A DNA stretch of 64,000 nucleotides from Bacteroidaceae bacterium. Its GTDB lineage: Bacteria; Bacteroidota; Bacteroidia; Bacteroidales; Bacteroidaceae. The notes under the pieces are model-generated. The model saw only the letters and a list, made by a program, of their open reading frames with translations, made no database searches and was not told where the DNA came from. Of this stretch, positions 1 to 64,000 are shown piece by piece; position 1 is the stretch's first letter, and each line of letters starts with the position of its first letter. The position numbers and the translations under genes were made by a program. The stretch lies in the NCBI GenBank assembly GCA_017429945.1, contig JAFRNY010000018.1, positions 1 through 64,000 on the forward strand, given 5' to 3'.

Positions 1-4
1 ATTT

Positions 5-709
5 TCAATTTTCAATTTTCAATATCCTCATCAGCTCCTCCATGCCTTCGGAGGCACCTTTCTTGATGTGGTGGAAGCGGTGGGTGCTCTGCCAGGGCAC
101 ATCTTTCGGGTCGATGAGGTAGACGGGTGTCTCGGGCGGGGCAAACTGAATGAGCCCGGCGGCGGGGTAGACGTTCAGGCTGGTGCCTATGATCACGAAG
201 ATGTCGGCCTGAGCCACCTCCTCGGCAGCGCGCTCAATCTCGGGCACCGCCTCGCCGAACCACACTATGAATGGGCGCAGCTGACTGCCGTCGGCCGCTC
301 GGTCGCCGATGTGAATGTCGGGGTTGTCGGGCGAGAGTTCGATGATCTGCGAAGGGTCGTTGGGCGATAGCGTCGAGGTGGCTTTCATCAGTTCTCCGTG
401 CAGGTGTATCACATGCGAGGAGCCGGCGCGCTCGTGAAGGTTGTCGACGTTCTGCGTGACCACTGTCACATCGAACGTCCGTTCGAGCTCAGCCACCAGG
501 TAATGCCCGCGGCAAGGTTCCACGGCTGGCAGTTGTCGCCGCCGTTCGTTGTAGAAGTCGAGCACGAGGCGCGGATTGCGCTCGTAGCCATCGATGGTTG
601 CCACGTCCTCTACGCGGTGCTGTTCCCACAGCCCGCCGGAGTCGCGGAAGGTGCTGATGCCGCTCTCAGCCGACATGCCGGCACCTGTAAGGATTACTAT
701 TTTCTTCAT
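5..709 (-). CDS. cobB: Sir2-family NAD-dependent protein deacylase
   Basis: Cytoplasmic sirtuin that removes acyl groups from lysines using NAD+. The N-terminus carries the NAD-binding motif GAGMSAESGISTFRD, then TQNVDNLHERAG and the catalytic-histidine motif HLHGEL, and later WFGEAVP and IIGTSLNVYPAAG. About 234 residues, normal for a bacterial sirtuin. The segment after the catalytic His, where many sirtuins hold a four-cysteine zinc site, has no cysteine. An ATG at 709 starting MKKIVILTGAG is preferred over the upstream GTG at 721 because the Rossmann strand then begins at residue 3. A possible promoter lies at 732-739. It is divergent from the FKBP genes. Deacetylase versus desuccinylase activity cannot be settled from sequence. 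Confidence 0.93.
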   Translation of the reverse strand: MKKIVILTGAGMSAESGISTFRDSGGLWEQHRVEDVATIDGYERNPRLVLDFYNERRRQLPAVEPCRGHYLVAELERTFDVTVVTQNVDNLHERAGSSHVIHLHGELMKATSTLSPNDPSQIIELSPDNPDIHIGDRAADGSQLRPFIVWFGEAVPEIERAAEEVAQADIFVIIGTSLNVYPAAGLIQFAPPETPVYLIDPKDVPWQSTHRFHHIKKGASEGMEELMRILKIEN

Positions 710-731
710 ACTTACAAACACTTTAGCGCGA

Positions 732-739
732 CAAAATTA
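732..739 (-). promoter_or_regulatory. possible -7 box (TAATTTTG) of the sirtuin gene
   Basis: The minus strand reads TAATTTTG, a match to the Bacteroidetes TAnnTTTG box, 23 bp upstream of the chosen start. No clear -33 box was seen. It shares the roughly 200-bp divergent intergenic region with the box at 824-831. Confidence 0.4.
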
Positions 740-823
740 GCAAAAATCATAGACAAGAAGCAATAACAAAGATAAAAAAACTAAAAAATAACGTTAACTA
801 TGCATAAGATAAAATAAAAGCGC

Positions 824-831
824 TAACTTTG
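824..831 (+). promoter_or_regulatory. -7 box (TAACTTTG) for the FKBP gene cluster
   Basis: TAACTTTG matches TAnnTTTG exactly, 75 bp upstream of the first FKBP start at 906. It is the likely promoter for the run of three FKBP genes ending at the terminator at 3381-3417. Confidence 0.55.
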
Positions 832-905
832 CGCCCGATTTCGGCCTCGCACGCGTACGTGCGTACACGCCTATATAATATTAATGTATAAAACGCTACA
901 TCGTC

Positions 906-1490
906 ATGGATAAAATCAGCTACGCCCTCGGGCTCGGCATAGGCCAGCAGCTCAAGAGCATGAACATAGAGAACTTCAACGTGCAGGACTTTACGCAGAG
1001 CATCTGCGACGTTCTCACCGACGCCGAGCCCGCCATCTCACACCGCGAGGCTCAGGCGTTGCTCAACGAGTACTTCGACCGCCAGGCACGCCAGCAGGCC
1101 GAGGGCGCCATCGCCGCCGGCAAGGCCTTCCTCGAGGAGAACGGCAAGAAGGAAGGCGTCGTCACCACCAAGAGCGGACTGCAGTACACCGTCCTCAGCG
1201 AGGGCACAGGCCGCAGCCCCAAGGCCACCGACCGCGTGCGTTGCCACTACGAAGGCACGCTCATCGACGGCACCGTCTTCGACAGCAGCTACCGCCGCGG
1301 CGAGCCCGCCGACTTCCCCCTCGACGGCGTAATCCCCGGCTGGACCGAGGGCGTGCAGCTCATGAAAGAAGGCGCCAAATACCGCTTCTTCATCCCCTAC
1401 CTCCTCGGCTACGGCGAGCGCGGAGCAGGCAGCAGCATACCACCCTACTCCACTCTCATCTTCGACGTCGAGCTCGTGAAAGTGCTGTAA
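906..1490 (+). CDS. FKBP-type peptidyl-prolyl isomerase, no signal peptide
   Basis: Prolyl cis-trans isomerase of 194 residues. An N-terminal helical FkpA/Mip-like dimerisation region (about 1-80, starting MDKISYALGLGIGQQL) is followed by a complete FKBP domain (about 85-194) with the hallmark YEGTLIDGTVFDSSY, the VIPGWTEG loop and the ending TLIFDVELV. No signal peptide or lipobox is visible, so it is predicted cytoplasmic, unlike the two related genes downstream. First of three tandem FKBP genes, which share the isomerase domain and probably arose by duplication. Clients are unknown. Confidence 0.93.
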   Translation: MDKISYALGLGIGQQLKSMNIENFNVQDFTQSICDVLTDAEPAISHREAQALLNEYFDRQARQQAEGAIAAGKAFLEENGKKEGVVTTKSGLQYTVLSEGTGRSPKATDRVRCHYEGTLIDGTVFDSSYRRGEPADFPLDGVIPGWTEGVQLMKEGAKYRFFIPYLLGYGERGAGSSIPPYSTLIFDVELVKVL

Positions 1491-1595
1491 AAGGAAGTGA
1501 AAAAATGAAACGTGAAGCATACTTCAAGAGAAAGTATGCCAAAGCGAAACGTCAATCCCGAACGACATAAACCTTTAATAAAAACAAAAGCAAAA

Positions 1596-2462
1596 ATGAA
1601 AAAGTTAACTATCATCGCAGCAGTAGCCGTGGCAGCAGTCATGGCATCGTGCAACCAGTCGGCTCCCACAGCCAACCTCAAGACAGACATCGACACCCTC
1701 AGCTACGCCATCGGCATGAGCCAGACCCAGGGTCTGAAGGAATACCTCTCGATGCGCATGGGCGTCGACACCACATGCGTCGACGAATTCCTCAAGGGCT
1801 TCTACGAGAGCGTCAAGGCAGGCGAGGACAAGAAGAAGGCCGCCTACTACGCAGGTATCCAGATCGGCCAGCAGGTAAGCACCGGCATGGTCAAGAACAT
1901 CAACCAGATGATCTTCGGCGAGGACAGCACACAGACCATCAACGAGGAGAACGTCTATGCCGGCTTCATGGCAGCCGTAGCAGGCAAGGAAAGCATCATG
2001 AGCCTCGACTCCGCCAACTCCTACGTCCAGACCAAGATGGAGGCCGTGCGCAGCGCTGCACGCGAGAAGACCTATGGCGAGAACAAGAAGAAGGGCGAAG
2101 AGTTCATGGCTGAAGTAGCCAAGAAGGACGGCATCAAGAGCCTCGGCAACGGTGTCTACTACGAAGTGCTCAAGGAAGGCAACGGCGAAGTGGCTGCCGA
2201 CACCAGCCGCGTCAAGGTAAGCTACGAAGGCACACTCATCGACGGCACCGTCTTCGACAGCAACCTCGAGAGCGAGCCCACCGTATTCGGCGCAAGCCAG
2301 GTAATCCCCGGCTTCAAGGCCGCCCTCACCACCATGCCCGTTGGCTCCAAGTGGAAGGTCTACATCCCGCAGGATCAGGCTTATGGCAGCAATGACATGG
2401 GCAACATCAAGCCCTTCAGCGCACTCATCTTCACCATCGACCTGCTCGGCATTGAGAAGTAA
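1596..2462 (+). CDS. FKBP-type peptidyl-prolyl isomerase lipoprotein
   Basis: About 288 residues. The start at 1596 gives MKKLTIIAAVAVAAVMASCNQ, a lipoprotein signal with a cysteine at residue 18, so the protein is probably anchored in the outer or inner membrane facing the periplasm. The reading frame is open upstream to 1512 but that extension would bury the signal. A Mip/FkpA-like N-terminal region beginning near TDIDTLSYAIGMSQ precedes the FKBP domain (about 180-288: YEGTLIDGTVFDSN, VIPGFKAAL, ALIFTIDLLG). Second of the three tandem FKBP genes, nine bases from the next one. Likely a periplasmic folding catalyst. Confidence 0.92.
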   Translation: MKKLTIIAAVAVAAVMASCNQSAPTANLKTDIDTLSYAIGMSQTQGLKEYLSMRMGVDTTCVDEFLKGFYESVKAGEDKKKAAYYAGIQIGQQVSTGMVKNINQMIFGEDSTQTINEENVYAGFMAAVAGKESIMSLDSANSYVQTKMEAVRSAAREKTYGENKKKGEEFMAEVAKKDGIKSLGNGVYYEVLKEGNGEVAADTSRVKVSYEGTLIDGTVFDSNLESEPTVFGASQVIPGFKAALTTMPVGSKWKVYIPQDQAYGSNDMGNIKPFSALIFTIDLLGIEK

Positions 2463-2471
2463 TCGGAAACG

Positions 2472-3362
2472 ATGAAAGCGCTCAAATACATCGCAATCGC
2501 CCTTGGACTACTCGTGTGCGTAAGCACCAACGCAGCCAAGCGCGCGAAGAAAAGCAAGAAGAAGGCCGTAGCAGAGAAAGTCGACACCATACCCATGGCC
2601 GACTTCAGCTACGCATACGGCATCGCACAGACCAACGGCTTGAAGAACTACCTCGCTCAGCGCATGGGCGTCGAAGAGGCCTACATGGCCGACTTCCTCG
2701 CCGGCTTCGACAAAGCCGAGCTCGACGAGGCCGACAAGCGCGAGAAAGCACGCCTCGCAGGCATCGAGATACGCCAGCAGGTGGAGAACCAAATCGTGCC
2801 GCAGGTCAACCGCCAGATCAACGACTCGCTCGACCTGCTCAACCGCCAGCGCTTCGTAGAAGGCTTCCGCGCCGCCATAGCTGGCAACGCCACACTCACC
2901 AGCGACAGTGCACAGGCCGTGGCCACAAAGCAGCTCGACTACTACAACAGCGTGAAGATGGAAGCCAAGTACGGCCAGAACCGCCGCGACGGCGAAGCAT
3001 TCCTCAAAGCCAACGCCAAGAAGGACAGCGTCGTCACCACAAAGAGCGGACTGCAGTACAAGATCCTCACCGCCGGCACTGGCGCCACGCCCACGGCCGA
3101 GCAGAAAGTGAAGGTAAACTACGAAGGTCGCCTCATCGACGGCACAGTCTTCGACAGCAGCTACAAACGCAAGCAGCCTGCAACATTCGCCTGCAACCAA
3201 GTCATCAAGGGCTGGACCGAGGCGCTCACAATGATGCCCGTAGGCTCAAAGTGGGAAATCTACATCCCGCAGGACCTCGGCTACGGCGCACGCGAGGCAG
3301 GAAAGATTCCACCATTCTCGACCCTCATCTTCACCGTAGAGCTTCTTGAAATAGTACAGTAA
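2472..3362 (+). CDS. secreted FKBP-type peptidyl-prolyl isomerase
   Basis: 296 residues with an N-terminal signal peptide (MKALKYIAIALGLLVCVSTNA) followed by a lysine-rich stretch. Its helical N-terminal region resembles that of the preceding lipoprotein (SYAYGIAQTNGLKNYLAQRMGVEE), and the C-terminal FKBP domain has YEGRLIDGTVFDSSY, VIKGWTEAL and TLIFTVELLE. Probably periplasmic. Last gene of the cluster and followed by a rho-independent terminator. The close similarity of the N-terminal regions of this gene and its upstream neighbour supports tandem duplication. Confidence 0.92.
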   Translation: MKALKYIAIALGLLVCVSTNAAKRAKKSKKKAVAEKVDTIPMADFSYAYGIAQTNGLKNYLAQRMGVEEAYMADFLAGFDKAELDEADKREKARLAGIEIRQQVENQIVPQVNRQINDSLDLLNRQRFVEGFRAAIAGNATLTSDSAQAVATKQLDYYNSVKMEAKYGQNRRDGEAFLKANAKKDSVVTTKSGLQYKILTAGTGATPTAEQKVKVNYEGRLIDGTVFDSSYKRKQPATFACNQVIKGWTEALTMMPVGSKWEIYIPQDLGYGAREAGKIPPFSTLIFTVELLEIVQ

Positions 3363-3380
3363 AACAGCTGAAACACACAA

Positions 3381-3417
3381 AATGACACCAAAACATTGCT
3401 TTGGTGTCATTTTTTTA
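3381..3417 (+). terminator. rho-independent terminator after the FKBP genes
   Basis: A perfect 12-bp stem (AATGACACCAAA at 3381-3392, TTTGGTGTCATT at 3400-3411) with a 7-nt loop, followed directly by a T run. It closes the FKBP transcription unit before the Lrp promoter. Confidence 0.9.
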
Positions 3418-3450
3418 TTCTCTTTTGCTTGCATTTGTAGATATAATACC

Positions 3451-3458
3451 TACCTTTG
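3451..3458 (+). promoter_or_regulatory. -7 box (TACCTTTG) of the Lrp-family regulator gene
   Basis: Exact TAnnTTTG match 31 bp upstream of the start at 3490. A TTTG at 3424-3427 could be the -33 element, though the 23-bp spacing is long. Confidence 0.6.
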
Positions 3459-3489
3459 CATTGCAAAATGATTATATCAACCGCCGCCT

Positions 3490-4023
3490 ATGGAAAAGAT
3501 TGACAGTCTCGACAAGAAAATCCTTGAAATCATCACACACAACGCACGCATCCCGTTCAAGGAAGTAGCGGCCGAGTGCGGAGTCTCGCGCGCAGCCATC
3601 CACCAACGCGTACAACGGCTCGTGGACATTGGCGTAATCACAGGCTCTGGTTACCACGTCAGCCCGGCATCGCTCGGCTACACCACATGCACCTACGTGG
3701 GCATAACCCTCGAGCGGGGATCTATGTACAAGCGCGTAGTGGAGGAATTCGAGCACATACCGGAAATCGTGGAGTGCCACTTCACCACAGGGCCCTACAC
3801 CATGCTCATCAAACTCTTCGCACGCGACAACGCCCACCTCATGGAACTCCTCAACAACCGCCTGCAGGAAATCGAGGGAGTGGCATCAACCGAGACGCTT
3901 ATCTCACTGCGACAAAGCATACGCAAGGAAGTGCCCATAGGACTCTCCGACGCCGACAAAGCCGCCATAGAAGCACTCATGGCACGCAAAAACGCACTCG
4001 TAACCGACAACGCCGATGACTGA
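3490..4023 (+). CDS. Lrp/AsnC-family transcriptional regulator
   Basis: 177 residues. The N-terminal winged HTH (about 5-60) contains the typical opening LDKKILEIITHNARIPFKEVA and recognition helix VSRAAIHQRVQRL. The C-terminal RAM/ligand-binding domain (about 70-150) has YVGITLERG and CHFTTGPYTMLIKLFA. Members respond to amino acids and often control neighbouring amino-acid or peptide genes. Its stop overlaps the start of the C26-M19 fusion gene by eight bases, so the two are almost certainly co-transcribed, and control of peptide or amino-acid salvage is a reasonable inference. Ligand unknown. Confidence 0.92.
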   Translation: MEKIDSLDKKILEIITHNARIPFKEVAAECGVSRAAIHQRVQRLVDIGVITGSGYHVSPASLGYTTCTYVGITLERGSMYKRVVEEFEHIPEIVECHFTTGPYTMLIKLFARDNAHLMELLNNRLQEIEGVASTETLISLRQSIRKEVPIGLSDADKAAIEALMARKNALVTDNADD

Positions 4024-5776
4024 TACATTCAACTGGACAAAAGCCTACGACAGCGCACACGCCACATTCCCAGGATGGCGGCGCACGCCCATCATCGGCA
4101 TCACAGGCAACTTCGGCGACAAAGGCTGCGAACTTGCCGAAGGCTACTATCAGAGCGTAATCGACGCCGGAGCTACACCCGTCGTGCTACCACCGACAGA
4201 GGACCTCGACGCACTCACCACCATGCTCGAGAGCATCGACGCACTCATCCTCTCAGGCGGAGGCGACATCAACCCGCTATACCTCGGCGAAGAACCACTG
4301 CCCGCACTCCACAGCATAAACCCACGGCGCGACAAATGCGAGCTACTGCTCACGCGCCTCGCCGCAGACCGCCAGATACCCATACTCGGCATCTGCCGCG
4401 GATGCCAGATGCTGGCAGCAGCACTCGGAGGAACACTCTGGCAAGACATACCCTCGCCCACCGTCAAGCACTCGCAGGACCTCGACCGCAGCTACGCATC
4501 ACACACCGTAAGCATCAGCGAAGGCTCTCTCCTGCACGACATCTTCGGCACAGACAGCATTGCCGTAAACTCCTTCCACCACCAGGCCGTGCGCGACGCC
4601 GGCCCACACCTGCGCGTCACAGCCACAGCAGCCGACGGCGTCATCGAGGCTATTGAGTCGAACCAGCACAAGAGCATCATAGGCGTGCAGTGGCACCCCG
4701 AATGCTTCGGCCTGCGAGGCGACACATCCATGAAGCCGCTATTCCAATGGCTCACGGCACAGGCACAGAGCTACGCCGACGCACGACGGCTCCACAGCCG
4801 CATACTGACCCTCGACAGCCACTGCGACACACCCATGTTCTTCGACCAGGACATACACTTCGAACGTCGCGACCCACGCATACTCATGGATCTGCACAAG
4901 ATGCACGAAGGAGGCCTCGACGCATGCATCATGGTAGCCTACCTGCCACAGGGCCAACTTTCCGAGGAATCATATGCCAAGGCCCTCGCCTATGCCGACG
5001 ACCGCCTCGAGCGCGTGCGCCAGCTGGCAGCCGACAACGCCGACACACTCGGCATAGCACGCACACCGGCCCAGCTCTACAGCCTCAAAGCCGAAGGCCG
5101 ACACGCCATAATGCTCGGAATAGAAAACGGCTACGCCATAGGCCGCGACATCCGGCTCCTCGACCACTTCGCCAAGCAAGGCATAGTATATATCACCCTC
5201 TGCCACAACGGCAACAACGACATATGTGGCTCGGCACGCCCACGTGAGGGCGAAAGCATCTGCGGCATAACCGACTTCGGCCGGCAGGTCATCGGCCGCA
5301 TGAACGAGCTCGGCATCATGGTAGACCTCTCGCATGCCAGCGAGCAGAGCTTCTACGACGCACTCGACATCAGCACAGTGCCCATCGTATGCTCACACTC
5401 TTCAAGCCGAGCACTCTGTGACCATCCGCGCAACCTCACCGATGACCAGCTGCGAGCACTCGCACGCCGAGGCGGAGTCGCACAGGCCACATTCTACAGC
5501 GGATTCCTCCGCAACGACGGCAAAGCAAGCATCATCGACGCCGTGGAGCACATCCGGCACATGGTAGACGTAGCAGGCATAGAGCACGTAGGCATAGGCT
5601 CGGACTTCGACGGCGACGGAGGCGTGCCAGGCCTGGCATCGGCAGCTGAGATGATCAACCTCACGCGCCAGTTGCTGGCAAAACACTTCAGTCCGGCAGA
5701 CCTCAGCCTGCTTTGGGGAGGCAACTTCCTACGAGTGATGACACAGGTGCAGGCAGAATCCAAAAATGCACAATGA
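4016..5776 (+). CDS. fusion of a class-I glutamine amidotransferase-like (peptidase C26) domain and a membrane dipeptidase (M19) domain
   Basis: 586 residues with two enzymes in one chain. Residues about 22-250 form a C26 gamma-glutamyl hydrolase/PuuD-like domain with nucleophile Cys127 (ILGICRGCQM) and the His227/Glu229 pair in VQWHPE. Residues about 260-575 form an M19 renal-dipeptidase domain with metal motif LDSHCDTP (His269, Asp271), HNGNNDICGS, VDLSHAS and GIGSDFDGDGG. No signal peptide, so probably cytoplasmic. A plausible role is stepwise breakdown of gamma-glutamyl peptides: C26 cleaves the gamma-glutamyl bond and M19 the remaining dipeptide. Each domain is recognised with confidence; the joint pathway is inference. 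Start overlaps the Lrp gene, and the stop overlaps the M28 start (ATGA). Confidence 0.9.
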   Translation: MTDTFNWTKAYDSAHATFPGWRRTPIIGITGNFGDKGCELAEGYYQSVIDAGATPVVLPPTEDLDALTTMLESIDALILSGGGDINPLYLGEEPLPALHSINPRRDKCELLLTRLAADRQIPILGICRGCQMLAAALGGTLWQDIPSPTVKHSQDLDRSYASHTVSISEGSLLHDIFGTDSIAVNSFHHQAVRDAGPHLRVTATAADGVIEAIESNQHKSIIGVQWHPECFGLRGDTSMKPLFQWLTAQAQSYADARRLHSRILTLDSHCDTPMFFDQDIHFERRDPRILMDLHKMHEGGLDACIMVAYLPQGQLSEESYAKALAYADDRLERVRQLAADNADTLGIARTPAQLYSLKAEGRHAIMLGIENGYAIGRDIRLLDHFAKQGIVYITLCHNGNNDICGSARPREGESICGITDFGRQVIGRMNELGIMVDLSHASEQSFYDALDISTVPIVCSHSSSRALCDHPRNLTDDQLRALARRGGVAQATFYSGFLRNDGKASIIDAVEHIRHMVDVAGIEHVGIGSDFDGDGGVPGLASAAEMINLTRQLLAKHFSPADLSLLWGGNFLRVMTQVQAESKNAQ

Positions 5777-6786
5777 CAACTATGAAAAGTAGAATCACAC
5801 ATTATATATTATACACTATCGCAGCAGTCGCGCTCATGACGGCAGCTGCCTGCAAAGGGCGCACCAAGGCAGCATCCGACGCCGACACTATAGCCCTGGC
5901 CGCAGCGCCCGCCTTCAACGCCGATTCAGCAATGGCATACGTCGAAGCGCAATGCGCCTTCGGGCCACGCGTGCCAGGTTCTGATGCCCACAAAGCCTGC
6001 GGCGACTGGATAGCAGAACGCTTCCGCAGCATTGGATGTCAGGTCGGAGAGCACAACACCACCGTAACGGGCTACAATGGAAACAACATGCCATGCCGCA
6101 ACATACAGGCACGCCTCAACCCCGAAGCGTCCGACCGAATACTGCTCACCGCACACTGGGACAGCCGCGCATGGGCCGACCACGATGCCAATGCTGCCAA
6201 CCACCACATACCCGTAGTGGCCGCCAACGACGGAGCATCTGGCGTAGCCGTCATGCTCGAGATAGCACGCGCGGCAGCCGAAGCAGGACTCAGCTATGGC
6301 ATCGATTTCGTATGCTTCGACGCCGAAGACCAAGGCACACCTGAATGGGCCGACAACAACGACGACGACGACTTCTGGTGCCTCGGCTCAAAGAGCTGGG
6401 CCGAGCAGGCCTTTGCCCTTGGCTATCAGGCTCGATTCGCCGTGAACCTCGACATGGTAGGTGGACGCGGAGCACGCTTCGCCATGGAAGGCTTCTCGCG
6501 ACGCTATGCCAGCACGCTTGTCGACATGGTGTGGCACCTCGCACATCAGATAGGCTACAGCGAATACTTCCCGCTGAGCGAAGGAGGCTACGTCACCGAC
6601 GACCACCTGCCCGTGAACACAATAGCACACATACCAGCCATCGACATCATAGCCCACCACGAAGGCTCCGACTCTTCATTCGGACCTACATGGCACACCA
6701 CAGCCGACACGCCCGATGCCATCGACCCAAAAGTGATGGAAGCAGTAGGCCAGACCATGCTTCAACTCATCTACAATGATAATTAG
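5773..6786 (+). CDS. M28-family zinc peptidase lipoprotein (glutaminyl cyclase-like)
   Basis: About 337 residues from the ATG at 5773 (an in-frame ATG at 5782 is also possible). The N-terminal hydrophobic segment ends in the lipobox MTAAAC, so it is probably a periplasmic lipoprotein. The M28 fold is shown by the zinc-ligand motifs LTAHWDSRAWAD, AANDGASGVAVMLE, CFDAEDQG, NLDMVGG and AIDIIAHHEGS. Bacteroidetes members of this subgroup are often annotated as glutaminyl-peptide cyclotransferases, so aminopeptidase versus cyclase activity is open. The start overlaps the fusion-peptidase stop, placing it third in the Lrp operon and supporting a peptide-handling role. Confidence 0.88.
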   Translation: MTTMKSRITHYILYTIAAVALMTAAACKGRTKAASDADTIALAAAPAFNADSAMAYVEAQCAFGPRVPGSDAHKACGDWIAERFRSIGCQVGEHNTTVTGYNGNNMPCRNIQARLNPEASDRILLTAHWDSRAWADHDANAANHHIPVVAANDGASGVAVMLEIARAAAEAGLSYGIDFVCFDAEDQGTPEWADNNDDDDFWCLGSKSWAEQAFALGYQARFAVNLDMVGGRGARFAMEGFSRRYASTLVDMVWHLAHQIGYSEYFPLSEGGYVTDDHLPVNTIAHIPAIDIIAHHEGSDSSFGPTWHTTADTPDAIDPKVMEAVGQTMLQLIYNDN

Positions 6787-6864
6787 TTGAGAGTTGAGAG
6801 TTTAGGGTTGAGAGTTTAGGGGTTAGAGTTTAGGGGTTAGAGTTTAGAGATTAGAGATAACGCA
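6787..6864. repeat. intergenic microrepeat tract (GAGTTTAGGGGTTA type)
   Basis: Imperfect tandem units such as GTTTAGGGGTTAGA fill almost the whole gap between the M28 and sufE genes. Similar low-complexity tracts recur at other gene boundaries in this window, including about 42556, 45094 and 53757. Confidence 0.8.
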
Positions 6865-7293
6865 ATGAAAACAATTAATCAGATACAAGACGAAATCATC
6901 GAAGAGTTTAGCGACTTCGACGATTGGATGGACAAATACCAACTCCTGATAGACCTGGGCAACGAACAAAAAGCGTTGCCCGAAAGTGCTAAAACAGAGC
7001 AGAACCTCATCGACGGATGCCAGAGCAGAGTATGGCTCACGGCAGACCTCACGCCTGACGGACTGCTGCATTTCGAAGCTGAGAGCGACGCGCTCATCGT
7101 AAAAGGCATCGTCACGCTGCTCATAAGAGCACTCAGCGACCATACACCGCAGGAAATACTCGACGCCGACCTCTACTTCATCGAGCGCATAGGACTGCGC
7201 GAACACCTCTCACCGACGCGCAGCAACGGACTCCTGGCTATGCTCAAACAGATGAAAATGTATGCGCTGGCATTCAACAGTTTAACACATTAA
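6865..7293 (+). CDS. sufE: SufE-family cysteine desulfuration protein
   Basis: 142 residues. SufE accepts persulfide sulfur from the desulfurase SufS for Fe-S cluster assembly in the cytoplasm. The protein has the family pattern: an opening with FSDFDDWMDKYQLLIDLG, then the sulfur-accepting Cys52 in LIDGCQSRVWL, and the C-terminal IGLREHLSPTRSNGLLAM. Full length for the family. The gene stands between microrepeats (upstream) and a palindrome-rich repeat (downstream), without other suf genes nearby. Confidence 0.93.
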   Translation: MKTINQIQDEIIEEFSDFDDWMDKYQLLIDLGNEQKALPESAKTEQNLIDGCQSRVWLTADLTPDGLLHFEAESDALIVKGIVTLLIRALSDHTPQEILDADLYFIERIGLREHLSPTRSNGLLAMLKQMKMYALAFNSLTH

Positions 7294-7299
7294 CAGGTT

Positions 7300-7434
7300 A
7301 AGCCCTCGACTACGCGCAACGCGCGTCTTTCCGCCGGCTTTGCCGCTTAACACTTCAAGTACTCGACCTATGGTCGCTTCGCTCTGCGAAGAACTTTCAA
7401 CTTTCAACTACGGCCACAGGCCGTGTCTTAAAAT
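7300..7434. repeat. intergenic mosaic of short palindromes
   Basis: Contains CGCGCAACGCGCG, a GGCTTTGCC-type block, the phrase CACTTCAAGTACTCGACC, CTGCGAAGAACTTTCAAC and CTACGGCCACAGGCCGTG. The same blocks, in slightly different order, fill 7790-7950, so the two gaps flanking rbfA share one repeat family. Confidence 0.75.
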
Positions 7435-7770
7435 ATGGAAACAACACGTCAGAATAAAGTCGCGCGACTCATACAGAAAGAGCTCAGCGACATCTTCCAG
7501 CGACAGACGCAAGCCATGCAAGGCGTACTCGTTAGCGTCAGCGTCTGCCGAATCAGTCCCGACATGAGCGTATGCCGCGGTTACCTCAGCATCTTCCCCA
7601 GCGAACGCGCACAGGAAATATGCGACAACATCAACGCCAACGTCAAACAGATACGCTTCGAACTCGGACAGCGCACACGACACCAGCTGCGCATCATTCC
7701 CGAGCTGAAGTTCTTCGTTGATGACTCACTCGACTACGCCGAGAACATCGACCGCCTGCTCAACAACTGA
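7435..7770 (+). CDS. rbfA: 30S ribosome-binding factor A
   Basis: 111 residues, normal for RbfA, a KH-fold protein needed for late maturation of 16S rRNA in the 30S subunit. The N-terminus (TRQNKVARLIQKELSDIFQR), the VSVCRISPDMSVCRGYLSIF strand and the C-terminal PELKFFVDDSLDYAENIDRLL are typical. An ABC-type permease gene follows, a pairing common in Bacteroidetes. Confidence 0.94.
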   Translation: METTRQNKVARLIQKELSDIFQRQTQAMQGVLVSVSVCRISPDMSVCRGYLSIFPSERAQEICDNINANVKQIRFELGQRTRHQLRIIPELKFFVDDSLDYAENIDRLLNN

Positions 7771-7789
7771 GGACACGTTGTCACGTTGA

Positions 7790-7954
7790 CACGTTAACGC
7801 CTCCGACTGCAGCCGCAGGCCGTGTCTTTCCGACTGGCTTTGACACTTCAAGCACTCGACCTTCGGTTGCTTCGTTCTGCAAAGAACTTTCATCTTTCAA
7901 CTACGCGCAACGCGCGTGTCTTTCAACTTTCAACTACGGCCAAGGCCGTGCCCT
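7790..7954. repeat. intergenic mosaic of short palindromes, second copy
   Basis: Repeats the blocks seen at 7300-7434: ACACTTCAAGCACTCGACC, CTGCAAAGAACTTTC, CGCGCAACGCGCG and CTACGGCCAAGGCCGTG. It runs right up to the permease start at 7955, so it lies in the leader of that gene. Confidence 0.75.
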
Positions 7955-9193
7955 ATGTTCAGTTTCTACGTCGCCCGCCGCTACCTCTTCTCGCGCAAGA
8001 GCCATAATACTATAAATATCATCTCAGGCATCTCGGCCTGCGGCGTCGCCGTGGCCACGATGGCTATGGTTGTGACACTTTCCGTGTTCAACGGCTTTCG
8101 CGAGTACGTGTCATCGTTCTTCACAGCCTTCGATCCTGAGCTGAAGGTCGTGCTCAAACAGGGCAAGACGGTCAGTTCCGACGACCCCGCGCTCACAGCC
8201 CTACGGACTGCCGACGAAGTGGAGGTCTACACCGAAGTGCTTGAAGAACAAGCCCTCATCGTGGGCAACGACCGCCAGTGGGTCGTCAACATAAAAGGCG
8301 TCGACGACAATTTCCGTGAGCAAGCCGACCTCGACAACATCCTCTACGGCGAGGGAGAGTTTGTTCTCCATGCCGATGTGCTCGAATATGGCATCATGGG
8401 AATACGGCTGGCACAGCAGTTGGGCCTCGGGGCGCGCTACGACGGCGCACTGCCCATCTACGCACCACGACGTGGCGAGCAAGTGAATATGGCCAACCCC
8501 ATGCAAAGTTTCACGAGCGACGAACTCTACTCGCCAGGCGTAGTCTTCTCAGTAAACCAGTCGCGCTACGACTCGCAGTACATCATCACGTCAATCGCCT
8601 TCGCACGACGCCTCTTCGACGCACAAGGACTGGTGAGCGCCGTGGAACTCAGGCTCAAGCCCGGCGTTAGCCAGAACAAAGCGAAGAAACGGATTCAAGC
8701 CCTCGTAGGCGAACGCTTCGATGTACAGAACCGCTACGAGCAACAGCATGACACCTTCCGCATAATGCAGGTGGAAAAATTCATCGCATACCTCTTCCTG
8801 TCGTTCATCCTCCTGGTGGCATCGTTCAACATCATCGGGTCGCTGTCGATGCTTATGATCGACAAGAAAGACAACGTGCAGACACTGCGAGCACTCGGTG
8901 CCGACGACCGCCAGATCTCACAAATATTCTTGCTCGAAGGATGGCTCATCTCTGGCATTGGCGCAGCTATGGGCATTGCCCAGGGACTGCTGCTCTGCTA
9001 TCTGCAGATGACCTTCGGCTTCGTGAAACTCGGTCACAGCGAAGGCTCCTACATCGTAGATGCCTACCCTGTCAGCGTACATGCCACCGACCTCCTCATC
9101 ATCTTTGCCACGGTGCTGGCCGTAGGGCTCGTAGCCGTATGGTTCCCAGTACGCCGAATGACACGCACGCTTCTCGGCCAGATTGAGAGCTGA
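7955..9193 (+). CDS. ABC transporter permease, LolC/LolE-like (FtsX/MacB fold)
   Basis: About 412 residues from the ATG at 7955 (MFSFYVARRYLFSRK), the canonical LolC/E opening. A first transmembrane helix follows (GISACGVAVATMAMVVTLSV), then a large periplasmic domain (about 50-270), then three membrane helices in the last 140 residues with IDKKDNVQTLRALGADDRQI between helices 2 and 3. This topology fits lipoprotein-releasing permeases working with a LolD-type ATPase, which is not in the window. The frame is open upstream to 7916, but that part is repeat sequence. Confidence 0.88.
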   Translation: MFSFYVARRYLFSRKSHNTINIISGISACGVAVATMAMVVTLSVFNGFREYVSSFFTAFDPELKVVLKQGKTVSSDDPALTALRTADEVEVYTEVLEEQALIVGNDRQWVVNIKGVDDNFREQADLDNILYGEGEFVLHADVLEYGIMGIRLAQQLGLGARYDGALPIYAPRRGEQVNMANPMQSFTSDELYSPGVVFSVNQSRYDSQYIITSIAFARRLFDAQGLVSAVELRLKPGVSQNKAKKRIQALVGERFDVQNRYEQQHDTFRIMQVEKFIAYLFLSFILLVASFNIIGSLSMLMIDKKDNVQTLRALGADDRQISQIFLLEGWLISGIGAAMGIAQGLLLCYLQMTFGFVKLGHSEGSYIVDAYPVSVHATDLLIIFATVLAVGLVAVWFPVRRMTRTLLGQIES

Positions 9194-9202
9194 ACGCGAC
9201 TG

Positions 9203-9949
9203 CTATTTGGCCGTTGCTACGCTGAAATCGCGCAGCATCAGAAACTCACTGCCATCAGTGCTCACTGCTATGCGGAACGTGGCCGTGCCTGCCTTCAGGC
9301 GAGAATCGGCCCTGAGCGTAGCTGTATATCGTATGGCATCGCCGTTGGGCAAAGCCTCAATGGTTGTGGAAGGCGAGATTTCGATGTGCTCATTACCCGA
9401 AAGCTCCTGTATGTAAGGCACTATGTCGCAGACGGTCTGACCCGAAGCGTTGGCCAGTTCGAACACAAGCGAACAGACCTCTCCGCGGTTGATGGCATCG
9501 TTGCCATCCTGTCCTACGAAGCGCAGGTTGTGCAACGTCAGAGGCGACCGCTCTGCCACCTCGTCAGAGCCATTCATAACGCTATAGCCATCTGTACTAC
9601 CCGAACGGTCTTGACCGACTACCATACGGCGCTCTGCACGCTGATGGCGCCTATCAGACCGTACATCACGCTGGCTGGCACGCTCCTCAGAGCGCTGCCT
9701 GCGCTCTCCGAGCGCAGCATCACGCCGGGCAGCCTCGCGTTGTGAACCTATGGCAGCACCGCCGGCGCCGCCGGCTACGAGGCCGACCATAGTGCCAATG
9801 TTGTGCCCGCGATAGCCTCCGAGCAATCCGCCCAGCGAGCCACCTAAGATTGAGCCCAACGATGCGCCGTTAATGGCCCCACTCTCTGTAGAAGAGCATG
9901 CTGTGAACAGGCAGGCCGCTGCCGTCACAATTATTAGAACCTTTTTCAT
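9203..9949 (-). CDS. glycine-zipper lipoprotein of unknown function
   Basis: About 248 residues from the ATG at 9949 (another ATG lies at 9955). The signal ends in the lipobox LFTACSS. Residues about 25-70 form a glycine-zipper membrane segment (SILGGSLGGLLGG, GLVAGGAGGAAIGS). A highly charged Arg-rich stretch (about 70-110) follows, and a C-terminal beta-rich domain holds NLRFVGQDGND and EHIEISPSTTIEAL. Not recognised as a named family beyond the glycine zipper. Convergent with the permease gene, nine bases away. A -7 box lies at 10003-10010. Confidence 0.8.
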   Translation of the reverse strand: MKKVLIIVTAAACLFTACSSTESGAINGASLGSILGGSLGGLLGGYRGHNIGTMVGLVAGGAGGAAIGSQREAARRDAALGERRQRSEERASQRDVRSDRRHQRAERRMVVGQDRSGSTDGYSVMNGSDEVAERSPLTLHNLRFVGQDGNDAINRGEVCSLVFELANASGQTVCDIVPYIQELSGNEHIEISPSTTIEALPNGDAIRYTATLRADSRLKAGTATFRIAVSTDGSEFLMLRDFSVATAK

Positions 9950-10002
9950 TTGCATTTCCGTTTTTTCTGATTAAACCACAAGTTATTATGGCTATGCGGG
10001 GG

Positions 10003-10010
10003 CAAAGGTA
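10003..10010 (-). promoter_or_regulatory. -7 box (TACCTTTG) of the glycine-zipper lipoprotein gene
   Basis: The minus strand reads TACCTTTG, 53 bp upstream of the start at 9949, an exact TAnnTTTG match in the divergent gap shared with the AraC gene. Confidence 0.55.
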
Positions 10011-10046
10011 GCGCCTTTTGGCGAAATAGAAGATACAAAATAGCCG

Positions 10047-10054
10047 TATCTTTG
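10047..10054 (+). promoter_or_regulatory. upstream -7 box (TATCTTTG) of the AraC-family gene
   Basis: Exact TAnnTTTG match 77 bp upstream of the AraC start. It is followed six bases later by an 18-bp perfect palindrome at 10060-10077, about where transcription from this box would begin. Confidence 0.5.
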
Positions 10055-10059
10055 TGCAA

Positions 10060-10077
10060 AATATCTTTAAAGATATT
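10060..10077. promoter_or_regulatory. perfect 18-bp palindrome, possible operator
   Basis: AATATCTTTAAAGATATT is its own reverse complement. It sits between two tandem -7 boxes (10047-10054 and 10117-10124) upstream of the AraC regulator gene. An autoregulatory operator is a reasonable guess, but it is AT-rich and could be chance. Confidence 0.4.
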
Positions 10078-10116
10078 AAAAAATGACCAAAAAACGCTGA
10101 AATTGAAAAAAAATAG

Positions 10117-10124
10117 TACTTTTG
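10117..10124 (+). promoter_or_regulatory. proximal -7 box (TACTTTTG) of the AraC-family gene
   Basis: Exact TAnnTTTG match ending only seven bases before the ATG at 10132. If used, the transcript would be leaderless or nearly so, unless translation begins downstream. Confidence 0.5.
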
Positions 10125-10131
10125 TAGCCGT

Positions 10132-11022
10132 ATGAGTAGACTATTACCTTTTGAATTTCTCAGTGTTGAGAACGCCGTGTCGCTTATTAAGTCGCGCGGC
10201 AGCGTACTTAACCTCATGGATGAGTGCGGCTTCTTCTTGTGTCAACGTGGCACCATCGACGTCAGTATCGATGACAAAACCTATCTTATGCAGGAGGGCT
10301 ACATATATTATTACTTGCCTTCCACATACGTGAGCATCCTCAATTCTTCGCCAGACCTCGAGGGCATATTGGTGAAATGCAACGTCGACTTCGTCATGCC
10401 GCTGACGCAGCACATGGTCGACAGCGGCCACTACTTTGCGCTCAGGGCAAACCCATGCATACAGCTTAACGAGCGACAGCGCACTTCCATAGAGTCGCTT
10501 ACAAGCCTCTTGCGCACGCATAGAGCCAACGTCACCGTAGGCGGCCCGAACCCTGGCGTAGAATATCTCCACCGCGAGCTCATCATCAGCCTGGCACAAA
10601 GCCTCTTCTACGAGATTATGTACGTCTACAGCAGCAGCCAACCTGTAAGCACACAGGTACATACCGCACGCGACAACGTCTTCCAGAAGTTCCTAACCTC
10701 GCTTTTCCGCAACTTCAAGACTGAGCGCGAAGTCAATTTCTATGCCGAAGAACTCTCGCTGACACCGCGCTATTTCTCAAGCATCATAAAAGACAGGAGC
10801 GGACATTCGGCCCTGCAATGGATTGTGCAGATGGTGATCTCATCAGCAAAGCAGGAACTTATCAACACCGACAAGTCGATTAAAGAAATCTCTGAGGAAT
10901 TCCATTTCCCGACCCAGAGTTTCTTTGGAAAATATTTCAAGCAATATGTAGGAGTATCGCCTAAAGCCTTCCGCAAACAGCAAAGAGCTGGCTTGTCTGT
11001 CGACTTGGACTCTGATGAGTAA
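10132..11022 (+). CDS. AraC-family transcriptional regulator
   Basis: 296 residues. The N-terminal half (about 20-140) looks like a cupin-type sensing domain (GFFLCQRGTIDVSIDDKTYLMQEGYIYYYLP). The C-terminal 100 residues form the double HTH of AraC/XylS proteins, with LTPRYFSSIIKDRSGHSALQ in the first and FPTQSFFGKYFKQYVGVSPKAFR in the second, the usual family signature. It stands alone between a divergent lipoprotein gene and argR, so targets are unclear. It is not obviously tied to arginine synthesis. The very short distance from the proximal -7 box is unusual. Confidence 0.92.
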   Translation: MSRLLPFEFLSVENAVSLIKSRGSVLNLMDECGFFLCQRGTIDVSIDDKTYLMQEGYIYYYLPSTYVSILNSSPDLEGILVKCNVDFVMPLTQHMVDSGHYFALRANPCIQLNERQRTSIESLTSLLRTHRANVTVGGPNPGVEYLHRELIISLAQSLFYEIMYVYSSSQPVSTQVHTARDNVFQKFLTSLFRNFKTEREVNFYAEELSLTPRYFSSIIKDRSGHSALQWIVQMVISSAKQELINTDKSIKEISEEFHFPTQSFFGKYFKQYVGVSPKAFRKQQRAGLSVDLDSDE

Positions 11023-11063
11023 AACTTGATAAATATTCATTATTTCGCACTTTATTAATAAAT

Positions 11064-11121
11064 AATCGCTGCAAAGTGATATGCATTTGGAAAATTATGC
11101 ATACCTTTGCAGCGATTTTTT
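11064..11121 (+). terminator. long hairpin with T tail between the AraC gene and argR, overlapping an argR -7 box
   Basis: Arms AATCGCTGCAAAG (11064-11076) and CTTTGCAGCGATT (11105-11117) are perfectly complementary. Inside, TATGCAT (11080-11086) pairs with ATGCATA (11097-11103) around a 10-nt loop, and a run of six Ts (11116-11121) follows. It could terminate AraC transcription or act as an attenuator. The right arm also contains TACCTTTG (11102-11109), an exact -7 box for argR, so the dyad may instead be a regulator-binding site over the promoter. Confidence 0.7.
11102..11109 (+). promoter_or_regulatory. -7 box (TACCTTTG) of argR
   Basis: Exact TAnnTTTG match 41 bp upstream of the argR start and embedded in the right arm of the dyad at 11064-11117. 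ArgR-family proteins usually bind AT-rich palindromes over their own promoter; the inner TATGCAT repeats are candidate half-sites. Confidence 0.55.
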
Positions 11122-11150
11122 AATATTTATACACTCTAAGATTCACCTTC

Positions 11151-11627
11151 ATGGGCAAAGAGACGCGACTTGAAGTCGTAAAAATGATAATCTCCAGCCA
11201 AGAGATAGCCACGCAGGAAGAGCTCATCGCCGAGTTGGCCAAGGCGGGATTCCCCTCCACGCAAGGCACCGTCTCGCGCGACCTGCGCCAACTGCGCATA
11301 GGCAAAGGCATCAACGAAGCCGGGCACCTCGTGTACATGCTACCCGAGCAGCGACGCTTCCAACGCGTGAGCGACACACACATGACCGTGCAGCAGATGA
11401 ACCGTCTCGGCGCACTTGCCGTGAAATTCAGCCAGAACATTGCAGTCATACACACGCCGCCAGGACATGCCTCACATGTGGCCTACGACATCGACAACGC
11501 ACACATCCCAGAAGTCATCGGCACCATAGCCGGCGACGACACGATATTCATCGTACTGGCTGAAGGTGCCGAGCGACCCGCCGTGCTCGACAGCATCTCG
11601 CAAGTAGTACCTACAACTCAAGAATAA
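11151..11627 (+). CDS. argR: arginine repressor
   Basis: 158 residues, full length for ArgR. The N-terminal winged HTH (about 8-70) has IATQEELIAELAKAG and the recognition segment STQGTVSRDLRQLRIGKG. The C-terminal hexamerisation and arginine-binding domain (about 85-155) has the signature GTIAGDDTIFIVLAEG. It heads the arginine gene region and lies 13 bases before the acyltransferase gene, so it probably represses this operon, and itself, when arginine is plentiful. Confidence 0.96.
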   Translation: MGKETRLEVVKMIISSQEIATQEELIAELAKAGFPSTQGTVSRDLRQLRIGKGINEAGHLVYMLPEQRRFQRVSDTHMTVQQMNRLGALAVKFSQNIAVIHTPPGHASHVAYDIDNAHIPEVIGTIAGDDTIFIVLAEGAERPAVLDSISQVVPTTQE

Positions 11628-11640
11628 CCAACACAACACA

Positions 11641-12300
11641 ATGGACACAAATAATATCAACTCAGACAACATCCAGATTCTTGTAGCCGACGAATCGCAC
11701 GAGCGCTACGTCGACACCATCCTCAAGACCATAGAGGATGCAGCAAAGGTGCGCGGCACAGGCATAGCCAAGCGCACGCATGAGTACGTTGCGACAAAGA
11801 TGCGCGAGGCAAAGGCCGTAATAGCCCTGGCACCGCAGGCCGACGGCCAGGACGCCGAGTTTGCCGGATTCAGCTACATCGAGACCTGGGGCAACAAACA
11901 GTATGTCACCACATCCGGACTAATCGTCAACCCTAAGTACCGAGGCCTTGGCATCGCCAAGAAGATCAAGGACATGACCTTCTCGCTGGCACGCATACGC
12001 TGGCCCCACGCCAAGATTTTCTCGCTCACCAGCGGAAAGGCTGTCATGAAGATGAATACTCAGTTGGGCTACCTGCCCGTGACGTTCGACGACTTGACCG
12101 ACGACGAGGCCTTCTGGAAAGGATGCGAAGGATGCGTCAATATCGACGTGCTGCGTGAGCGAAACCGCAAATTCTGCATCTGCACCGCCATGCTCTTCGA
12201 CCCCGAGGAGCACCTGCCGGCCAAGATTCCGCAAAGCGTGATCGACCGCATCAACCGCCTCGAAGGACGCGTCACCAACAGCCAAGAGTTGCGTGACTGA
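11641..12300 (+). CDS. GNAT acyltransferase, candidate N-acyl(succinyl)glutamate synthase
   Basis: 219 residues. The GNAT acetyl-CoA-binding core is visible at about 75-125 (FAGFSYIETWGNKQYVTTSGLIVN, then YRGLGIAKKIKDM, the Q/RxxGxG/A-type pyrophosphate loop). No classical argA or argJ is in the window, and this gene lies between argR and argG. In Bacteroides the equivalent gene is thought to make the N-acylated glutamate that starts arginine synthesis, using succinyl-CoA. The GNAT fold is seen; the substrate is inferred from gene order and from argF' downstream. The C-terminal third has several cysteines (CEGCVN, FCICTAM). Confidence 0.82.
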   Translation: MDTNNINSDNIQILVADESHERYVDTILKTIEDAAKVRGTGIAKRTHEYVATKMREAKAVIALAPQADGQDAEFAGFSYIETWGNKQYVTTSGLIVNPKYRGLGIAKKIKDMTFSLARIRWPHAKIFSLTSGKAVMKMNTQLGYLPVTFDDLTDDEAFWKGCEGCVNIDVLRERNRKFCICTAMLFDPEEHLPAKIPQSVIDRINRLEGRVTNSQELRD

Positions 12301-12355
12301 CGCTGAATCTACGGATTTTATTTACACAACGTAAAACAATTAGAAAAGAAATACA

Positions 12356-13564
12356 ATGGAAAAGAAAAAGAAGGTCGTCGTCGCCTTTTCTGGCGGCTTA
12401 GACACGAGCTACACTGTGATGTATCTCGCCAAGGAAATGGGTTACGAAGTACACGCCGCATGTGCCAACACGGGCGGCTTCAGCGCCGAACAGCTGCGCA
12501 CCAACGAGGAGAACGCCTATAAGTTGGGCGCCACGAAGTACGTCACGCTCGACGTGACGCAGGAGTACTACGCCAAGTCGCTCAAGTACATGATCTTCGG
12601 CAACGTCATGCGCAACAACTGCTACCCCATCTCGGTAAGCTCGGAACGTATCTTCCAGGCCATAGCCATCGCACGCTATGCCCGCGAGATCGGTGCCGAC
12701 GCCATCGCCCACGGCAGCACCGGAGCCGGCAACGACCAGATACGCTTCGACATGACCTTCCTCGTCATGGCCCCCGGCGTGGAGATCATCACCCTAACGC
12801 GCGACAAGAAGCTCACACGCAAAGAGGAGGTCGACTACCTCAACGCACACGGCTTCGAGGCAGACTTCGCCAAGCTCAAGTACTCGTACAACGTAGGCAT
12901 CTGGGGCACCAGCATCTGCGGCGGCGAGTTGCTCGACCAGACCCAAGGGCTGCCTGAGGAGGCTTACCTCAAGCACGTCACAGCCCAGGAGCCTGAAGCC
13001 TTGCTGAAGATTGAGTTCGAGCGTGGCGAGATCGTCGGCGTCAACGGCGAGCACTTCGACGACCGCATCAAGGCCATACAGCGCATCGAGGAGATCGGCG
13101 CCAGCTACGCCATCGGCCGCGACGCCAACGTCGGCGACACCATCGTCGGCATCAAGGGCCGCGTAGGCTTCGAGGCCGCTGCGCCCAAGCTCATCATCGA
13201 GGCACACCGCCTATTGGAGAAGTCGACCCTCTCGAAATGGCAGCAGTACTGGAAGGACCAGCTCGGCAACTGGTACGGCATGTTCCTCCACGAGAGCCAG
13301 TATCTCGAGCCTGTCATGCCCGACCTCGAGGCCTTCCTCACCTCCTCGCAGCGCAACGTCACCGGCACAGCCATACTCCGTCTGCGCCCCTACAGCTTCG
13401 AGACCGTAGGTGTGGACAGCCCCAACGACCTCACCAAGAGCAAGCTCGGCGAGTACGGCGAGACGCAGACGGGCTGGACAGCCGACGAGGCCAAGGGCTT
13501 CATCAAAGTTCTCTCAACGCCCCTCCGCGTGTACTACGGCATACATAAAGACGAAGAGAGATGA
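12356..13564 (+). CDS. argG: argininosuccinate synthase
   Basis: 402 residues, the usual length. It condenses citrulline and aspartate with ATP to argininosuccinate. The PP-loop VVVAFSGGLDTSYTVMYL opens the protein. Later come AHGSTGAGNDQIRF for substrate binding and the C-terminal segments PDLEAFLTSSQ and YGETQTGWTADEAKGF. The stop overlaps the argC start (ATGA at 13561-13564), indicating translational coupling. Partner steps argB, argE/dapE-like deacylase and argH are not in this window. Confidence 0.97.
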   Translation: MEKKKKVVVAFSGGLDTSYTVMYLAKEMGYEVHAACANTGGFSAEQLRTNEENAYKLGATKYVTLDVTQEYYAKSLKYMIFGNVMRNNCYPISVSSERIFQAIAIARYAREIGADAIAHGSTGAGNDQIRFDMTFLVMAPGVEIITLTRDKKLTRKEEVDYLNAHGFEADFAKLKYSYNVGIWGTSICGGELLDQTQGLPEEAYLKHVTAQEPEALLKIEFERGEIVGVNGEHFDDRIKAIQRIEEIGASYAIGRDANVGDTIVGIKGRVGFEAAAPKLIIEAHRLLEKSTLSKWQQYWKDQLGNWYGMFLHESQYLEPVMPDLEAFLTSSQRNVTGTAILRLRPYSFETVGVDSPNDLTKSKLGEYGETQTGWTADEAKGFIKVLSTPLRVYYGIHKDEER

Positions 13565-14535
13565 TTAAGGTAGGTATCATCGGTGGCGCAGGCTATACTG
13601 CGGGCGAGCTCATTCGCCTCTTGCTGCACCACCCCGAGGCTGAGATTGCCTTCGTACACAGCACCAGCAACGCCAAGGCCTTGCTGACCGACGTCCACGA
13701 GGGTCTGTTGGGCGAGACCGACATGAAGTTCACCTCGCGCATGGCATTGAAGAGCATCGACGTGCTCTTCCTCTGCATGGGCCACGGCAAGAGCGCTGAG
13801 TTCCTGGCCGAGCATGCCGTGCCCGCCAGCGTCAAGATCATCGACCTGGCACAGGACTTCCGCATCGCGGCGCCCGACCACGACTACGTCTACGGCCTGC
13901 CGGAAATCAACCGGGAACGCATTCAAAAGGCCCACCACATCGCCAACCCCGGCTGCTTCGCCACAGCCATACAGCTGGGCCTGCTGCCCTTGGCCGCCAA
14001 CTGGCTGCTGCACTCCGACGTCATGGTCAATGCCATCACAGGCTCGACCGGCGCCGGCGTCAAGCCGGGCCCCACGACCCACTTCTCATGGCGCATGGGC
14101 AATATGAGCATCTACAAGCCCTTCCGCCACCAGCACATCGCCGAGATACGCCAGTCGCTGGCACAGCTGCAGCCCGGCTTCGATGCCGCCATCGACTTCA
14201 TCCCCTATCGCGGCGATTTCGCACGCGGCATCTTCTGCACCGAAGTCGTACGCATCGACCCCTCGCTCAGCGAGGCCGACATCGTGAAGCTCTACCGTCA
14301 GTTCTACGAGACGGCAGCCTTCACGCACTACGTCGACCGCGACATCGACCTCAAGCAAGTCGTCAACACCAACAAGGCCCTCGTCCACGTTGAGAAGATC
14401 GACGACAAGCTGCTCATCACCTCCGTCATCGACAACCTGCTCAAAGGCGCCAGCGGACAAGCCGTACAGAACATGAACCTCATGTTCGGCATCGACGAGC
14501 ATGCCGGGCTCGACCTCAAGCCCTCTGCCTTCTAA
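13561..14535 (+). CDS. argC: N-acyl-gamma-glutamyl-phosphate reductase
   Basis: 324 residues. NADPH-dependent reduction of N-acylglutamyl phosphate to the semialdehyde. The Rossmann motif IGGAGYTAGELIRLL is at the N-terminus, and the catalytic cysteine lies in NPGCFATAIQLGLLPL. Further family segments are GSTGAGVKPG and ASGQAVQNMNLMFG at the end. In Bacteroides the acyl group is likely succinyl rather than acetyl, consistent with argF' in this region. Overlaps argG by four bases. Confidence 0.97.
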   Translation: MIKVGIIGGAGYTAGELIRLLLHHPEAEIAFVHSTSNAKALLTDVHEGLLGETDMKFTSRMALKSIDVLFLCMGHGKSAEFLAEHAVPASVKIIDLAQDFRIAAPDHDYVYGLPEINRERIQKAHHIANPGCFATAIQLGLLPLAANWLLHSDVMVNAITGSTGAGVKPGPTTHFSWRMGNMSIYKPFRHQHIAEIRQSLAQLQPGFDAAIDFIPYRGDFARGIFCTEVVRIDPSLSEADIVKLYRQFYETAAFTHYVDRDIDLKQVVNTNKALVHVEKIDDKLLITSVIDNLLKGASGQAVQNMNLMFGIDEHAGLDLKPSAF

Positions 14536-14580
14536 ACTAACATCTGCTTTCAAATCTTTAAACCTTTAACAACAAATCTC

Positions 14581-15303
14581 ATGCTAAAAAAAATCATTTG
14601 CTCCGCACTCATCGCCATGTGTGCCATCGGAGCGCAGGCTCAAAACGATTGGGCCTATTTCGGGCGCTACCACGCCGACAATCAGACCGTGAAGACTCTC
14701 CCGCAGGAGAAACGTAAGGTGGTATTCATCGGGAACAGCATCACCGACAACTGGTACAGCCGCCATGGAGAATTCTTCCGCGACAACGGCTACATAGGCC
14801 GAGGAATCAGCGGGCAGACCACCTACCAGATGGTGCTCCGCTTCTACGAGGACGTGGTCAACCTGCACCCTAAAGCCGTGGTTATCAACGGCGGCACCAA
14901 CGATATCGCCCTGAACAACCACCCCTACGTCGAGGATCGCACATTCCATAACATCACCATCATGGCGCAGATTGCCAAGCAGAACAAGATCAAGGTCATC
15001 CTTACCTCCATCACGCCTTGTGAAAAATATGGCTGGCGCCCTGAAGTGACAGATGCCATTGAAAAGATCAGAAGCATCAACGCACGCATCAAGGAATATG
15101 CCCGAAAGAACAAGTTCCAGTACGTCGACTACTACTCTGCAATGGTCGAAGTTGATGCCAACGGGAACGCCACAGGCAGAATGCGCCCAGGCATCTCTGA
15201 CAAGAGAAGCGACGGCACCGACGAGGGCTGCCACCCCAACCTGGCCGGCTACGCCATCATGGAGCCCCTCGTGCAGAGCGCTATCAAGAAAGTTGCAAAA
15301 TAA
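14581..15303 (+). CDS. secreted SGNH/GDSL hydrolase
   Basis: 240 residues with a signal peptide (MLKKIICSALIAMCAIGAQAQ). The SGNH blocks are clear: VFIGNSITDNW (catalytic Ser near residue 53), GISGQTTYQM, INGGTNDIALNN and the Asp/His block DEGCHPNLAGYAIM. Relatives are lipases or carbohydrate O-acetylesterases (PAF-acetylhydrolase type) that remove acetyl groups from glycans in the periplasm. It sits between argC and argD but has no obvious part in arginine synthesis. Exact substrate unknown. Confidence 0.9.
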   Translation: MLKKIICSALIAMCAIGAQAQNDWAYFGRYHADNQTVKTLPQEKRKVVFIGNSITDNWYSRHGEFFRDNGYIGRGISGQTTYQMVLRFYEDVVNLHPKAVVINGGTNDIALNNHPYVEDRTFHNITIMAQIAKQNKIKVILTSITPCEKYGWRPEVTDAIEKIRSINARIKEYARKNKFQYVDYYSAMVEVDANGNATGRMRPGISDKRSDGTDEGCHPNLAGYAIMEPLVQSAIKKVAK

Positions 15304-15344
15304 ACTAAGGCTTGATAAATGTTACACTAAAAAAACATTCTGCT

Positions 15345-16214
15345 ATGAAACACGTATTCATGCTTGTGGCGGCATGCTTCATGAGCCTTTGCACTACTGC
15401 CCAGGAGCTCACCGTAGGCAGCTACAACATACGCTATAAGAACAAGGCCGACAGCATCGACGGCAACGGCTGGGCACGGCGCTGCACTAGTATGTGCAAC
15501 CAGATAGCCTGGGAGCGCCCCGACATCTTCGGAGCACAGGAGGTACTACACCCGCAGCTCCTCGACCTCGAGCGCGAGCTGCCTGCCTACCGATGGATAG
15601 GCGTTGGGCGCGACGATGGTAAGCAAGCCGGCGAATATGCCGCTATATTCTACAACCCTGACCGCTTGGAACTTATCGACAAGGGGAACTTCTGGCTCAG
15701 CCAGACGCCCGACCGTCCTGGCCTCGGGTGGGATGCCGCCTGCGTGCGCATCTGCTCATGGGGACATTTCCGCGACCGCTTCTCGAAGAAAGAATTCTTC
15801 TTCCTGAACCTCCACATGGACCACGTGGGCGTCAAGGCGCGCGCCGAGTCGGCTAAACTCGTCATGCAACGCATCACACAGATGACCGACGGCGGCAAGA
15901 AGCTCGCCGTGCTCACCGGCGACTTCAACGTGCCGCAGACCAACGAGCTCTACAGCCTCTTCACTAACTCCGGAGTACTTAAGGACTGCTACGCCAGCGC
16001 CGCACGACGATTCGCCGAGAACGGCACCTACAATGCCTACGACTTCCTGTCATGGACCAACAATCGCATCGACCATATCTTCGTGACGCCCACTACGCAG
16101 GTCAACGCCTATGCCATCCTCACCGACGGCTACTGGCGCGAGGACAAAGATGGCCGTATGACACGGCACAATATTTCCGACCACTACCCCGTCTTCGCGC
16201 GCATAAGCTTCTGA
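15345..16214 (+). CDS. secreted endonuclease/exonuclease/phosphatase-fold protein
   Basis: About 289 residues from the ATG at 15345, which begins a signal peptide (MKHVFMLVAACFMSLCTTAQ). A TTG-initiated frame opens at 15312 but would bury the signal. The EEP fold (exonuclease III/DNase I/sphingomyelinase superfamily) is shown by VGSYNIRYKN, GAQEVL, NLHMDHVG, LTGDFNVPQTNE, RIDHIFVT and the C-terminal ISDHYPVFARI. Metal-dependent phosphodiesterase or phosphatase, probably periplasmic; substrate unknown. Pairs with the SGNH hydrolase gene and separates argC from argD. Confidence 0.88.
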   Translation: MKHVFMLVAACFMSLCTTAQELTVGSYNIRYKNKADSIDGNGWARRCTSMCNQIAWERPDIFGAQEVLHPQLLDLERELPAYRWIGVGRDDGKQAGEYAAIFYNPDRLELIDKGNFWLSQTPDRPGLGWDAACVRICSWGHFRDRFSKKEFFFLNLHMDHVGVKARAESAKLVMQRITQMTDGGKKLAVLTGDFNVPQTNELYSLFTNSGVLKDCYASAARRFAENGTYNAYDFLSWTNNRIDHIFVTPTTQVNAYAILTDGYWREDKDGRMTRHNISDHYPVFARISF

Positions 16215-16244
16215 CGGCTGATGAGACAATAGTAAGACTAAGAA

Positions 16245-16304
16245 ATACGGCTGGTCGCATACGCCTGTCTCACCGGTGAGACAGGCCCATTCGACCGGTC
16301 GTAT
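16245..16304. repeat. 60-bp symmetric dyad between the EEP gene and argD
   Basis: A 24-bp perfect palindrome (16263-16286, half-site GCCTGTCTCACC) is flanked symmetrically by a second pair of 13-nt arms (16245-16257 and 16292-16304) matching at 11 positions. Both share the same centre. No T run follows, so it is not a standard terminator. The rest of the 16215-16533 gap holds only the argD promoter. Confidence 0.8.
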
Positions 16305-16483
16305 CTCGTCATACATGCAGTGACATACGCACTCACATACGGGCATACGCGCTGACACGCCACAGAGCCTCTTCTGCCACAAATGCAGTCCTGAAACTTA
16401 CACTATGAACGAAATATATCAATATTTCGCCCACTTTCATAATTGTTCGCAGTCGAAAACTACAATTTGTAATAATTATAACC

Positions 16484-16491
16484 TATCTTTG
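16484..16491 (+). promoter_or_regulatory. -7 box (TATCTTTG) of argD
   Basis: Exact TAnnTTTG match 42 bp upstream of the argD start. It suggests that argD and the genes after it have their own promoter, separate from argR-argC. Confidence 0.6.
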
Positions 16492-16533
16492 CACCAAATT
16501 GCAGCCTGACAAGCTTGCACCAAAGAACCACTC

Positions 16534-17706
16534 ATGCAACTATTTGACGTATATCCACTCTTCCCAATAAACATCGTGCGCGGACAAGGATGCCGCGTAT
16601 GGGATGACCAAGGCACTGAATACTTGGACCTCTATGGCGGACATGCCGTAATCTCTATCGGGCATGCCCACCCCCATTATGTTGAGGCAATAGCCAAGCA
16701 GGTGGCGCAGCTGGGGTTCTACTCCAACTCCGTCGTGAACAAACTGCAGCAAGAACTGGCCCAACGGCTGGGCCGTGCCTGCGGCTACGAAGACTACCGC
16801 CTGTTCCTCATCAACAGTGGTGCCGAAGCCAACGAGAACGCGCTGAAGCTGGCATCGTTCCACACCGGGCGCAGCCGTGTGCTCGCCGCACAGAAAGCGT
16901 TCCACGGGCGCACCAGCCTGGCAGTAGAGGTGACCAACAATCCCAAGATCATAGCCCCCATCAATGCCAACGGCCATGCCACCTTCTTGCCGCTGAACGA
17001 CTTAGAAGCGTGGAAAGCCGAGCTCGCAAAGGGCGACGTGGCAGCCTGCATAGTAGAATGTATCCAAGGCGTAGGCGGCATACAGCTGGCTACGGCAGAG
17101 TTTATGCAAGGTCTGCGACAAGCTTGCGACGAGACAGGCACCGTGCTCATCTGCGACGAGATACAGTGTGGCTACGGCCGCTCGGGCAAGTTCTTCGCCC
17201 ATCAGTGGCTCAACGTGCAGCCCGACGTCATCACCGTGGCCAAAGGCATTGCCAACGGCTTCCCCATGGGGGCTGTGCTCATCTCGCCTAAGTTCGAGGC
17301 TGTTTACGGACAACTAGGCACCACCTTCGGCGGCAACCACCTGGCTTGCGCCGCCGCCCTCGCTGTACTCGATGTAATCGAGGGCGAAGGACTTATAGAA
17401 AACGCAAGAACGGTGGGAGAATATCTAATCTCTGCCATCAGCGAGATTCAAAATGAAGACACAGCCATTGACCATTCATCAACCGCCAGCCCTCATTCGT
17501 CGCTCATCAAAGAAGTGCGCGGCCGGGGCCTGATGATAGGCATTGAACTCAATCAACCTTATAAAGAGATACGCCAGCAGCTGCTCTTGGACGAACACGT
17601 GTTCACAGGCTGCGCCGGCACCAACGTATTGCGCCTGCTGCCCCCGCTGTGTCTCAGCATGGCTGAAGCCGAAGAATTCATTTATAAACTTAAAAAATAC
17701 ATTTAA
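16534..17706 (+). CDS. argD: N-acylornithine aminotransferase (class III PLP)
   Basis: 390 residues. PLP-dependent transamination of the N-acylglutamate semialdehyde to N-acylornithine. Typical segments are LDLYGGHAVISIGHAHP at the N-terminus, INSGAEANENALKLA, FHGRTSLAVEVTNN, the aspartate strand LICDEIQCGYGRSG and the PLP lysine in ITVAKGIANGFPMGA. Between ISAISEIQ and IKEVRGRGLMIG it has about 20 extra low-complexity residues (NEDTAIDHSSTASPHSS) compared with what I expect for the family; the DNA there resembles the intergenic microrepeats of this genome, so it may be an in-frame insertion. Confidence 0.95.
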   Translation: MQLFDVYPLFPINIVRGQGCRVWDDQGTEYLDLYGGHAVISIGHAHPHYVEAIAKQVAQLGFYSNSVVNKLQQELAQRLGRACGYEDYRLFLINSGAEANENALKLASFHTGRSRVLAAQKAFHGRTSLAVEVTNNPKIIAPINANGHATFLPLNDLEAWKAELAKGDVAACIVECIQGVGGIQLATAEFMQGLRQACDETGTVLICDEIQCGYGRSGKFFAHQWLNVQPDVITVAKGIANGFPMGAVLISPKFEAVYGQLGTTFGGNHLACAAALAVLDVIEGEGLIENARTVGEYLISAISEIQNEDTAIDHSSTASPHSSLIKEVRGRGLMIGIELNQPYKEIRQQLLLDEHVFTGCAGTNVLRLLPPLCLSMAEAEEFIYKLKKYI

Positions 17707-17711
17707 TCATT

Positions 17712-18266
17712 ATGGATGAACAACTGAAACAGATTGGAGAACGCCTGCGCGGACTGCGCGACGTTATGGACATCGAAGCCAAGGACGTGGCCGCTCTCTG
17801 CGGCATTTCGCTCGAGCACTACCTGCAGATGGAGAGCGGCGAGGGCGAACTCTCGGTGGCCAACCTACAGAAGATTGCCAAGGAATATGGCGTGGAGCTC
17901 AACGTTCTGCTCTTCGGCGAAGAGCCACACATGAGCACTTACTTCCTTACGCGCAAGGGACAAGGCCTCAGCGTAGAGCGCCGCAAGGCCTACCACTACG
18001 AGAGCCTCGCCAGCGGCTTCCGCGGACGTAAGGCCGACCCGTTCATCGTAACCGTAGAGCCTAAGCCCGAAGGCACTCCGCGCGAGAGCAACTCGCACCC
18101 CGGACAGGAATTCAACATGGTGCTCGAAGGCACTCTCGAACTGACAATCGGGCAGAAGACCCTCGTACTCGAAGAGGGCGACAGCATCTATTTCGATGCC
18201 ACACAGCCTCACGGCATGCGCGCCCTCGGAGGCAAAAACGTGCGATTCTTTGCCGTAATCTTCTAA
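17712..18266 (+). CDS. XRE-family regulator with C-terminal cupin domain
   Basis: 184 residues. An N-terminal XRE HTH (about 6-62; VAALCGISLEHYLQMESGEGELSVANLQKIAKEY) is joined to a cupin domain (about 105-182) with NSHPGQEFNMVLEGTLEL and YFDATQPHGMRAL. Such regulators sense small ligands through the cupin and commonly control adjacent metabolic genes. Only five bases separate it from argD, and two acyl-CoA synthetase genes follow, so it probably belongs to that unit and may regulate the synthetases. Confidence 0.92.
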   Translation: MDEQLKQIGERLRGLRDVMDIEAKDVAALCGISLEHYLQMESGEGELSVANLQKIAKEYGVELNVLLFGEEPHMSTYFLTRKGQGLSVERRKAYHYESLASGFRGRKADPFIVTVEPKPEGTPRESNSHPGQEFNMVLEGTLELTIGQKTLVLEEGDSIYFDATQPHGMRALGGKNVRFFAVIF

Positions 18267-18301
18267 CGCACACACAAACATAAGCCCTAAGTTCTCCACA
18301 T

Positions 18302-20086
18302 ATGATAGAACGTTTCCTCAAACAAACACAATTCACGTCGTTCGAAGACTACAATGAGCATCTGCAATTCATAATTCCAGAGCGCTTCAACTTCGCATAC
18401 GACGTCATCGACGCGTGGGCCGAAGAGGAGCCCGACAAGCAGGCCATCCTGTGGACCAACGACGAAGGCGCCGAACGACGCACGACATTCCGCGAACTAA
18501 AAGAGCAGACCGACCAGGCTGCAGCCTACCTCCAAAGCCTCGGCATAGGCTACGGCGACCCCGTCATGCTCATCCTCAAGCGACGCTACGAATGGTGGCT
18601 CTGCATGCTTGCCCTCAACAAACTCGCCGCCACCGCCATCACGGCCACACACATGCTCACAAAGCACGACATTGTATATCGCAATACGAGAGCGAGAGTG
18701 AAAACCATCATCTGTGCCGACGACCCGTACATCATGAGCCAGGTTGAAGCCGCCATGCCCGAGAGCCCTACGGTGAAGACGCTCATCAAAGTCGGACATA
18801 CAGCCGCACAAGCCTCTGCTACTCCAAGCCAGGCAGCTGCCCAAGCTTCAGCACCGTCGGGTGAGGTGCGTACTCGCGACTTCTGGCACGACTGGCACAC
18901 TGAGATAGCCTCTGCCCCAGCTTTCCGCAGGCCTACTACGCCCAACGAGAACACCGACATTATGCTTATCTATTTCACCAGCGGCACGTCGGGCGAGCCC
19001 AAGATGGTGGCACACGACTTCCTATATCCGCTCGGGCAACTGACCACAGGCGTCTATTGGCACAACCTGAAACCCGACAGCCTCCACCTCACCGTTGCCG
19101 ACACAGGATGGGCCAAGGCTGGCTGGGGTAAAATCTACGGTCAGTGGTTTGCAGGAGCATCAATCTTCGTCTACGACCACGAGAAGTTCAATGCCGACCA
19201 GCTGCTGCGACAGCTCAGCAAGTACAAAGTGACCAGCTTCTGCGCTCCGCCCACAATCTATCGCTTTATGATTCGCGAAGACCTCTCGAAGTACGACCTC
19301 AGCGCACTGCGCTACTGCTGCACCGCCGGCGAGCCTCTCAATCCTGTCGTGTACGAGAAGTTCTACGAATATACCGGATTGAGAATCATGGAAGGCTTCG
19401 GACAGTCAGAGACGACGATGATCCTGGGCACGATGCCCTGGATAGAGCCCAGACCCGGCTCCATGGGTAAGCCCAACGGACAATACATCATCGAACTCTT
19501 GAAAGCCGACGGCTCGCCCTGCGAGGACGGTGAGAAAGGCGAAATTGCCATCAAGGTCGACGACGACCGCTACGTGACAGCCTCCGGATGGAAACTCGGA
19601 AAGCCCATAGGACTCTTCAAAGGCTACTATCGCGACCCCGAACAGACGCGCGAAGCCTGGCACGACGGATACTACCACACCGGCGACCTCGCCTGGCGCG
19701 ACCAGGACGGTTACTACTGGTTTGAAGGACGAAAGGACGATGTCATCAAGTCCAGCGGCTACCGCATAGGGCCCTTTGAGGTAGAGTCGGCGCTGATGAC
19801 CCACCCCGCCGTCGTGGAATGCGCCATCACTGGCGTGCCCGATGACATCCGAGGCATGGTCGTCAAGGCCACAGTGGTCCTCGGCAAGGAATGGAAAGAC
19901 CGCGCTGGCGATGCCCTCATCAAGGAACTCCAGCAGCACGTCAAGCATGAGACAGCACCATACAAGTATCCCCGCATCATCGAGTTCGTTGACGAACTGC
20001 CAAAGACCAACAGCGGCAAGATTCGCCGCGCCGAGATAAGAAAGAGAGACCAGAATGGCCCCACCCCTTCGTCCCACAAGGGTTAG
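18302..20086 (+). CDS. AMP-forming acyl-CoA synthetase, first tandem copy
   Basis: 594 residues. ANL-superfamily ligase that adenylates a carboxylic acid and transfers it to CoA. Core motifs are YFTSGTSGEPKMVAHD, the adenine-binding MEGFGQSETT, YYHTGDLAWRD, the hinge GRKDDVIKSSGYRIG and the C-terminal lysine in NSGKIRRAE. Compared with the next gene it has two extra stretches: an Ala/Gln/Ser-rich insert (about 162-190) and a short DDDRYVTASGWKLG loop. Its last residues (NGPTPSSHKG) and stop codon come from a palindromic repeat at 20056-20167, so the original C-terminus was replaced. Substrate unknown; acetate or medium-chain acids are possible. Confidence 0.9.
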   Translation: MIERFLKQTQFTSFEDYNEHLQFIIPERFNFAYDVIDAWAEEEPDKQAILWTNDEGAERRTTFRELKEQTDQAAAYLQSLGIGYGDPVMLILKRRYEWWLCMLALNKLAATAITATHMLTKHDIVYRNTRARVKTIICADDPYIMSQVEAAMPESPTVKTLIKVGHTAAQASATPSQAAAQASAPSGEVRTRDFWHDWHTEIASAPAFRRPTTPNENTDIMLIYFTSGTSGEPKMVAHDFLYPLGQLTTGVYWHNLKPDSLHLTVADTGWAKAGWGKIYGQWFAGASIFVYDHEKFNADQLLRQLSKYKVTSFCAPPTIYRFMIREDLSKYDLSALRYCCTAGEPLNPVVYEKFYEYTGLRIMEGFGQSETTMILGTMPWIEPRPGSMGKPNGQYIIELLKADGSPCEDGEKGEIAIKVDDDRYVTASGWKLGKPIGLFKGYYRDPEQTREAWHDGYYHTGDLAWRDQDGYYWFEGRKDDVIKSSGYRIGPFEVESALMTHPAVVECAITGVPDDIRGMVVKATVVLGKEWKDRAGDALIKELQQHVKHETAPYKYPRIIEFVDELPKTNSGKIRRAEIRKRDQNGPTPSSHKG

Positions 20087-20167
20087 GCCTTCAAACCTAA
20101 TTGATAACTTGACTCAGTCCCCAATCGAATAGAGTCCCTCCCACGGTGGAGGTTAGGAGGGGGTACC
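20056..20167. repeat. C-rich/G-rich composite palindromic element (copy 1)
   Basis: The left half reads GGCCCCACCCCTTCGTCCC then ACAAGGGTTAGGCC; the right half has GTCCCTCCCACGGTGGAGG and AGGAGGGGGTACC. The ends are roughly inverted repeats, and a central TTCAA is shared with copies at 27971 and 28598. The left half overlaps the 3' end of the first acyl-CoA synthetase gene and supplies its stop; the right half lies just before the second copy's start. Confidence 0.65.
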
Positions 20168-20171
20168 CATT

Positions 20172-21806
20172 ATGATAGAACGTTTTCTACGTCAAACCAC
20201 GTTCACGTCCTATGAGGACTATAATGAGAACTTAGAGTTCATAATACCCGAACACTTCAATTTCGCCTACGACGTCATGGACGCGTGGGCAGAAGAGGCG
20301 CCCGACAAGCTGGCGCTACTTTGGACAAACGACGAGGGTGAGGAACGCAGGGCCACTTTCGCGCAGCTGAAAGCTGAGAGCGACCAGGCCGCAGCCTACC
20401 TACAGAGCCTCGGCATTGGGCAGGGCGACCCCGTCATGCTCATTCTCAAGCGCCGCTACGAATGGTGGATTGCCATGCTGGCGCTGCACAAACTGTCGGC
20501 CGTCGTCATTCCGGCCACACACATGCTTACCAAGCACGACATAGTATATAGGAACACGCGCGCGAGCGTCAAGGCAATCATCTGCGTCGATGACCCCTAC
20601 GTAGTCGGGCAGATAAACGAAGCACTACCCGAAAGTCCTACGGTGGAACACGTCATTACCATGGAACGCTGGCATGCCGAGATTGGCGCAGCACCCACCT
20701 TCCAGCGCCCGGCTGCCAAGAACTACAATTCCGACACGATGATTATGTACTTCACCAGCGGCACCAGCGGCGAACCGAAGATGGTGGCCCACGACTTTCT
20801 CTACGCAATGGGACACCTCACCACGGGCGTCTTCTGGCACAACCTCAAGGAAGACTCCGTGCACTTGACCGTGGCCGACACGGGTTGGGGCAAAGCCGTA
20901 TGGGGTAAGTTCTACGGCCAGTGGTTCGCCGGCGCCACAGTCTTCGTCTTCGACCACGAGAAATTCGACGCCGACCGTCTGTTGCAGCAGATGGAAAAGT
21001 ACCACGTGACAAGCTTCTGCGCACCGCCTACCATCTACCGCTTCATGATACGCGAAGACCTGTCGAAGTACGACCTCAGCGCCCTGCGCTACTGCTGCAC
21101 GGCTGGCGAGGCCTTGAACCCGGCCGTCTACGACAAGTTCCTCGAGCAGACGGGCATACGGCTCATGGAAGGTTTCGGGCAGACCGAGACGACTATGACG
21201 CTTGGCACTATGCCCTGGATGGAGCCAAAGCCCGGCTCTATGGGCAAGCCCAACGGGCAGTACCAGGTGGAACTTCTGCGCGCCGACGGCACGCCATGCG
21301 AGGATGGTGAGAAGGGTGAAATCGTCGTTCGCGTAGGCGAGCAAAAGCCTGTAGGACTGTTCAAAGAATACTACCGCGACCCCGAACTGACGCGCCAGGC
21401 TTGGCACGACGGATACTATTTCACTGGCGATATGGCCTGGCGCGATGAGGACGGCTACTACTGGTTCGAAGGGCGCATCGACGATGTCATCAAGTCCAGC
21501 GGCTACCGCATCGGCCCCTTCGAAGTGGAGAGCGCACTCATGACGCACCCCGCCGTCGTCGAATGTGCCATCACAGGCGTGCCCGATGACATCCGCGGCA
21601 TGGTCGTCAAGGCCACTGTAGTGCTCGGTAAAGAATGGAAGGACAAGGCTGGTGAAGCACTCGTCAAAGAGCTGCAGCAGCACGTCAAGCGCGAGACAGC
21701 CCCCTACAAATATCCCCGTATCATCGAGTTTGTGGACGAGCTGCCCAAGACAATCAGCGGCAAGATTCGCCGCGTGGAAATCCGCAACAAAGACAACAAG
21801 AAATGA
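20172..21806 (+). CDS. AMP-forming acyl-CoA synthetase, second tandem copy
   Basis: 544 residues and closely similar along its whole length to the preceding protein, including YFTSGTSGEPKMVAHD, MEGFGQTETT, YYFTGDMAWRD, GRIDDVIKSSGYRIG and ISGKIRRVE. It lacks the Ala/Gln insert and has a normal C-terminus (EIRNKDNKK). The 3' 300 bp of the two genes are especially alike at DNA level, suggesting recent duplication or gene conversion. Its stop overlaps the proC start by four bases, so it is coupled to proline synthesis. Acid substrate unknown. Confidence 0.92.
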   Translation: MIERFLRQTTFTSYEDYNENLEFIIPEHFNFAYDVMDAWAEEAPDKLALLWTNDEGEERRATFAQLKAESDQAAAYLQSLGIGQGDPVMLILKRRYEWWIAMLALHKLSAVVIPATHMLTKHDIVYRNTRASVKAIICVDDPYVVGQINEALPESPTVEHVITMERWHAEIGAAPTFQRPAAKNYNSDTMIMYFTSGTSGEPKMVAHDFLYAMGHLTTGVFWHNLKEDSVHLTVADTGWGKAVWGKFYGQWFAGATVFVFDHEKFDADRLLQQMEKYHVTSFCAPPTIYRFMIREDLSKYDLSALRYCCTAGEALNPAVYDKFLEQTGIRLMEGFGQTETTMTLGTMPWMEPKPGSMGKPNGQYQVELLRADGTPCEDGEKGEIVVRVGEQKPVGLFKEYYRDPELTRQAWHDGYYFTGDMAWRDEDGYYWFEGRIDDVIKSSGYRIGPFEVESALMTHPAVVECAITGVPDDIRGMVVKATVVLGKEWKDKAGEALVKELQQHVKRETAPYKYPRIIEFVDELPKTISGKIRRVEIRNKDNKK

Positions 21807-22603
21807 AATTTGCCATCATTGGAGCCGGTAACATCGGCAGCGCATTGGCCTTTGGCCTCGCACAAAGCAAGCTGGTCCGCACAGAGGACATCAGCATCAG
21901 CAATACTCACCCCGAGAAGCTGGAGCGCATCCGCCAATGTGAGCCCCTCATCCACACCACTACCGACAACCGCGAGTGCATCGAAGGGGCCGACGTCGTG
22001 GTGCTGGCCATGAAACCTTGGCGACTGAAAGAGGCAGCCGAACAGCTGAAGCCTTGGCTCGACTACGACCACCAGATCGTAGCCTCCATGGTCGGCGGCG
22101 TGGGACTCAGCGACCTGAAGGAAATCTTTGAGCGGGACGGCCAAGTGCCCCCTCTATACTACCTCATCCCCAACACCGCCATCGCTGCCTGCCAGAGCAT
22201 GACCTTCCTCTCGTCGGCTGGTGCCACGAAGGAGCAGGACGAGGCGCTGCTGGCCGTCTTCAAGGAACTGGGCGACGCCATGCTGGTGGAGGAACGTTTG
22301 ATGAACGCCGGCCTGGTGTTGGCCTCCTGCGGCATCGCCTACGCCCTCCGCTATATCCGCGCCAACACCCAGGGCGGCGTACTCATGGGCTTCACACCCG
22401 CCGACGCCCAACGCATCGTGGCGCAGACGATGAAAGGTGCCGCCAGCCTGCTCAGCGCCGACGGCTCGCATCCCGAGTCGGAGATCGACAAGGTCACTAC
22501 CCCTGCCGGTCTCACCATCCGTGGCCTCAACGCCATGGAGCGCAACGGTTTCACCACCTCCATCATCGAAGGCCTCATGGCCTCTATTCCCCAGAGTAAA
22601 TAA
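21803..22603 (+). CDS. proC: pyrroline-5-carboxylate reductase
   Basis: 266 residues, the family length. Final step of proline synthesis, reducing pyrroline-5-carboxylate with NAD(P)H. The N-terminal Rossmann motif is FAIIGAGNIGSALAFGLAQSKL. Later come ADVVVLAMKPWRL, MVGGVGLSDLKEI, the proline-type tail region TMKGAASLLSADGSHPE and the family segment VTTPAGLTIRGLNAMERNGF. First of proC-proB-proA and overlapping the upstream synthetase gene. Confidence 0.96.
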   Translation: MKFAIIGAGNIGSALAFGLAQSKLVRTEDISISNTHPEKLERIRQCEPLIHTTTDNRECIEGADVVVLAMKPWRLKEAAEQLKPWLDYDHQIVASMVGGVGLSDLKEIFERDGQVPPLYYLIPNTAIAACQSMTFLSSAGATKEQDEALLAVFKELGDAMLVEERLMNAGLVLASCGIAYALRYIRANTQGGVLMGFTPADAQRIVAQTMKGAASLLSADGSHPESEIDKVTTPAGLTIRGLNAMERNGFTTSIIEGLMASIPQSK

Positions 22604-22659
22604 CCACCAGCTTTCAGGTTGGGTGCAGTGCCTATTCGCGCTTAATAATCTATTGCACC

Positions 22660-23427
22660 ATGAGAATAGTCATCAAGATCGGCTCCAACGTACTCACCCG
22701 CAAGGACGGCAAGCTGGACGTGACGCGCGTCTCAGCCCTCGTGGACCAAGTGGCGTGGCTGCGGCAGCAGGGGCACGAGGTCATTCTGGTGTCATCGGGC
22801 GCTGTGGCCTGCGGCCGCAGCGAGCTGAAGGTTGACCACGCCCTCGATACCGTGGAGCAGCGCCAGCTCTTCTCGGCCCTCGGACAGGTGAAGCTCATCG
22901 GCCTCTACTACGACCTCTTCCGCGAGTTCGGCGTCCATGTGGGTCAGGTGCTGACGATGAAGGAGAACTTCGAGCCCGGCGAGCAGTACGACAACCAGCG
23001 GGCGTGCATGAACGTGATGCTGGAGAACGGCGTGCTGCCCATCGTCAACGAGAACGACACCGTCTGCGTCACCGAGCTGATGTTCACCGACAACGACGAG
23101 CTCAGCGGCCTCATCGCCCAAATGATGCAGGCCGACACGCTCATCCTGCTGTCCAACATCGACGGCATCTTCACCGGCCACCCCGACGACCCGCAGTCCA
23201 GGCTCATCCGCGAGGTGGCGCCCGGCACGGACCTCTCCACTTATATTAAAGAGGAGAAGAGCGCCTTCGGCCGCGGCGGTATGCACTCGAAGTACACCAC
23301 CGCCAGCCGCGTGCAGGCCGCCGGCATACGCGTCGTCATTGCCAACGGCGAGCGCGACGACATCCTCCTCGACCTCATGCAAAAGCCTGAACAAACGCCC
23401 CATACCGCATTCATCCCATGCCTCTGA
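22660..23427 (+). CDS. proB: glutamate 5-kinase, short form without PUA domain
   Basis: 255 residues. ATP-dependent phosphorylation of glutamate to gamma-glutamyl phosphate. It consists of the amino-acid-kinase fold only: [16 protein letters not shown] at the N-terminus, [48 protein letters not shown] and [12 protein letters not shown]. The C-terminal PUA domain of the E. coli type is absent, which is common in Bacteroidetes. Overlaps proA by 10 bases. Confidence 0.96.
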
Positions 23428-24662
23428 CAGAAACTTTCCAGCGTGTGAAGCAAGCCAGCAGACGTCTGGCCCTCATGACCGACGAGCAGCGCAACCGTAT
23501 TCTCAACGCGGTGGCCGATGCCATCATGGCCCGTCAGGCAGAACTCCTGGCTGCCAATAGCGAAGACTTGGCCAAGATGTCCAAGGAGAATCCGCTCTAC
23601 GACCGTTTGCAACTGACACCCGAGCGTCTGGAGGCCATCGCCGCAGACATACGCAGCGTAGCCAGCCTGCCTTCGCCCCTCGGACATATCACCAACGAGC
23701 GCACGCTGCCCAACGGCCTACAGCTGCATCGCATCAGCGTGCCCTTCGGCGTCATCGGCATGATCTACGAAGCCCGTCCTAACGTCACCTTCGACGTCTT
23801 CTCGCTCTGCTTCAAGAGCGGCAATGCCTGCATCCTCAAGGGCGGACGCGATGCCGACGCCTCCAACCGCGCGGCCGTAGGTCTTATTCACGACGTGCTG
23901 CAAAGTCATGACGTAAACACGGACGTCGTAACCCTGCTGCCCGCCACCCACGAGGCCACGGCCGAACTGCTGCACGCCGTGGGCTATGTCGACCTCTGCA
24001 TCCCACGCGGAGGCCGCAAACTCATCGACTTCGTGCGCGATAACGCCCGAGTGCCTGTCATCGAGACGGGAGCCGGCGTAGTCAACACCTACTTCGACAA
24101 GGACGGCGACCTCAGCAAGGGCAGCGCTATCGTGAACAACGCCAAGACGAGGCGCGTCAGCGTGTGCAACGCCCTGGACTGCCTGCTCATTCATCAGTCA
24201 CGCCTCGCAGACCTGCCGGCACTGGTGGCTCCCATGGCAGCGCGCGTCACGCTCTATGCCGATGCACCAGCCTTTGCGGCACTCGACGAGCACTACCCGG
24301 CAGCGTTCCTGCAGCATGCTACGTCTGAGAGCTATGGCACCGAGTTCATGGACTATAAACTTGCCGTCAAGACCGTCTCTGGTCTGGACGAAGCCCTGGA
24401 GCACATTGCACGCTACGGCTCGGGCCATAGCGAGAGCATCGTCACCGAGAACCCCGAGACCGCCCAACGCTTCCTCTCGGAGGTCGATGCCGCCTGCGTA
24501 TATTGGAACGCTCCCACCAGCTTCACCGACGGTGCACAGTTCGGATTAGGCGCAGAAATCGGCATCTCGACCCAGAAGCTCCACGCCCGTGGCCCCATGG
24601 CTCTTGAAGAAATCACCACCTACAAATGGCTCATCCGTGGCAACGGACAGACCCGCCCATAA
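23418..24662 (+). CDS. proA: gamma-glutamyl phosphate reductase
   Basis: 414 residues, typical. NADPH reduction of gamma-glutamyl phosphate to glutamate semialdehyde. Aldehyde-dehydrogenase-like fold with [46 protein letters not shown], the catalytic-cysteine segment [14 protein letters not shown], and [20 protein letters not shown] at the end. Its start lies inside the 3' end of proB, which suggests translational coupling. Confidence 0.97.
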
Positions 24663-24680
24663 ATAAATCAGCTCTCTCTT

Positions 24681-27600
24681 ATGAAACGAATCCTTCTTTT
24701 TCTCTTTATTCTCGTAAGTATACGTCCTGGATTCAGCGCTACTACTGCTGATAACGACACCCTCCTCCGCGTCCTCCGTGAGGAGCTGAGTGCCGATTTC
24801 GCCGAGCTTCAGAAGCAGGACATCAAACCCTACTTCATCAGTTTTCGTGTGCAGGAGTCATTCAACACGCGCATCACAGCTTCTTTCGGTTTCCTCGGCA
24901 TCTCCAATCAGAATCACTCCCGCACGTTCACGCCGCAGGTACGTGTCGGAACCCCCGAGCTCGATAACTTCAAGTTCAACAACCAATCGCGCAGCGGCAC
25001 CCAACCGCTTCCGCTGACGGACGCTTCGACCGATGCCCTCCGTACTGCCATCTGGTCGCAGATGCTCACTGCCTACGACCGCGCCACTGCCGCCTATCGC
25101 GATGCACAGAACCGCCTCCGCTCACAGGCCGACAACGAGGATAAGGCTCCCTGCTTTTCTATGCTCAGCGATTCCGTCGCCGAGTCTTACTATGAACCGC
25201 CCCTCACCCACCCCGCCCTCACCCCTGACGAACAACGCAAATGGGAAGAGCGTCTTTGCCGCATCAGTGCCGTCTTCCGTCAGTGGCCACAGTTCGGAGA
25301 GGCTGTTGCTAACCTCCAGGTGGAGAATCAGCGAACGCATCTCGTGAGCACCGAGGGTACTGCCATCGTACAGAACCGCATCAGCTATCGCGTCTTCATT
25401 CAGGCCCAGGTCAAGACCGACGACGGTATGGAAATGCCCCTTAACAAGACCTACTATGCCACTTCTCTCGATGCGCTGCCCGCTGAGGACGTCATGATTC
25501 GCGATGCCGAAGATGTCGGGCGCCGTCTCGAGGCGTTGTCCAAAGCTCCTGTTGCAGATCCCTTCACGGGTCCTGCGCTGATGAGTGGCGAGGCCAGCGG
25601 TGTCTTCTTTCATGAAATCTTCGGCCACCGCCTCGAAGGTCACCGCATGAAGACCGGTGGTCAGACGTTCCGCAAGATGATTGGTGAACAAGTTCTCCCC
25701 ACCGATTTCCAGGTCTATTGCGATCCTACGCTCACCCACTACGGCGACCAGCCCCTCAATGGCGGCTACCGCTTCGACGATGAAGGCACACGCGCGCGTA
25801 GGGTAAATAATGTGATGGATGGCGTACTCAAGGAGTTTCTCATGAGCCGCGTACCCCTCGACAGCTTCCCCCAAAGCAACAGCCACGGTCGCACAGCCGA
25901 AGGCGGCACACCCGTTTCGCGTCAATCCAATCTCGTCGTGGAAACGCGCAAGCCCTACACCGAAGCCCAGCTGCGGCAGCTCCTGCGCGATGAGGCTCGC
26001 CGCCAGGACAAACCCTATGGCTATCTTTTCCAAAGCGTCAGCGGCGGTTTCACCCAGACAGGCGAGGGCGGCAGCATCAACTCATTCAACGTCACGCCTC
26101 TGGAGGTCTTTCGCATCTACGTTGACGGACGTCCTGACGAGCTCGTTCGTGGTGTCGATCTCATCGGCACGCCCCTCTCCATGTTCTCCAACATCACAGC
26201 CGGCGGCGACACGCCTGCGACCTTCATCGGTGTCTGCGGTGCCGAGAGCGGCTGGGTACCTGTCTCTGCCACCTCGCCCATGGTATTCTGCTCGAAGATC
26301 GAGACACAGCGCCGACAAGAGAAAAGCGCCCTTATGCCTGTGCTGGAGGCCCCTCATTTCATCACTCAGCCCTCTGCCCTCTGCCCTCTGCATGTTGCCG
26401 AGGATTCTGTCATCTTCGCGGCCCTCTCCGACGAGCTGCAGCGCAGCATGGACAGCCTTCGCATCGAAGGCCAGCCCGCACCCTTCATCATCGACTACCG
26501 TCTGCAGCGTTCACGCGAGTTCGACCTCACCTCTTCCTTTGGTGAAATCACTACCATGCAAGTGTCTCCCTGGGCGCAGAAGTTTGATGCCGAAGTCATT
26601 CTGGGCGACTATAAGCACAGCAGCTTACGCGAGCCCGAATCGGGCATGCGAGGCGTAGGCATCCCAATGGCTGCTGACTACAACAACCTACGCCGTCAGG
26701 CCTGGTTCGCCTCTGATGCGCGTTACAAACAGGCCATAGCATCCCTTGAGAACAAGCGCCAGCAATTGAAAAAGGTGCAACTGCCTGCCGACGAGGCAGC
26801 ACTCGACGACCTTATTCCGGCGCAGCCCGTCACCAGCATACAAGTGCAGCCACGTGAGTTTAGCGATACCCTCGCCGATGAGCTCGCCGACTACCTCCGC
26901 CGTCTCTCAGGCATGGCCAAGGAATTTCCTGCGCTCATCCTCAGCGTGGCTAATATGAATCAGCACCAAGCCTACATCTATCGTCTCACCTCCGAAGGCG
27001 TACGTGTGGCACAGCTCCAGGACGACATCAGCTCCATCTCCTTCCGCTTCGCTTTCGCACGTGGCACCAACCCGCTCTCTTGGAATCATGACTACGCCTC
27101 TCCCTCCGAGCTGCTAGCTGATAGCGCCCGCTTCACCAAGAGGGCACGCGAATACGTTGCGCTACAATACAAGCTTTTCTGCGACTCCATCGCTGAGGAA
27201 GACTATTATGTAGGTCCCGTTCTTTTTGAGAACGGAGCAGCAGGTAGGATTATCTACAACCTTACCAGCGGCAACCGCCACAACTTCCGCGCCTGGCATC
27301 CTTACCTCCGCAGCGACAGAGCCATTTTCTCCAAACTCAACCGTAAGATTGTAGATGACAAGATCACCATCCGTCAGGATCCTACACTCACGAAATGGAA
27401 TGGTCACGAACTCATCGGTGCCTACACCGTCGATGCCAACGGTCAGACACCGCAGGCCGTCACCCTCGTCGACCGTGGCATCTTCCGTGCTCAGCTCTGT
27501 GGCAGTACACCGGCCTTAGGCACCTCTAAACCCACTGGCAACCTGCGCTTCAACAAGCCCAACACATGGAACGGAGCCTTGGCGGCCAGCACGGCACCCG

Positions 27601-27980
27601 GCGTTATCCGCATAGAGAGCAGCAAGACCCTACCGCTCAAGAAGATGCGCAAGCAGCTCCTGCGCGACGCACAGCGCGAGGGCTACGACCATGCCTATAT
27701 CGTGCGTAAGGATGCCCTCTATTGCGTCAACGTTAAGGACGGAAGCGAGAAACCGCTGCGCAAGCCCAACATCAGCCCAACCCTGAACATGATGCGCCAC
27801 ATTAGCGCCCTCTCCACCGAGCAGACAGATGTCGTCAACAGCGAGGATAACGGGGCCCGCTTCTCCATTGTAGGACCTAAGGCCATGCTACTCAACGATG
27901 TGGAAGTGCCGATGACTACGCCCGAGCAGCCCGCCAAGATTCCATTGACGTTCCCATTACATAGGAAACCCACTCCCTGA
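24681..27980 (+). CDS. secreted TldD/PmbA-family protein, tandem fusion of an active-type and a motif-less half
   Basis: 1,099 residues with a signal peptide (MKRILLFLFILVSIRPGFSA). The N-terminal half (about 20-560) has the TldD metallopeptidase motif FFHEIFGHRLEGH, with His311, Glu312 and His316. The C-terminal half (about 570-1090) repeats the same architecture (QPAPFIIDYRLQRS, then VGPVLFENGAAGRIIYNL, NLRFNKPNTWNG), but the HExxxH is missing. TldD/TldE complexes pair one chain with the motif and one without, so this looks like both partners in one polypeptide. A CCCTCTG microrepeat lies at the junction (26370-26390). The last codons and stop run into a palindromic repeat. It interrupts the proA-argF' order. 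Confidence 0.88.
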   Translation: MKRILLFLFILVSIRPGFSATTADNDTLLRVLREELSADFAELQKQDIKPYFISFRVQESFNTRITASFGFLGISNQNHSRTFTPQVRVGTPELDNFKFNNQSRSGTQPLPLTDASTDALRTAIWSQMLTAYDRATAAYRDAQNRLRSQADNEDKAPCFSMLSDSVAESYYEPPLTHPALTPDEQRKWEERLCRISAVFRQWPQFGEAVANLQVENQRTHLVSTEGTAIVQNRISYRVFIQAQVKTDDGMEMPLNKTYYATSLDALPAEDVMIRDAEDVGRRLEALSKAPVADPFTGPALMSGEASGVFFHEIFGHRLEGHRMKTGGQTFRKMIGEQVLPTDFQVYCDPTLTHYGDQPLNGGYRFDDEGTRARRVNNVMDGVLKEFLMSRVPLDSFPQSNSHGRTAEGGTPVSRQSNLVVETRKPYTEAQLRQLLRDEARRQDKPYGYLFQSVSGGFTQTGEGGSINSFNVTPLEVFRIYVDGRPDELVRGVDLIGTPLSMFSNITAGGDTPATFIGVCGAESGWVPVSATSPMVFCSKIETQRRQEKSALMPVLEAPHFITQPSALCPLHVAEDSVIFAALSDELQRSMDSLRIEGQPAPFIIDYRLQRSREFDLTSSFGEITTMQVSPWAQKFDAEVILGDYKHSSLREPESGMRGVGIPMAADYNNLRRQAWFASDARYKQAIASLENKRQQLKKVQLPADEAALDDLIPAQPVTSIQVQPREFSDTLADELADYLRRLSGMAKEFPALILSVANMNQHQAYIYRLTSEGVRVAQLQDDISSISFRFAFARGTNPLSWNHDYASPSELLADSARFTKRAREYVALQYKLFCDSIAEEDYYVGPVLFENGAAGRIIYNLTSGNRHNFRAWHPYLRSDRAIFSKLNRKIVDDKITIRQDPTLTKWNGHELIGAYTVDANGQTPQAVTLVDRGIFRAQLCGSTPALGTSKPTGNLRFNKPNTWNGALAASTAPGVIRIESSKTLPLKKMRKQLLRDAQREGYDHAYIVRKDALYCVNVKDGSEKPLRKPNISPTLNMMRHISALSTEQTDVVNSEDNGARFSIVGPKAMLLNDVEVPMTTPEQPAKIPLTFPLHRKPTP

Positions 27981-28112
27981 CCCCTCCTTTAGGGAGGGCA
28001 GTAGTCTCCTTCAAGAATAGACAAATAATAATAACTATAAACATGACCCTGTAACAACCTCTCAAATACATTCCACTCCCTCCCTACAAGGGAGGGTGAG
28101 GGGTGGGTCTTC
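27971..28112. repeat. C-rich/G-rich composite palindromic element (copy 2)
   Basis: Starts over the TldD-like stop codon (CTGACCCCTCC) and ends five bases before the argF' start (GTGAGGGGTGGGTC). Sub-hairpins CCCTCC...GGGAGGG are at each end. It shares TCTCCTTCAAGA and CCTCTCAAATACATTC with copy 3 inside argF', which pins down the relationship. It forms the whole argF' leader. Confidence 0.75.
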
Positions 28113-28117
28113 TTTTT

Positions 28118-29212
28118 ATGAAAGTTTTTCAACACGTACAAGACCTTGGCGACCTGAGCGTCGCCCTCGCGGAAGCGCAGGAAGTGAAGCGCGACCGCTA
28201 CCAGTGGCAGCACCTCGGTCGCAACAAGACCGCGCTGCTCATCTTCTTCAACAACTCCCTCCGCACGCGCCTCTCGACGCAGAAGGCTGCCATGAACCTC
28301 GGCATGAACGTCATCGTGCTCGACGTGAACCAAGGCGCCTGGAAGCTGGAGACCGAGCGCGGCGTCGTCATGGACGGCGACAAGAGCGAACACCTCTTGG
28401 AAGCCATCCCCGTGATGGCCTCGTACTGCGACCTCATCGGCGTGCGCTCCTTCGCCCGCTTCGAAAGCCGCGAGGACGACTACGAGGAGAAGATCCTGAA
28501 CCAGTTCATCCGCTACAGCGGCCGCCCCGTCTTCTTCATGGAGAGTGCCACGGTGCACCCGTTGCAGGCGTTTGCTGACCTCATCACCATCAAAGAACAG
28601 ACCCCCTCCCCGCTCCCCCTAAAGGGGGAGAGTGGTCACCTTCAAGATCAGGTCCCCTCTCAAATACATTCTACTCTCCCCCTTGAGGGGGAGCGGGGAG
28701 GGGGTCTGTGGTCTGGTCGGCCCATCAAGGTTGTACTCACTTGGGCTCCTCACCCCCGCGCTCTACCGCAGGCTGTTCCCAACTCGTTCGCCGAGTGGAT
28801 GTTGGCCGCTTCCCAACAGGGACTTGGCATCGACTTCGTTATCACCCACCCCCAAGGCTACGAGCTCGACCCGCAGTTCGTGCAGGGAGCCCGTGTGGAG
28901 TATGACCAGATGAAGGCCTTCGAGGGCGCCGACTTCATCTACGCCAAGAACTGGAGCTGCCCGGGCGTCACACGTCCCCAGGACTACGGCAAGGTGCTCG
29001 ACGACTACCACACGATGATGGACTGGTGCGTCAGCGCACGCCAGATGGCCGTGACCAACGACGCGCACTTCATGCACTGCCTGCCGGTAAGAAGGAACAT
29101 GATTGTGACGGACGACGTCATCGAGGGGCCGCGCTCGCTGGTCATCCCCGAGGCCGCCAACCGCGAGATCTCGGCCCAAGTGGTGCTGAAACGAATGCTT
29201 GAATCGCTCTGA
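28118..29212 (+). CDS. argF': N-succinylornithine (N-acylornithine) carbamoyltransferase with in-frame repeat insertion
   Basis: About 364 residues from the ATG at 28118 (MKVFQHVQDLGDL); relatives are near 320. Carbamoylates N-acylornithine on the Bacteroides-type arginine route. Visible are the carbamoyl-phosphate motif SLRTR (47-51), the specificity region VVMDGDKSEH, HPLQAFADLITI, HCLPVRRNMIV and AANREISAQVVLKRML. Residue 90 is Ser, where as I recall the succinyl-specific Bacteroides enzyme has Pro and the acetyl-specific Xanthomonas enzyme has Glu. Between DLITIKE and KVVLTWAPHP sits an insertion of about 37 residues encoded by a perfect palindromic element (28598-28708). Confidence 0.95.
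   Translation: MKVFQHVQDLGDLSVALAEAQEVKRDRYQWQHLGRNKTALLIFFNNSLRTRLSTQKAAMNLGMNVIVLDVNQGAWKLETERGVVMDGDKSEHLLEAIPVMASYCDLIGVRSFARFESREDDYEEKILNQFIRYSGRPVFFMESATVHPLQAFADLITIKEQTPSPLPLKGESGHLQDQVPSQIHSTLPLEGERGGGLWSGRPIKVVLTWAPHPRALPQAVPNSFAEWMLAASQQGLGIDFVITHPQGYELDPQFVQGARVEYDQMKAFEGADFIYAKNWSCPGVTRPQDYGKVLDDYHTMMDWCVSARQMAVTNDAHFMHCLPVRRNMIVTDDVIEGPRSLVIPEAANREISAQVVLKRMLESL
28598..28708. repeat. 111-bp palindromic element inserted in frame in argF' (copy 3)
   Basis: Perfect 23-bp terminal inverted repeats (28598-28620 and 28686-28708; the left starts CAGACCCCCTCCCCGC). Each end holds an internal CTCCCCC/GGGGGAG hairpin, and the spacer has CACCTTCAAGATCAGGT and CTCTCAAATACATTC shared with copy 2. 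The length is exactly 37 codons and the reading frame stays open, giving a Pro/Gly/Leu-rich insert. Confidence 0.92.
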
Positions 29213-29231
29213 ACTTTAAGCTTCCTAATTA

Positions 29232-29274
29232 CAAAAGCCCCTGAAGCCATTGTGGCTTCAGGGGCTTTTGTTTT
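29232..29274. terminator. bidirectional terminator between argF' and relA/spoT
   Basis: An 18-bp perfect stem (29232-29249 with 29253-29270; core AAAGCCCCTGAAGCCA) with a 3-nt loop, A-rich on the left and T-rich on the right. It serves both convergent genes. Confidence 0.93.
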
Positions 29275-29295
29275 ACTTTTGATGCGGCGATTTGG

Positions 29296-31569
29296 TCAAG
29301 ACACCCTCTTCACCTCTTCGATTCCATCGATTTTCTGCAGCTTTTGGATGATGACATCGAGGTCGTCGGTGTCGTGCACGCTCAACTCTATATCACCTTG
29401 GAAGATACCCTCCCGCGCGGCTATCGAGAGCTGATGAACATTCACGTTGAGCTGCTCTGTAATAACATCTGTCATGCTCTTGATGATGCCTACGCGGTCG
29501 ATGCCTTCGAGATGGAGTGTGGCAGCAAAACTGATTTGCTTATGAGTATCCCAAAAGACGGCCAGGATGTGATTCCCATCCACATTCTTCAACCTATTGG
29601 CGATACTACAATTGCGCTTATGCACAATCACGCGGTTTTGGTCATCAAGATACCCGAGTACCTCGTCACCGGGAATGGGGTTGCACGTGGGACACATATT
29701 GACGCGCCCAATATTCTCTTCACTAAGATAAAGCGGTTTCTTTCGATCTACGACGAATGTCGGTTGCTGCTCTTTATCCCGCGATTTTGTCGGAGCACTA
29801 TCACTCGAACGTTTGCGCTTATAGAACGGGATATATTTAGTCCATCCTCGGCTTCCGCTTTCTTTGTTGCTATCAGACTTCAGCGTGTGCAGGTCCTCGT
29901 CGCTGAGCGTCACGGTTCCGGCACCGAGGCTTGTGTAGAGTTCCTCGCGCGTCTCCAACATATGGTACATGGCCAGGCGGTCGAGCATCTGGCTGTTGAG
30001 CTCCAGGTCGTTTTGCTTGCACCACTGCTCGAATATTTCCTCGCCTCGCTTCTGCTGCTCGCGACGTTGGCGACGCAATATTGCCTCAATCTTGTTCTTG
30101 GCCTTGGCCGTAGTGACGAAGTTAATCCACGAAGGCTCCACTCTCAACGTGTTAGACGTAAGAATCTCCACCTGGTCGCCGCTCTTTAGCCTGTAGCTTA
30201 TCGGCACGAGCTGATGGTTGACTTTGGCTCCTATGCAGTGAGTGCCGAGCACTGAGTGAATAGAGAACGCGAAGTCGAGCGCAGTGCATCCTGCCGGCAT
30301 AGTCTTGAACTCGCCTTTGGGCGTTATGACGAGTATTTCCGAGGAATAGAGATTCAGCTTTATCGTGGAGAGGAAGTCCATGGCCGACGGCTGCGGGTCG
30401 TCGAGGATCTCCTTAATTGTTGAGAGCCACTTCTCGAGCTCCGTCTCGCTGGCCGAGGTGTCCTTCTCGCCTTCCTTATATTTCCAGTGGGCAGCAAAGC
30501 CGCGCTCAGCCATATCGTCCATACGCCGAGAGCGTATCTGCAGCTCAATCCATCGGCCTTGCTTGCTCATGAGCGTAGTGTGCAGAGCCTGATAACCATT
30601 GCTCTTTGGGTTGGAGAGCCAGTCGCGGAAGCGGTCAGGGTGTGCCTTATAAATGCTGGTGCAAGCGGCGTAGATTTGGAAACAATCGTTGATCTCTGTG
30701 TCGGGCGAATGTGGGTCGAAGATGACGCGCACAGCCAGAATGTCATAGATTTCCTCGAACGTAACACCCTTGTTCTGCATCTTACTCCATATACTATATG
30801 GCCGTTTGATGCGTGCTTTTATATCGTAGTGCAAGCCGAGTTTGTCGAGCTTCTCGCGTATGGGCAGTATGAATGTGCGGAAGGCCTCGTCGAGATGTGG
30901 TCGAATATCGTCCAGCTGCTTGCAGATCTGTTCGTAAGCCTCGGGATGCTCGTAGCGGAAACTGAAATCCTCGAGCTCTTCCTTTATGAGGTTCAGCCCG
31001 AGTCGGTGTGCGAGCGGTGCGTAGATATACAGTGTCTCGCCCGCAATCTTATATTGCTTATGAGGTGGCTGCGAACCGAGCGTTCGCATATTATGGAGTC
31101 GGTCGGAGATTTTGATGAGGATGACGCGTATGTCGTCGCTCATTGTCAGCAGCAGTTTCTTGAACGACTCGGCCTGTGCCGACGCCTTATCTCCGAAGAT
31201 ACCACCCGAGATTTTTGTCAAGCCGTCGACAATCTGTGCTATCTTCTCGCCGAAGATATTCGTGAGGTCTTCGACGGTGTAGTCGGTGTCTTCGACGACA
31301 TCGTGGAGCAGAGCCGCACAGATACTTGTGGAGCCGAGACCTATCTCGCCGCACACAATCTGTGCTACAGCCAGCGGGTGCATGATATACGGCTCCCCGG
31401 AAAGCCGGCGCACGCCTTTGTGTGCCTGCTTTGCGAAATTGAAGGCCCTTGAAATGATGTCAACCTTCTTGCGATGTGGTGAGGCAAGGTATGTATCGAT
31501 GAGTTTCTGATAAGCGGCGCTTATCATCTCCTCATCAGCCTGCGCTTGGCGGATAGCTTCGTCGTCCAT
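29296..31569 (-). CDS. bifunctional (p)ppGpp synthetase/hydrolase, RelA/SpoT family
   Basis: 757 residues, full length. Controls the stringent-response alarmone. Order: HD hydrolase domain (about 45-200) with intact metal motif LLHDVVED (His89, Asp90), synthetase domain (about 230-370; RVIFDPHSPDTEIND, NPKSNGYQALHTTLM), TGS domain (about 400-460; VITPKGEFKTMPAGCTALDFA), a zinc-finger-like region with MCPTCNPIPGDEV, and a C-terminal ACT domain (about 675-757; LEGIDRVGIIKSMTDVI). Both catalytic halves look functional. Last gene of the minus-strand parA-parB-DUF5683-mltD operon, 12 bases after the transglycosylase gene. Confidence 0.96.
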   Translation of the reverse strand: MDDEAIRQAQADEEMISAAYQKLIDTYLASPHRKKVDIISRAFNFAKQAHKGVRRLSGEPYIMHPLAVAQIVCGEIGLGSTSICAALLHDVVEDTDYTVEDLTNIFGEKIAQIVDGLTKISGGIFGDKASAQAESFKKLLLTMSDDIRVILIKISDRLHNMRTLGSQPPHKQYKIAGETLYIYAPLAHRLGLNLIKEELEDFSFRYEHPEAYEQICKQLDDIRPHLDEAFRTFILPIREKLDKLGLHYDIKARIKRPYSIWSKMQNKGVTFEEIYDILAVRVIFDPHSPDTEINDCFQIYAACTSIYKAHPDRFRDWLSNPKSNGYQALHTTLMSKQGRWIELQIRSRRMDDMAERGFAAHWKYKEGEKDTSASETELEKWLSTIKEILDDPQPSAMDFLSTIKLNLYSSEILVITPKGEFKTMPAGCTALDFAFSIHSVLGTHCIGAKVNHQLVPISYRLKSGDQVEILTSNTLRVEPSWINFVTTAKAKNKIEAILRRQRREQQKRGEEIFEQWCKQNDLELNSQMLDRLAMYHMLETREELYTSLGAGTVTLSDEDLHTLKSDSNKESGSRGWTKYIPFYKRKRSSDSAPTKSRDKEQQPTFVVDRKKPLYLSEENIGRVNMCPTCNPIPGDEVLGYLDDQNRVIVHKRNCSIANRLKNVDGNHILAVFWDTHKQISFAATLHLEGIDRVGIIKSMTDVITEQLNVNVHQLSIAAREGIFQGDIELSVHDTDDLDVIIQKLQKIDGIEEVKRVS

Positions 31570-31581
31570 AATATGAATCAG

Positions 31582-32943
31582 TTACTTTACGCGTATCTTC
31601 TGTCCGGCTCTGATGTTGTTGCCCCTGATGCCGTTGAGGCGGCGCAACTTTGAGACCGTGGTGCCGTTGCGCTTAGCTATGGCGCTGAGCGTGTCGCCTC
31701 GGCGCACAGTAGCGGATCGCGACCCGCGTCCGGCGCTACGCCCACGTCCGCGTCCGCGGCGCGACGTTATCTTTGTGTTCTGAGGCGTGAGCTGTGCCTG
31801 TGCCACTTCGATCTCAGCGCGCGTGGCCAGGAGTTCTGTCGCACGGTAAGCATAGATGGAGTCGCCGGCTTCGATGAAGGCCGTCATCGAGGCATTGGGC
31901 AGGCGCAACGTGCAGGGGTGGCTGAAGCCTGGGATGAGGCCAGTGCGGTATTGTGGATTGAGCGCTTTGAGCGCCTCGGCCGAGATATTGCAGAGCGCTA
32001 CGATCTGGTCGGCATGCAAGTTGCGGTCGACCATGACGGTGTCTGTAGCGGCAGGTAACTGTGCCGACGCCGGACAGATATTATGCTCGCAGTAGTAGGT
32101 CATAATATAGTTTGCGGCGATAAAAGCGGGCACATAACCACGCGTCTCCCGGGGCAGGTAGGGATAGATTTGCCAATAGTCCTTAGAGCCTCCAGCACGG
32201 CTGATGGCCTTGCGCACATTACCAGGGCCGCAGTTGTAAGAGGCTATGGCCAGCGTCCAGTCGCCGAAGATGTCGTAGAGGTCCTTCAGATAGTGGGCTG
32301 CGGCGTAGCTCGACTTGATAGGGTCGCGGCGCTCATCGATGAGGCTGGTCACCTCAAGGCCGTACTGCTTGGCGGTGGTAATCATGAACTGCCACAGGCC
32401 TACGGCACCGGCTCGGCTGACGGCCTCTGGGTTCAAGGCGCTCTCGATTACGGGCAGGTATTTCAGCTCCAATGGCAGCTGATAAGCCTCGAGAGCTTCC
32501 TCAAAGATGGGAGTGTAGAAATTCGACGAGCCGAGAATGATGCTTACCGACCTGCGCAGGCGCCCTGTATATTGGTCGATGAAGTGTCGTACGACATCGT
32601 TGTAAGGCATTTCTATGACGTTTGGCAACCGCTGCAGGCGATGTATGTACGTCTCGCGGTCGAAGTCGGGGTTGACGCCCGTGTCGGTGCAGTCGCCTTC
32701 AGGAATGAGATAAGTCTTGTTGTTCCATTCGCTGAGCAGGCTGTCCATCTCGGCCTCCATGCCGGCCGGGATATCTATTTCTGTGGTGACGACCTCATCG
32801 CCATCGTCGGCGCTGTCGTCCTCGTCGGTGAGATCGAGTGTCTCCAGCTCTTCATCGTCGTCAATGACTTGTGCGCGTACGACAGAACAAGGCATGGCTC
32901 CGACGCAGAGCAGTGCAAAAAGTATTTTAAACTGTTTCTTCAT
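31582..32943 (-). CDS. mltD: membrane-bound lytic murein transglycosylase D-like, with LysM
   Basis: 453 residues. Signal peptide (MKKQFKILFALLCVGAMPCSVVRA), an acidic linker (about 28-60), a lytic transglycosylase (SLT) domain (about 135-270) with the catalytic-Glu segment LPVIESALNPEAVSRAGAVG and YNCGPGNVRKAI, and a C-terminal LysM (RRGDTLSAIAKRNGTTVSKL). A weaker LysM-like stretch may lie at about 290-330. It cleaves peptidoglycan glycan strands in the periplasm. An Arg/Gly-rich low-complexity linker precedes the LysM. Confidence 0.93.
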   Translation of the reverse strand: MKKQFKILFALLCVGAMPCSVVRAQVIDDDEELETLDLTDEDDSADDGDEVVTTEIDIPAGMEAEMDSLLSEWNNKTYLIPEGDCTDTGVNPDFDRETYIHRLQRLPNVIEMPYNDVVRHFIDQYTGRLRRSVSIILGSSNFYTPIFEEALEAYQLPLELKYLPVIESALNPEAVSRAGAVGLWQFMITTAKQYGLEVTSLIDERRDPIKSSYAAAHYLKDLYDIFGDWTLAIASYNCGPGNVRKAISRAGGSKDYWQIYPYLPRETRGYVPAFIAANYIMTYYCEHNICPASAQLPAATDTVMVDRNLHADQIVALCNISAEALKALNPQYRTGLIPGFSHPCTLRLPNASMTAFIEAGDSIYAYRATELLATRAEIEVAQAQLTPQNTKITSRRGRGRGRSAGRGSRSATVRRGDTLSAIAKRNGTTVSKLRRLNGIRGNNIRAGQKIRVK

Positions 32944-32976
32944 AATCTTGAGTTTAGCGGCCGTCGCGGCCTGATG

Positions 32977-33738
32977 TCAGAAATTTACGGCGAACGAGAA
33001 GCCGATGTTGGCTCCGCCTCGCGCGAAATCTGATGCGGAGCCGTGGGCTCGCGGATCAGTGGTGATGATTGTGGGTTGCAGTTGCAGCGAGAGGTCCTCT
33101 GAGATATCGAAGCTCGAGAGTTCGGCATCTACGTAGGCATCGATTACCGACAGCGCATAGACGGCGACGAAAGCCAGTATGCTCATATCGCGGTACTTGC
33201 GGTAGTAATTCTTACGATTCTTGAAGATCTCCTTGAACTGCTCTTCGCGCCCGCTCATGTTAAAGTTAATAGGCAGCATCTTTTCGTACGACTTCGTGTT
33301 GGGGTCGTCGTCCATGATGTCGAGGTATGCCTGAGAATAGTCGCTTAGCATCTGGTTGTTCCACGAGAGGGCGTATGTACACCCGAGGAATCCGCCATAG
33401 ATGATGGGCAGTTTCCAGTACTTACGGTTGTAGATCTGTCCGCCGCCGGGCAGGATAAGTCCCAACCACAGGGCGCGTGTGGGGTCGGGCTTGAAACCGG
33501 GGGCCATGGCGTCGGCGATGCGCGTGGCCAGGCTATCGACGTTCACCTTCACCACTGCAGTCTTGCCCACGCTGTCGGGGCGTGCCAAGAGCACGCTGTC
33601 GGGCGTGAGTGCGAACTCGTCGGCCACGACGGTAGAGTCGGCCGCCTGTCGTGGTGCCTGCGCCGCCAAGCGCTGAGGACAAAGGACTGCGACGATGCAG
33701 GCTGCGATGACTGCCAGTATGCGAAGATTATCTGTCAT
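32977..33738 (-). CDS. DUF5683 membrane protein
   Basis: About 253 residues if started at 33738 (MTDNLRILAVIAACIVAVLC, a signal-type N-terminus); the frame also opens at 33768. Conserved DUF5683 features are the segment ALWLGLILPGGGQIYNRKYWKLPIIYGGFLG and a later membrane helix MSILAFVAVYALSVIDAYVDAEL. Function is not known; the family is regularly encoded downstream of parB in Bacteroidetes and may link chromosome and envelope processes. Part of a five-gene minus-strand operon. Confidence 0.85.
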   Translation of the reverse strand: MTDNLRILAVIAACIVAVLCPQRLAAQAPRQAADSTVVADEFALTPDSVLLARPDSVGKTAVVKVNVDSLATRIADAMAPGFKPDPTRALWLGLILPGGGQIYNRKYWKLPIIYGGFLGCTYALSWNNQMLSDYSQAYLDIMDDDPNTKSYEKMLPINFNMSGREEQFKEIFKNRKNYYRKYRDMSILAFVAVYALSVIDAYVDAELSSFDISEDLSLQLQPTIITTDPRAHGSASDFARGGANIGFSFAVNF

Positions 33739-33786
33739 GCCAGGTCGGGGTGAGTGGAATAGTGTCAACGTACGTGCCTCGTGGAG

Positions 33787-34680
33787 TTAATGTTTCAGTT
33801 TGTCGAGCAAAGCTACGATGCGCTCCAGCTCCTCCTCGTTGGCAAACGGGATAGTGATTTTGCCCTTGCCCTGATCGTTGCAGGCGAACTGCACTTTCGT
33901 GCGGAAACAGTGCGAGAGGTTGTCGCGCAGCAACTCAAAGTCGTGGCTCAGCTTGGCTTTCTGCGGGCGCAGGCGCTGACTGCCTACGCTGATGCTCTCG
34001 CCATCGTTGAGGCGCTTCACCAGTTCTTCGACTTTACGCACGCTCATGTGCTCCTGCTGTATCTGCTTAAACACCTTCAGCTGCAGCGAGGGGTTGTCGA
34101 GCGTGAGCAGTGCACGGGCGTGGCCCATGTCGAGTTCGCGGTTCTGCAGAGCCATCTGAATCGTGGCCGGCAGTTTCAGCAGTCGCAGGTAGTTGGTCAC
34201 CGTGGCACGTTTCTTGCCTACGCGCTCGCTCAGGCGGTCTTGCGTGAGGCCGTACTGCTCGAGCAGATGCTGATAGGCCAACGCTATCTCGAGGGCGTTG
34301 AGGTCCTGACGCTGGATGTTCTCGATGAGCGCCATTTCCATGACGTTCTCGTCGTCGGCCGTGCGTATGTAGGCCGGAATAGTTCTCAGGCCGGCCATCT
34401 GCGAGGCTCGCCAGCGGCGCTCGCCGGCGATAATCTCGTAGGTGCCGTCGGGCATCTGGCGCAGAGTGATAGGCTGAACGATACCTATCTCGCGGATGCT
34501 GTCGGCCAGTTCCTTCAGCGCCTCGGGGTCGAACTCGCGGCGTGGCTGGTTAGGATTAGGATGAATGAGGGAGATGTCTGTCTCGCTGATTGACGAGGAG
34601 CCTTCGGTGTGCACCTCAGCCGTGTCAATCAAGGCATCGAGGCCTCGCCCGAGAGCCGGGAATTTCTTATGTGCTGCCAT
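33787..34680 (-). CDS. parB: chromosome partition protein ParB
   Basis: 297 residues. The N-terminus ALGRGLDALI and the CTP-binding ParB/Srx core (PNPNQPRREFDPEALKELADSI, YEIIAGERRWRAS, ENIQRQDLNALEIA) are followed by the HTH region (GLTQDRLSERVGKKRATVTNYLRLLKLP) and a C-terminal dimerisation segment. Binds parS and spreads to form the segregation complex with ParA. No perfect parS site was found by eye in the window. Lies 12 bases after parA. Confidence 0.95.
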   Translation of the reverse strand: MAAHKKFPALGRGLDALIDTAEVHTEGSSSISETDISLIHPNPNQPRREFDPEALKELADSIREIGIVQPITLRQMPDGTYEIIAGERRWRASQMAGLRTIPAYIRTADDENVMEMALIENIQRQDLNALEIALAYQHLLEQYGLTQDRLSERVGKKRATVTNYLRLLKLPATIQMALQNRELDMGHARALLTLDNPSLQLKVFKQIQQEHMSVRKVEELVKRLNDGESISVGSQRLRPQKAKLSHDFELLRDNLSHCFRTKVQFACNDQGKGKITIPFANEEELERIVALLDKLKH

Positions 34681-34692
34681 TGTAATTCTTTG

Positions 34693-35460
34693 TTACTTTT
34701 CATTCTTCTCGATAATCTCCTGAGCCAAAGCCAGATGATTGCGTGCGCCAGCGCTGTCGACATCGTAGAGAATGGCAGGCAGACCGTGGGAGGGAGCCTC
34801 GGAGAGTTTCACGTTGCGGTTGATGACCGTCTTGAACACGAGCTCCTGGAAGTGGCGGCGCACCTCGTCCTTAATCTGATTGGCCAGGCGCAGGCGCGAG
34901 TCGTACATCGTAAGCAGGAAGCCCTCGATCTCGAGCTGCGGATTCAGCTTCTGTTTGATTATCTTGATGGTGTTGAGGAGTTTTGAGATACCTTCAAGGG
35001 CAAAATACTCGCACTGTACAGGTATGATCACCGAGTCGGCCGCCGTGAGGGCATTTACGGTGATGAGGCCCAGCGAGGGCGAGCAGTCGATGAGTATGTA
35101 ATCGTAGTCAGGAGCCAGCGGACGGAGCTGACGGGCCATAACGCGCTCGCGCTCGGGCAGGTTGAGCATCTCTATTTCGGCGCCAACGAGGTCGATGTGG
35201 CTGGGAACGACATCGAGCCCTGGAACATCGGTCTCGAAGATGGCCTCGCGGATGTCGGCACCCCCGATAAGGCAGTCGTAGATGCTCGTCTCCACCGCCT
35301 TCACGTCCACGCCCAGGCCGCTCGAAGCGTTGGCCTGCGGGTCGGCATCAACGAGCAGCACGCGCTTCTCCAGCGTTGCCAGCGAAGCGGCCAGGTTCAT
35401 GGAGGTAGTGGTCTTACCGACGCCTCCTTTTTGGTTTGCTAAAGCTATAATTTTTGTCAT
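34693..35460 (-). CDS. parA: chromosome partition ATPase ParA (Soj)
   Basis: 255 residues. Deviant Walker A motif [21 protein letters not shown] at the N-terminus, Walker A' [14 protein letters not shown], and [20 protein letters not shown]. No N-terminal DNA-binding extension, so it is the chromosomal Soj-type. It drives origin segregation with ParB. First gene of the minus-strand operon that runs to relA/spoT, with a -7 box at 35492-35499. Confidence 0.96.
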
Positions 35461-35491
35461 GCGCGTATGTATACGTATGTAAATTGAGCTG

Positions 35492-35499
35492 CAAAGGTA
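35492..35499 (-). promoter_or_regulatory. -7 box (TACCTTTG) of parA
   Basis: The minus strand reads TACCTTTG, 31 bp upstream of the parA start, an exact consensus match heading the parA-relA operon. Confidence 0.6.
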
Positions 35500-35560
35500 A
35501 GCATTTTAGCTAAAACTACGGCCCCTTTTAAAGCTTTTTATGCTTTATTTGCCCCTTTTC

Positions 35561-35591
35561 TTGCTTCAGTCGATGGCATTTTGTAACTTTG
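35561..35591 (+). promoter_or_regulatory. promoter of tadA (TTG, 20-bp spacer, TAACTTTG)
   Basis: TTG at 35561-35563 and TAACTTTG at 35584-35591 fit the Bacteroidetes -33/-7 promoter with a 20-bp spacer; the gene starts 52 bp further on. Confidence 0.65.
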
Positions 35592-35643
35592 CGCCAATTA
35601 ACGAGGGCGCTATGAGCCCACTTGTCACAAAGCAGGAATAGTT

Positions 35644-36078
35644 ATGGAAGACGACGTAAGATACATGAATATGGCGCTGGCCGAAGCGCGCCTGGCAGCC
35701 CACGAGGGTGAGATTCCCGTGGGGGCCGTGGTGGTGGCGGGCGGACGCGTCATTGCCAAAGCCCACAATATGACCGAGCGGCTGCGCGACGTGACAGCCC
35801 ACGCCGAACTGCAAGCCATCACGGCAGCAGCGACGGCCTTGGGCGGGAAATACCTCACCGACGCCACACTCTACGTGACGCTCGAGCCCTGCACCATGTG
35901 TGCCGGGGCTATAGGATGGAGCCAGATGGGCCGCCTCGTCTATGGCGCCGACGATCCCAAGCGCGGCTTCCGACGCTTCGCACCGCAGGCGCTGCACCCG
36001 CGCACAGAAGTCGCCTCCGGCATCCTCGCCGACGAAGCCGCCGAACTCATCCAGCAATTTTTCAAGGCCAAACGATAA
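35644..36078 (+). CDS. tadA: tRNA-specific adenosine-34 deaminase
   Basis: 144 residues. Cytidine-deaminase-fold enzyme with the zinc motifs AHAELQAI (His and catalytic Glu) and LEPCTMCAGAIGWSQM (two Cys). Converts A34 to inosine in tRNA-Arg. The segment RLVYGADDPKRGFRRF is typical of TadA. Single gene followed by a 500-bp repeat region. Confidence 0.93.
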   Translation: MEDDVRYMNMALAEARLAAHEGEIPVGAVVVAGGRVIAKAHNMTERLRDVTAHAELQAITAAATALGGKYLTDATLYVTLEPCTMCAGAIGWSQMGRLVYGADDPKRGFRRFAPQALHPRTEVASGILADEAAELIQQFFKAKR

Positions 36079-36095
36079 GGGGCCCGGCCAAAAAA

Positions 36096-36486
36096 GGGCA
36101 ATGAGCAATTAGCCCAGGGCACTGCTCTGGGTTAGCTTGTCAGCAATATACGCGCCCTGACGGGGCAAAAGCATTAAATAATTGGAACTTAAATCTTCCT
36201 TAAATCATTGCTGACTGTACAGCTCGTGTGCCTAATCGGCCACACGAGAAGCTACGGCTCCACAGAGCCTACGCATGGCAGGCACGAGCGAGTAGGCCGT
36301 ATGCGGCCGTAAACTTCTGAGGCGATAAGCCGAAGAAGCCTTAAGAAAAGATTTAAGGTGAGATTTAAGGAAGATTTAAGTTCTACATATCTGTGTGCAA
36401 TAGTGCTTTTGCCCCATCAGGGCGAATATACCTTTGTCGCGGGTTACCCAGGGCGCTGCCCTGGGTCAACTGCTATATCATTGCCC
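36096..36486. repeat. 391-bp nested inverted-repeat element, copy 1
   Basis: Accounts for nearly all of the 36079-36575 gap. From outside in: GGGCAATGA ends (36096 and 36486), CCCAGGGC hairpins, then 21-nt arms differing at one base (36153-36173, CGCCCTGACGGGGCAAAAGC; 36404-36424), then GAACTTAAATCTTCC arms, around a core with CTCGTGTG/CACACGAG and further hairpins. A near-identical inverted copy lies at 50674-51005. No ORF is evident. Confidence 0.9.
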
Positions 36487-36488
36487 AC

Positions 36489-36527
36489 AAAAAAACCTTG
36501 TCCCAGTCAATCACGACCGAGACAAGG
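36489..36527 (-). terminator. terminator of the HU gene
   Basis: On the minus strand, CCTTGTC (36527-36521) pairs with GACAAGG (36502-36496) and a run of seven Ts follows (36495-36489). Located 48 bp after the HU stop codon. Confidence 0.8.
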
Positions 36528-36575
36528 GCGATTTGTAAATTATGCAAACGATTTTAGTCTGTAAGTGCCTACCTT

Positions 36576-36848
36576 TTACTGGATAGCAGCGTCGAGCTCA
36601 GCACCGGCCTTGAACTTAGCCTGCTTCTTGGCGGCAATAGTGATGGCCTTCTTGGTGAGAGGATTGATACCGTTGCGCTCCTTGCGAGCAGATACAGCGA
36701 ATGTGCCGAAACCGATAAGGGCTACCTTTTCACCACCCTTGAGAGCGTCGGTGATAGCTTCGATGGTTGCGTCGAGTGCCTTCTTGGCATCTACTTTTGT
36801 CAGGCCGGCTTTTGCGGCGATGGCATTTGTAAGATCTGTCTTGTTCAT
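36576..36848 (-). CDS. HU/IHF-family DNA-binding protein
   Basis: 90 residues. Classic HU: MNKTDLTNAIAAKAGLTKVDAKKALDA at the N-terminus, then GEKVALIGFGTFAV and the DNA-binding arm RKERNGINPLTKKAITI. Nucleoid protein that bends and compacts DNA. Single gene with its own promoter (TTG at 36955-36957, TACATTTG at 36927-36934) and terminator. Confidence 0.97.
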   Translation of the reverse strand: MNKTDLTNAIAAKAGLTKVDAKKALDATIEAITDALKGGEKVALIGFGTFAVSARKERNGINPLTKKAITIAAKKQAKFKAGAELDAAIQ

Positions 36849-36926
36849 AAATAGGTTTATTTAAATAGTTAAAGAAAAGTGTTTCAATCTTTGCTTTCTA
36901 GGCTTGCTAAGAGCCTATTCTTGTGG

Positions 36927-36957
36927 CAAATGTATATAAAGTTGTCGTTCGCTGCAA
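36927..36957 (-). promoter_or_regulatory. promoter of the HU gene (TTG, 20-bp spacer, TACATTTG)
   Basis: On the minus strand, TTG (36957-36955) and TACATTTG (36934-36927) are spaced by 20 bp. The leader to the HU start is about 78 bases. Confidence 0.65.
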
Positions 36958-37029
36958 GTTTTTTACGAAAAAAGATATAAAATATCTCAATTTTATTCTC
37001 TTTTACCCTAAAATCACGGCAAAAATGCC

Positions 37030-37037
37030 TACTTTTG
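37030..37037 (+). promoter_or_regulatory. -7 box (TACTTTTG) of the rhomboid gene
   Basis: Exact TAnnTTTG match 38 bp upstream of the ATG at 37076. Because transcription would begin after it, the upstream in-frame ATG at 37025 is unlikely to be the start. Confidence 0.6.
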
Positions 37038-37075
37038 CGACCTCAGACAACAAAAACAATGTTTCATCACCGATT

Positions 37076-38107
37076 ATGTTCAACATACCCCCTGTAACAA
37101 AGAATATCATAATCATCAACTTGCTGATGTTTTTCGGCAAATTGGTGGCCGTGCGCTACGGCATAGACTTCGACGACCTTCTGGGCCTGCATTTCTTCAA
37201 GGCCGCCGACTTCCGGCTCTACCAGTTCTTCACCTACATGTTCGTGCACGCAGGCTGGGAGCACATCTTCTTCAATATGTTCGCCGTTTGGATGTTCGGC
37301 CGCATCATGGAGCAAGTGATGGGTTCGCAGAGATTCCTCTTCTACTATGTTGTGTGCGGAATAGGCGCCGGCTTTATGCAGGAAGGTGCGCAATGGATTG
37401 AATTCGCCTATCAAGGCCTGGCCGACTACGAGCAGGTCAACGTCGATGGCATCGTCATGCCCATGAGCGCCTACCTCAACAACTGGACCACCGTTGGCGC
37501 CTCCGGAGCTGTCTATGGCATACTCCTAAGCTTCGGCATGACCTTCCCCAACGAGCGCCTGTTCATCATACCCATTCCCGTGCCCATCAAGGCCAAATGG
37601 TTCGTCATGGGCTACGCCGTAATCGAACTGCTGAGCGCCCTGAGCCACCGCGGCGACAACATAGCCCACATGGCACACCTCGGAGGCATGCTCATAGGCC
37701 TGCTACTCATACTCTACTGGCGCAAGCACGACGGCGGCGGCAGCGGCGGGCGCTTCTTCGGCGGCGGGCTCGGCAATATCGGCGGAGGCTATGGCAACAA
37801 CTACGGCGGAGGCTACTACACGCGCTACGAGGACGTCACCGACAACAAACGCACAACGCGCACAAGCCTCGCCGGAAGCATCAGAAGCTGGTGGGACGGA
37901 CTCAAGCAGCGATTCGCACGCAGCCGCAGGGCGCGCATGAACGTCACCACATCAGCCAGCAAGCACAGCGCCGACATGGAATGGCAGCGCCGCCAGCAGG
38001 AACGCCAGGAGGAAATCGACCGCATACTGGCCAAAGTGAAACAGAGCGGCTACAACAGCCTCACCGACGACGAGAAACGCAAGCTCTTCGAAGCCAGCGA
38101 GCGCTGA
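37076..38107 (+). CDS. rhomboid-family intramembrane serine protease
   Basis: About 343 residues from the ATG at 37076 (MFNIPPVTKNIIIINLLMFF). The frame is open back to 36923, but the promoter box at 37030 argues for this start. It has the rhomboid HAGWEHIFFNMFAVWMFG region, the catalytic-serine motif VGASGAVYG (Ser143) and the catalytic histidine in AHMAHLGG (His201), within about six membrane helices. A Gly-rich linker and basic cytoplasmic tail (about 215-343) follow. It cleaves membrane-protein substrates; targets unknown. Confidence 0.93.
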   Translation: MFNIPPVTKNIIIINLLMFFGKLVAVRYGIDFDDLLGLHFFKAADFRLYQFFTYMFVHAGWEHIFFNMFAVWMFGRIMEQVMGSQRFLFYYVVCGIGAGFMQEGAQWIEFAYQGLADYEQVNVDGIVMPMSAYLNNWTTVGASGAVYGILLSFGMTFPNERLFIIPIPVPIKAKWFVMGYAVIELLSALSHRGDNIAHMAHLGGMLIGLLLILYWRKHDGGGSGGRFFGGGLGNIGGGYGNNYGGGYYTRYEDVTDNKRTTRTSLAGSIRSWWDGLKQRFARSRRARMNVTTSASKHSADMEWQRRQQERQEEIDRILAKVKQSGYNSLTDDEKRKLFEASER

Positions 38108-38168
38108 ACCGGCAGCACATCAGCGGCACCCTGAAAGAGCTATTATCAATCGATGAAATGGGCAAAAA

Positions 38169-39266
38169 ATGGCAATAAAATGGATTAAGGCCCTGCTCCT
38201 TCACATCTTCGAGGGAGCCAATATCGCCGTGGTCTTGTTGCTGTGGGCGGCAGCAGCCGTCACCTACATCAGCCCCGAGCACCACCCCTACCTGAGCCTG
38301 CTGACGCTCGCCTTCCCCATATTCCTCTTCACGAACGTAGCATTCATCGTCTTCTGGCTCATCTTCAAAGCCAAGCGCGTGTGGATCCCCATCACAGGCC
38401 TCGCACTCTGCTACAGCTTCGTCCGCGACTACTGCCCCATCAACCTGCCCACAGAGGCGGCCGACTCATCGCTGACCGTACTGACATTCAACACGCATGG
38501 TTTCGGAGGCCAGGACGCCGTGGACGACGAGGGCACCAACGGCGTAGTGCGTTATCTAGCACACTCCACCGCCGACATCATCTGCCTGCAAGAGACCTAC
38601 TCAAACGCTTACCGCGCGGCACTCACCGACAGCCTCGACGCCAAAGGCTACCACAACGTCCTCTACAAAGGGCTCTCGCTCTATTCGCGGCTGCCGATAG
38701 TCAAGAGCGAGGAGCTCACCTTCCCCACGCACCACAACTCAGGATTCATAGCCCATCTGCTCTGCGGCCCCGACACCATCCTGCTCATCAACAACCACTT
38801 CGAGAGCAACTGCTTCAGCCCCGAAATGCGCCAGCGATATGTCGATGCACTCGAGAAAACGGCCGCCAACGACCGGCACAGCACTGCCGACTCGCTCATC
38901 GACGACGTGAAACCGCTGCTGCGCCTTATGGCAGAAGCCGCACCCAGGCGAGCCGTGCAGGCCGACATCATCGACAGCATCGTGGCTGAATGGCTGCCAC
39001 GGCCCGTCATCCTCTGCGGCGACTTCAACGACACGCCCGTGTCCTACACTCACCGACTGCTCACCCGCAACCTCACCAGCGCCTTCCGACAAAGCGGCAA
39101 CGGCCTCGGACTGACCTACCGCGAGCGAGGCTTCCCGGTGCGCATAGACCATATCCTCTTCAGCCCTCAGCATTGGAAGAGCAGCAGCACGCGAGTGGAC
39201 AAGACCATGAACCTGTCCGACCACAGCCCTATCAGCACTGTTCTTTCACCCAAAAGCAGCTTTTAG
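38169..39266 (+). CDS. membrane-anchored endonuclease/exonuclease/phosphatase-fold protein
   Basis: 365 residues. Two or three N-terminal membrane helices (about 10-85: IAVVLLLWAAAAVTYIS, FPIFLFTNVAFIVFWLIF) precede an EEP domain (about 100-360) with LTVLTFNTHGFGG, IICLQETYSN, VILCGDFNDTPVSY, RIDHILFS and NLSDHSPIST. A metal-dependent phosphodiesterase or phosphatase, placed by its helices at the inner membrane. Follows the rhomboid gene by 61 bases; both are common neighbours in Bacteroidetes. Substrate unknown. Confidence 0.9.
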   Translation: MAIKWIKALLLHIFEGANIAVVLLLWAAAAVTYISPEHHPYLSLLTLAFPIFLFTNVAFIVFWLIFKAKRVWIPITGLALCYSFVRDYCPINLPTEAADSSLTVLTFNTHGFGGQDAVDDEGTNGVVRYLAHSTADIICLQETYSNAYRAALTDSLDAKGYHNVLYKGLSLYSRLPIVKSEELTFPTHHNSGFIAHLLCGPDTILLINNHFESNCFSPEMRQRYVDALEKTAANDRHSTADSLIDDVKPLLRLMAEAAPRRAVQADIIDSIVAEWLPRPVILCGDFNDTPVSYTHRLLTRNLTSAFRQSGNGLGLTYRERGFPVRIDHILFSPQHWKSSSTRVDKTMNLSDHSPISTVLSPKSSF

Positions 39267-39331
39267 ACGTAAAAACAAGGGCAAAAAGCAAATATTTTAT
39301 TGTTTTGAGCGTGCGCGTAAATAAAAAACAC

Positions 39332-39339
39332 TATATTTG
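39332..39339 (+). promoter_or_regulatory. -7 box (TATATTTG) of secDF
   Basis: Exact TAnnTTTG match 53 bp upstream of the secDF start. A clear -33 box at the usual spacing is not visible. Confidence 0.5.
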
Positions 39340-39392
39340 CGCGCTATTTTGGCTGACTATAACTAAAATCATTAAATAAACCATCAAACAAA

Positions 39393-42300
39393 ATGCAAAA
39401 CAAAGGATTTGTAAAAGTGTTCGCTGTCCTGCTTGCACTGGTCTGCATCTTCTACCTCAGCTTCTCGTTTGTCACACGGCACTACGAGGGCAAAGCCGAG
39501 AAGATTGCAGCTCTCCAAGGTGAAGCTGCCGGACAGCACTATCTCGACTCGCTCACCAATGAGCCTGTCTATTTCGGTGTGTGGACGCTCAAAGAGTGTC
39601 GCGAAATGGGTATCGGCCTCGGCCTCGACCTCAAGGGCGGTATGAACGTCATCCTCGAGGTCAGCGTGCCCGACGTTGTTGAAGCACTGGCCGACCACAA
39701 GGACGATGCCAACTTCAAGCAGGCTATTGCCCAGGCCAAGCAAGAGGTCAAGGAAGGCAAGGGCGATTTCATCTCGCTCTTCGTGAAGGACTATAAGACC
39801 CTTGCGCCCAACAGCAACCTCGCTGAGCTCTTCGCCACACAGCAGCTGCGCGGCAAGGTCAACACCAAGACCCCCGACCGCGATGTCGAGCGCGCTCTGC
39901 GCGAAGAGGTGAAGGCCGCCATCGACAACTCGTTCAACGTCATCCGCACACGTATCGACCGCTTCGGCGTAGTGCAGCCCAACATCCAGGCCCTCGAGGG
40001 TCAGGAAGGCCGCATTATGGTAGAGCTTCCCGGCATCAAGGAGCCCGAGCGCGTACGTAAGCTCCTCCAGGGCTCGGCCAACCTTGAGTTCTGGGAGACA
40101 TACACCACCACCGAGGCAGTGCCCTTCCTCATCCAGCTCGACAGCAAGCTCGCTGCCGCTGGCACCGAAGGCACAGAGAAGGCCGACAGCACCGTGGCTG
40201 AGCCCGCTGCTGCCGAGACAGCCCAGGCTGCCACTCCCGCCGAGGAGACTAAGGCCGACAGCGCCAAGGCTACCGCCGACGATGCTCTAGCAGCCATCGC
40301 CAAGGGCGCCGCTGCCGAGACTCCCGAAGCCAAGGCCGAAGCCAACAGCGCCGCTGCCGACGAGCAGGCTCTCAAGCAGCACCCGCTGCTCGCTCGCCTG
40401 CAGGTGATGCAGCAGGACAACGGCGCATGCGTAGGCTATGCCAGCAAGCGCGACCTCGACGCCATCAGCGCACTCTTCGAGACCCCCGAGGCTAAGGCCA
40501 TCCTCCCCGCCGACATGAAACTGCTCTGGGGCGTAAAGGGCATCGACAAGAACGACGAGGTCTATGAGCTCTATGCCATCAAGGTCACCGAGCGCAACGG
40601 ACGCGCACCCCTCGAGGGCGACGTCGTCACCGACGCCAAGGACGAGTACGACCAGAACAGCCGCCCCTGCGTCAGCATGCAGATGAACGTCGAGGGCGCA
40701 CGCCGCTGGGCAGCCCTGACAAAGGCCAACGTACACCGCCCCATCGCCATCGTGCTCGACAACTACGTTTACAGCGCACCTAACGTCCAGAACGAGATCA
40801 CCGGCGGCAACAGCCAGATCACCGGTAACTTCACCGCTGAGGACACCCGCGACCTGGCCAACGTGCTCAAGTCCGGTAAGATGCCTGCTCCCGCAAACAT
40901 CGTAAGTGAGGAAATCGTAGGTCCTACGCTCGGTCAGGAATCCATCCGCCAGGGCTTCATCTCAGTCATCCTCGCATTCATCGCGCTGATGCTCTACATG
41001 ATAGCCATGTACGGCTTCCGCCCGGGCATGGTCGCCAACTGCGCACTGCTGCTCAACCTCTTCTTCACCCTCGGCATCCTCACCAGCTTCCAGGCCGCAC
41101 TCACCATGAGCGGTATCGCAGGTATGGTGCTCACCCTCGGTATGGCCGTCGATGCCAACGTGCTCATCTTCGAGCGCACCAAGGAGGAGATGCGCGCCGG
41201 CAAGCCCGTGCGCCAGGCCATGCAGGCCGGCTACAGCAACGCCTTCAGCGCCATCATCGACTCTAACGTGACGAGCATCCTCACGGGTATCATCCTCTAC
41301 TACTTCGGTACAGGTCCTATCCGCGGCTTCGCCACCACCTACATCATCGGTATCGTCATCTCGTTCTTCACCGCAGTATATCTCACTCGCGTAGTGTTCG
41401 ACACGCTGATGTCCAAGGACAAGTGGCTCGACCTCACCTTCACCACGTCGCTCAGCCGCAAGTTCCTCCAGAACACCAACTACAACTTCATGGGTTCATG
41501 GAAGCGCTCCTTCGCCATCTTCGGCACCATCGTAGTGCTCTCCATCCTGAGCTGGGCCGTTCGCGGCTTCTCGCGCTCCATCGACTTCACCGGCGGTCGC
41601 AACTTCGTAGTCCTCTTCGAGAACGAAGTGTCGCCCGAGAGCGTTCGTCCGCTCTTCGCCGAAGCATTCCCCGAGTCGAACACCAGCGTCATCGCCCTCG
41701 GCACCGAAGGCAAGACACTCCGTATCTCCACCAACTATCGCATCGACGAGGACGGCATGGAAGTCGACTCCGAGATTGAGGAGAAGCTCTTCGACGTCCT
41801 CAAGGCCGGCGGTCAGCTCAGCCCGGACCTCACCGTAGAGAACTTCATCAACCGCGACGAGCGTGCCGGCGGCTCCATCATCAGCTCGCAGAAGGTAGGA
41901 CCTTCAATCGCTGAGAACATCACCCGTGGCGCCATCATCTCCGTCATCCTCGCCCTCATCGTCATCTTCATCTACATCCTCGTTCGCTTCCGCAACGTCG
42001 CTTTCTCTGTAGGTGCTATCGTGGCGCTGACTGTCGACACCATCTTCATCCTCGGTATGTACAGCGCATGCTGGGGCTGGATGCCCTTCTCGCTCGAGAT
42101 CGACCAGACCTTCATCGGCGCTCTGCTCACCTGTATCGGTTACTCCATCAACGATAAGGTGGTCGTCTTCGACCGTATCCGCGAGAACCTCGGCCTCTAT
42201 CCCAAGCGCGACAAGCAGCTGCTCTTCAACCAGTCGCTGAACGCCACCCTGACACGTACCATCAACACGTCAGTCTCCACGTTCATCGTCCTGCTCTTCA

Positions 42301-42452
42301 TCTTCGCATTCGGCGGTGCCAGCATCCGCAGCTTCGCCTTCGCAATGATGCTCGGCGTAGTAATCGGCACCCTCACCTCCATGTTCATCGCAGCCCCCAC
42401 GGCATACCTCGTCATGGGTCGCAAGATTAAGGAAGAAGATGTAAAGGAATAA
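39393..42452 (+). CDS. secDF: protein translocase subunit SecDF (natural fusion)
   Basis: 1,019 residues, with SecD and SecF fused as usual in Bacteroidetes. The SecD part (about 1-680) opens with one membrane helix, then a periplasmic domain (GIGLGLDLKGGMNVILEV, RTRIDRFGVVQPNIQ) and five helices with VDANVLIFERTKEEMRAGK. The SecF part (about 700-1010) has RSIDFTGGRNFVVLFE and GYSINDKVVVFDRIRENLG. Uses the proton motive force to pull proteins out of SecYEG. The SecD periplasmic region carries a long Ala/Glu/Thr-rich low-complexity stretch (about 255-330). Followed by a terminator. Confidence 0.97.
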   Translation: MQNKGFVKVFAVLLALVCIFYLSFSFVTRHYEGKAEKIAALQGEAAGQHYLDSLTNEPVYFGVWTLKECREMGIGLGLDLKGGMNVILEVSVPDVVEALADHKDDANFKQAIAQAKQEVKEGKGDFISLFVKDYKTLAPNSNLAELFATQQLRGKVNTKTPDRDVERALREEVKAAIDNSFNVIRTRIDRFGVVQPNIQALEGQEGRIMVELPGIKEPERVRKLLQGSANLEFWETYTTTEAVPFLIQLDSKLAAAGTEGTEKADSTVAEPAAAETAQAATPAEETKADSAKATADDALAAIAKGAAAETPEAKAEANSAAADEQALKQHPLLARLQVMQQDNGACVGYASKRDLDAISALFETPEAKAILPADMKLLWGVKGIDKNDEVYELYAIKVTERNGRAPLEGDVVTDAKDEYDQNSRPCVSMQMNVEGARRWAALTKANVHRPIAIVLDNYVYSAPNVQNEITGGNSQITGNFTAEDTRDLANVLKSGKMPAPANIVSEEIVGPTLGQESIRQGFISVILAFIALMLYMIAMYGFRPGMVANCALLLNLFFTLGILTSFQAALTMSGIAGMVLTLGMAVDANVLIFERTKEEMRAGKPVRQAMQAGYSNAFSAIIDSNVTSILTGIILYYFGTGPIRGFATTYIIGIVISFFTAVYLTRVVFDTLMSKDKWLDLTFTTSLSRKFLQNTNYNFMGSWKRSFAIFGTIVVLSILSWAVRGFSRSIDFTGGRNFVVLFENEVSPESVRPLFAEAFPESNTSVIALGTEGKTLRISTNYRIDEDGMEVDSEIEEKLFDVLKAGGQLSPDLTVENFINRDERAGGSIISSQKVGPSIAENITRGAIISVILALIVIFIYILVRFRNVAFSVGAIVALTVDTIFILGMYSACWGWMPFSLEIDQTFIGALLTCIGYSINDKVVVFDRIRENLGLYPKRDKQLLFNQSLNATLTRTINTSVSTFIVLLFIFAFGGASIRSFAFAMMLGVVIGTLTSMFIAAPTAYLVMGRKIKEEDVKE

Positions 42453-42485
42453 AGAACGTCCCTACTACACATTAATTATATATAT

Positions 42486-42521
42486 AAGCTGCGCGAGGCC
42501 CGTGCCCCGCGCAGCTTTTTT
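42486..42521 (+). terminator. rho-independent terminator of secDF
   Basis: AAGCTGCGCG (42486-42495) pairs with CGCGCAGCTT (42508-42517), followed by further Ts. Lies 33 bp after the secDF stop codon. Confidence 0.92.
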
Positions 42522-42545
42522 CGTCCCCACGCAATATCAACAGCG

Positions 42546-42735
42546 TCCTGCGAGCGTTTATGGTTTAGCGATTAGCGCTTAGAGTATATGGTTTAGCGTT
42601 TAGGGGAGTGACTAGCGCTATTTATCATTCGTCACTTGTCACTCGTCATTCGCCATTCGTCACTCGTCATTCCCCACGCAGCTAATTTTCACTTTTCGCC
42701 AAAGATATTCGTTATTTGTCACTGGTCATTAGTCA
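42546..42735. repeat. intergenic microrepeats (GTTTAGCG and GTCACTCGTCATTC types)
   Basis: Two low-complexity tracts: GGTTTAGCGATTAGCGC-like units, then TCACTTGTCACTCGTCATTC-like units. Together they fill most of the secDF-to-lipoprotein gap, apart from the secDF terminator and the -7 box at 42744. Same style as tracts at 6787, 45094 and 55955. Confidence 0.75.
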
Positions 42736-42743
42736 TTTCTTCA

Positions 42744-42751
42744 TATCTTTG
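42744..42751 (+). promoter_or_regulatory. -7 box (TATCTTTG) of the truncated lipoprotein gene
   Basis: Exact TAnnTTTG match 22 bp before the ATG at 42774, suggesting the remnant once was, or still is, transcribed. Confidence 0.5.
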
Positions 42752-42773
42752 CGGCAGAAAACAAACCGACCAC

Positions 42774-43085
42774 ATGAAGAAGGCCCTGCTTACACGTATC
42801 CTAACGCCTGCCGTCATCACAATTCTAATGCTGAGTTGTTCCGGCGGCAACCGCTACCGTGCGCTGCTCGACCGTGCCGACTCCCTCATGGCCGAGCACC
42901 CCGATTCGGCTTACGCCCTGCTCTGCACCATGGATCCCTCTAAATCCCCCCGAGGGACAGCCCCCTCCCAGCCCCCCGAGGGGGCGTTCATATCCTCGGG
43001 CGAACAAGCGGAAACGGACTCCCCCCCGAGGGGGGGACGGGAGGGGGGTACTTCAACAAATGAATGCAATAGATGCTATTCCTAA
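42774..43085 (+). pseudogene. truncated TPR-type lipoprotein ending in repeat-derived sequence
   Basis: About 103 codons from the ATG at 42774. The start gives a lipoprotein signal (lipobox MLSCSGG) followed by YRALLDRADSLMAEHPDSAYALLCTMDP, the opening of a group of Bacteroidetes TPR lipoproteins that I know as several hundred residues long. After that the frame runs through a C/G-rich palindromic element (SPRGTAPSQPPEG, then DSPPRGGREGG) and stops soon after. The body of the gene is missing, so it is probably a remnant. Family assignment rests only on the first 45 residues. Confidence 0.6.
42938..43050. repeat. C-rich/G-rich composite palindromic element (copy 5)
   Basis: Arms include GCCCCCTCCCAGCCCCCC on the left and GGGGGGACGGGAGGGGGG on the right, with inner CCCCCCGAGGGGG hairpins. 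Same C-to-G polarity and length class as copies at 20056, 27971 and 28598. It lies across the broken lipoprotein gene and may mark the deletion or recombination breakpoint. Confidence 0.75.
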
Positions 43086-43197
43086 TATGAACCAATCCAA
43101 ATTCCTTTATGAATTCAATCTTCGCATTGTACGACCTGTGAGGAATAACCCAGATATGCTATATAATAATTATTGGAAAAATCCAATAAAACCATAA
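43042..43197 (+). pseudogene. possible C-terminal fragment of an RHS/polymorphic toxin
   Basis: The frame leaving the palindromic element encodes about 50 residues (MNAIDAIPNMNQSKFLYEF, then NNPDMLYNNYWKNPIKP) ending 12 bases before the immunity-like gene. It has no start codon of its own clear of the repeat. Toxin origin is only inferred from the position before an immunity-like gene and the RHS fragment after it. Confidence 0.3.
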
Positions 43198-43209
43198 AAT
43201 TATTCGATA

Positions 43210-43767
43210 ATGGAAACTATAAAATTTTATGAAATTATTGTTCGCGGCAACGCTAAAGGTGGTGTTTTATACGCACCCAAGTCATGGGTACGTCCCATTG
43301 CTCGTGATGGAGAAGTCGTACTCAATTGGCAATCACTCAAAGTTGAACTAAGAAACGGTCCTTATAGGAATTTCAATATGTGCGTAGGAACAGCCAATGT
43401 CATAAGCGAAGACTTTAAGGCCGCAATCCAAGAAGTAACAGGTGATGTCCCAAACTTGGAATTTCTTCCAATAATGGCAACCAGCAAAGAATATGGTGAC
43501 CGGCGATATTATATAATGCACTTCACGAAAATATTTGATGTAATTGATGAGGATAACACGATTTATGAACCAAACTCAAATTCAATCATTAAGTTATGGC
43601 TTGATTATGATAAAGTAAAAGATTTAAAAATTTTTAATTCGCAGCCTTATATTAATGATGTGATTGTATCCGATGACATCCGAAGACTGCTAAAGAGAAA
43701 ACATTTAGATGATGGAATAGAATTCATGCCTGTTTATTGTGAAATTAAAAGACATAATAATGCATGA
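43210..43767 (+). CDS. putative immunity protein (Imm11/Imm43-like)
   Basis: 185 residues, AT-rich and with codon use unlike its GC-rich neighbours, suggesting transfer. The order of conserved-looking segments (SWVRPIARDGEVVLNW, PNLEFLPIMATS, YYIMHFTKIFDVID, INDVIVSDDIRRLLKRKHLDDGIEFMPV) resembles immunity proteins of the Imm11/Imm43 type, in which a V-x-S/D-x-x-R-x-L-L segment precedes an EF-x-PV ending. It probably protected against a polymorphic toxin whose gene is gone. Its stop overlaps the ATG of an RHS-like remnant. The family call is tentative. Confidence 0.6.
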   Translation: METIKFYEIIVRGNAKGGVLYAPKSWVRPIARDGEVVLNWQSLKVELRNGPYRNFNMCVGTANVISEDFKAAIQEVTGDVPNLEFLPIMATSKEYGDRRYYIMHFTKIFDVIDEDNTIYEPNSNSIIKLWLDYDKVKDLKIFNSQPYINDVIVSDDIRRLLKRKHLDDGIEFMPVYCEIKRHNNA

Positions 43768-43871
43768 ACCGCCTAAACTCAAATATCGTTACAATCCAAT
43801 ACGATGCCAAGGGCAACGTCACCTCCAAATCCAATGTCGGTGCTACATTGACTATTGACAGGCGCAGCTGA
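43764..43871 (+). pseudogene. RHS/YD-repeat fragment
   Basis: A 35-codon frame starting at the ATG overlapping the previous stop encodes VTIQYDAKGNVTSKSNVGAT, an RHS-type YD repeat (YDaxGNvtsKs). A complete RHS protein has many such repeats; only one remains here. Evidence that an RHS toxin gene once occupied this spot. Confidence 0.65.
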
Positions 43872-43891
43872 GCGGTAAATGAAGAGTGAAA

Positions 43892-43961
43892 CGCTCGACC
43901 TTAGTCGCTTCTTGAGGTATCAAGCGCCACCCTTCGGGATGCCGAGCGGATACTTCAAGAA
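43892..43961. repeat. dispersed repeat R, copy 1
   Basis: Carries CTTGAGGTATCAAGCGCC, then ACCCTTCGGGATGCCGAGCG and ATACTTCAAG. A matching inverted copy is nested inside the second 391-bp element at 51006-51078. This part of the 43872-45154 gap contains no credible gene. Confidence 0.8.
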
Positions 43962-43982
43962 TGGTTGCTTCCGAGTGTTTTT

Positions 43983-44036
43983 TTTAAAAGTTTTTCAAAA
44001 GAGGGTTCATCTTACATTGTAAGTCGTTGATTCTCA
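43983..44036. repeat. dispersed repeat S, copy 1
   Basis: Contains GGGTTCATCTTACATTGTAAG preceded by an A/T-rich AAGTTTTTCAAAA tract. The reverse complement recurs at 48841-48900 next to tRNA-Gln. Confidence 0.75.
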
Positions 44037-44055
44037 ATGAAGGCATCATTATCTG

Positions 44056-44115
44056 ATGACATGTGCGGTAGAAATAAAACAAAAAATTATGTTGCGTTTC
44101 TACCGCACATGTCAT
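44056..44115. repeat. 60-bp hairpin with perfect 19-bp arms
   Basis: ATGACATGTGCGGTAGAAA (44056-44074) and its exact reverse complement (44097-44115) enclose a 22-nt AT-rich loop. No T run follows, and no gene ends nearby. Confidence 0.9.
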
Positions 44116-44180
44116 TCGTGAAGTCATCCCGAAGAGTTCTTTGCGAAGCAAAGCGACGCATGCGTCGAGCGCTGGGCGAA

Positions 44181-44220
44181 AGTCTTAAGAGTTATGGGCA
44201 ATAGTCTTAAGAGTTATGGC
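44181..44220. repeat. two 18-bp direct repeats
   Basis: AGTCTTAAGAGTTATGG occurs at 44181 and again at 44203 (period 22). No coding potential seen. Confidence 0.7.
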
Positions 44221-44262
44221 CGAACGTCTTGTGAGTGTGGAGCGACCCGCCCGGCCTCAATT

Positions 44263-44486
44263 ATTCAAGTTTCGGATGTAATTATTTATATCAAGAATTC
44301 AAGAATTCAAGAATTATTCAAAGCAGGCAAACATTGAATTATTAAGAATTGGAGAAAAGTTTTTGCAAGGCAAAAAACTTCTTTTGATTCTCGCTAATTC
44401 ATTTCCATGAGTTAAATTCTCTAAATCTCTAATTCTTGACATATAAATAATTGAAAGTTCTGGTTTAAAACATCCGAAACTTGAAT
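44263..44486. repeat. 224-bp MITE-like inverted-repeat element
   Basis: Perfect 17-bp terminal arms (ATTCAAGTTTCGGATGT at 44263-44279 and its complement at 44470-44486). Inside, AATTATTTATATCAAGAATT (44280-44299) is nearly complementary to 44431-44452. Tandem CAAGAATT units lie within the left arm. AT-rich and without an ORF. Confidence 0.8.
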
Positions 44487-44509
44487 GAAACAGATGTAGA
44501 TTGACGTTC

Positions 44510-44605
44510 AGATTGACGTTGATTGACGTCCAATAAAAACGTTGAATAAAGCGTCCATATCCCCTGTGATTAAGACGTCAATCCACGTCAATCAATCGTC
44601 AATCT
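44510..44605. repeat. inverted repeat of GATTGACGT units
   Basis: Left arm AGATTGACGTTGATTGACGT (44510-44529) is complementary, with one extra base, to 44585-44605. GATTGACGT is also repeated directly in the left arm. Followed at about 44630-44760 by GC-rich tandem units like CGCCCTATCGCATCGGCC. The remaining stretch to 45072 shows nothing recognisable. Confidence 0.75.
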
Positions 44606-44625
44606 TCGAAAAAAACATTATCGAT

Positions 44626-44760
44626 GCACCCTATCGAATCGGCCCACACGCCCTATCGCATCCGCCTATTCGCCCTATCGCATCGGCCTATTCGCCCTAT
44701 TGTATCGGCCCACACACCCGCATGCATCTGCCCATCCGCCCTATCGCACATAGAAACCGG
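44626..44760. repeat. GC-rich tandem repeat tract
   Basis: Several imperfect units of CGCCCTATCGCATCGGCC with CACACGCCC variants. Short open frames across it are repeat artefacts. Confidence 0.7.
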
Positions 44761-45072
44761 CCGGCCGCATCCCCCGATGCGCCCAGCCGTCATTTTTCAC
44801 TCTTCATTCTTCACTATTAATTAGCGGCTCCGCCGCGCCCCTCCGTGTCCTCTGTCTTCTCTGTGCTCTCTGTGCCTGCGAAGCAGGCCTGTAGTCTGAA
44901 GTCTTGTTTGAACAAAAAATTTTTTTGCCATGACAGGAGTTCGAGCCTATTGTGGATTATTATGCCCTCGTTTTTGCTGTCTTTTTGCTATTCTAAGAGC
45001 CGTTTTGCTTAAATATTTTTCTCTCACGACACTTTTTCCTTTTCACTTTCAACTCATTTCGCATAAAGTTAC

Positions 45073-45154
45073 TATTTTTGTGCCTGATGGGCCGCCCTAA
45101 ACGATAAACGACAAACCCTAAACGATAAACGATAAACGATAAACCCTAAACGAT
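45073..45154 (+). promoter_or_regulatory. -7 box (TATTTTTG) and microrepeat leader of the secreted CGWC protein gene
   Basis: TATTTTTG at 45073-45080 fits TAnnTTTG. From about 45094 to the start codon the leader is a microrepeat of CCTAAACGATAAACGATAAA units. Confidence 0.5.
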
Positions 45155-46999
45155 ATGAAGAAACTCTTACTACTTACGTTGTGCATAATAACTGCCGTGT
45201 GCACCCACGCACAGGACGAGTTGTACTATGGCAAATACCGCGGCAGCGGCACGCTCAAGGGCATCGGCACGTCGAAGGTGGAGAGCTACGATGTGGCCAT
45301 TCACCTCGACGACCCAACACTCGTGGGCATGGAGATCCGCGGCCTGCGAATCCCTGTCAACACTAACGCCAAGGACGTCAGCGACTATAAGGCGTGGCTC
45401 TCGAGCGAACTTACGGTAAGCGGCGGCAAGAACGTGGCCGACATTGCCAGCGTGGACTTCACGCCCGACAGCCGTTGGGTCGACGTGACGTTTGAGACGC
45501 CCTACACGATCACAACCGACGGCGTTTATGCCGGCTATTCGTTCACGGTGAACAGCCTGTCGTCGACCACCGACGCTGCCGCGACGCCCGTCATGGGCAT
45601 CAGCGGAACGGACATCGACGGGCTCTACATTCGCACGTCGCGCTCCTACCGCAAATGGATTCCTTTTGCCGAGAGCCTCATCGGCGAGCAGGGCACGTTC
45701 GCCTTCGTAGTGCGCCTGGGGGGCGACCGCATCAAGCAGCACGCAGCCACGCTGCTGCCGCCGAGCGACCTCGACGCCTATGCCTACGTAGGCAAGACGT
45801 ACACGGCCACAATCACGCTGGTGAACCACGGCTGCGCCGACATCAAGAACATTGACTACGCCATAGAGCTCGACGGACAGCGCGTGGAGCGCCACATCAA
45901 CGTGAGCGTGAAAGGCACCTACTACGGCCAGCAGGGCACTTTCAAGGCCGCCATTCCCGCAGTGGAGACGCGCGGCACGCGCCCGATCGACATTCGTCTG
46001 CTGAAGATCAACGGCGAGGACAACCAGGACGACGAACCGTCGACGACGATGAACCTGGCTTTCCTGGCCGAGACGCCCAAGCACAAACCGCTCGTAGAGG
46101 AGTACACTGGCACGTGGTGCGGCTGGTGCCCCGGCGGTATGGCTGCGATGGAGTATCTCGAAGAGATGTTTGGCGACGACTTCGTGGGCGTGGCCCTGCA
46201 CAACGGCGACCCCATGGACGTGACCGACAACATCTACCCGAATCCGGTGACGGAGTTCCCGCACCACTTCATAGACCGCACCATCGAGGGCACGCCCTTC
46301 GAGTACACCACCAACACCAGCTTCAGCATCCTCAACGACTACAAGAAGCGGCAGAACGTGCTCGCCCCCGCCACTATAGAGCTCGACGCACAATGGACCG
46401 ACGAGGCACAGACGGCCGTGCGCGTGACGTCGCACACATCGTTCATCCGTAACTTCACCGACAGCCCCTATCGCCTGGCTTATATGCTGCTGGCCAGCGG
46501 ACTGAAGGGCAATACGGGCTCGTGGCGCCAGACCAACTACTTCTCAGGCAACACGGGCTACAGCGCCCACAAATACCTCGGGCCGCTCACGCAGCAGCCC
46601 GCCAAGCTCGGCGACATCGAGTTCAACGATGTGCTGATTCAGTTCTCGTCGGTCGGTCCGGCAGCCATCAGCGAGAGCCTGCCGGCGGTCATCAAAGAGT
46701 ACGAACCGTATGAGCACACCTACGTCTTCGACATCTCCAAGAACACGCTCGCGCAGGACAAAGGCAAGCTGAAGGTCGTGGCCGTACTCATCAACACTCT
46801 CACCGGCGAAGTCGCAAATGCCGAGAGGGTGAACGTGGGCAGCACGGATGCCATCATCTCAAAGCAGGCGAAAGAGATCGTCGGCACGAGCTATGTCGAC
46901 CTCTCGGGCCGCAGCGTCAGCCCCGACCGCAGCGGCATCTACATCCAGACCGTCACTTACAGCGACGGCTCGCGCCACAGCACCAAGATCAGCAAATAA
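45155..46999 (+). CDS. secreted protein with thioredoxin-like CGWC domain (Omp28-like)
   Basis: 614 residues with a signal peptide (MKKLLLLTLCIITAVCTHAQ). The middle (about 310-450) has VEEYTGTWCGWCPGGMAAMEYL, a CxxC redox motif in a thioredoxin-like setting as seen in Omp28-type proteins. The N-terminal 200 residues are beta-rich with no family I recognise, and 210-300 looks Ig-like. The C-terminus (YVDLSGRSVSPDRSGIYI, ending HSTKISK) resembles the short Bacteroidetes C-terminal sorting/anchoring segment. Probably a cell-surface or secreted protein; role unknown. Confidence 0.82.
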   Translation: MKKLLLLTLCIITAVCTHAQDELYYGKYRGSGTLKGIGTSKVESYDVAIHLDDPTLVGMEIRGLRIPVNTNAKDVSDYKAWLSSELTVSGGKNVADIASVDFTPDSRWVDVTFETPYTITTDGVYAGYSFTVNSLSSTTDAAATPVMGISGTDIDGLYIRTSRSYRKWIPFAESLIGEQGTFAFVVRLGGDRIKQHAATLLPPSDLDAYAYVGKTYTATITLVNHGCADIKNIDYAIELDGQRVERHINVSVKGTYYGQQGTFKAAIPAVETRGTRPIDIRLLKINGEDNQDDEPSTTMNLAFLAETPKHKPLVEEYTGTWCGWCPGGMAAMEYLEEMFGDDFVGVALHNGDPMDVTDNIYPNPVTEFPHHFIDRTIEGTPFEYTTNTSFSILNDYKKRQNVLAPATIELDAQWTDEAQTAVRVTSHTSFIRNFTDSPYRLAYMLLASGLKGNTGSWRQTNYFSGNTGYSAHKYLGPLTQQPAKLGDIEFNDVLIQFSSVGPAAISESLPAVIKEYEPYEHTYVFDISKNTLAQDKGKLKVVAVLINTLTGEVANAERVNVGSTDAIISKQAKEIVGTSYVDLSGRSVSPDRSGIYIQTVTYSDGSRHSTKISK

Positions 47000-47032
47000 C
47001 AAACTCCCGAACAAGCATACACACCTACATCA

Positions 47033-48685
47033 ATGAAAAAGATAATCCTCATGGTTGCAGCAGTAGCTATGGCAACCTCATCCCTCGCTCAGAACAAGCT
47101 TCAACAGCAGTCTGCAACCGAGTTGCAACAGTTCGCCATCACCAAGAACGACGGCGATGCCCGCACCTTCCCACGCCTGGCACCCGCCAAAGCCGCCAAC
47201 CACGGCATCATCAGCGAAGAGCCCGAGGGCGACCACCGCATGTACGTACGCTCCGGAGGCGCCACCTACGCCACCATGTACTTCCGTGCCGACCCGCAGG
47301 ACGGCATCCTCGGCGAAGTCGTCTTCTCGCCCGACGGCAAGAAGGCCTACTTCAAGAACATCATCTCACACGCCGCCACCAACACCTGGGTCGAAGGCGA
47401 CATCGAGGGCGACAAAATCAACGTGCCACTCGGGCAGATGGTCTACTGGTGGGACGTCGACGGCGCCGGCCAGACGAACTACGGCATGATGCTGGCTCGA
47501 GTGAAAGTCAACGGCAGCATCAACAAATATACGTCGGTGACCAAAGGCACGGTCACCTTCACCATCCGAGACAACAACCTCTACCTCGAGGACACCAGCG
47601 GAAACCCCGACGAGACAGTCTACGACGGACTCGGACTCGTATACACAGCCTACGGCAGCACGCCCGCAGGCGAATGGAGCTACTATCTCGACTACGGCAC
47701 AGTCATGACATTCAAGGACGTACACGCCACCGTGCCACCCGCAGACCTCGTCACCGAGACCTTCTCCATGGAGTATGAGAACTCCGGACAGGTCGTAAAC
47801 GTGGGCTACGACGGCTCCGACGTCTACATACAGGGCGTCTCCACCGACTTGCCCGAAGCATGGATGAAAGGCACCGCCAAAGGCAACCAGGTGACCTTCC
47901 CCCTACAGTATGCCGGCAACCTCACCAGCTACCTCCTCTATTTCTGTGGCGCCGACTTCGGCTACGTCACTGACGAGCAAGGCTATGGCAACTGGGTTTA
48001 CTACTGGAGCGACGGCGCCGCACACTTCACCGCCGACCCCATGACCGGCGCACTCTCCACGACACAAGCCCTCTGCGTGAACAACAGCGACACCAAGATC
48101 GACCGCGGCGAGATCTACAGAGCACCCGTCTTCAAGCCCTGGACTGAAAAGGCCGCCACGCCCGCAAGCCCCAAAGTGTCGTACTTCGCAGACTACTTTG
48201 CCGCCGGAGGCTTCAGCATCATGATGATCGACCTGCCGCTCAAGGACACCGACGGCAACTTCATCGACCCGCGCAAGGTCAGCTATCAAATTTACGTCGA
48301 CGACGACGAGCCCTACACGCTCTACCCCGACGAGTACAAATACATTGATGAAGCTATCGACGAGGTGCCCTATCTCTTCGACGAAGAAATCTACGAAAAG
48401 TACAACCGCTCCTACATCTACGAGAAGGCCTATGCCATCTACATCTACCAGAGCGGCTTCGAGCGCATAGGCGTGCAGACCATCTACCGTGGCGGTGGCG
48501 AGGAGCACCGCTCAGACATCTGCTACTACGACCTTACCGAGACCGCCATAGCCGACACTAAGGCTACCGCTTCCAAGGCCGCACAGCACTACGACCTGCT
48601 CGGGCGCCCCACCACGCCCAACCACCGCGGCATCACCATCAGCCGCACGGCCGACGGCCGCGTAACGAAGCAGTTGCGACCCTGA
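47033..48685 (+). CDS. secreted protein of unknown function
   Basis: 550 residues with a signal peptide (MKKIILMVAAVAMATSSLAQ). The chain is rich in Tyr, Asp and Gly and looks all-beta (TYATMYFRADPQDGILGEVVF, VTFTIRDNNLYLEDTSGNP). No catalytic motif is recognised. The ending YDLLGRPTTPNHRGITISRT resembles the C-terminal segment of secreted proteins in this group (L-x-G...GI-x-I). Thirty-three bases after the CGWC protein gene and likely co-transcribed. Confidence 0.75.
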   Translation: MKKIILMVAAVAMATSSLAQNKLQQQSATELQQFAITKNDGDARTFPRLAPAKAANHGIISEEPEGDHRMYVRSGGATYATMYFRADPQDGILGEVVFSPDGKKAYFKNIISHAATNTWVEGDIEGDKINVPLGQMVYWWDVDGAGQTNYGMMLARVKVNGSINKYTSVTKGTVTFTIRDNNLYLEDTSGNPDETVYDGLGLVYTAYGSTPAGEWSYYLDYGTVMTFKDVHATVPPADLVTETFSMEYENSGQVVNVGYDGSDVYIQGVSTDLPEAWMKGTAKGNQVTFPLQYAGNLTSYLLYFCGADFGYVTDEQGYGNWVYYWSDGAAHFTADPMTGALSTTQALCVNNSDTKIDRGEIYRAPVFKPWTEKAATPASPKVSYFADYFAAGGFSIMMIDLPLKDTDGNFIDPRKVSYQIYVDDDEPYTLYPDEYKYIDEAIDEVPYLFDEEIYEKYNRSYIYEKAYAIYIYQSGFERIGVQTIYRGGGEEHRSDICYYDLTETAIADTKATASKAAQHYDLLGRPTTPNHRGITISRTADGRVTKQLRP

Positions 48686-48840
48686 CCACACGCCAACGAC
48701 GCCACAATAACAAGCAACATACAGCAGCCGACAGACAGCGGAAGAAAACCCCGCTGAACTATCGGCTGCTATTGATAAAACATTTTGGCAATAATATTTT
48801 GCGAGAAGGAGCGCATCGTAGGGAGTAAAATAAGGCTCTA

Positions 48841-48900
48841 CTGATAATCAAACGCTTACAATGTAAGATGAACCCTTTTTCAAAAAACTTTTTGTTTTTG
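48841..48900. repeat. dispersed repeat S, copy 2 (inverted)
   Basis: CTTACAATGTAAGATGAACCC followed by a T/A-rich tract mirrors 43983-44036. Lies between the secreted protein gene and tRNA-Gln; the rest of that gap is featureless. Confidence 0.75.
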
Positions 48901-48907
48901 CAATAAA

Positions 48908-48936
48908 GAAGCAGGCCTCGAAGTGAGGCCTGCTTC
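48908..48936 (-). terminator. hairpin terminator of tRNA-Gln
   Basis: GAAGCAGGCCTC (48908-48919) and GAGGCCTGCTTC (48925-48936) form a perfect 12-bp stem with a 5-nt loop, 14 bp beyond the tRNA 3' end, with TTTATTG following on the minus strand. Confidence 0.8.
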
Positions 48937-48950
48937 ATAAAAGGCTTTGC

Positions 48951-49024
48951 TGGTTGGGATACCCGGATTCGAACCAGGAAAAACAGAACCAAAACCTGTT
49001 GTGTTACCATTACACCATATCCCA
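48951..49024 (-). tRNA. tRNA-Gln (anticodon TTG), CCA encoded
   Basis: 74 nt including an encoded CCA end (48951-48953). The acceptor stem TGGGATA/TATCCCA closes; the D arm has GGTGTAATGGTAACAC; the anticodon arm ACAGG-TTTTGGT-TCTGT gives anticodon TTG (reads CAA); the T arm has GGTTCGAATCC. A -7 box lies at 49055-49062. Confidence 0.95.
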
Positions 49025-49054
49025 ATCCTAAGGCTTTTATTGCTAAAAGCGCGG

Positions 49055-49062
49055 CAAAGGTA
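49055..49062 (-). promoter_or_regulatory. -7 box (TACCTTTG) of tRNA-Gln
   Basis: Exact consensus on the minus strand, 31 bp upstream of the tRNA 5' end. Confidence 0.6.
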
Positions 49063-49173
49063 CAGCTTTTAAATGGAAAATTGACAATTGACTATTGAAA
49101 ATTAGCCTTAAAACCCTTATATTTAACTTTCTTTTAGGTTTACTGGGCGTACTTGACCCCGGATGAGGCCCCT

Positions 49174-50475
49174 TCAATCAGCTATGAGCAGGAAGTAGTT
49201 CTTCTTACCCTTCTGCACGAGCAGGTAGCGGCCGTCGATGAGGTCGGCAGCGGTGACGGGTTGGTCGAACTGCACGAGCTTCTCCTTGTTGAGGCTCACG
49301 CCGCCGCCCTGCACCATTTTGCGCATCTCGCCCTTCGAGGGGAAGCACTGCGTCTCGGTGGCCATGAGCTCTACGGCCTTGATGCCTTCGCCCTCGAGCA
49401 GGCTGCGGCTGATGCGGAACTGCGGCACGCCGGCGAACACGTCGAGCAGCGTCTGCTCGTCGAGCTTCACGAGGCTGTCCTTCGTAGCTTTTCCGAAAAG
49501 TATGTTCGATGCCTCGAGGGCCATCTCATAATCCTCGCGGCCGTGAACGAGCGTTGTCACCTCTTCGGCCAGACGCTTCTGCAGCACGCGGCGGCCGGGA
49601 TCCTGACGATGCTCTTCGATGAGGGCATCGATGGTCTCCTTGTCGAGCGAGGTGAATATCTTGATGTAGCGCTCGGCCTCTTCGTCGCCCACATTGAGCC
49701 AGAACTGGTAGAAGACGTATGGGCTGGTGCGACGGCGGTCGAGCCATACGTTGCCCTGCTCCGTCTTGCCGAACTTCTTGCCATCGGCCTTGGTGATGAG
49801 GGGGCAGGTGAGGGCGAAGGCCTCGTTCTCAGCGCCCAGCTTGCGGCGGATGAGTTCGGTGCCGGTGGTGATGTTGCCCCACTGGTCTGAGCCGCCCATC
49901 TGTAGCTTGCAGCCCTTCGTCTGGTAGAGATGGAGAAAATCGTAGCCCTGAAGGAGCTGATAGGTGAACTCGGTGAACGACATACCCTCCTGAAACTCGC
50001 CATTGAGGCGACGCTTCACGCTGTCCTTGGCCATCATATAGTTGACGGTGATGCACTTGCCGATGTCGCGGGCAAAGTCAAGGAAGGTGAAGTTCTTCAT
50101 CCAGTCGTAGTTGTTAACCAGTTCGGCCGCATTGGGGGCATCGCTGTCGAAGTCGAGGAAGCGCGAGAGCTGCTCGCGTATGCAGGCCACGTTGTGACGG
50201 AGCGTGGCCTCGTCGAGCAGGTTGCGCTCCTGGCTCTTGCCCGAGGGGTCGCCGATCATGCCGGTTGCCCCGCCCAGCAGAGCGATAGGCTTATGGCCGC
50301 AGCGCTGCAGATGACGCAGCATCATCACACCACAGAGGTGCCCGATGTGGAGGCTGTCGGCCGTGGGGTCGATGCCCACATAGGCCGTTACTTGTTCTTT
50401 CTGAAGCAGTTCTTCGGTGCCCGGCATCATCTGGTGGATCATGCCGCGCCAAGTGAGTTCTTCAACGAAATTCAT
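49174..50475 (-). CDS. tyrS: tyrosyl-tRNA synthetase
   Basis: 433 residues. Class I synthetase with the HIGH motif in [14 protein letters not shown], tyrosine-pocket segment [31 protein letters not shown], the KMSKS-equivalent KFGKTEQGN and a C-terminal S4 RNA-binding domain (about 365-430; [12 protein letters not shown]). Single gene with promoter box at 50522-50529. Confidence 0.97.
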
Positions 50476-50521
50476 CGATGTAATTTACTATTAATGATTT
50501 ACTTTTTTCTATTTGCGGGCG

Positions 50522-50529
50522 CAAAGGTA
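50522..50529 (-). promoter_or_regulatory. -7 box (TACCTTTG) of tyrS
   Basis: Exact consensus on the minus strand, 46 bp upstream of the tyrS start. AAAAGTGAAAA microrepeats begin just upstream (50538-50620). Confidence 0.6.
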
Positions 50530-50673
50530 GGGATAATAATGAAAAATGAAAAGTGAAAAGTGAAAAATTAAACTATGACCTATGAATTAAATGAGAAATG
50601 GAAAGTGAAAAGTGAAAAATTAAGGCAACAATATAGCTGTTACCCCCATAATAGATAGGCGAGCGCCCCAGAG

Positions 50674-51005
50674 GGGCAATGAGCAGTTAACCCCGGGCAG
50701 CGCCCCGGGTGACCCACGGCAAAAGTATATTCGCCCTGACGGGGCAAAAGCACTATTGCACACAGATATGTAGAACTTAAATCTTCCTTAAATCTAACCT
50801 TAAATCTTTTCTTAAGGCTTCTTCGGCTTATCGCCTCAGAAGTTTACGGCCGCATACGGCCTACTCGTTCGTGCCTGCCCTGCGTAGGCTCTGTGGAGCC
50901 GTAGCTTCTCGTGTGGCCGATTAGGCACACGAGCTGTACAGTCAGCAATGATTTAAGGTGAGATTTAAGGAAGATTTAAGTTCCAGTTATTTAATGCTTT
51001 TGCCC
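50674..51005. repeat. nested inverted-repeat element, copy 2 (inverted relative to copy 1)
   Basis: Reverse complement matches 36153-36486 almost base for base through the core (CTCGTGTGGCC, GTAGGCTCTGTGGAGCC, GCCGCATACGGCCTAC). The outer GGGCAATGAGCAGTTAA end is at 50674. The opposite outer end is cut off by repeat R at 51006, with a remnant GGGTCAACTGCAATAT at about 51090. Accounts for most of the 50476-51128 gap; the rest is AAAAGTG microrepeat. Confidence 0.9.
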
Positions 51006-51078
51006 TTCTTGAAGTGTCCGCTCGGCATCCCGAAGGGTGACGCTTGACACCTCAAGAAACGTCTCTTTGAGTCGAGTG
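51006..51078. repeat. dispersed repeat R, copy 2, nested in the 391-bp-type element
   Basis: TTCTTGAAGTGTCCGCTCGG, CATCCCGAAGGGTGACGC and TTGACACCTCAAGAA are the reverse complement of 43892-43961 with few changes. Its position inside the end of copy 2 shows it came later. Confidence 0.8.
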
Positions 51079-51128
51079 ACAGGCCGCTTTGGGTCAACTG
51101 CAATATTATTACCAAAATTAAACTATAT

Positions 51129-51329
51129 CTACCCAAACAGCCAGTCCAGGAAGCGCATAAGGAGGTCCGGGCCAAAGCCGAGGATGGCGCAGCTAGCCAG
51201 AAGGCCGATGATGATGAAGACGATGAAACCTCCACAGCCACAGCCCTCTAAGATGGTGCCGCCAAGGTATTCCGACATGTTTTCGTATGTGACATAATCA
51301 CCATACTTGGTTTTTCTTGTTATTTTCAT
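51129..51329 (-). CDS. small membrane protein of unknown function
   Basis: 66 residues. A short polar N-terminus (MKITRKTKYGDYVTYENMSEYLGG) leads into CGCGGFIVFIIIGLLASCAIL, one membrane helix, and a short amphipathic tail ending FLDWLFG. No family recognised. Support for a real gene comes from the -7 box 20 bp upstream (51350-51357) and a normal protein-like composition. Confidence 0.6.
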   Translation of the reverse strand: MKITRKTKYGDYVTYENMSEYLGGTILEGCGCGGFIVFIIIGLLASCAILGFGPDLLMRFLDWLFG

Positions 51330-51349
51330 TTTCCCTGGGTATTTCGACG

Positions 51350-51357
51350 CAAAGGTA
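51350..51357 (-). promoter_or_regulatory. -7 box (TACCTTTG) of the small membrane protein gene
   Basis: Exact consensus on the minus strand 20 bp upstream of the start at 51329. Confidence 0.55.
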
Positions 51358-51442
51358 GGGATAATAATGAAAAGAGGAAAAAGAAAAGAGAAAAATTTGT
51401 CGGGAGTGAAAAGTGAAAAGTGAAAAATTTTCGTCTAAATAC

Positions 51443-51473
51443 TTGACATCGCCTTTTTGAGGTTGTATCTTTG
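51443..51473 (+). promoter_or_regulatory. promoter of miaB (TTG, 20-bp spacer, TATCTTTG)
   Basis: TTG at 51443-51445 and TATCTTTG at 51466-51473 are separated by 20 bp. The gene starts 33 bp after the -7 box. Confidence 0.65.
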
Positions 51474-51506
51474 CAGCCGAAATTGAGCTTATAAGCAATT
51501 CTACAG

Positions 51507-52847
51507 ATGAAGAAACTCTTGATAGAGACCTACGGATGCCAGATGAACGTGGCCGATTCGGAGGTTGTGGCCTCGGTGATGCAGATGGCCGGCTACGAGG
51601 TCACCGACGATATAGATGCTGCCGATGCGGTGTTCCTCAACACCTGCTCGGTGCGCGACAATGCCGAACAAAAGATTGTACACAGGCTGGAGGCGCTCAA
51701 CGCCCTTCGGCGCCAACGGGGCGGCGCACTCATCATTGGTGTGCTGGGGTGTATGGCCGAGCGCGTGCAGCAGGAGTTGCTCGACGCCCACGGCGCCAAC
51801 CTCGTCTGCGGCCCCGACGCCTATATGTCGTTGCCCGAACTCATAGCAGAGGCTGAACTGGGGCATAAGGCCATCGACGTAGAACTATCCACGACGGAGA
51901 CTTACCGCGACGTCATTCCGCAGCGCCTCCACCGCGGCGGCATAGGCGGCTTCGTAAGCATTATGCGCGGCTGCAACAACTTCTGCCACTACTGCATAGT
52001 GCCCTACACCCGCGGCCGCGAGCGCAGCCGCGACGTCGAGAGCATACTGCGTGAGGTGCGCGACCTGCGCGACCGCGGCTTCAAGGAGGTGACGCTGCTG
52101 GGGCAGAATGTGAACTCATACCAATTCACAATTCATAATTCACAATCCATAATTAAGTTCCCCGACCTGCTGCGCGCCGTAGCCCGTGCCGTGCCCGAGA
52201 TGCGTGTGCGCTTCACCACGAGCCACCCAAAGGACATGAGCGACGAGACACTTCGCGTGATTGCCGAGGAGCCGAACGTATGCCGGCATATCCACCTGCC
52301 AGTGCAGAGCGGGTCAGATGCCGTGCTCGCGCGTATGAATAGAAAGTACACGCGCGCGTGGTATCTCGACCGCGTCGAAGCCATACGCCGCATCATCCCC
52401 GACTGCGGCCTGTCAACCGATATCTTCGTAGGCTACTGCGGCGAGACAGAGGAGGACCACCAGCTATCGCTATCGCTCATGCGTGAGGTGGGCTACGACT
52501 CGGCCTTTATGTTCAAGTACAGCGAGCGCCCCGGCACCTACGCCTCGAGGCACCTGCCCGACGACGTGCCCGAAGAGGTGAAGCTGCGCCGCCTGAACGA
52601 ACTCATCGCCCTGCAGAACGAGATGTCGGCTCAGCGCAACGCCGAGCAGGTGGGGCGGATGGTGGAAGTTCTCGTGGAAGGCTACAGCAAGCGCTCGCGC
52701 GACCAGCTCTTCGGGCGCACCGAGCAGAACCGAGTCGTCGTCTTCGATCGCGGCAACCATCGAATCGGCGACCTCGTACAGGTAGAGATAACTTCCAGCA
52801 GCTCGGCAACGCTTTTGGGAAAGGAGAAAAAAATGAGACAGGGATAA
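51507..52847 (+). CDS. miaB: tRNA-2-methylthio-N6-dimethylallyladenosine synthase
   Basis: 446 residues. Radical-SAM methylthiotransferase acting on i6A37 of tRNA. N-terminal UPF0004 domain with cluster cysteines (ETYGCQMNVADSE, NTCSVRDNAE, GVLGCMAERVQ), radical-SAM motif RGCNNFCHYCIVPYTRGRERSR split by CxxxCxxC, and a C-terminal TRAM domain. Between GQNVNSY and FPDLL lie residues QFTIHNSQSIIK encoded by 52122-52156, a stretch of ATTCACAATTCATAATT microrepeat like that between genes at 55955, so the loop was lengthened or replaced in frame. Confidence 0.96.
   Translation: MKKLLIETYGCQMNVADSEVVASVMQMAGYEVTDDIDAADAVFLNTCSVRDNAEQKIVHRLEALNALRRQRGGALIIGVLGCMAERVQQELLDAHGANLVCGPDAYMSLPELIAEAELGHKAIDVELSTTETYRDVIPQRLHRGGIGGFVSIMRGCNNFCHYCIVPYTRGRERSRDVESILREVRDLRDRGFKEVTLLGQNVNSYQFTIHNSQSIIKFPDLLRAVARAVPEMRVRFTTSHPKDMSDETLRVIAEEPNVCRHIHLPVQSGSDAVLARMNRKYTRAWYLDRVEAIRRIIPDCGLSTDIFVGYCGETEEDHQLSLSLMREVGYDSAFMFKYSERPGTYASRHLPDDVPEEVKLRRLNELIALQNEMSAQRNAEQVGRMVEVLVEGYSKRSRDQLFGRTEQNRVVVFDRGNHRIGDLVQVEITSSSSATLLGKEKKMRQG
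52122..52156. repeat. AT-rich microrepeat in frame inside miaB
   Basis: CAATTCACAATTCATAATTC units identical in style to the intergenic tract at 55955-56148. Coding density and GC content drop sharply over these 35 bases compared with the flanking miaB sequence. Confidence 0.8.
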
Positions 52848-52884
52848 ATAATAGATTCAGAATATTTCAGAGAATTCATCAATC

Positions 52885-53757
52885 ATGAAGAAGAAACGTC
52901 ACAAGATTTTCGGACGGATGCAGTGGCTGACGTCGTGTATCAGCACGACGCTGGTGCTGTTGCTGCTGGGCCTTGTAGTGCTGTTTGGGCTCTCTGCCCG
53001 CCAGCTCTCAAAGGATGTGAAGGAGAACTTCACCGTGACGCTGCTGCTCGACGACGACCTCGAGCCGGCCGACGCCGCTAAGTTCCAGCAGCGCCTTAAT
53101 GCGCAGCCTTACGCTCGCGCCACCACGCTCATCACCGCCGAGCAAGCCCTCAAGGAGGAGAGCGCACGCATGGGCACCGACCCGTCGGAGTTCCTCGGCG
53201 AAGACAACCCCTACACGGCCAGCATCGAGATGAACGTCACGGCCGACTACGCCTGCACCGACAGCCTCCTGCGCATCACCCGCGAACTGAAGAGCCTCTG
53301 GCAGGTGGCCGACGTGGTTTACCAGCGCGACATCATCGACAACCTCAACCATACGCTGCGCAAGGCCACGCTCGTGCTGGCAGCCTTGGCCATACTGCTG
53401 ATGATCATCTCCGTGGTGCTCATCAACAACACCGTGCGCCTGAGCGTATATGCCCGTCGACAGACAATCCACACGATGCGTCTGGTAGGAGCATCGTGGG
53501 GCTTCATACGCTGGCCGTTCATCAAGCGGAGCCTCGGCATAGGTCTGGTGGCTGCAATCATAGCCATAGCCTTGTTGATGGCCGGCGTGCACTGGGCCGA
53601 GGCTCAGGACTCTTATGTGGCCAGCATCATCACTGGCGAGACCATTATCGCAATGGTCGTCAGCGTGCTCGCGGCCGGCCTGCTGCTCACGCTCGTGTGC
53701 ACTTGGTTCAGCGTAGGCCATTTCTTGCGTATGCGCGAGAATGAAATGTATGAGTAG
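52885..53757 (+). CDS. ftsX: cell division protein FtsX
   Basis: 290 residues. Membrane protein that with the ATPase FtsE controls peptidoglycan hydrolases at division. One N-terminal helix (STTLVLLLLGLVVLFGLSA), a periplasmic domain (about 45-165) containing VTLLLDDDLEPADAAKFQQ, then three C-terminal helices with YARRQTIHTMRLVGASWGFI between the first two. No ftsE gene adjoins it, as is usual in Bacteroidetes. Heads the ftsX-DUF3098-uppP-truB-queA order. Confidence 0.94.
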   Translation: MKKKRHKIFGRMQWLTSCISTTLVLLLLGLVVLFGLSARQLSKDVKENFTVTLLLDDDLEPADAAKFQQRLNAQPYARATTLITAEQALKEESARMGTDPSEFLGEDNPYTASIEMNVTADYACTDSLLRITRELKSLWQVADVVYQRDIIDNLNHTLRKATLVLAALAILLMIISVVLINNTVRLSVYARRQTIHTMRLVGASWGFIRWPFIKRSLGIGLVAAIIAIALLMAGVHWAEAQDSYVASIITGETIIAMVVSVLAAGLLLTLVCTWFSVGHFLRMRENEMYE

Positions 53758-53960
53758 GGTTTAGCGTTGAGCGTTGAGGGTTCTTCGCCAAGCGAAGCGG
53801 CAAAGCCGAGCGGAGCGTTTAGCGTCAATGTTCAATGGTCAATGGTCAATGTTCAATGTTAGCTTCGCTGACTTTTGTCACGACTCGGCAATCCAAGCAA
53901 GCTTGATTGCTCTCACTGCTCCAACAGTTCAATGTTCAAAGTTCAAAGTTCAAAGTTTAA
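53757..53960. repeat. intergenic microrepeats between ftsX and the DUF3098 gene
   Basis: GTTTAGCGTTGAGCG units, TTCTTCGCCAAGCGAAGCGG and repeated TCAATGGTCAATGTTCAATG, then GTTCAAAGTTCAAAG. Same style as other gene gaps; no gene seen. Confidence 0.75.
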
Positions 53961-53964
53961 TTAT

Positions 53965-54207
53965 ATGGAAAAGAAAAAAGATTTTGCTTTCAGCCGCATG
54001 AACTTCATCTTGCTGGCTATAGGCGTAGTAGCTGTGGTGTTAGGCTTCGTGCTCATGTCCGGAGCCGGTTCCACCGAGACGGAGTTCAATCCTGAGATCT
54101 TCTCATCTATGCGCATCAAAGTGGCACCGGCCGTGTGCTTCCTGGGCTTCGCCTTCATCGGCGTAGCTATCATGTTCCGCCCCAAAGATAAGCAGGAGAA
54201 CTCATGA
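53965..54207 (+). CDS. DUF3098 small membrane protein
   Basis: 80 residues from the ATG at 53965 (MEKKKDFAFSRMNFILLAIG). Two membrane helices (NFILLAIGVVAVVLGFVLMSG and APAVCFLGFAFIGVAIMF) flank a short TEFNPEIFSSMRIK loop, the DUF3098 pattern. Regularly found between ftsX and uppP in Bacteroidetes; function unknown. Overlaps the uppP start by four bases (ATGA). Confidence 0.9.
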   Translation: MEKKKDFAFSRMNFILLAIGVVAVVLGFVLMSGAGSTETEFNPEIFSSMRIKVAPAVCFLGFAFIGVAIMFRPKDKQENS

Positions 54208-55067
54208 GCGTATTCGAAACAATCATCATCGCCATCGTCGAGGGGCTGACAGAGTTCCTGCCCGTGTCGTCAACAGGCCACATGATTATAGCCCAGAACC
54301 TGCTGGGAGTGGAGAGCACGCCCTTCGTGAAAGCTTTCACCATCATCATCCAGTTCGGGGCCATACTATCGGTGGTGTGCCTCTACTGGCAACGGTTCTT
54401 CCGCCTAGACCACACGCCGGTTCCCGACGGCAGCACGCCTCTGCAGCAGTTCCTGCACAAGTGGGACTTCTACTGGAAGCTGCTTGTGGCGTTCATCCCT
54501 GCCATCGTCATCGGTTTCCTGGGAAAGATGTCGGGACTGATCGACCGCTTCCTCGAGAGCGTTGAGGTGGTAGCCGTGATGTTGGTCGTTGGCGGTGTGT
54601 TCATGCTCTTCTGCGACCGCCTGTTCAATAAGGGCAGCGAGCAGACGCCGCTGACCGAGCGCCGCGCCTTCCGCATAGGCCTCTTCCAGTGCATAGCCAT
54701 GATCCCGGGCGTCTCGCGCTCGATGGCCACCATTGTAGGAGGTATGGCGCAGAAGCTCACGCGCCGCGCCGCGGCAGAGTTCTCGTTCTTCCTCGCCGTG
54801 CCCACTATGGCAGCCGCCACAGCCTTGGATGTGCTCCAGCTGTTCTTCGGCAATGAGGCCGATGCCAGCTGGGCCACGCGCGACAACCTGCTGATGCTGG
54901 CGCTCGGATGCGTTGTAGCATTCATCGTGGCGCTGCTGGCCATGAAGTGGTTCGTAGATTTCCTTGCCAAATACGGTTTCAAAGCCTTCGGCGTGTATCG
55001 CATCATCGTGGGTGCGGTCATCCTATTGCTGCTCTGGACCGGTCACTCACTCGTAATGGTTGACTAA
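54204..55067 (+). CDS. uppP: undecaprenyl-diphosphatase
   Basis: 287 residues. Polytopic membrane enzyme that recycles undecaprenyl diphosphate for cell-wall synthesis and gives bacitracin resistance when overproduced. The two family motifs are present: EGLTEFLPVSSTGHMI near the N-terminus and PGVSRSMATIVGGM in the middle. Start overlaps the DUF3098 stop, and its stop overlaps the truB start (TAATG). Confidence 0.96.
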   Translation: MSVFETIIIAIVEGLTEFLPVSSTGHMIIAQNLLGVESTPFVKAFTIIIQFGAILSVVCLYWQRFFRLDHTPVPDGSTPLQQFLHKWDFYWKLLVAFIPAIVIGFLGKMSGLIDRFLESVEVVAVMLVVGGVFMLFCDRLFNKGSEQTPLTERRAFRIGLFQCIAMIPGVSRSMATIVGGMAQKLTRRAAAEFSFFLAVPTMAAATALDVLQLFFGNEADASWATRDNLLMLALGCVVAFIVALLAMKWFVDFLAKYGFKAFGVYRIIVGAVILLLLWTGHSLVMVD

Positions 55068-55954
55068 TGAATCCACAGGAAGGAGAAATACTGTATATCG
55101 ACAAGCCGCTGCGCTGGACATCGTTCGACGTGGTCAACAAGGTGCGTTGGCTGCTATGCAAACGCCTCGGCGTGAAAAAGCTGAAGGTGGGACATGCCGG
55201 CACCCTCGACCCGTTGGCTACGGGAGTGATGATTGTGTGCACAGGCCGCGCCACTAAGCGCATCGACGAGCTGCAGGCCGGCGTGAAGGAGTACGTAGCC
55301 ACGCTGCGCCTCGGAGCCACAACGCCGTCGTTCGACCTCGAGCACCCCATCGATGCCTACTACCCCACCGAGCACATCACCCGCGAGCTGGTGGAGAGCG
55401 TGCTCCGGCAGTTCCTCGGGCGCATAGAGCAAGTGCCGCCAAGCTATTCGGCCGTCAAGGTCGACGGCAAGCGAGCCTACGACCTCGCGCGCAAGGATAA
55501 AGATGTGGAGCTGAAGCCCAAGGTGCTGGTAATTGATGAGATAGAGCTGTTGGAATATAAAGCCAAGCCCCTCTCTGACTCCCCCCGTGGGGGGGAGGAC
55601 TGGCCCCTCTCTAGATCCCCCCGTGGGGGGGAGGACTCCATGTCCTATGGAACAAAAGAAAATGAACCAGCTATTCCCCGCACCGGCATGCGCAACAAAG
55701 CCTTCCTCACGGCTACAGTGCCCGACGACACGACGACGGACTATCCCAGCATCACCATCCGCGTGGTCTGCTCCAAAGGCACATATATCCGCGCACTGGC
55801 ACGCGACATTGGATCAGCGCTCGGCAGCGGAGCACACCTGACAGCGTTGCGCCGCACACGCGTTGGCAACGTCAGCGTAGCCGACTGCATAAGCATGGAC
55901 GCCTTCCCCGACTGGCTCGAACAACAAGAGATTGAAGTAATGCATAATGCTTAA
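55067..55954 (+). CDS. truB: tRNA pseudouridine-55 synthase with in-frame repeat insertion
   Basis: 295 residues; Bacteroidetes TruB proteins I know are about 230-240. Catalytic-Asp motif VGHAGTLDPLATGVMIV near residue 45, then PPSYSAVKVDGKRAYDLAR and RVVCSKGTYIRALARDIG. Between IDEIELLEYK and ITIRVVCSKG lie roughly 55 extra residues, of which PLSDSPRGGEDW and PLSRSPRGGEDS are tandem 12-residue units encoded by two 36-bp repeats. Active-site segments are intact, so it may still work. The last residues (EVMHNA) run into the AT-rich microrepeat after the gene. Confidence 0.94.
   Translation: MNPQEGEILYIDKPLRWTSFDVVNKVRWLLCKRLGVKKLKVGHAGTLDPLATGVMIVCTGRATKRIDELQAGVKEYVATLRLGATTPSFDLEHPIDAYYPTEHITRELVESVLRQFLGRIEQVPPSYSAVKVDGKRAYDLARKDKDVELKPKVLVIDEIELLEYKAKPLSDSPRGGEDWPLSRSPRGGEDSMSYGTKENEPAIPRTGMRNKAFLTATVPDDTTTDYPSITIRVVCSKGTYIRALARDIGSALGSGAHLTALRRTRVGNVSVADCISMDAFPDWLEQQEIEVMHNA
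55568..55639. repeat. two 36-bp C/G-rich palindromic units in frame inside truB (copy 4)
   Basis: Units at 55568-55603 and 55604-55639 differ at only a few positions, each with a CCCCCC-GT-GGGGGG hairpin. Each is exactly 12 codons, so the frame is kept. Related in C-to-G polarity to the larger elements at 20056, 27971, 28598 and 42938. Confidence 0.9.
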
Positions 55955-56148
55955 TTCATAATTCACAATGCATAATCCATAATTAACAATTCATAATTTG
56001 CAATTCATAATTTGTCATTTGCAATTCATAATTTGTCATTTGCAATTCATAATTTGTCATTTGCAATTCATAATTTGTCATTTGCAATTTGTCATTTGTA
56101 ATTCGTCATTTGTAATTCGTCATTTTGTAATTTGTTACTCGTCATTAA
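55955..56148. repeat. AT-rich tandem microrepeat between truB and queA
   Basis: ATTCATAATTCACAATGC-like units, then at least four copies of a 21-bp unit AATTCATAATTTGTCATTTGC, then GTCATTTGTAATTC units up to the queA start. No spacers between units, so not a CRISPR. Confidence 0.9.
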
Positions 56149-56152
56149 TCAT

Positions 56153-57217
56153 ATGAAGCTCTCACAATTCAAGTTCAAGCTCCCACAAGACCGTATCGCT
56201 CAGTATCCCATGCCCTTCCGCGACGACTGTCGCCTAATGGTGCTGCACAAGAAGAGCGGCGTGATTGAGCATCGCGACTATTTCTACGACATCCTCGAGT
56301 ACTTCGACGAGCACGATGTCTTCGTATTCAACGACACGAAAGTCTTCCCCGCGCGCCTCGAAGGCAACAAGGAGAAGACCGGCGCCAAGATTGAAGTGTT
56401 CCTCCTGCGCGAGTTGAACCCCAACATGCGCCTGTGGGACGTCCTCGTGGAGCCTGCCCGCAAGATCCGCATCGGCAACAAGCTTTACTTCGGCGAGGAC
56501 GAGTCGATGGTGGCTGAGGTAATCGACAACACCACCAGCCGCGGACGCACACTCCGGTTCCTCTACGACGGCCCGCATGAGGAATTCAAGGAGGCCCTCT
56601 ACGCCCTGGGCGAGGCTCCGCTGCCCCGCGAGATGATCACTCGTCCGGCTGAACCCCAGGACATGGAAGACTTCCAATGCGTATTCGCCAAGAACGAAGG
56701 AGCCGTGACGGCGCCTGCCTCAGGCCTTCACTTCTCCAAGCATCTGCTCAAGCGCATGGAGATCAAAGGTATAGACATGGCCTACATCACCCTACACTGC
56801 GGCCTGGGCAACTTCCGCGACATCGACGTCGAGGACCTCTCGAAGCACAAGATGGAGAGCGAGGAGATGCACGTAGGGGCCGAAGCATGTCAGATGGTGA
56901 ACAGCGCCAAGGAGCAAGGGCATAAGGTATGCGCCGTAGGCACCACCGTCCTGCGCGCCATAGAGACTGCGCTCGGCGCCGACAACCGCCTGAAAGAGTT
57001 CGACGGTTGGACTAACAAGTTCATCTATCCCCCCTACGACTTCGGACTGGCCGATGCCATGGTGGCAAACTTCAACCTACCCTACTCCACTCTACTCATG
57101 CTCACCTGCGCCTTCGGCGACTACGACCTCGTAATGACAGCATACAAGGAGGCCCTGCGCGACAGCCGCTATCGCTTCGGCACATACGGCGACGCTATGC
57201 TTATTCTCGACGACTAA
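56153..57217 (+). CDS. queA: S-adenosylmethionine:tRNA ribosyltransferase-isomerase
   Basis: 354 residues from the ATG at 56153 ([19 protein letters not shown]); an in-frame start at 56132 falls in the repeat. Makes epoxyqueuosine in tRNA. Family segments: [62 protein letters not shown] and a C-terminal [28 protein letters not shown]. Full length. Confidence 0.96.
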
Positions 57218-57238
57218 AGCCGCAACACCCTCACTACG

Positions 57239-57667
57239 ATGACTGACATCTATCTCGGCCTGGGCAGCAACCTGGGCGACCGCCACACTGTGCTACTGAG
57301 CGCAATAGAATTGCTGATAGCACAGGTGGGCCCCCTCGTGGCGGCCTCGTCGTTCATCGAGACCGAGCCATGGGGCTTCGAGAGCGAGCACCGCTTCATG
57401 AACGCCGTGGTGCACATGCGCACAGAGCTCTCGCCACACGAACTGCTGACAGCCACGCAAGCCATAGAGCGCCAGCTCGGGCGCACCAGCAAGAGCCAAG
57501 GCGGCCGCTATGCCGACCGCCCTATCGACATCGACATACTGCTCTATGGCGATGAAAAGATCGACGAGCCCGACCTCGTCGTGCCACATCCGTTGATGCA
57601 CGAGCGCGATTTCGTGATGAGGCCTCTTAAAGAGGTTCTTAGGTGCAAAAAAGATCACACAATTTGA
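57239..57667 (+). CDS. folK: 2-amino-4-hydroxy-6-hydroxymethyldihydropteridine diphosphokinase
   Basis: 142 residues. Transfers pyrophosphate from ATP to the pterin in folate synthesis. HPPK motifs: YLGLGSNLGDRHTVL, SSFIETEPWGFESEHRFMNAVV, QLGRTSKSQGGRYADRPIDIDILLYG, and the ending LVVPHPLMHERDFVMRPL. Follows queA by 21 bases. Confidence 0.95.
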   Translation: MTDIYLGLGSNLGDRHTVLLSAIELLIAQVGPLVAASSFIETEPWGFESEHRFMNAVVHMRTELSPHELLTATQAIERQLGRTSKSQGGRYADRPIDIDILLYGDEKIDEPDLVVPHPLMHERDFVMRPLKEVLRCKKDHTI

Positions 57668-57749
57668 TTGAAAGTATTAGTAAAGAGGAAAATTTCAGCC
57701 TGCCGACTGATTTTTTCCTCTTTTTCTTTTGGAGAAAACGAATAAGTGT

Positions 57750-57757
57750 TATTTTTG
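57750..57757 (+). promoter_or_regulatory. -7 box (TATTTTTG) of the GH127 gene
   Basis: Fits TAnnTTTG 35 bp upstream of the ATG at 57793, with TTG at 57729-57731 as a possible -33 element (18-bp spacer). Confidence 0.5.
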
Positions 57758-57792
57758 CACCAAATAAACTAACTAAGACTCTTAACTCTATT

Positions 57793-60216
57793 ATGCGCAT
57801 CTTCTTAGCATTAGCTCTCGCACTATCAGCCCTGAATCCCGTTCAGGCCAAGGCTGTCAAGACAAGTTCAGCAGGCTATCCCATCACTCCCGTGCCTTTC
57901 ACCAGCGTCAAGGTCACCGACTCCTTCTGGGGCCAGCGCCTCAAGGCCAGTCGCGAAGTGACCATACCTCTCGCTTTCTCGAAATGCGAAGAGACGGGGC
58001 GCTACAAAAACTTCGAGAACGCCGCCGCCCACATGAAAGACCCGTCGAAGGTCTTCAAAGTAAGCGGCTATTCGTTTGACGACACCGACCCCTACAAGAC
58101 CATCGAGGGCGCCAGCTACCTCCTACAGACCTACCCCGACAAGAAGCTCGAGCACTATCTCGACTCCGTCATAGCCATCATCGCGTCGGCACAAGAGCCC
58201 GACGGTTACCTCTACACCTCACGCACGCAGAACCCCGGACACCCACACGAATGGGCCGGCGACCGCCGCTGGGTGAAGGAGGAGGACCTCTCGCACGAGC
58301 TCTACAACCTGGGGCATATGGTAGAGGGCGCTATCGCTCACTACCAAGCCACCGGCAAGCGCAACTTCCTCGACATTGCCATCCGCTACGCCGACTGCGT
58401 CGTGCGCGAGGTTGGTCCCAACCCCGGCCAGGCCTGCGTAGTGCCGGGCCACCAGATTGCCGAGATGGCTTTGGCCAAGCTCTATCTGGTCACAGGCGAG
58501 AAGAAATACCTCGACGAGGCTAAGTTCCTGCTCGACTACCGCGGCAAGACCACCATCACTCACGACTACTCCCAGGCCCACAAGCCCGTCGTCGACCAAG
58601 ACGAGGCCGTAGGTCATGCCGTACGCGCTGCTTATATGTATGCCGGTATGGCCGATGTGGCAGCACTCACAGGCGACGAGAGCTACATCCACGCCATCGA
58701 CGCCATCTGGGACAATATCGTCACGAAGAAGCTCTACATCACCGGCGGCATAGGTGCCACCAGCAGCGGTGAAGCTTTCGGCCGCAACTACCAGCTGCCC
58801 AACATGAGCGCCTACTGCGAGACATGCGCTGCCATCGGCAACGTTTACGTCAACCACCGCCTGTTCCTGCTCCATGGCGAGTCGAAGTACTACGACGTGC
58901 TCGAGCGCACTCTCTACAACGGCCTCATCAGCGGCGTGTCGCTCGAGGGCAACGGCTTCTTCTATCCCAACCCCCTCGCATCCATCGGTCAGCACCAGCG
59001 CCAGGCATGGTTCGGCTGCGCCTGCTGCCCCTCTAATATCTGCCGCTTCATCCCCTCGCTGCCCGGCTACGTCTATGCTGTCAAGGACCGCAACGTCTAC
59101 GTCAACCTCTTCCTCTCGAACAAGAGCGAGCTGAAGGTCGGCGGCAAGGCCGTGAGCCTCTCACAGCAGACCGAATATCCGTGGAACGGCGACATCACCG
59201 TAGCCATAGACAAGAACTCTGCCGGACAATTCGCAATGAAAATCCGCATCCCCGGATGGGTGCGCGGCAACGTGGTGCCCTCCGACCTCTATGAGTTCAC
59301 CGACGGACGGCGCCTCGCCTACACCGTCAGCGTCAACGGCACAAAGATTGATGCCACACCTACGGCCGACGGCTACTGCACCATAGACCGCAAATGGAAG
59401 CGCGGCGACAAGGTACAGATTCACTTTGATATGGAACCCCGCACCGTGCGCGCCAATGCCCAGGTGCGCGACGACCGCGGCATGATCAGCATCGAGCGCG
59501 GACCCATCGTCTACTGCGCCGAACACCCCGACAACAACTTCGACATCGCCGGCGTGCTCATGAATCAGGAGCCACGCTTCCAGATGGGCGACACTAAGAT
59601 TGCAGGCACCACCGTCAAGACCATCATCACCGATGCCCAACTGCTCAACTTCGACAAGGGCGGACGCCTCACGACGGACGACGTCCACCTCACGCTCATT
59701 CCATATTATGCTTGGTGCCACCGCGGCAGCGGCAAGATGCAGGTGTGGCTGGCTCAGGACCTCCTGGCCACGACACCGGCTCTGCCCGCAACCCTGGCCT
59801 CGGAAAGTAAGGTGGAATCATCGTCGCGCATCCCATCCATATCGAGCCTCAACGACCGCCTCGTGCCGAAAAACGCCGACGACCGCAGCGTGCCCTACAC
59901 CCACTGGTGGCCCAAAGAGGGCACGAGCGAATGGCTTAGCTATACATTCCCGCAAGCTGCCACCATCAGCTCCAGCACCGTATATTGGTACGACGACCAA
60001 CCCTGGCAGGGCTGTAAGGTGCCCGACAGCTGGCGACTGCTCTACCGCGACGCTGCAGGACAATGGCAGCCCGTGGCCAACCCCGACAAGTACCCCACCA
60101 CCAAGGGCGCTGCCTGCACCGTCAACTTCGACCCCGTAGAGACCACTGCCGTGCGCCTCGAGCTTAAGATGGCCGAAGGCAAGTCGGCCGGCATCTTCGA
60201 GTGGAGCGTGAAGTGA
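57793..60216 (+). CDS. secreted GH127 beta-L-arabinofuranosidase
   Basis: About 807 residues from the ATG at 57793 (signal peptide MRIFLALALALSALNPVQAKA). The GH127 (DUF1680) (alpha/alpha)6 domain spans about 30-620. Candidate active-site residues match the known HypBA1 layout: Glu327 in SSGEAFG, Glu343 and Cys345 in CETCA, and Cys411-Cys412 in GCACCPSN, giving the Cys-rich zinc site with a cysteine nucleophile. The last 150 residues look like an F5/8-type carbohydrate-binding domain (THWWPKEGTSEWLSYTFP). Releases L-arabinose from plant arabinans or extensin. The frame extends back to 57643 but that part precedes the promoter box. Confidence 0.93.
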   Translation: MRIFLALALALSALNPVQAKAVKTSSAGYPITPVPFTSVKVTDSFWGQRLKASREVTIPLAFSKCEETGRYKNFENAAAHMKDPSKVFKVSGYSFDDTDPYKTIEGASYLLQTYPDKKLEHYLDSVIAIIASAQEPDGYLYTSRTQNPGHPHEWAGDRRWVKEEDLSHELYNLGHMVEGAIAHYQATGKRNFLDIAIRYADCVVREVGPNPGQACVVPGHQIAEMALAKLYLVTGEKKYLDEAKFLLDYRGKTTITHDYSQAHKPVVDQDEAVGHAVRAAYMYAGMADVAALTGDESYIHAIDAIWDNIVTKKLYITGGIGATSSGEAFGRNYQLPNMSAYCETCAAIGNVYVNHRLFLLHGESKYYDVLERTLYNGLISGVSLEGNGFFYPNPLASIGQHQRQAWFGCACCPSNICRFIPSLPGYVYAVKDRNVYVNLFLSNKSELKVGGKAVSLSQQTEYPWNGDITVAIDKNSAGQFAMKIRIPGWVRGNVVPSDLYEFTDGRRLAYTVSVNGTKIDATPTADGYCTIDRKWKRGDKVQIHFDMEPRTVRANAQVRDDRGMISIERGPIVYCAEHPDNNFDIAGVLMNQEPRFQMGDTKIAGTTVKTIITDAQLLNFDKGGRLTTDDVHLTLIPYYAWCHRGSGKMQVWLAQDLLATTPALPATLASESKVESSSRIPSISSLNDRLVPKNADDRSVPYTHWWPKEGTSEWLSYTFPQAATISSSTVYWYDDQPWQGCKVPDSWRLLYRDAAGQWQPVANPDKYPTTKGAACTVNFDPVETTAVRLELKMAEGKSAGIFEWSVK

Positions 60217-60320
60217 GAGTGAAGAATGAAAAGTGAAAAATGAAAAGTGAAAAATGAAGATTACCTTATCATTTCACTCCCTTTGGAGGGAATCGTAGAG
60301 GACCTGAAAAGAATAGAATA

Positions 60321-60746
60321 ATGATTACCGGACTGAACACATTAATTAAAAATTGCATTGTGCTCGCATGTGTCTGCACTATGGTGCCCGCAAGCACACA
60401 GGCACGCGAGTTGGTGCTGACGCTCAACGACGGCAGCCGCGTTGCCTTCCACCTCAGCGAGGACAACAAGCAGACAGCATGCCTCACCGTCAGCGACGAG
60501 ACCATAGTAATCAACGGCATAACCTATGCCCGCGACCAGTTCAAGGAACTGCGCATCTACAAGGAACTGCCTGAAGGAGTTGACATAGCCGACGCCATCC
60601 AGGGCATAGGCGTAGGACCCGCAGCACCTGCCGACAACGCCATCTACGACCTCAGCGGCCGCCGCATCTGCGCTGCCGAAGGCTCACAGGCACAGCTGCG
60701 CAAAGGCGTATATATCATTAACCACAAAAAAGTTGTAAAGCCATGA
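60321..60746 (+). CDS. small secreted protein with C-terminal sorting-like segment
   Basis: 141 residues. N-terminal hydrophobic segment ending STQA (CIVLACVCTMVPASTQA). The central part (ELVLTLNDGSRVAFHLSEDN) is typical of short Bacteroidetes proteins that precede larger secreted ones. The ending AIYDLSGRRICAAEGSQ then LRKGVYIINHKKVVKP is a classic L-x-G-R...KG-x-Y-I segment. Overlaps the next gene by four bases. Function unknown. Confidence 0.8.
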   Translation: MITGLNTLIKNCIVLACVCTMVPASTQARELVLTLNDGSRVAFHLSEDNKQTACLTVSDETIVINGITYARDQFKELRIYKELPEGVDIADAIQGIGVGPAAPADNAIYDLSGRRICAAEGSQAQLRKGVYIINHKKVVKP

Positions 60747-62407
60747 AAAAAATAATACTCACAGCCATCATTGCCTGCGCAGCAGCCGCAGCTCAGGCAC
60801 AGAGCATATGGGTGCAGGGCGCCGACCGCTACACCGTACCGAAGAGCTATGACATCAGCGGAGCTGACTCCATCGTCTTCCGCAACTCACAGATGCTTTT
60901 CTACACCCCCGACGCCACGCTCCGCTACACCTACTCGCGCGAGAAGATTATGGCCAACGATGCCGACTCAAGCCTCGCCATAACCCTCGACGAACCCGCC
61001 GACAAGCGTGTCATCTGGAAGCCTACGACCTCCGACAACGAGTACAACAACGACTACTACAACCCCAACTCGCGCTGGACTTTCAAGAACTCCAAGGAGA
61101 GCGAACACTGGATTGTTTACTGGGACAAGCGCTTCGGCGACAATCCCAACGCATCGACCGTGAAGTCGAACATGCGCGTCGATGTCGACGACCTTCTCGA
61201 GAAAGCCGAAAAGTTCTACGACACGAATGTCAACAAGCTCGGTATGGTTACCGAGGGCGAATCGCAGGTCGACAACTACAAGATGATCATCCATCTGCTC
61301 TACGACGAAGGCTGGACGGCCGTAGGCTCGGGCTACGACGATAAGATTGGCGCACTGTGGGTGACGCCGCAGACGTGCCACCCAGTAGGCCACACTATAG
61401 CTCACGAGACAGGCCACACGTTCCAGTATATGGTAGCCTGCGACCATCGCTACAACTTCGTCGGCAACTACACGCAGCGCGGCTGGCGCTACGGCTTCGG
61501 GCCCAACGGCTCGGGCGGCAATGGCTTCTGGGAGCAGTGCGCACAGTGGCAGGGCTTCCAGGACTATCTCGACCAGGTCTTCGGCTACGACGTCACCGTA
61601 TGGCTCGCTAACTACCACCGCCACCTGCACCACGAATGGATGCGCTACGCCTCCTACTGGTGGCCCTTCCACCTCGTGGAGAAGAACGGGCACAAAGCCT
61701 TCGGCAAGCTCTGGCGCGAAAGCAAATATCCTGAGGACCCCGTAGAGACCTACACACGCCTCTTCTGCGACAACGACCTGGAAAAGTTCTGGGAGGACTA
61801 CTTCGAATACTGCGGAAAGCTGCAGAACTATCAGTTTGAGGACGTACACAAGTACATCACCAAGAACTACAGCGCACGCAACTACAAGACGCAGATGTAC
61901 AAGACCGACGACGAATGGTGGCAGGTGGCCTACGCCAGCTGCCCAGAGACGACGGGCATGAACTTCATTCCCCTCACAGGCCACAAACAGGGCGCAGAGG
62001 TCAGCGTAAGCTTCAAAGGCCTAGAGCCCGGTGCCGCCCTCCACGCCTCAGACCCCGGCAAAGCCTTCAACGGCGACCCGCTGGCATCAGAGAATGCCAA
62101 CAACTTCAACAAAGTGACGACCTACAACAGCGTAGGCAAAACTGCCGACAAACGCTGGCGTATAGCTTTCGTGGCTGTTGTGCAGGACGGCGCCACGGGC
62201 GGCAGCACAATCGTATCTGATGCCGTGACGACTGACGACGAAGCCACCCTCACGTGGACTGTGCCTGCCAAGACCATACGCCTCTCGCTCCTCGTAGTGC
62301 CTATGCCTAAGACCTACCACCGTCACGCCTGGGACGAGGCAGACCGCAACGACGAACAGTGGCCCTACCGCGTGCAGTTCACCGACTGCAGGCCCAGCGG
62401 ACTGTAG
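60743..62407 (+). CDS. secreted DUF6055-like putative metallopeptidase
   Basis: 554 residues with a signal peptide (MKKIILTAIIACAAAAAQAQ). The core (about 110-400) has the zinc motif GHTIAHETGHTFQYM (HExxH), then GGNGFWEQCAQWQGFQDYL with a candidate third-ligand Glu, and HHEWMRYASYWWPFHLVEK, as in the DUF6055 group. The N-terminal segment (WVQGADRYTVPKSYDISGADSIVF) is shared with other Prevotella surface proteins. The C-terminal 150 residues are beta-rich. Likely a periplasmic or surface protease or glycan-associated zincin; activity not proven. Coupled to the small gene before it. Confidence 0.8.
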   Translation: MKKIILTAIIACAAAAAQAQSIWVQGADRYTVPKSYDISGADSIVFRNSQMLFYTPDATLRYTYSREKIMANDADSSLAITLDEPADKRVIWKPTTSDNEYNNDYYNPNSRWTFKNSKESEHWIVYWDKRFGDNPNASTVKSNMRVDVDDLLEKAEKFYDTNVNKLGMVTEGESQVDNYKMIIHLLYDEGWTAVGSGYDDKIGALWVTPQTCHPVGHTIAHETGHTFQYMVACDHRYNFVGNYTQRGWRYGFGPNGSGGNGFWEQCAQWQGFQDYLDQVFGYDVTVWLANYHRHLHHEWMRYASYWWPFHLVEKNGHKAFGKLWRESKYPEDPVETYTRLFCDNDLEKFWEDYFEYCGKLQNYQFEDVHKYITKNYSARNYKTQMYKTDDEWWQVAYASCPETTGMNFIPLTGHKQGAEVSVSFKGLEPGAALHASDPGKAFNGDPLASENANNFNKVTTYNSVGKTADKRWRIAFVAVVQDGATGGSTIVSDAVTTDDEATLTWTVPAKTIRLSLLVVPMPKTYHRHAWDEADRNDEQWPYRVQFTDCRPSGL

Positions 62408-62460
62408 AGAGTGAAAAGTGAAAAATGAAAAGTGAAAAGTGAAAAATGAAAGTTTCTTTT
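62408..62460. repeat. AAAAGTGAAAAATG microrepeat
   Basis: Short tandem units identical in style to those at 50538-50620 and 60225-60255. Confidence 0.75.
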
Positions 62461-62520
62461 CAAGACAACATTTAATAGCGACACATACATTTATTATTTA
62501 CTAACTAACATCAAACGTTT

Positions 62521-64000
62521 ATGAAAAAGTTCTTTACTCATTTCATGGCAATCATTGCATGCTTAGGCATCAGCATGAACGCCAACGCGCAGTTCAGCGC
62601 AACGATTGAGGACTTCCCGACCAATGATTGGAGCTGGAAAGGCCACGACTTCAGCCTCGATGAGGTTGCAACAACGCTCGGCACCGACGCTGCTACACTC
62701 GTTGCAGCACTCGACGCTTGGATGGCAGAAGAAGCTCCCACGGAATTCCTCTTCCAAACGGCCGACTTCGTGCCTACGACTATGGACGACTACGCTGCTG
62801 CAAATCGCGGCTTCTGGATGTCGCTCGACGGCGTACCCTCTGCATGGAACGACGATGTCCGTATCTACAGCCACTTCGAGTGGAATGCTGAAGCAGGCAC
62901 CTTCACCGCAGGACTCGGACAGCGCGCCGATGCCCTCGAGCCTGGTGCTACAGGCCACGCCGTCCTCGTGCTAGCCTACAACGGCAAGAAGGCTACGTTC
63001 GACCTGACACTGAATGTCATCGAGGATCCCAATGCAACGACAATCCAGGAGATTGACCTCTCGACACTTGCTGTGCTCATGGAGGCCACTACTAATCTTC
63101 CTCAATATCAGGGGGGAACCACGGCCCAGGAAATCGACCTCACAGGTGTGGCTGCAATACTCGGCATCACCGACGAGGAGCTCGCTGCAAACCTCGCCAA
63201 CTACCTGTTCGTACCAAAGATAGAACTCCGAGGTGAGACAGAAGAGAGCCAGAGACCTTATATGACTACAACACTGACCAACGACCCCTCGGCCAACGGA
63301 GTAGGATGGTGGTTTGCGGCTGTCTGGGATGAAGAGAACGAAGGCTTCTCTGAGGAAACAGCGCGCTGCATATGGGCTGACCATGCTGCCTTCCGTAGCA
63401 TGTTCGCTGAAAGCTTCAGCTACGATGCTGCCACACACAAACTCAAGTGCACTACCGGATGGGAGAACAGCTCACTCGATCTGGGAACAATCTTCAAATT
63501 CCATCTATACCTCGTCAATGGCACCTTTGCCTACCATATTGTCAATGTAGTTACAATGACCGAAAAGCCTTATGTTGATCCCAGCGAGATGGTTGAAGTA
63601 GGCTCCGAGGACGTCGAAGTGGAGTTCCCCTACGATGCAAATGTGTATCCCGGCACTAACTTCAGCGTAGACCTCGACGCTATTCTTGCACTCCTCGAAT
63701 GTGAAGCGACGGATATCACGTCATATGGCCTTATGGATGCCGAAGGCCACATGTCTGATGATTACGACGTAGCAAACGATGGCTTCTGGTTCACCGCCGA
63801 AGGACTCGTCTGCAAATGGGCTTCCGGTTATTTCTATGCCGGTCCCACAGCCGAAGATGGCTGGGGCGAATGGCTCGTAGGACAGTTCCCTGGAAAGAAC
63901 GAGAATGGCGCTGAGTTCTCAACAAAGATTTTCCTTTCCAACGGCAACAAATACTACACCATTAACCTCAAAGTGACGATCACCGTCGAGGATCCCGGCG
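62521..64000 (+). CDS. secreted DUF4859-repeat protein, cut by window end
   Basis: At least 493 codons, open at the right edge. Signal peptide (MKKFFTHFMAIIACLGISMNANAQ). Three similar modules of about 150 residues can be seen, each with an LDxxxxxxLG-like opening (SLDEVATTLGTDAATL, DLTGVAAILGITDEEL, DLDAILALLECEATDI), a GFWMSLDG/GWWFAAVW/GFWFTAEG strand and a closing TLNVIEDP-type strand. This matches the DUF4859 style of Bacteroidetes surface proteins, perhaps carbohydrate-binding. Preceded by AAAAGTGAAAAATG microrepeats. Confidence 0.75.
   Translation, partial: MKKFFTHFMAIIACLGISMNANAQFSATIEDFPTNDWSWKGHDFSLDEVATTLGTDAATLVAALDAWMAEEAPTEFLFQTADFVPTTMDDYAAANRGFWMSLDGVPSAWNDDVRIYSHFEWNAEAGTFTAGLGQRADALEPGATGHAVLVLAYNGKKATFDLTLNVIEDPNATTIQEIDLSTLAVLMEATTNLPQYQGGTTAQEIDLTGVAAILGITDEELAANLANYLFVPKIELRGETEESQRPYMTTTLTNDPSANGVGWWFAAVWDEENEGFSEETARCIWADHAAFRSMFAESFSYDAATHKLKCTTGWENSSLDLGTIFKFHLYLVNGTFAYHIVNVVTMTEKPYVDPSEMVEVGSEDVEVEFPYDANVYPGTNFSVDLDAILALLECEATDITSYGLMDAEGHMSDDYDVANDGFWFTAEGLVCKWASGYFYAGPTAEDGWGEWLVGQFPGKNENGAEFSTKIFLSNGNKYYTINLKVTITVEDPG

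Follow-up and report, generated by a model that had tools for sequence, protein, structure and literature searches.

The window (here, the whole stretch of 64,000 nucleotides that was analyzed) comes from the genome of an uncultured gut bacterium of the Bacteroidaceae, 2.96 Mb in size and 82% complete. It contains argF', a gene for an N-succinylornithine carbamoyltransferase-like protein, with a palindromic element inside the coding region and a related element just upstream. The features of the locus are as follows:

27968 to 28108, + strand: longer doublet related to the insert, between the upstream gene and argF'; closed in every frame and containing the stop codon of the upstream gene
28118 to 29212, + strand: argF', 364 amino acids including the insert (Pfam, NCBIfam, and PDB comparison)
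28598 to 28708, + strand: protein-coding palindromic element of family 1 within argF', 111 bp, 37 codons, QTPSPLPLKGESGHLQDQVPSQIHSTLPLEGERGGGL
28598 to 28620, + strand: left perfect 23-nt arm, made up of the outer arm and the beginning of the inner hairpin
28614 to 28629, + strand: left inner hairpin, TCCCCCTAAAGGGGGA, read from the sequence, with inner-hairpin matches listed; each half of the element is a REP-like hairpin
28634 to 28672, + strand: spacer between the arms, which fixes the orientation of the element (GGTCACC-TCAAGA side to CATTC side)
28677 to 28692, + strand: right inner hairpin, TCCCCCTTGAGGGGGA, likewise read from the sequence
28686 to 28708, − strand: right perfect 23-nt arm

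A first-pass annotation had described the insert as a perfect palindrome of 111 nt, or 37 codons, in the argF' frame. Its coordinates, length, and frame were right; perfection holds for the 23-nt arms, which are fully complementary, and not for the insert as a whole, in which 78 of 111 positions match its own reverse complement. Taken more widely, the arms (28597 to 28633 and 28673 to 28709) are 97% complementary across 37 nt, with 39 nt between them. Each half has its own hairpin (TCCCCCTNNAGGGGGA) with an outer arm outside it, so that the insert is a doublet of two inverted hairpin units. When folded as single-stranded DNA, the insert reached −47.2 kcal/mol (z = −10.3), and none of 200 dinucleotide shuffles folded as well; the palindromy is therefore far beyond chance. 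Five of the six reading frames contain a stop codon, and the sole open frame is that of argF'. The termini read CAGACC...GGTCTG, without a CGTC end. No known RNA family reached its gathering score between 27900 and 29300; the best match, mir-4484 (40.5 versus 90), reflects the hairpin of the insert.

The best PDB relative of the argF' product is 1js1, the succinylornithine carbamoyltransferase (SOTCase) of Bacteroides fragilis. Residues 1 to 162 and 201 to 364 of the query align to residues 1 to 162 and 166 to 317 of the chain, which has only a few residues, a short linker, where argF' carries the insert. The Pfam domain OTCace_N ends at residue 160. Together, the alignment break and the domain boundary place the insert at the linker between the two domains, in agreement with the earlier view of an element inserted in frame at a domain linker. 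Here the carbamoyl-phosphate domain would pass into the second-substrate domain. Coverage of the product by the best NCBIfam model is split into two stretches and scores below the cutoff (271.7 versus 288), possibly on account of the insert, a point of relevance to annotation. According to passages of PMC4581275, enzymes of this class have two domains, linking helices, and a trefoil knot threaded through a proline-rich loop. By our reading of the sequence, the insert directly precedes KVVLTWAPHPRALPQAVPN, a putative strand and proline-rich loop, and the knot-forming loop would thus begin just past the insert. The frame and the homology on both sides suggest that the insert is translated as part of the enzyme; a tryptic peptide that it would yield is, for example, GESGHLQDQVPSQIHSTLPLEGER.

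On the upstream side, the stop codon of a TldD-like gene (27978 to 27980) lies inside the intergenic relative of the insert, and the last residues of the TldD-like protein are therefore element encoded. Just 3' of argF', a perfect 19-nt hairpin (29231 to 29271) is probably the terminator of the gene. The upstream relative that the first-pass annotation had noticed does exist: the larger doublet at about 27968 to 28108 shares stretches of 35 nt (83%) and 31 nt (74%) with the insert. Local movement from this copy, which the annotation had also proposed, was rejected because the closest relatives of the insert in the same genome lie elsewhere (C20, 88%; C33, 86%; C76, 84%), and the spacer words common to the two elements also occur in other copies.

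Family 1 in the genome and the genus

As a BLAST query against its own genome, the insert gave 89 matches, which after fetching and merging were classified as 43 places, comprising 9 full doublets and 34 half copies; the weaker doublet upstream of argF' stands outside these 43. All six compact doublets (109 to 115 bp) lie in frame within long open reading frames (ORFs), none of the three longer ones (149, 154, and 218 bp) lies within a long ORF, and 4 of the 34 half copies meet the ORF criterion, one of them in frame in a serine dehydratase (L135). The hosts of the compact doublets are argF' and genes for an outer-membrane efflux protein, an IGHMBP2-type helicase, a GH106 rhamnosidase, a mutarotase-symporter fusion, and dihydroorotase. 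The numbers of open frames among the six frames of these elements are 1, 4, 2, 1, 2, and 1, and the chance that all six would fall in an open frame by random strand and frame is about 16/46656 (hand calculation), a statistic that measures survivorship and not insertion preference.

Intergenic copies tend to sit tight between stop and start codons. Of 31 copies examined, 24 could be scored for orientation, and 21 of these run with transcription (7 of 8 in genes and 14 of 16 between codirectional genes, with genes called mechanically from ORFs). GC skew did not separate replication from transcription as the cause of this bias. The window also holds palindromes of other sequence. Two oppositely oriented copies of another long element with ATTTAAGG-type arms lie at 36147 to 36430, where the copy is enclosed in a further inverted repeat (CGCCCTGACGGGGC), and at 50766 to 50990. 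A G+C-rich palindrome of like design (CCCCCTCCCAGCCCCCCGAGGGGG) at 42961 to 43047 has several open frames and is not clearly genic.

Family 1 was matched in 10 of 101 genomes of the genus, its own included, at an E value of ≤1e-15, and in none of 197 other genomes of the order at ≤1e-8. Among 23 long matches examined in the genus (94 to 120 bp), 21 lie within open ORFs, a count that includes an exact duplicate (L037 = L002) and three weakly supported genes (L054 and L057, without a Pfam match, and L045, with one match just under the cutoff). The remaining two are L050 and L044; L044 lies in argF' and is truncated there by the end of its contig. Hosts in the genus include aspS, argS, fmt, an ABC-F protein gene, carB, and transporter genes, and homology to the host family resumes in frame on both flanks of the insert in argF', dihydroorotase, aspS, ABC-F, fmt, and carB. 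The argF' insert, treated in the first-pass annotation as an isolated event, is thus one case of a pattern present in several genomes of the genus.

The mutarotase-symporter insert is common to G000, G003, and G100, in frame in all three and with DNA flanks 85 to 93% identical, which points to vertical persistence. A near-exact compact pattern was found in three Bacteroidaceae metagenome-assembled genome records, from goat rumen, sheep rumen, and goat omasum. The exact pattern, found in 2 of 61 genomes including its own, is too strict for measuring breadth. Spread by viruses was considered and set aside, the half-element pattern having no match in viral contigs under exact matching. Two distinct argF' genes are present in the G091 bin (contigs C100, C144, and C160), together with a stretch that G000 has in identical form; the bin is either mixed or from a very close strain.

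The argF' linker and other host sites in related species

To place the insert in its gene family, we compared the linker across 87 argF' orthologs, 86 with both sides and one with the C side and linker only. An argF' match was present in 94 genomes; three (G003, G087, and G100) were left out as weak matches that look like the inserted peptide alone, G012, G024, G062, and G096 fall outside the 87 with their places not listed, and a second G091 copy with a family-1 insert at a contig end was not counted. The linker has 8 to 16 residues in 75 of 87 orthologs and 18 to 51 in the other 12, and the commonest length is 9 residues (47/87). An old protein feature, as the first-pass annotation had put it, would leave the 37 residues in all close relatives with the palindrome eroded; the short linkers of the 75 orthologs are a different picture. 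Among orthologs with a complete gene, G016 is the nearest (96% identical); its linker is short, KEQTRGLI, and the DNA encoding this linker, with flanks (AACAGACCCGGGGTTTG), could be read as a collapsed palindrome.

Seven of the 12 long linkers (G000, G013, G014, G018, G020, G097, and G101) had arm scores above all 300 dinucleotide shuffles. Palindromy was marginal in three (G071, G072, and G110; 2, 6, and 7 of 300 shuffles reached their scores) and not above chance in G019 and G075 (300 shuffles). The G075 linker (L173) is lengthened by a tandem ACTCTCA repeat, and the linker has its short form in G069 and G073; this is another route of linker growth at the same place. DNA folding, which covered five of the long linkers, agreed with palindromy for G000, G018, and G014, was weaker for G097 (z = −3.4, 1 of 200 shuffles as good), and was no better than shuffles for G101 (z = −0.5).

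By mutual similarity, the ten palindromic linkers form about six sequence classes: (i) G000, which G072 and the outer part of G020 resemble in part; (ii) G013, G097, and the inner part of G020; (iii) G071 with G110; and G018, G014, and G101 as classes of one each. Different palindromes have thus entered the argF' linker repeatedly. The G020 linker is a composite, in frame in argF' (L064, 1173 to 2267), with outer AGACCCCC-type arms and a family-3 palindrome (GGGGCAAGG) inside. A like composite stands at a second G020 locus (L288, 1209 to 1294), as if nested elements move as one. On an argF' tree built without the linker, a quick tree in which 35 of 84 inner branches are weakly supported, the minimum number of changes was 9 for 13 labels, 8 for the 10 palindromic linkers, and 6 for the 7 strict ones. 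When the 13 labels were shuffled 200 times, the mean was 12.4 changes and the minimum 10; carriers are therefore somewhat clustered, which leaves room for shared ancestry and later replacement.

Other classes are dispersed in the same manner. The G018 argF' insert has 59 matches in G018, and 11 of 16 long copies of its class that were examined lie in open ORFs (G018, 10/14; G000, 1/1; G072, 0/1), one of them in a gene that by sequence is presumably for CTP synthase. Matches to the GGGGCAAGGAGC class number 49 in G097, 63 in G013, and 65 in G020, and 18 of 24 places examined are in open ORFs. For both classes the criterion was mechanical (50 open residues on each side) and applied to the better-scoring places, and some of the open-ORF places are doubtful owing to low-complexity surroundings.

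Flanks of five host genes from the original genome were also compared with eight relatives. Long inserts of other sequence occur in some relatives at the helicase, mutarotase-symporter, and dihydroorotase sites. At the mutarotase-symporter site, unrelated palindromic inserts were found in G016 (equaled by none of 300 shuffles) and G018 (equaled by 1 of 300), which supports repeated entry there. The helicase-site insert of G018 was marginal (7 of 300), and six of the nine inserts tested were not palindromic (helicase, G016; mutarotase, G065; dihydroorotase, G018, G019, G065, and G117); three inserts from the original genome, used as controls, gave 0 of 300. The helicase-site loop ranges from 6 to 38 residues among the species compared, and it and the dihydroorotase loop are merely variable. 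By eye, the TolC-like site showed no clear palindromic insert in three other species, and no comparison was obtained for the rhamnosidase site among the relatives.

Affinities and probable movement of the elements

The closest parallel is found in the palindromic elements of Rickettsia (RPEs), which according to passages of PMC2229807 and PMC10969869 are of about 105 to 146 bp, multicopy, in frame in conserved protein genes, and divided into several families. A reference title indicates a Wolbachia counterpart, and PMC2229807 includes an account of an RPE insert retained in the guanylate kinase protein with the enzyme active. By description, the likeness is in palindromes of about 100 to 150 bp with many copies (here 111 bp, with long matches of 94 to 120 bp and 43 places in the genome) and in insertion in frame into conserved protein genes. 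The differences are that the host here is a ruminant-gut Bacteroidota and not an obligate intracellular Rickettsia, that family 1 lacks the CGTC end reported for R. conorii in PMC3733652, and that a single linker of one gene is occupied here by unrelated families, depending on the species.

Two other systems share features with these elements. REPINs, like the argF' insert, consist of two REP hairpins in inverted orientation, whereas the element here is 111 bp with long complementary outer arms and has neither a GTAG/CGTC tag nor a cognate RAYT that we could find. Passages of PMC3733652 describe intragenic GTAG/CGTC REPs, with dimers within ORFs in several species. Miniature inverted-repeat transposable elements (MITEs), among them ERIC, RUP, Correia/NEMIS, and the BrickBuilt elements of Porphyromonas named in PMC5771137, are likewise short, bounded by terminal inverted repeats, and sometimes intragenic. 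In contrast to MITEs, none of 17 family-1 inserts had a flanking direct repeat of 4 to 8 bp (1.4 would be expected by chance at 4 bp; L048, an 18th insert, was omitted for want of a located end, and the right ends of a few others are approximate), which speaks against a DDE transposase. Nor was a parent insertion sequence with the same terminal repeats evident in the loci fetched from this 82% complete genome.

These elements are very probably the Bacteroidota counterpart of the Rickettsia palindromic elements, dispersed doublets inserted in frame, with the argF' linker repeatedly invaded. A nonautonomous dispersed element of two inverted hairpin halves, REPIN-like in architecture, would insert at the argF' domain joint and would be kept because its length is a multiple of three, the frame used is free of stops, and the site tolerates about 37 extra residues; the insert would then be translated with the enzyme. 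Several unrelated palindrome families of this Bacteroidaceae genus appear to behave alike, with different ones entering the argF' linker in different species and, on less evidence, one or two other loops. Element mobility and decay by deletion are what these patterns suggest, and old inserts may shrink by deletion and leave new loop residues behind. Against this explanation count the lack of a close empty site at the DNA level from which junctions and mechanism could be read, the lack of a transposase with matching ends, the clustering of carriers on the argF' tree, the two long argF' linkers that are not palindromic, the folding result for G101, and the nonpalindromic inserts at the other host sites. 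By architecture, the best guess at the enzyme is an HUH/Y1 transposase acting in trans on single-stranded hairpins.

A more specific version treats the halves as REPs and the doublet as a REPIN, copied by a cognate RAYT (a Y1 HUH transposase) encoded in the genome; we consider this possible, if doubtful. The inverted hairpin halves, the many copies, the tight intergenic placement, and the lack of target duplication fit it, and the orientation bias could come from a strand-specific process. Of 101 genomes of the genus, 41 have a Y1_Tnp match at an E value of ≤0.001 (35 above the cutoff), inverted repeats with a score of at least 20 flank 13 of the 17 Y1 loci that were examined (a count made without a chance control), and passages of PMC6006769 describe Bacteroidetes TnpA-REP classes. 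However, the sole Y1_Tnp gene found in the original genome (L007, 1411 to 1893, − strand) lies between the copies of a perfect inverted repeat at least 42 nt long (GAGGGTACGAGCGCAGCGAGCACCC; 1323 to 1364 and 1929 to 1970). This repeat is unrelated to family 1 and was matched 18 times in the genome, in several cases close to a contig end. The gene is part of a RAYT-like unit with its own repeat, and as the family-1 enzyme it is not supported, since the flanking repeats differ. Families 1 to 3 were likewise absent beside the 17 Y1 loci, bar a weak 29-nt family-1 match near L104, and the termini of the element carry no GTAG or CGTC tag. The element carriers G016 (92% complete), G018, and G019 gave no Y1 match in their incomplete assemblies, and within the same limit no Y1 gene flanked by these palindromes was found.

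It is rather unlikely that each site received one ancient insertion that resident repeats later overwrote by recombination or nesting, an old hairpin serving as target in place of many independent insertions. The clustering of carriers on the argF' tree relative to shuffled labels, the G020 composite with its like at a second locus, and the variation of the helicase-site loops would fit such a history, and at the dihydroorotase site the long nonpalindromic inserts may be old insertions that have eroded. Against it, near relatives of carriers have plain 9-residue linkers (G017 beside G014, G114 beside G097), and 9 residues is the commonest state, within the 8 to 16 of most orthologs. We regard as improbable a process in the genus that is indifferent to element sequence and repeatedly inserts or amplifies the hairpins of whichever family a species has at a few permissive sites of essential enzymes, chiefly the argF' linker. 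The hairpin fold and the target (perhaps a preexisting hairpin) would guide this process, and decay would yield new loop sequence.

Removal of the insert from the RNA, or its skipping by the ribosome, would leave a normal protein and could draw on the strong hairpin of about 111 nt; it is very improbable, because the six compact copies are stop free in the frame used though most frames are closed, a constraint needless if the insert were removed, and because no RNA family reaches its gathering score around the gene. The chance of an assembly or binning artifact of metagenome-derived genomes is slighter still: palindromes do break assemblies, and G091 shows two argF' genes and a stretch identical to one of G000, but the same family recurs in frame in many separately assembled genomes and the orthologous insert of G000, G003, and G100 has diverged flanks. 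An old functional protein segment with accidental palindromy can be dismissed, having nothing beyond its frame in its favor against a near-perfect palindrome at the DNA level, a segment lacking from most orthologs, and the recurrence of this DNA in unrelated genes, on either strand and in differing frames.

In-frame palindromes are best known from Rickettsia. We found no report of them for Bacteroidota in the titles and abstracts of open-license PMC papers, and an earlier case in the phylum may lie in PMC3733652, a passage of which mentions CGTC repeats in some Bacteroidetes. What appears to be new is the scale within one Bacteroidota genus and the repeated entry of one linker by unrelated palindromes. 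If such inserts are common in a single gut genus of this phylum, which offers many species and several families for comparison, how mobile DNA makes new protein segments becomes testable, and the inserts would show which loops of essential enzymes accept 30 to 50 extra residues and how inserts decay. argF' is a striking test case, with the insert apparently close to the loop through which the trefoil knot is threaded. Bacteria of this genus seem able to keep enzymes working while mobile DNA is inserted into them again and again.
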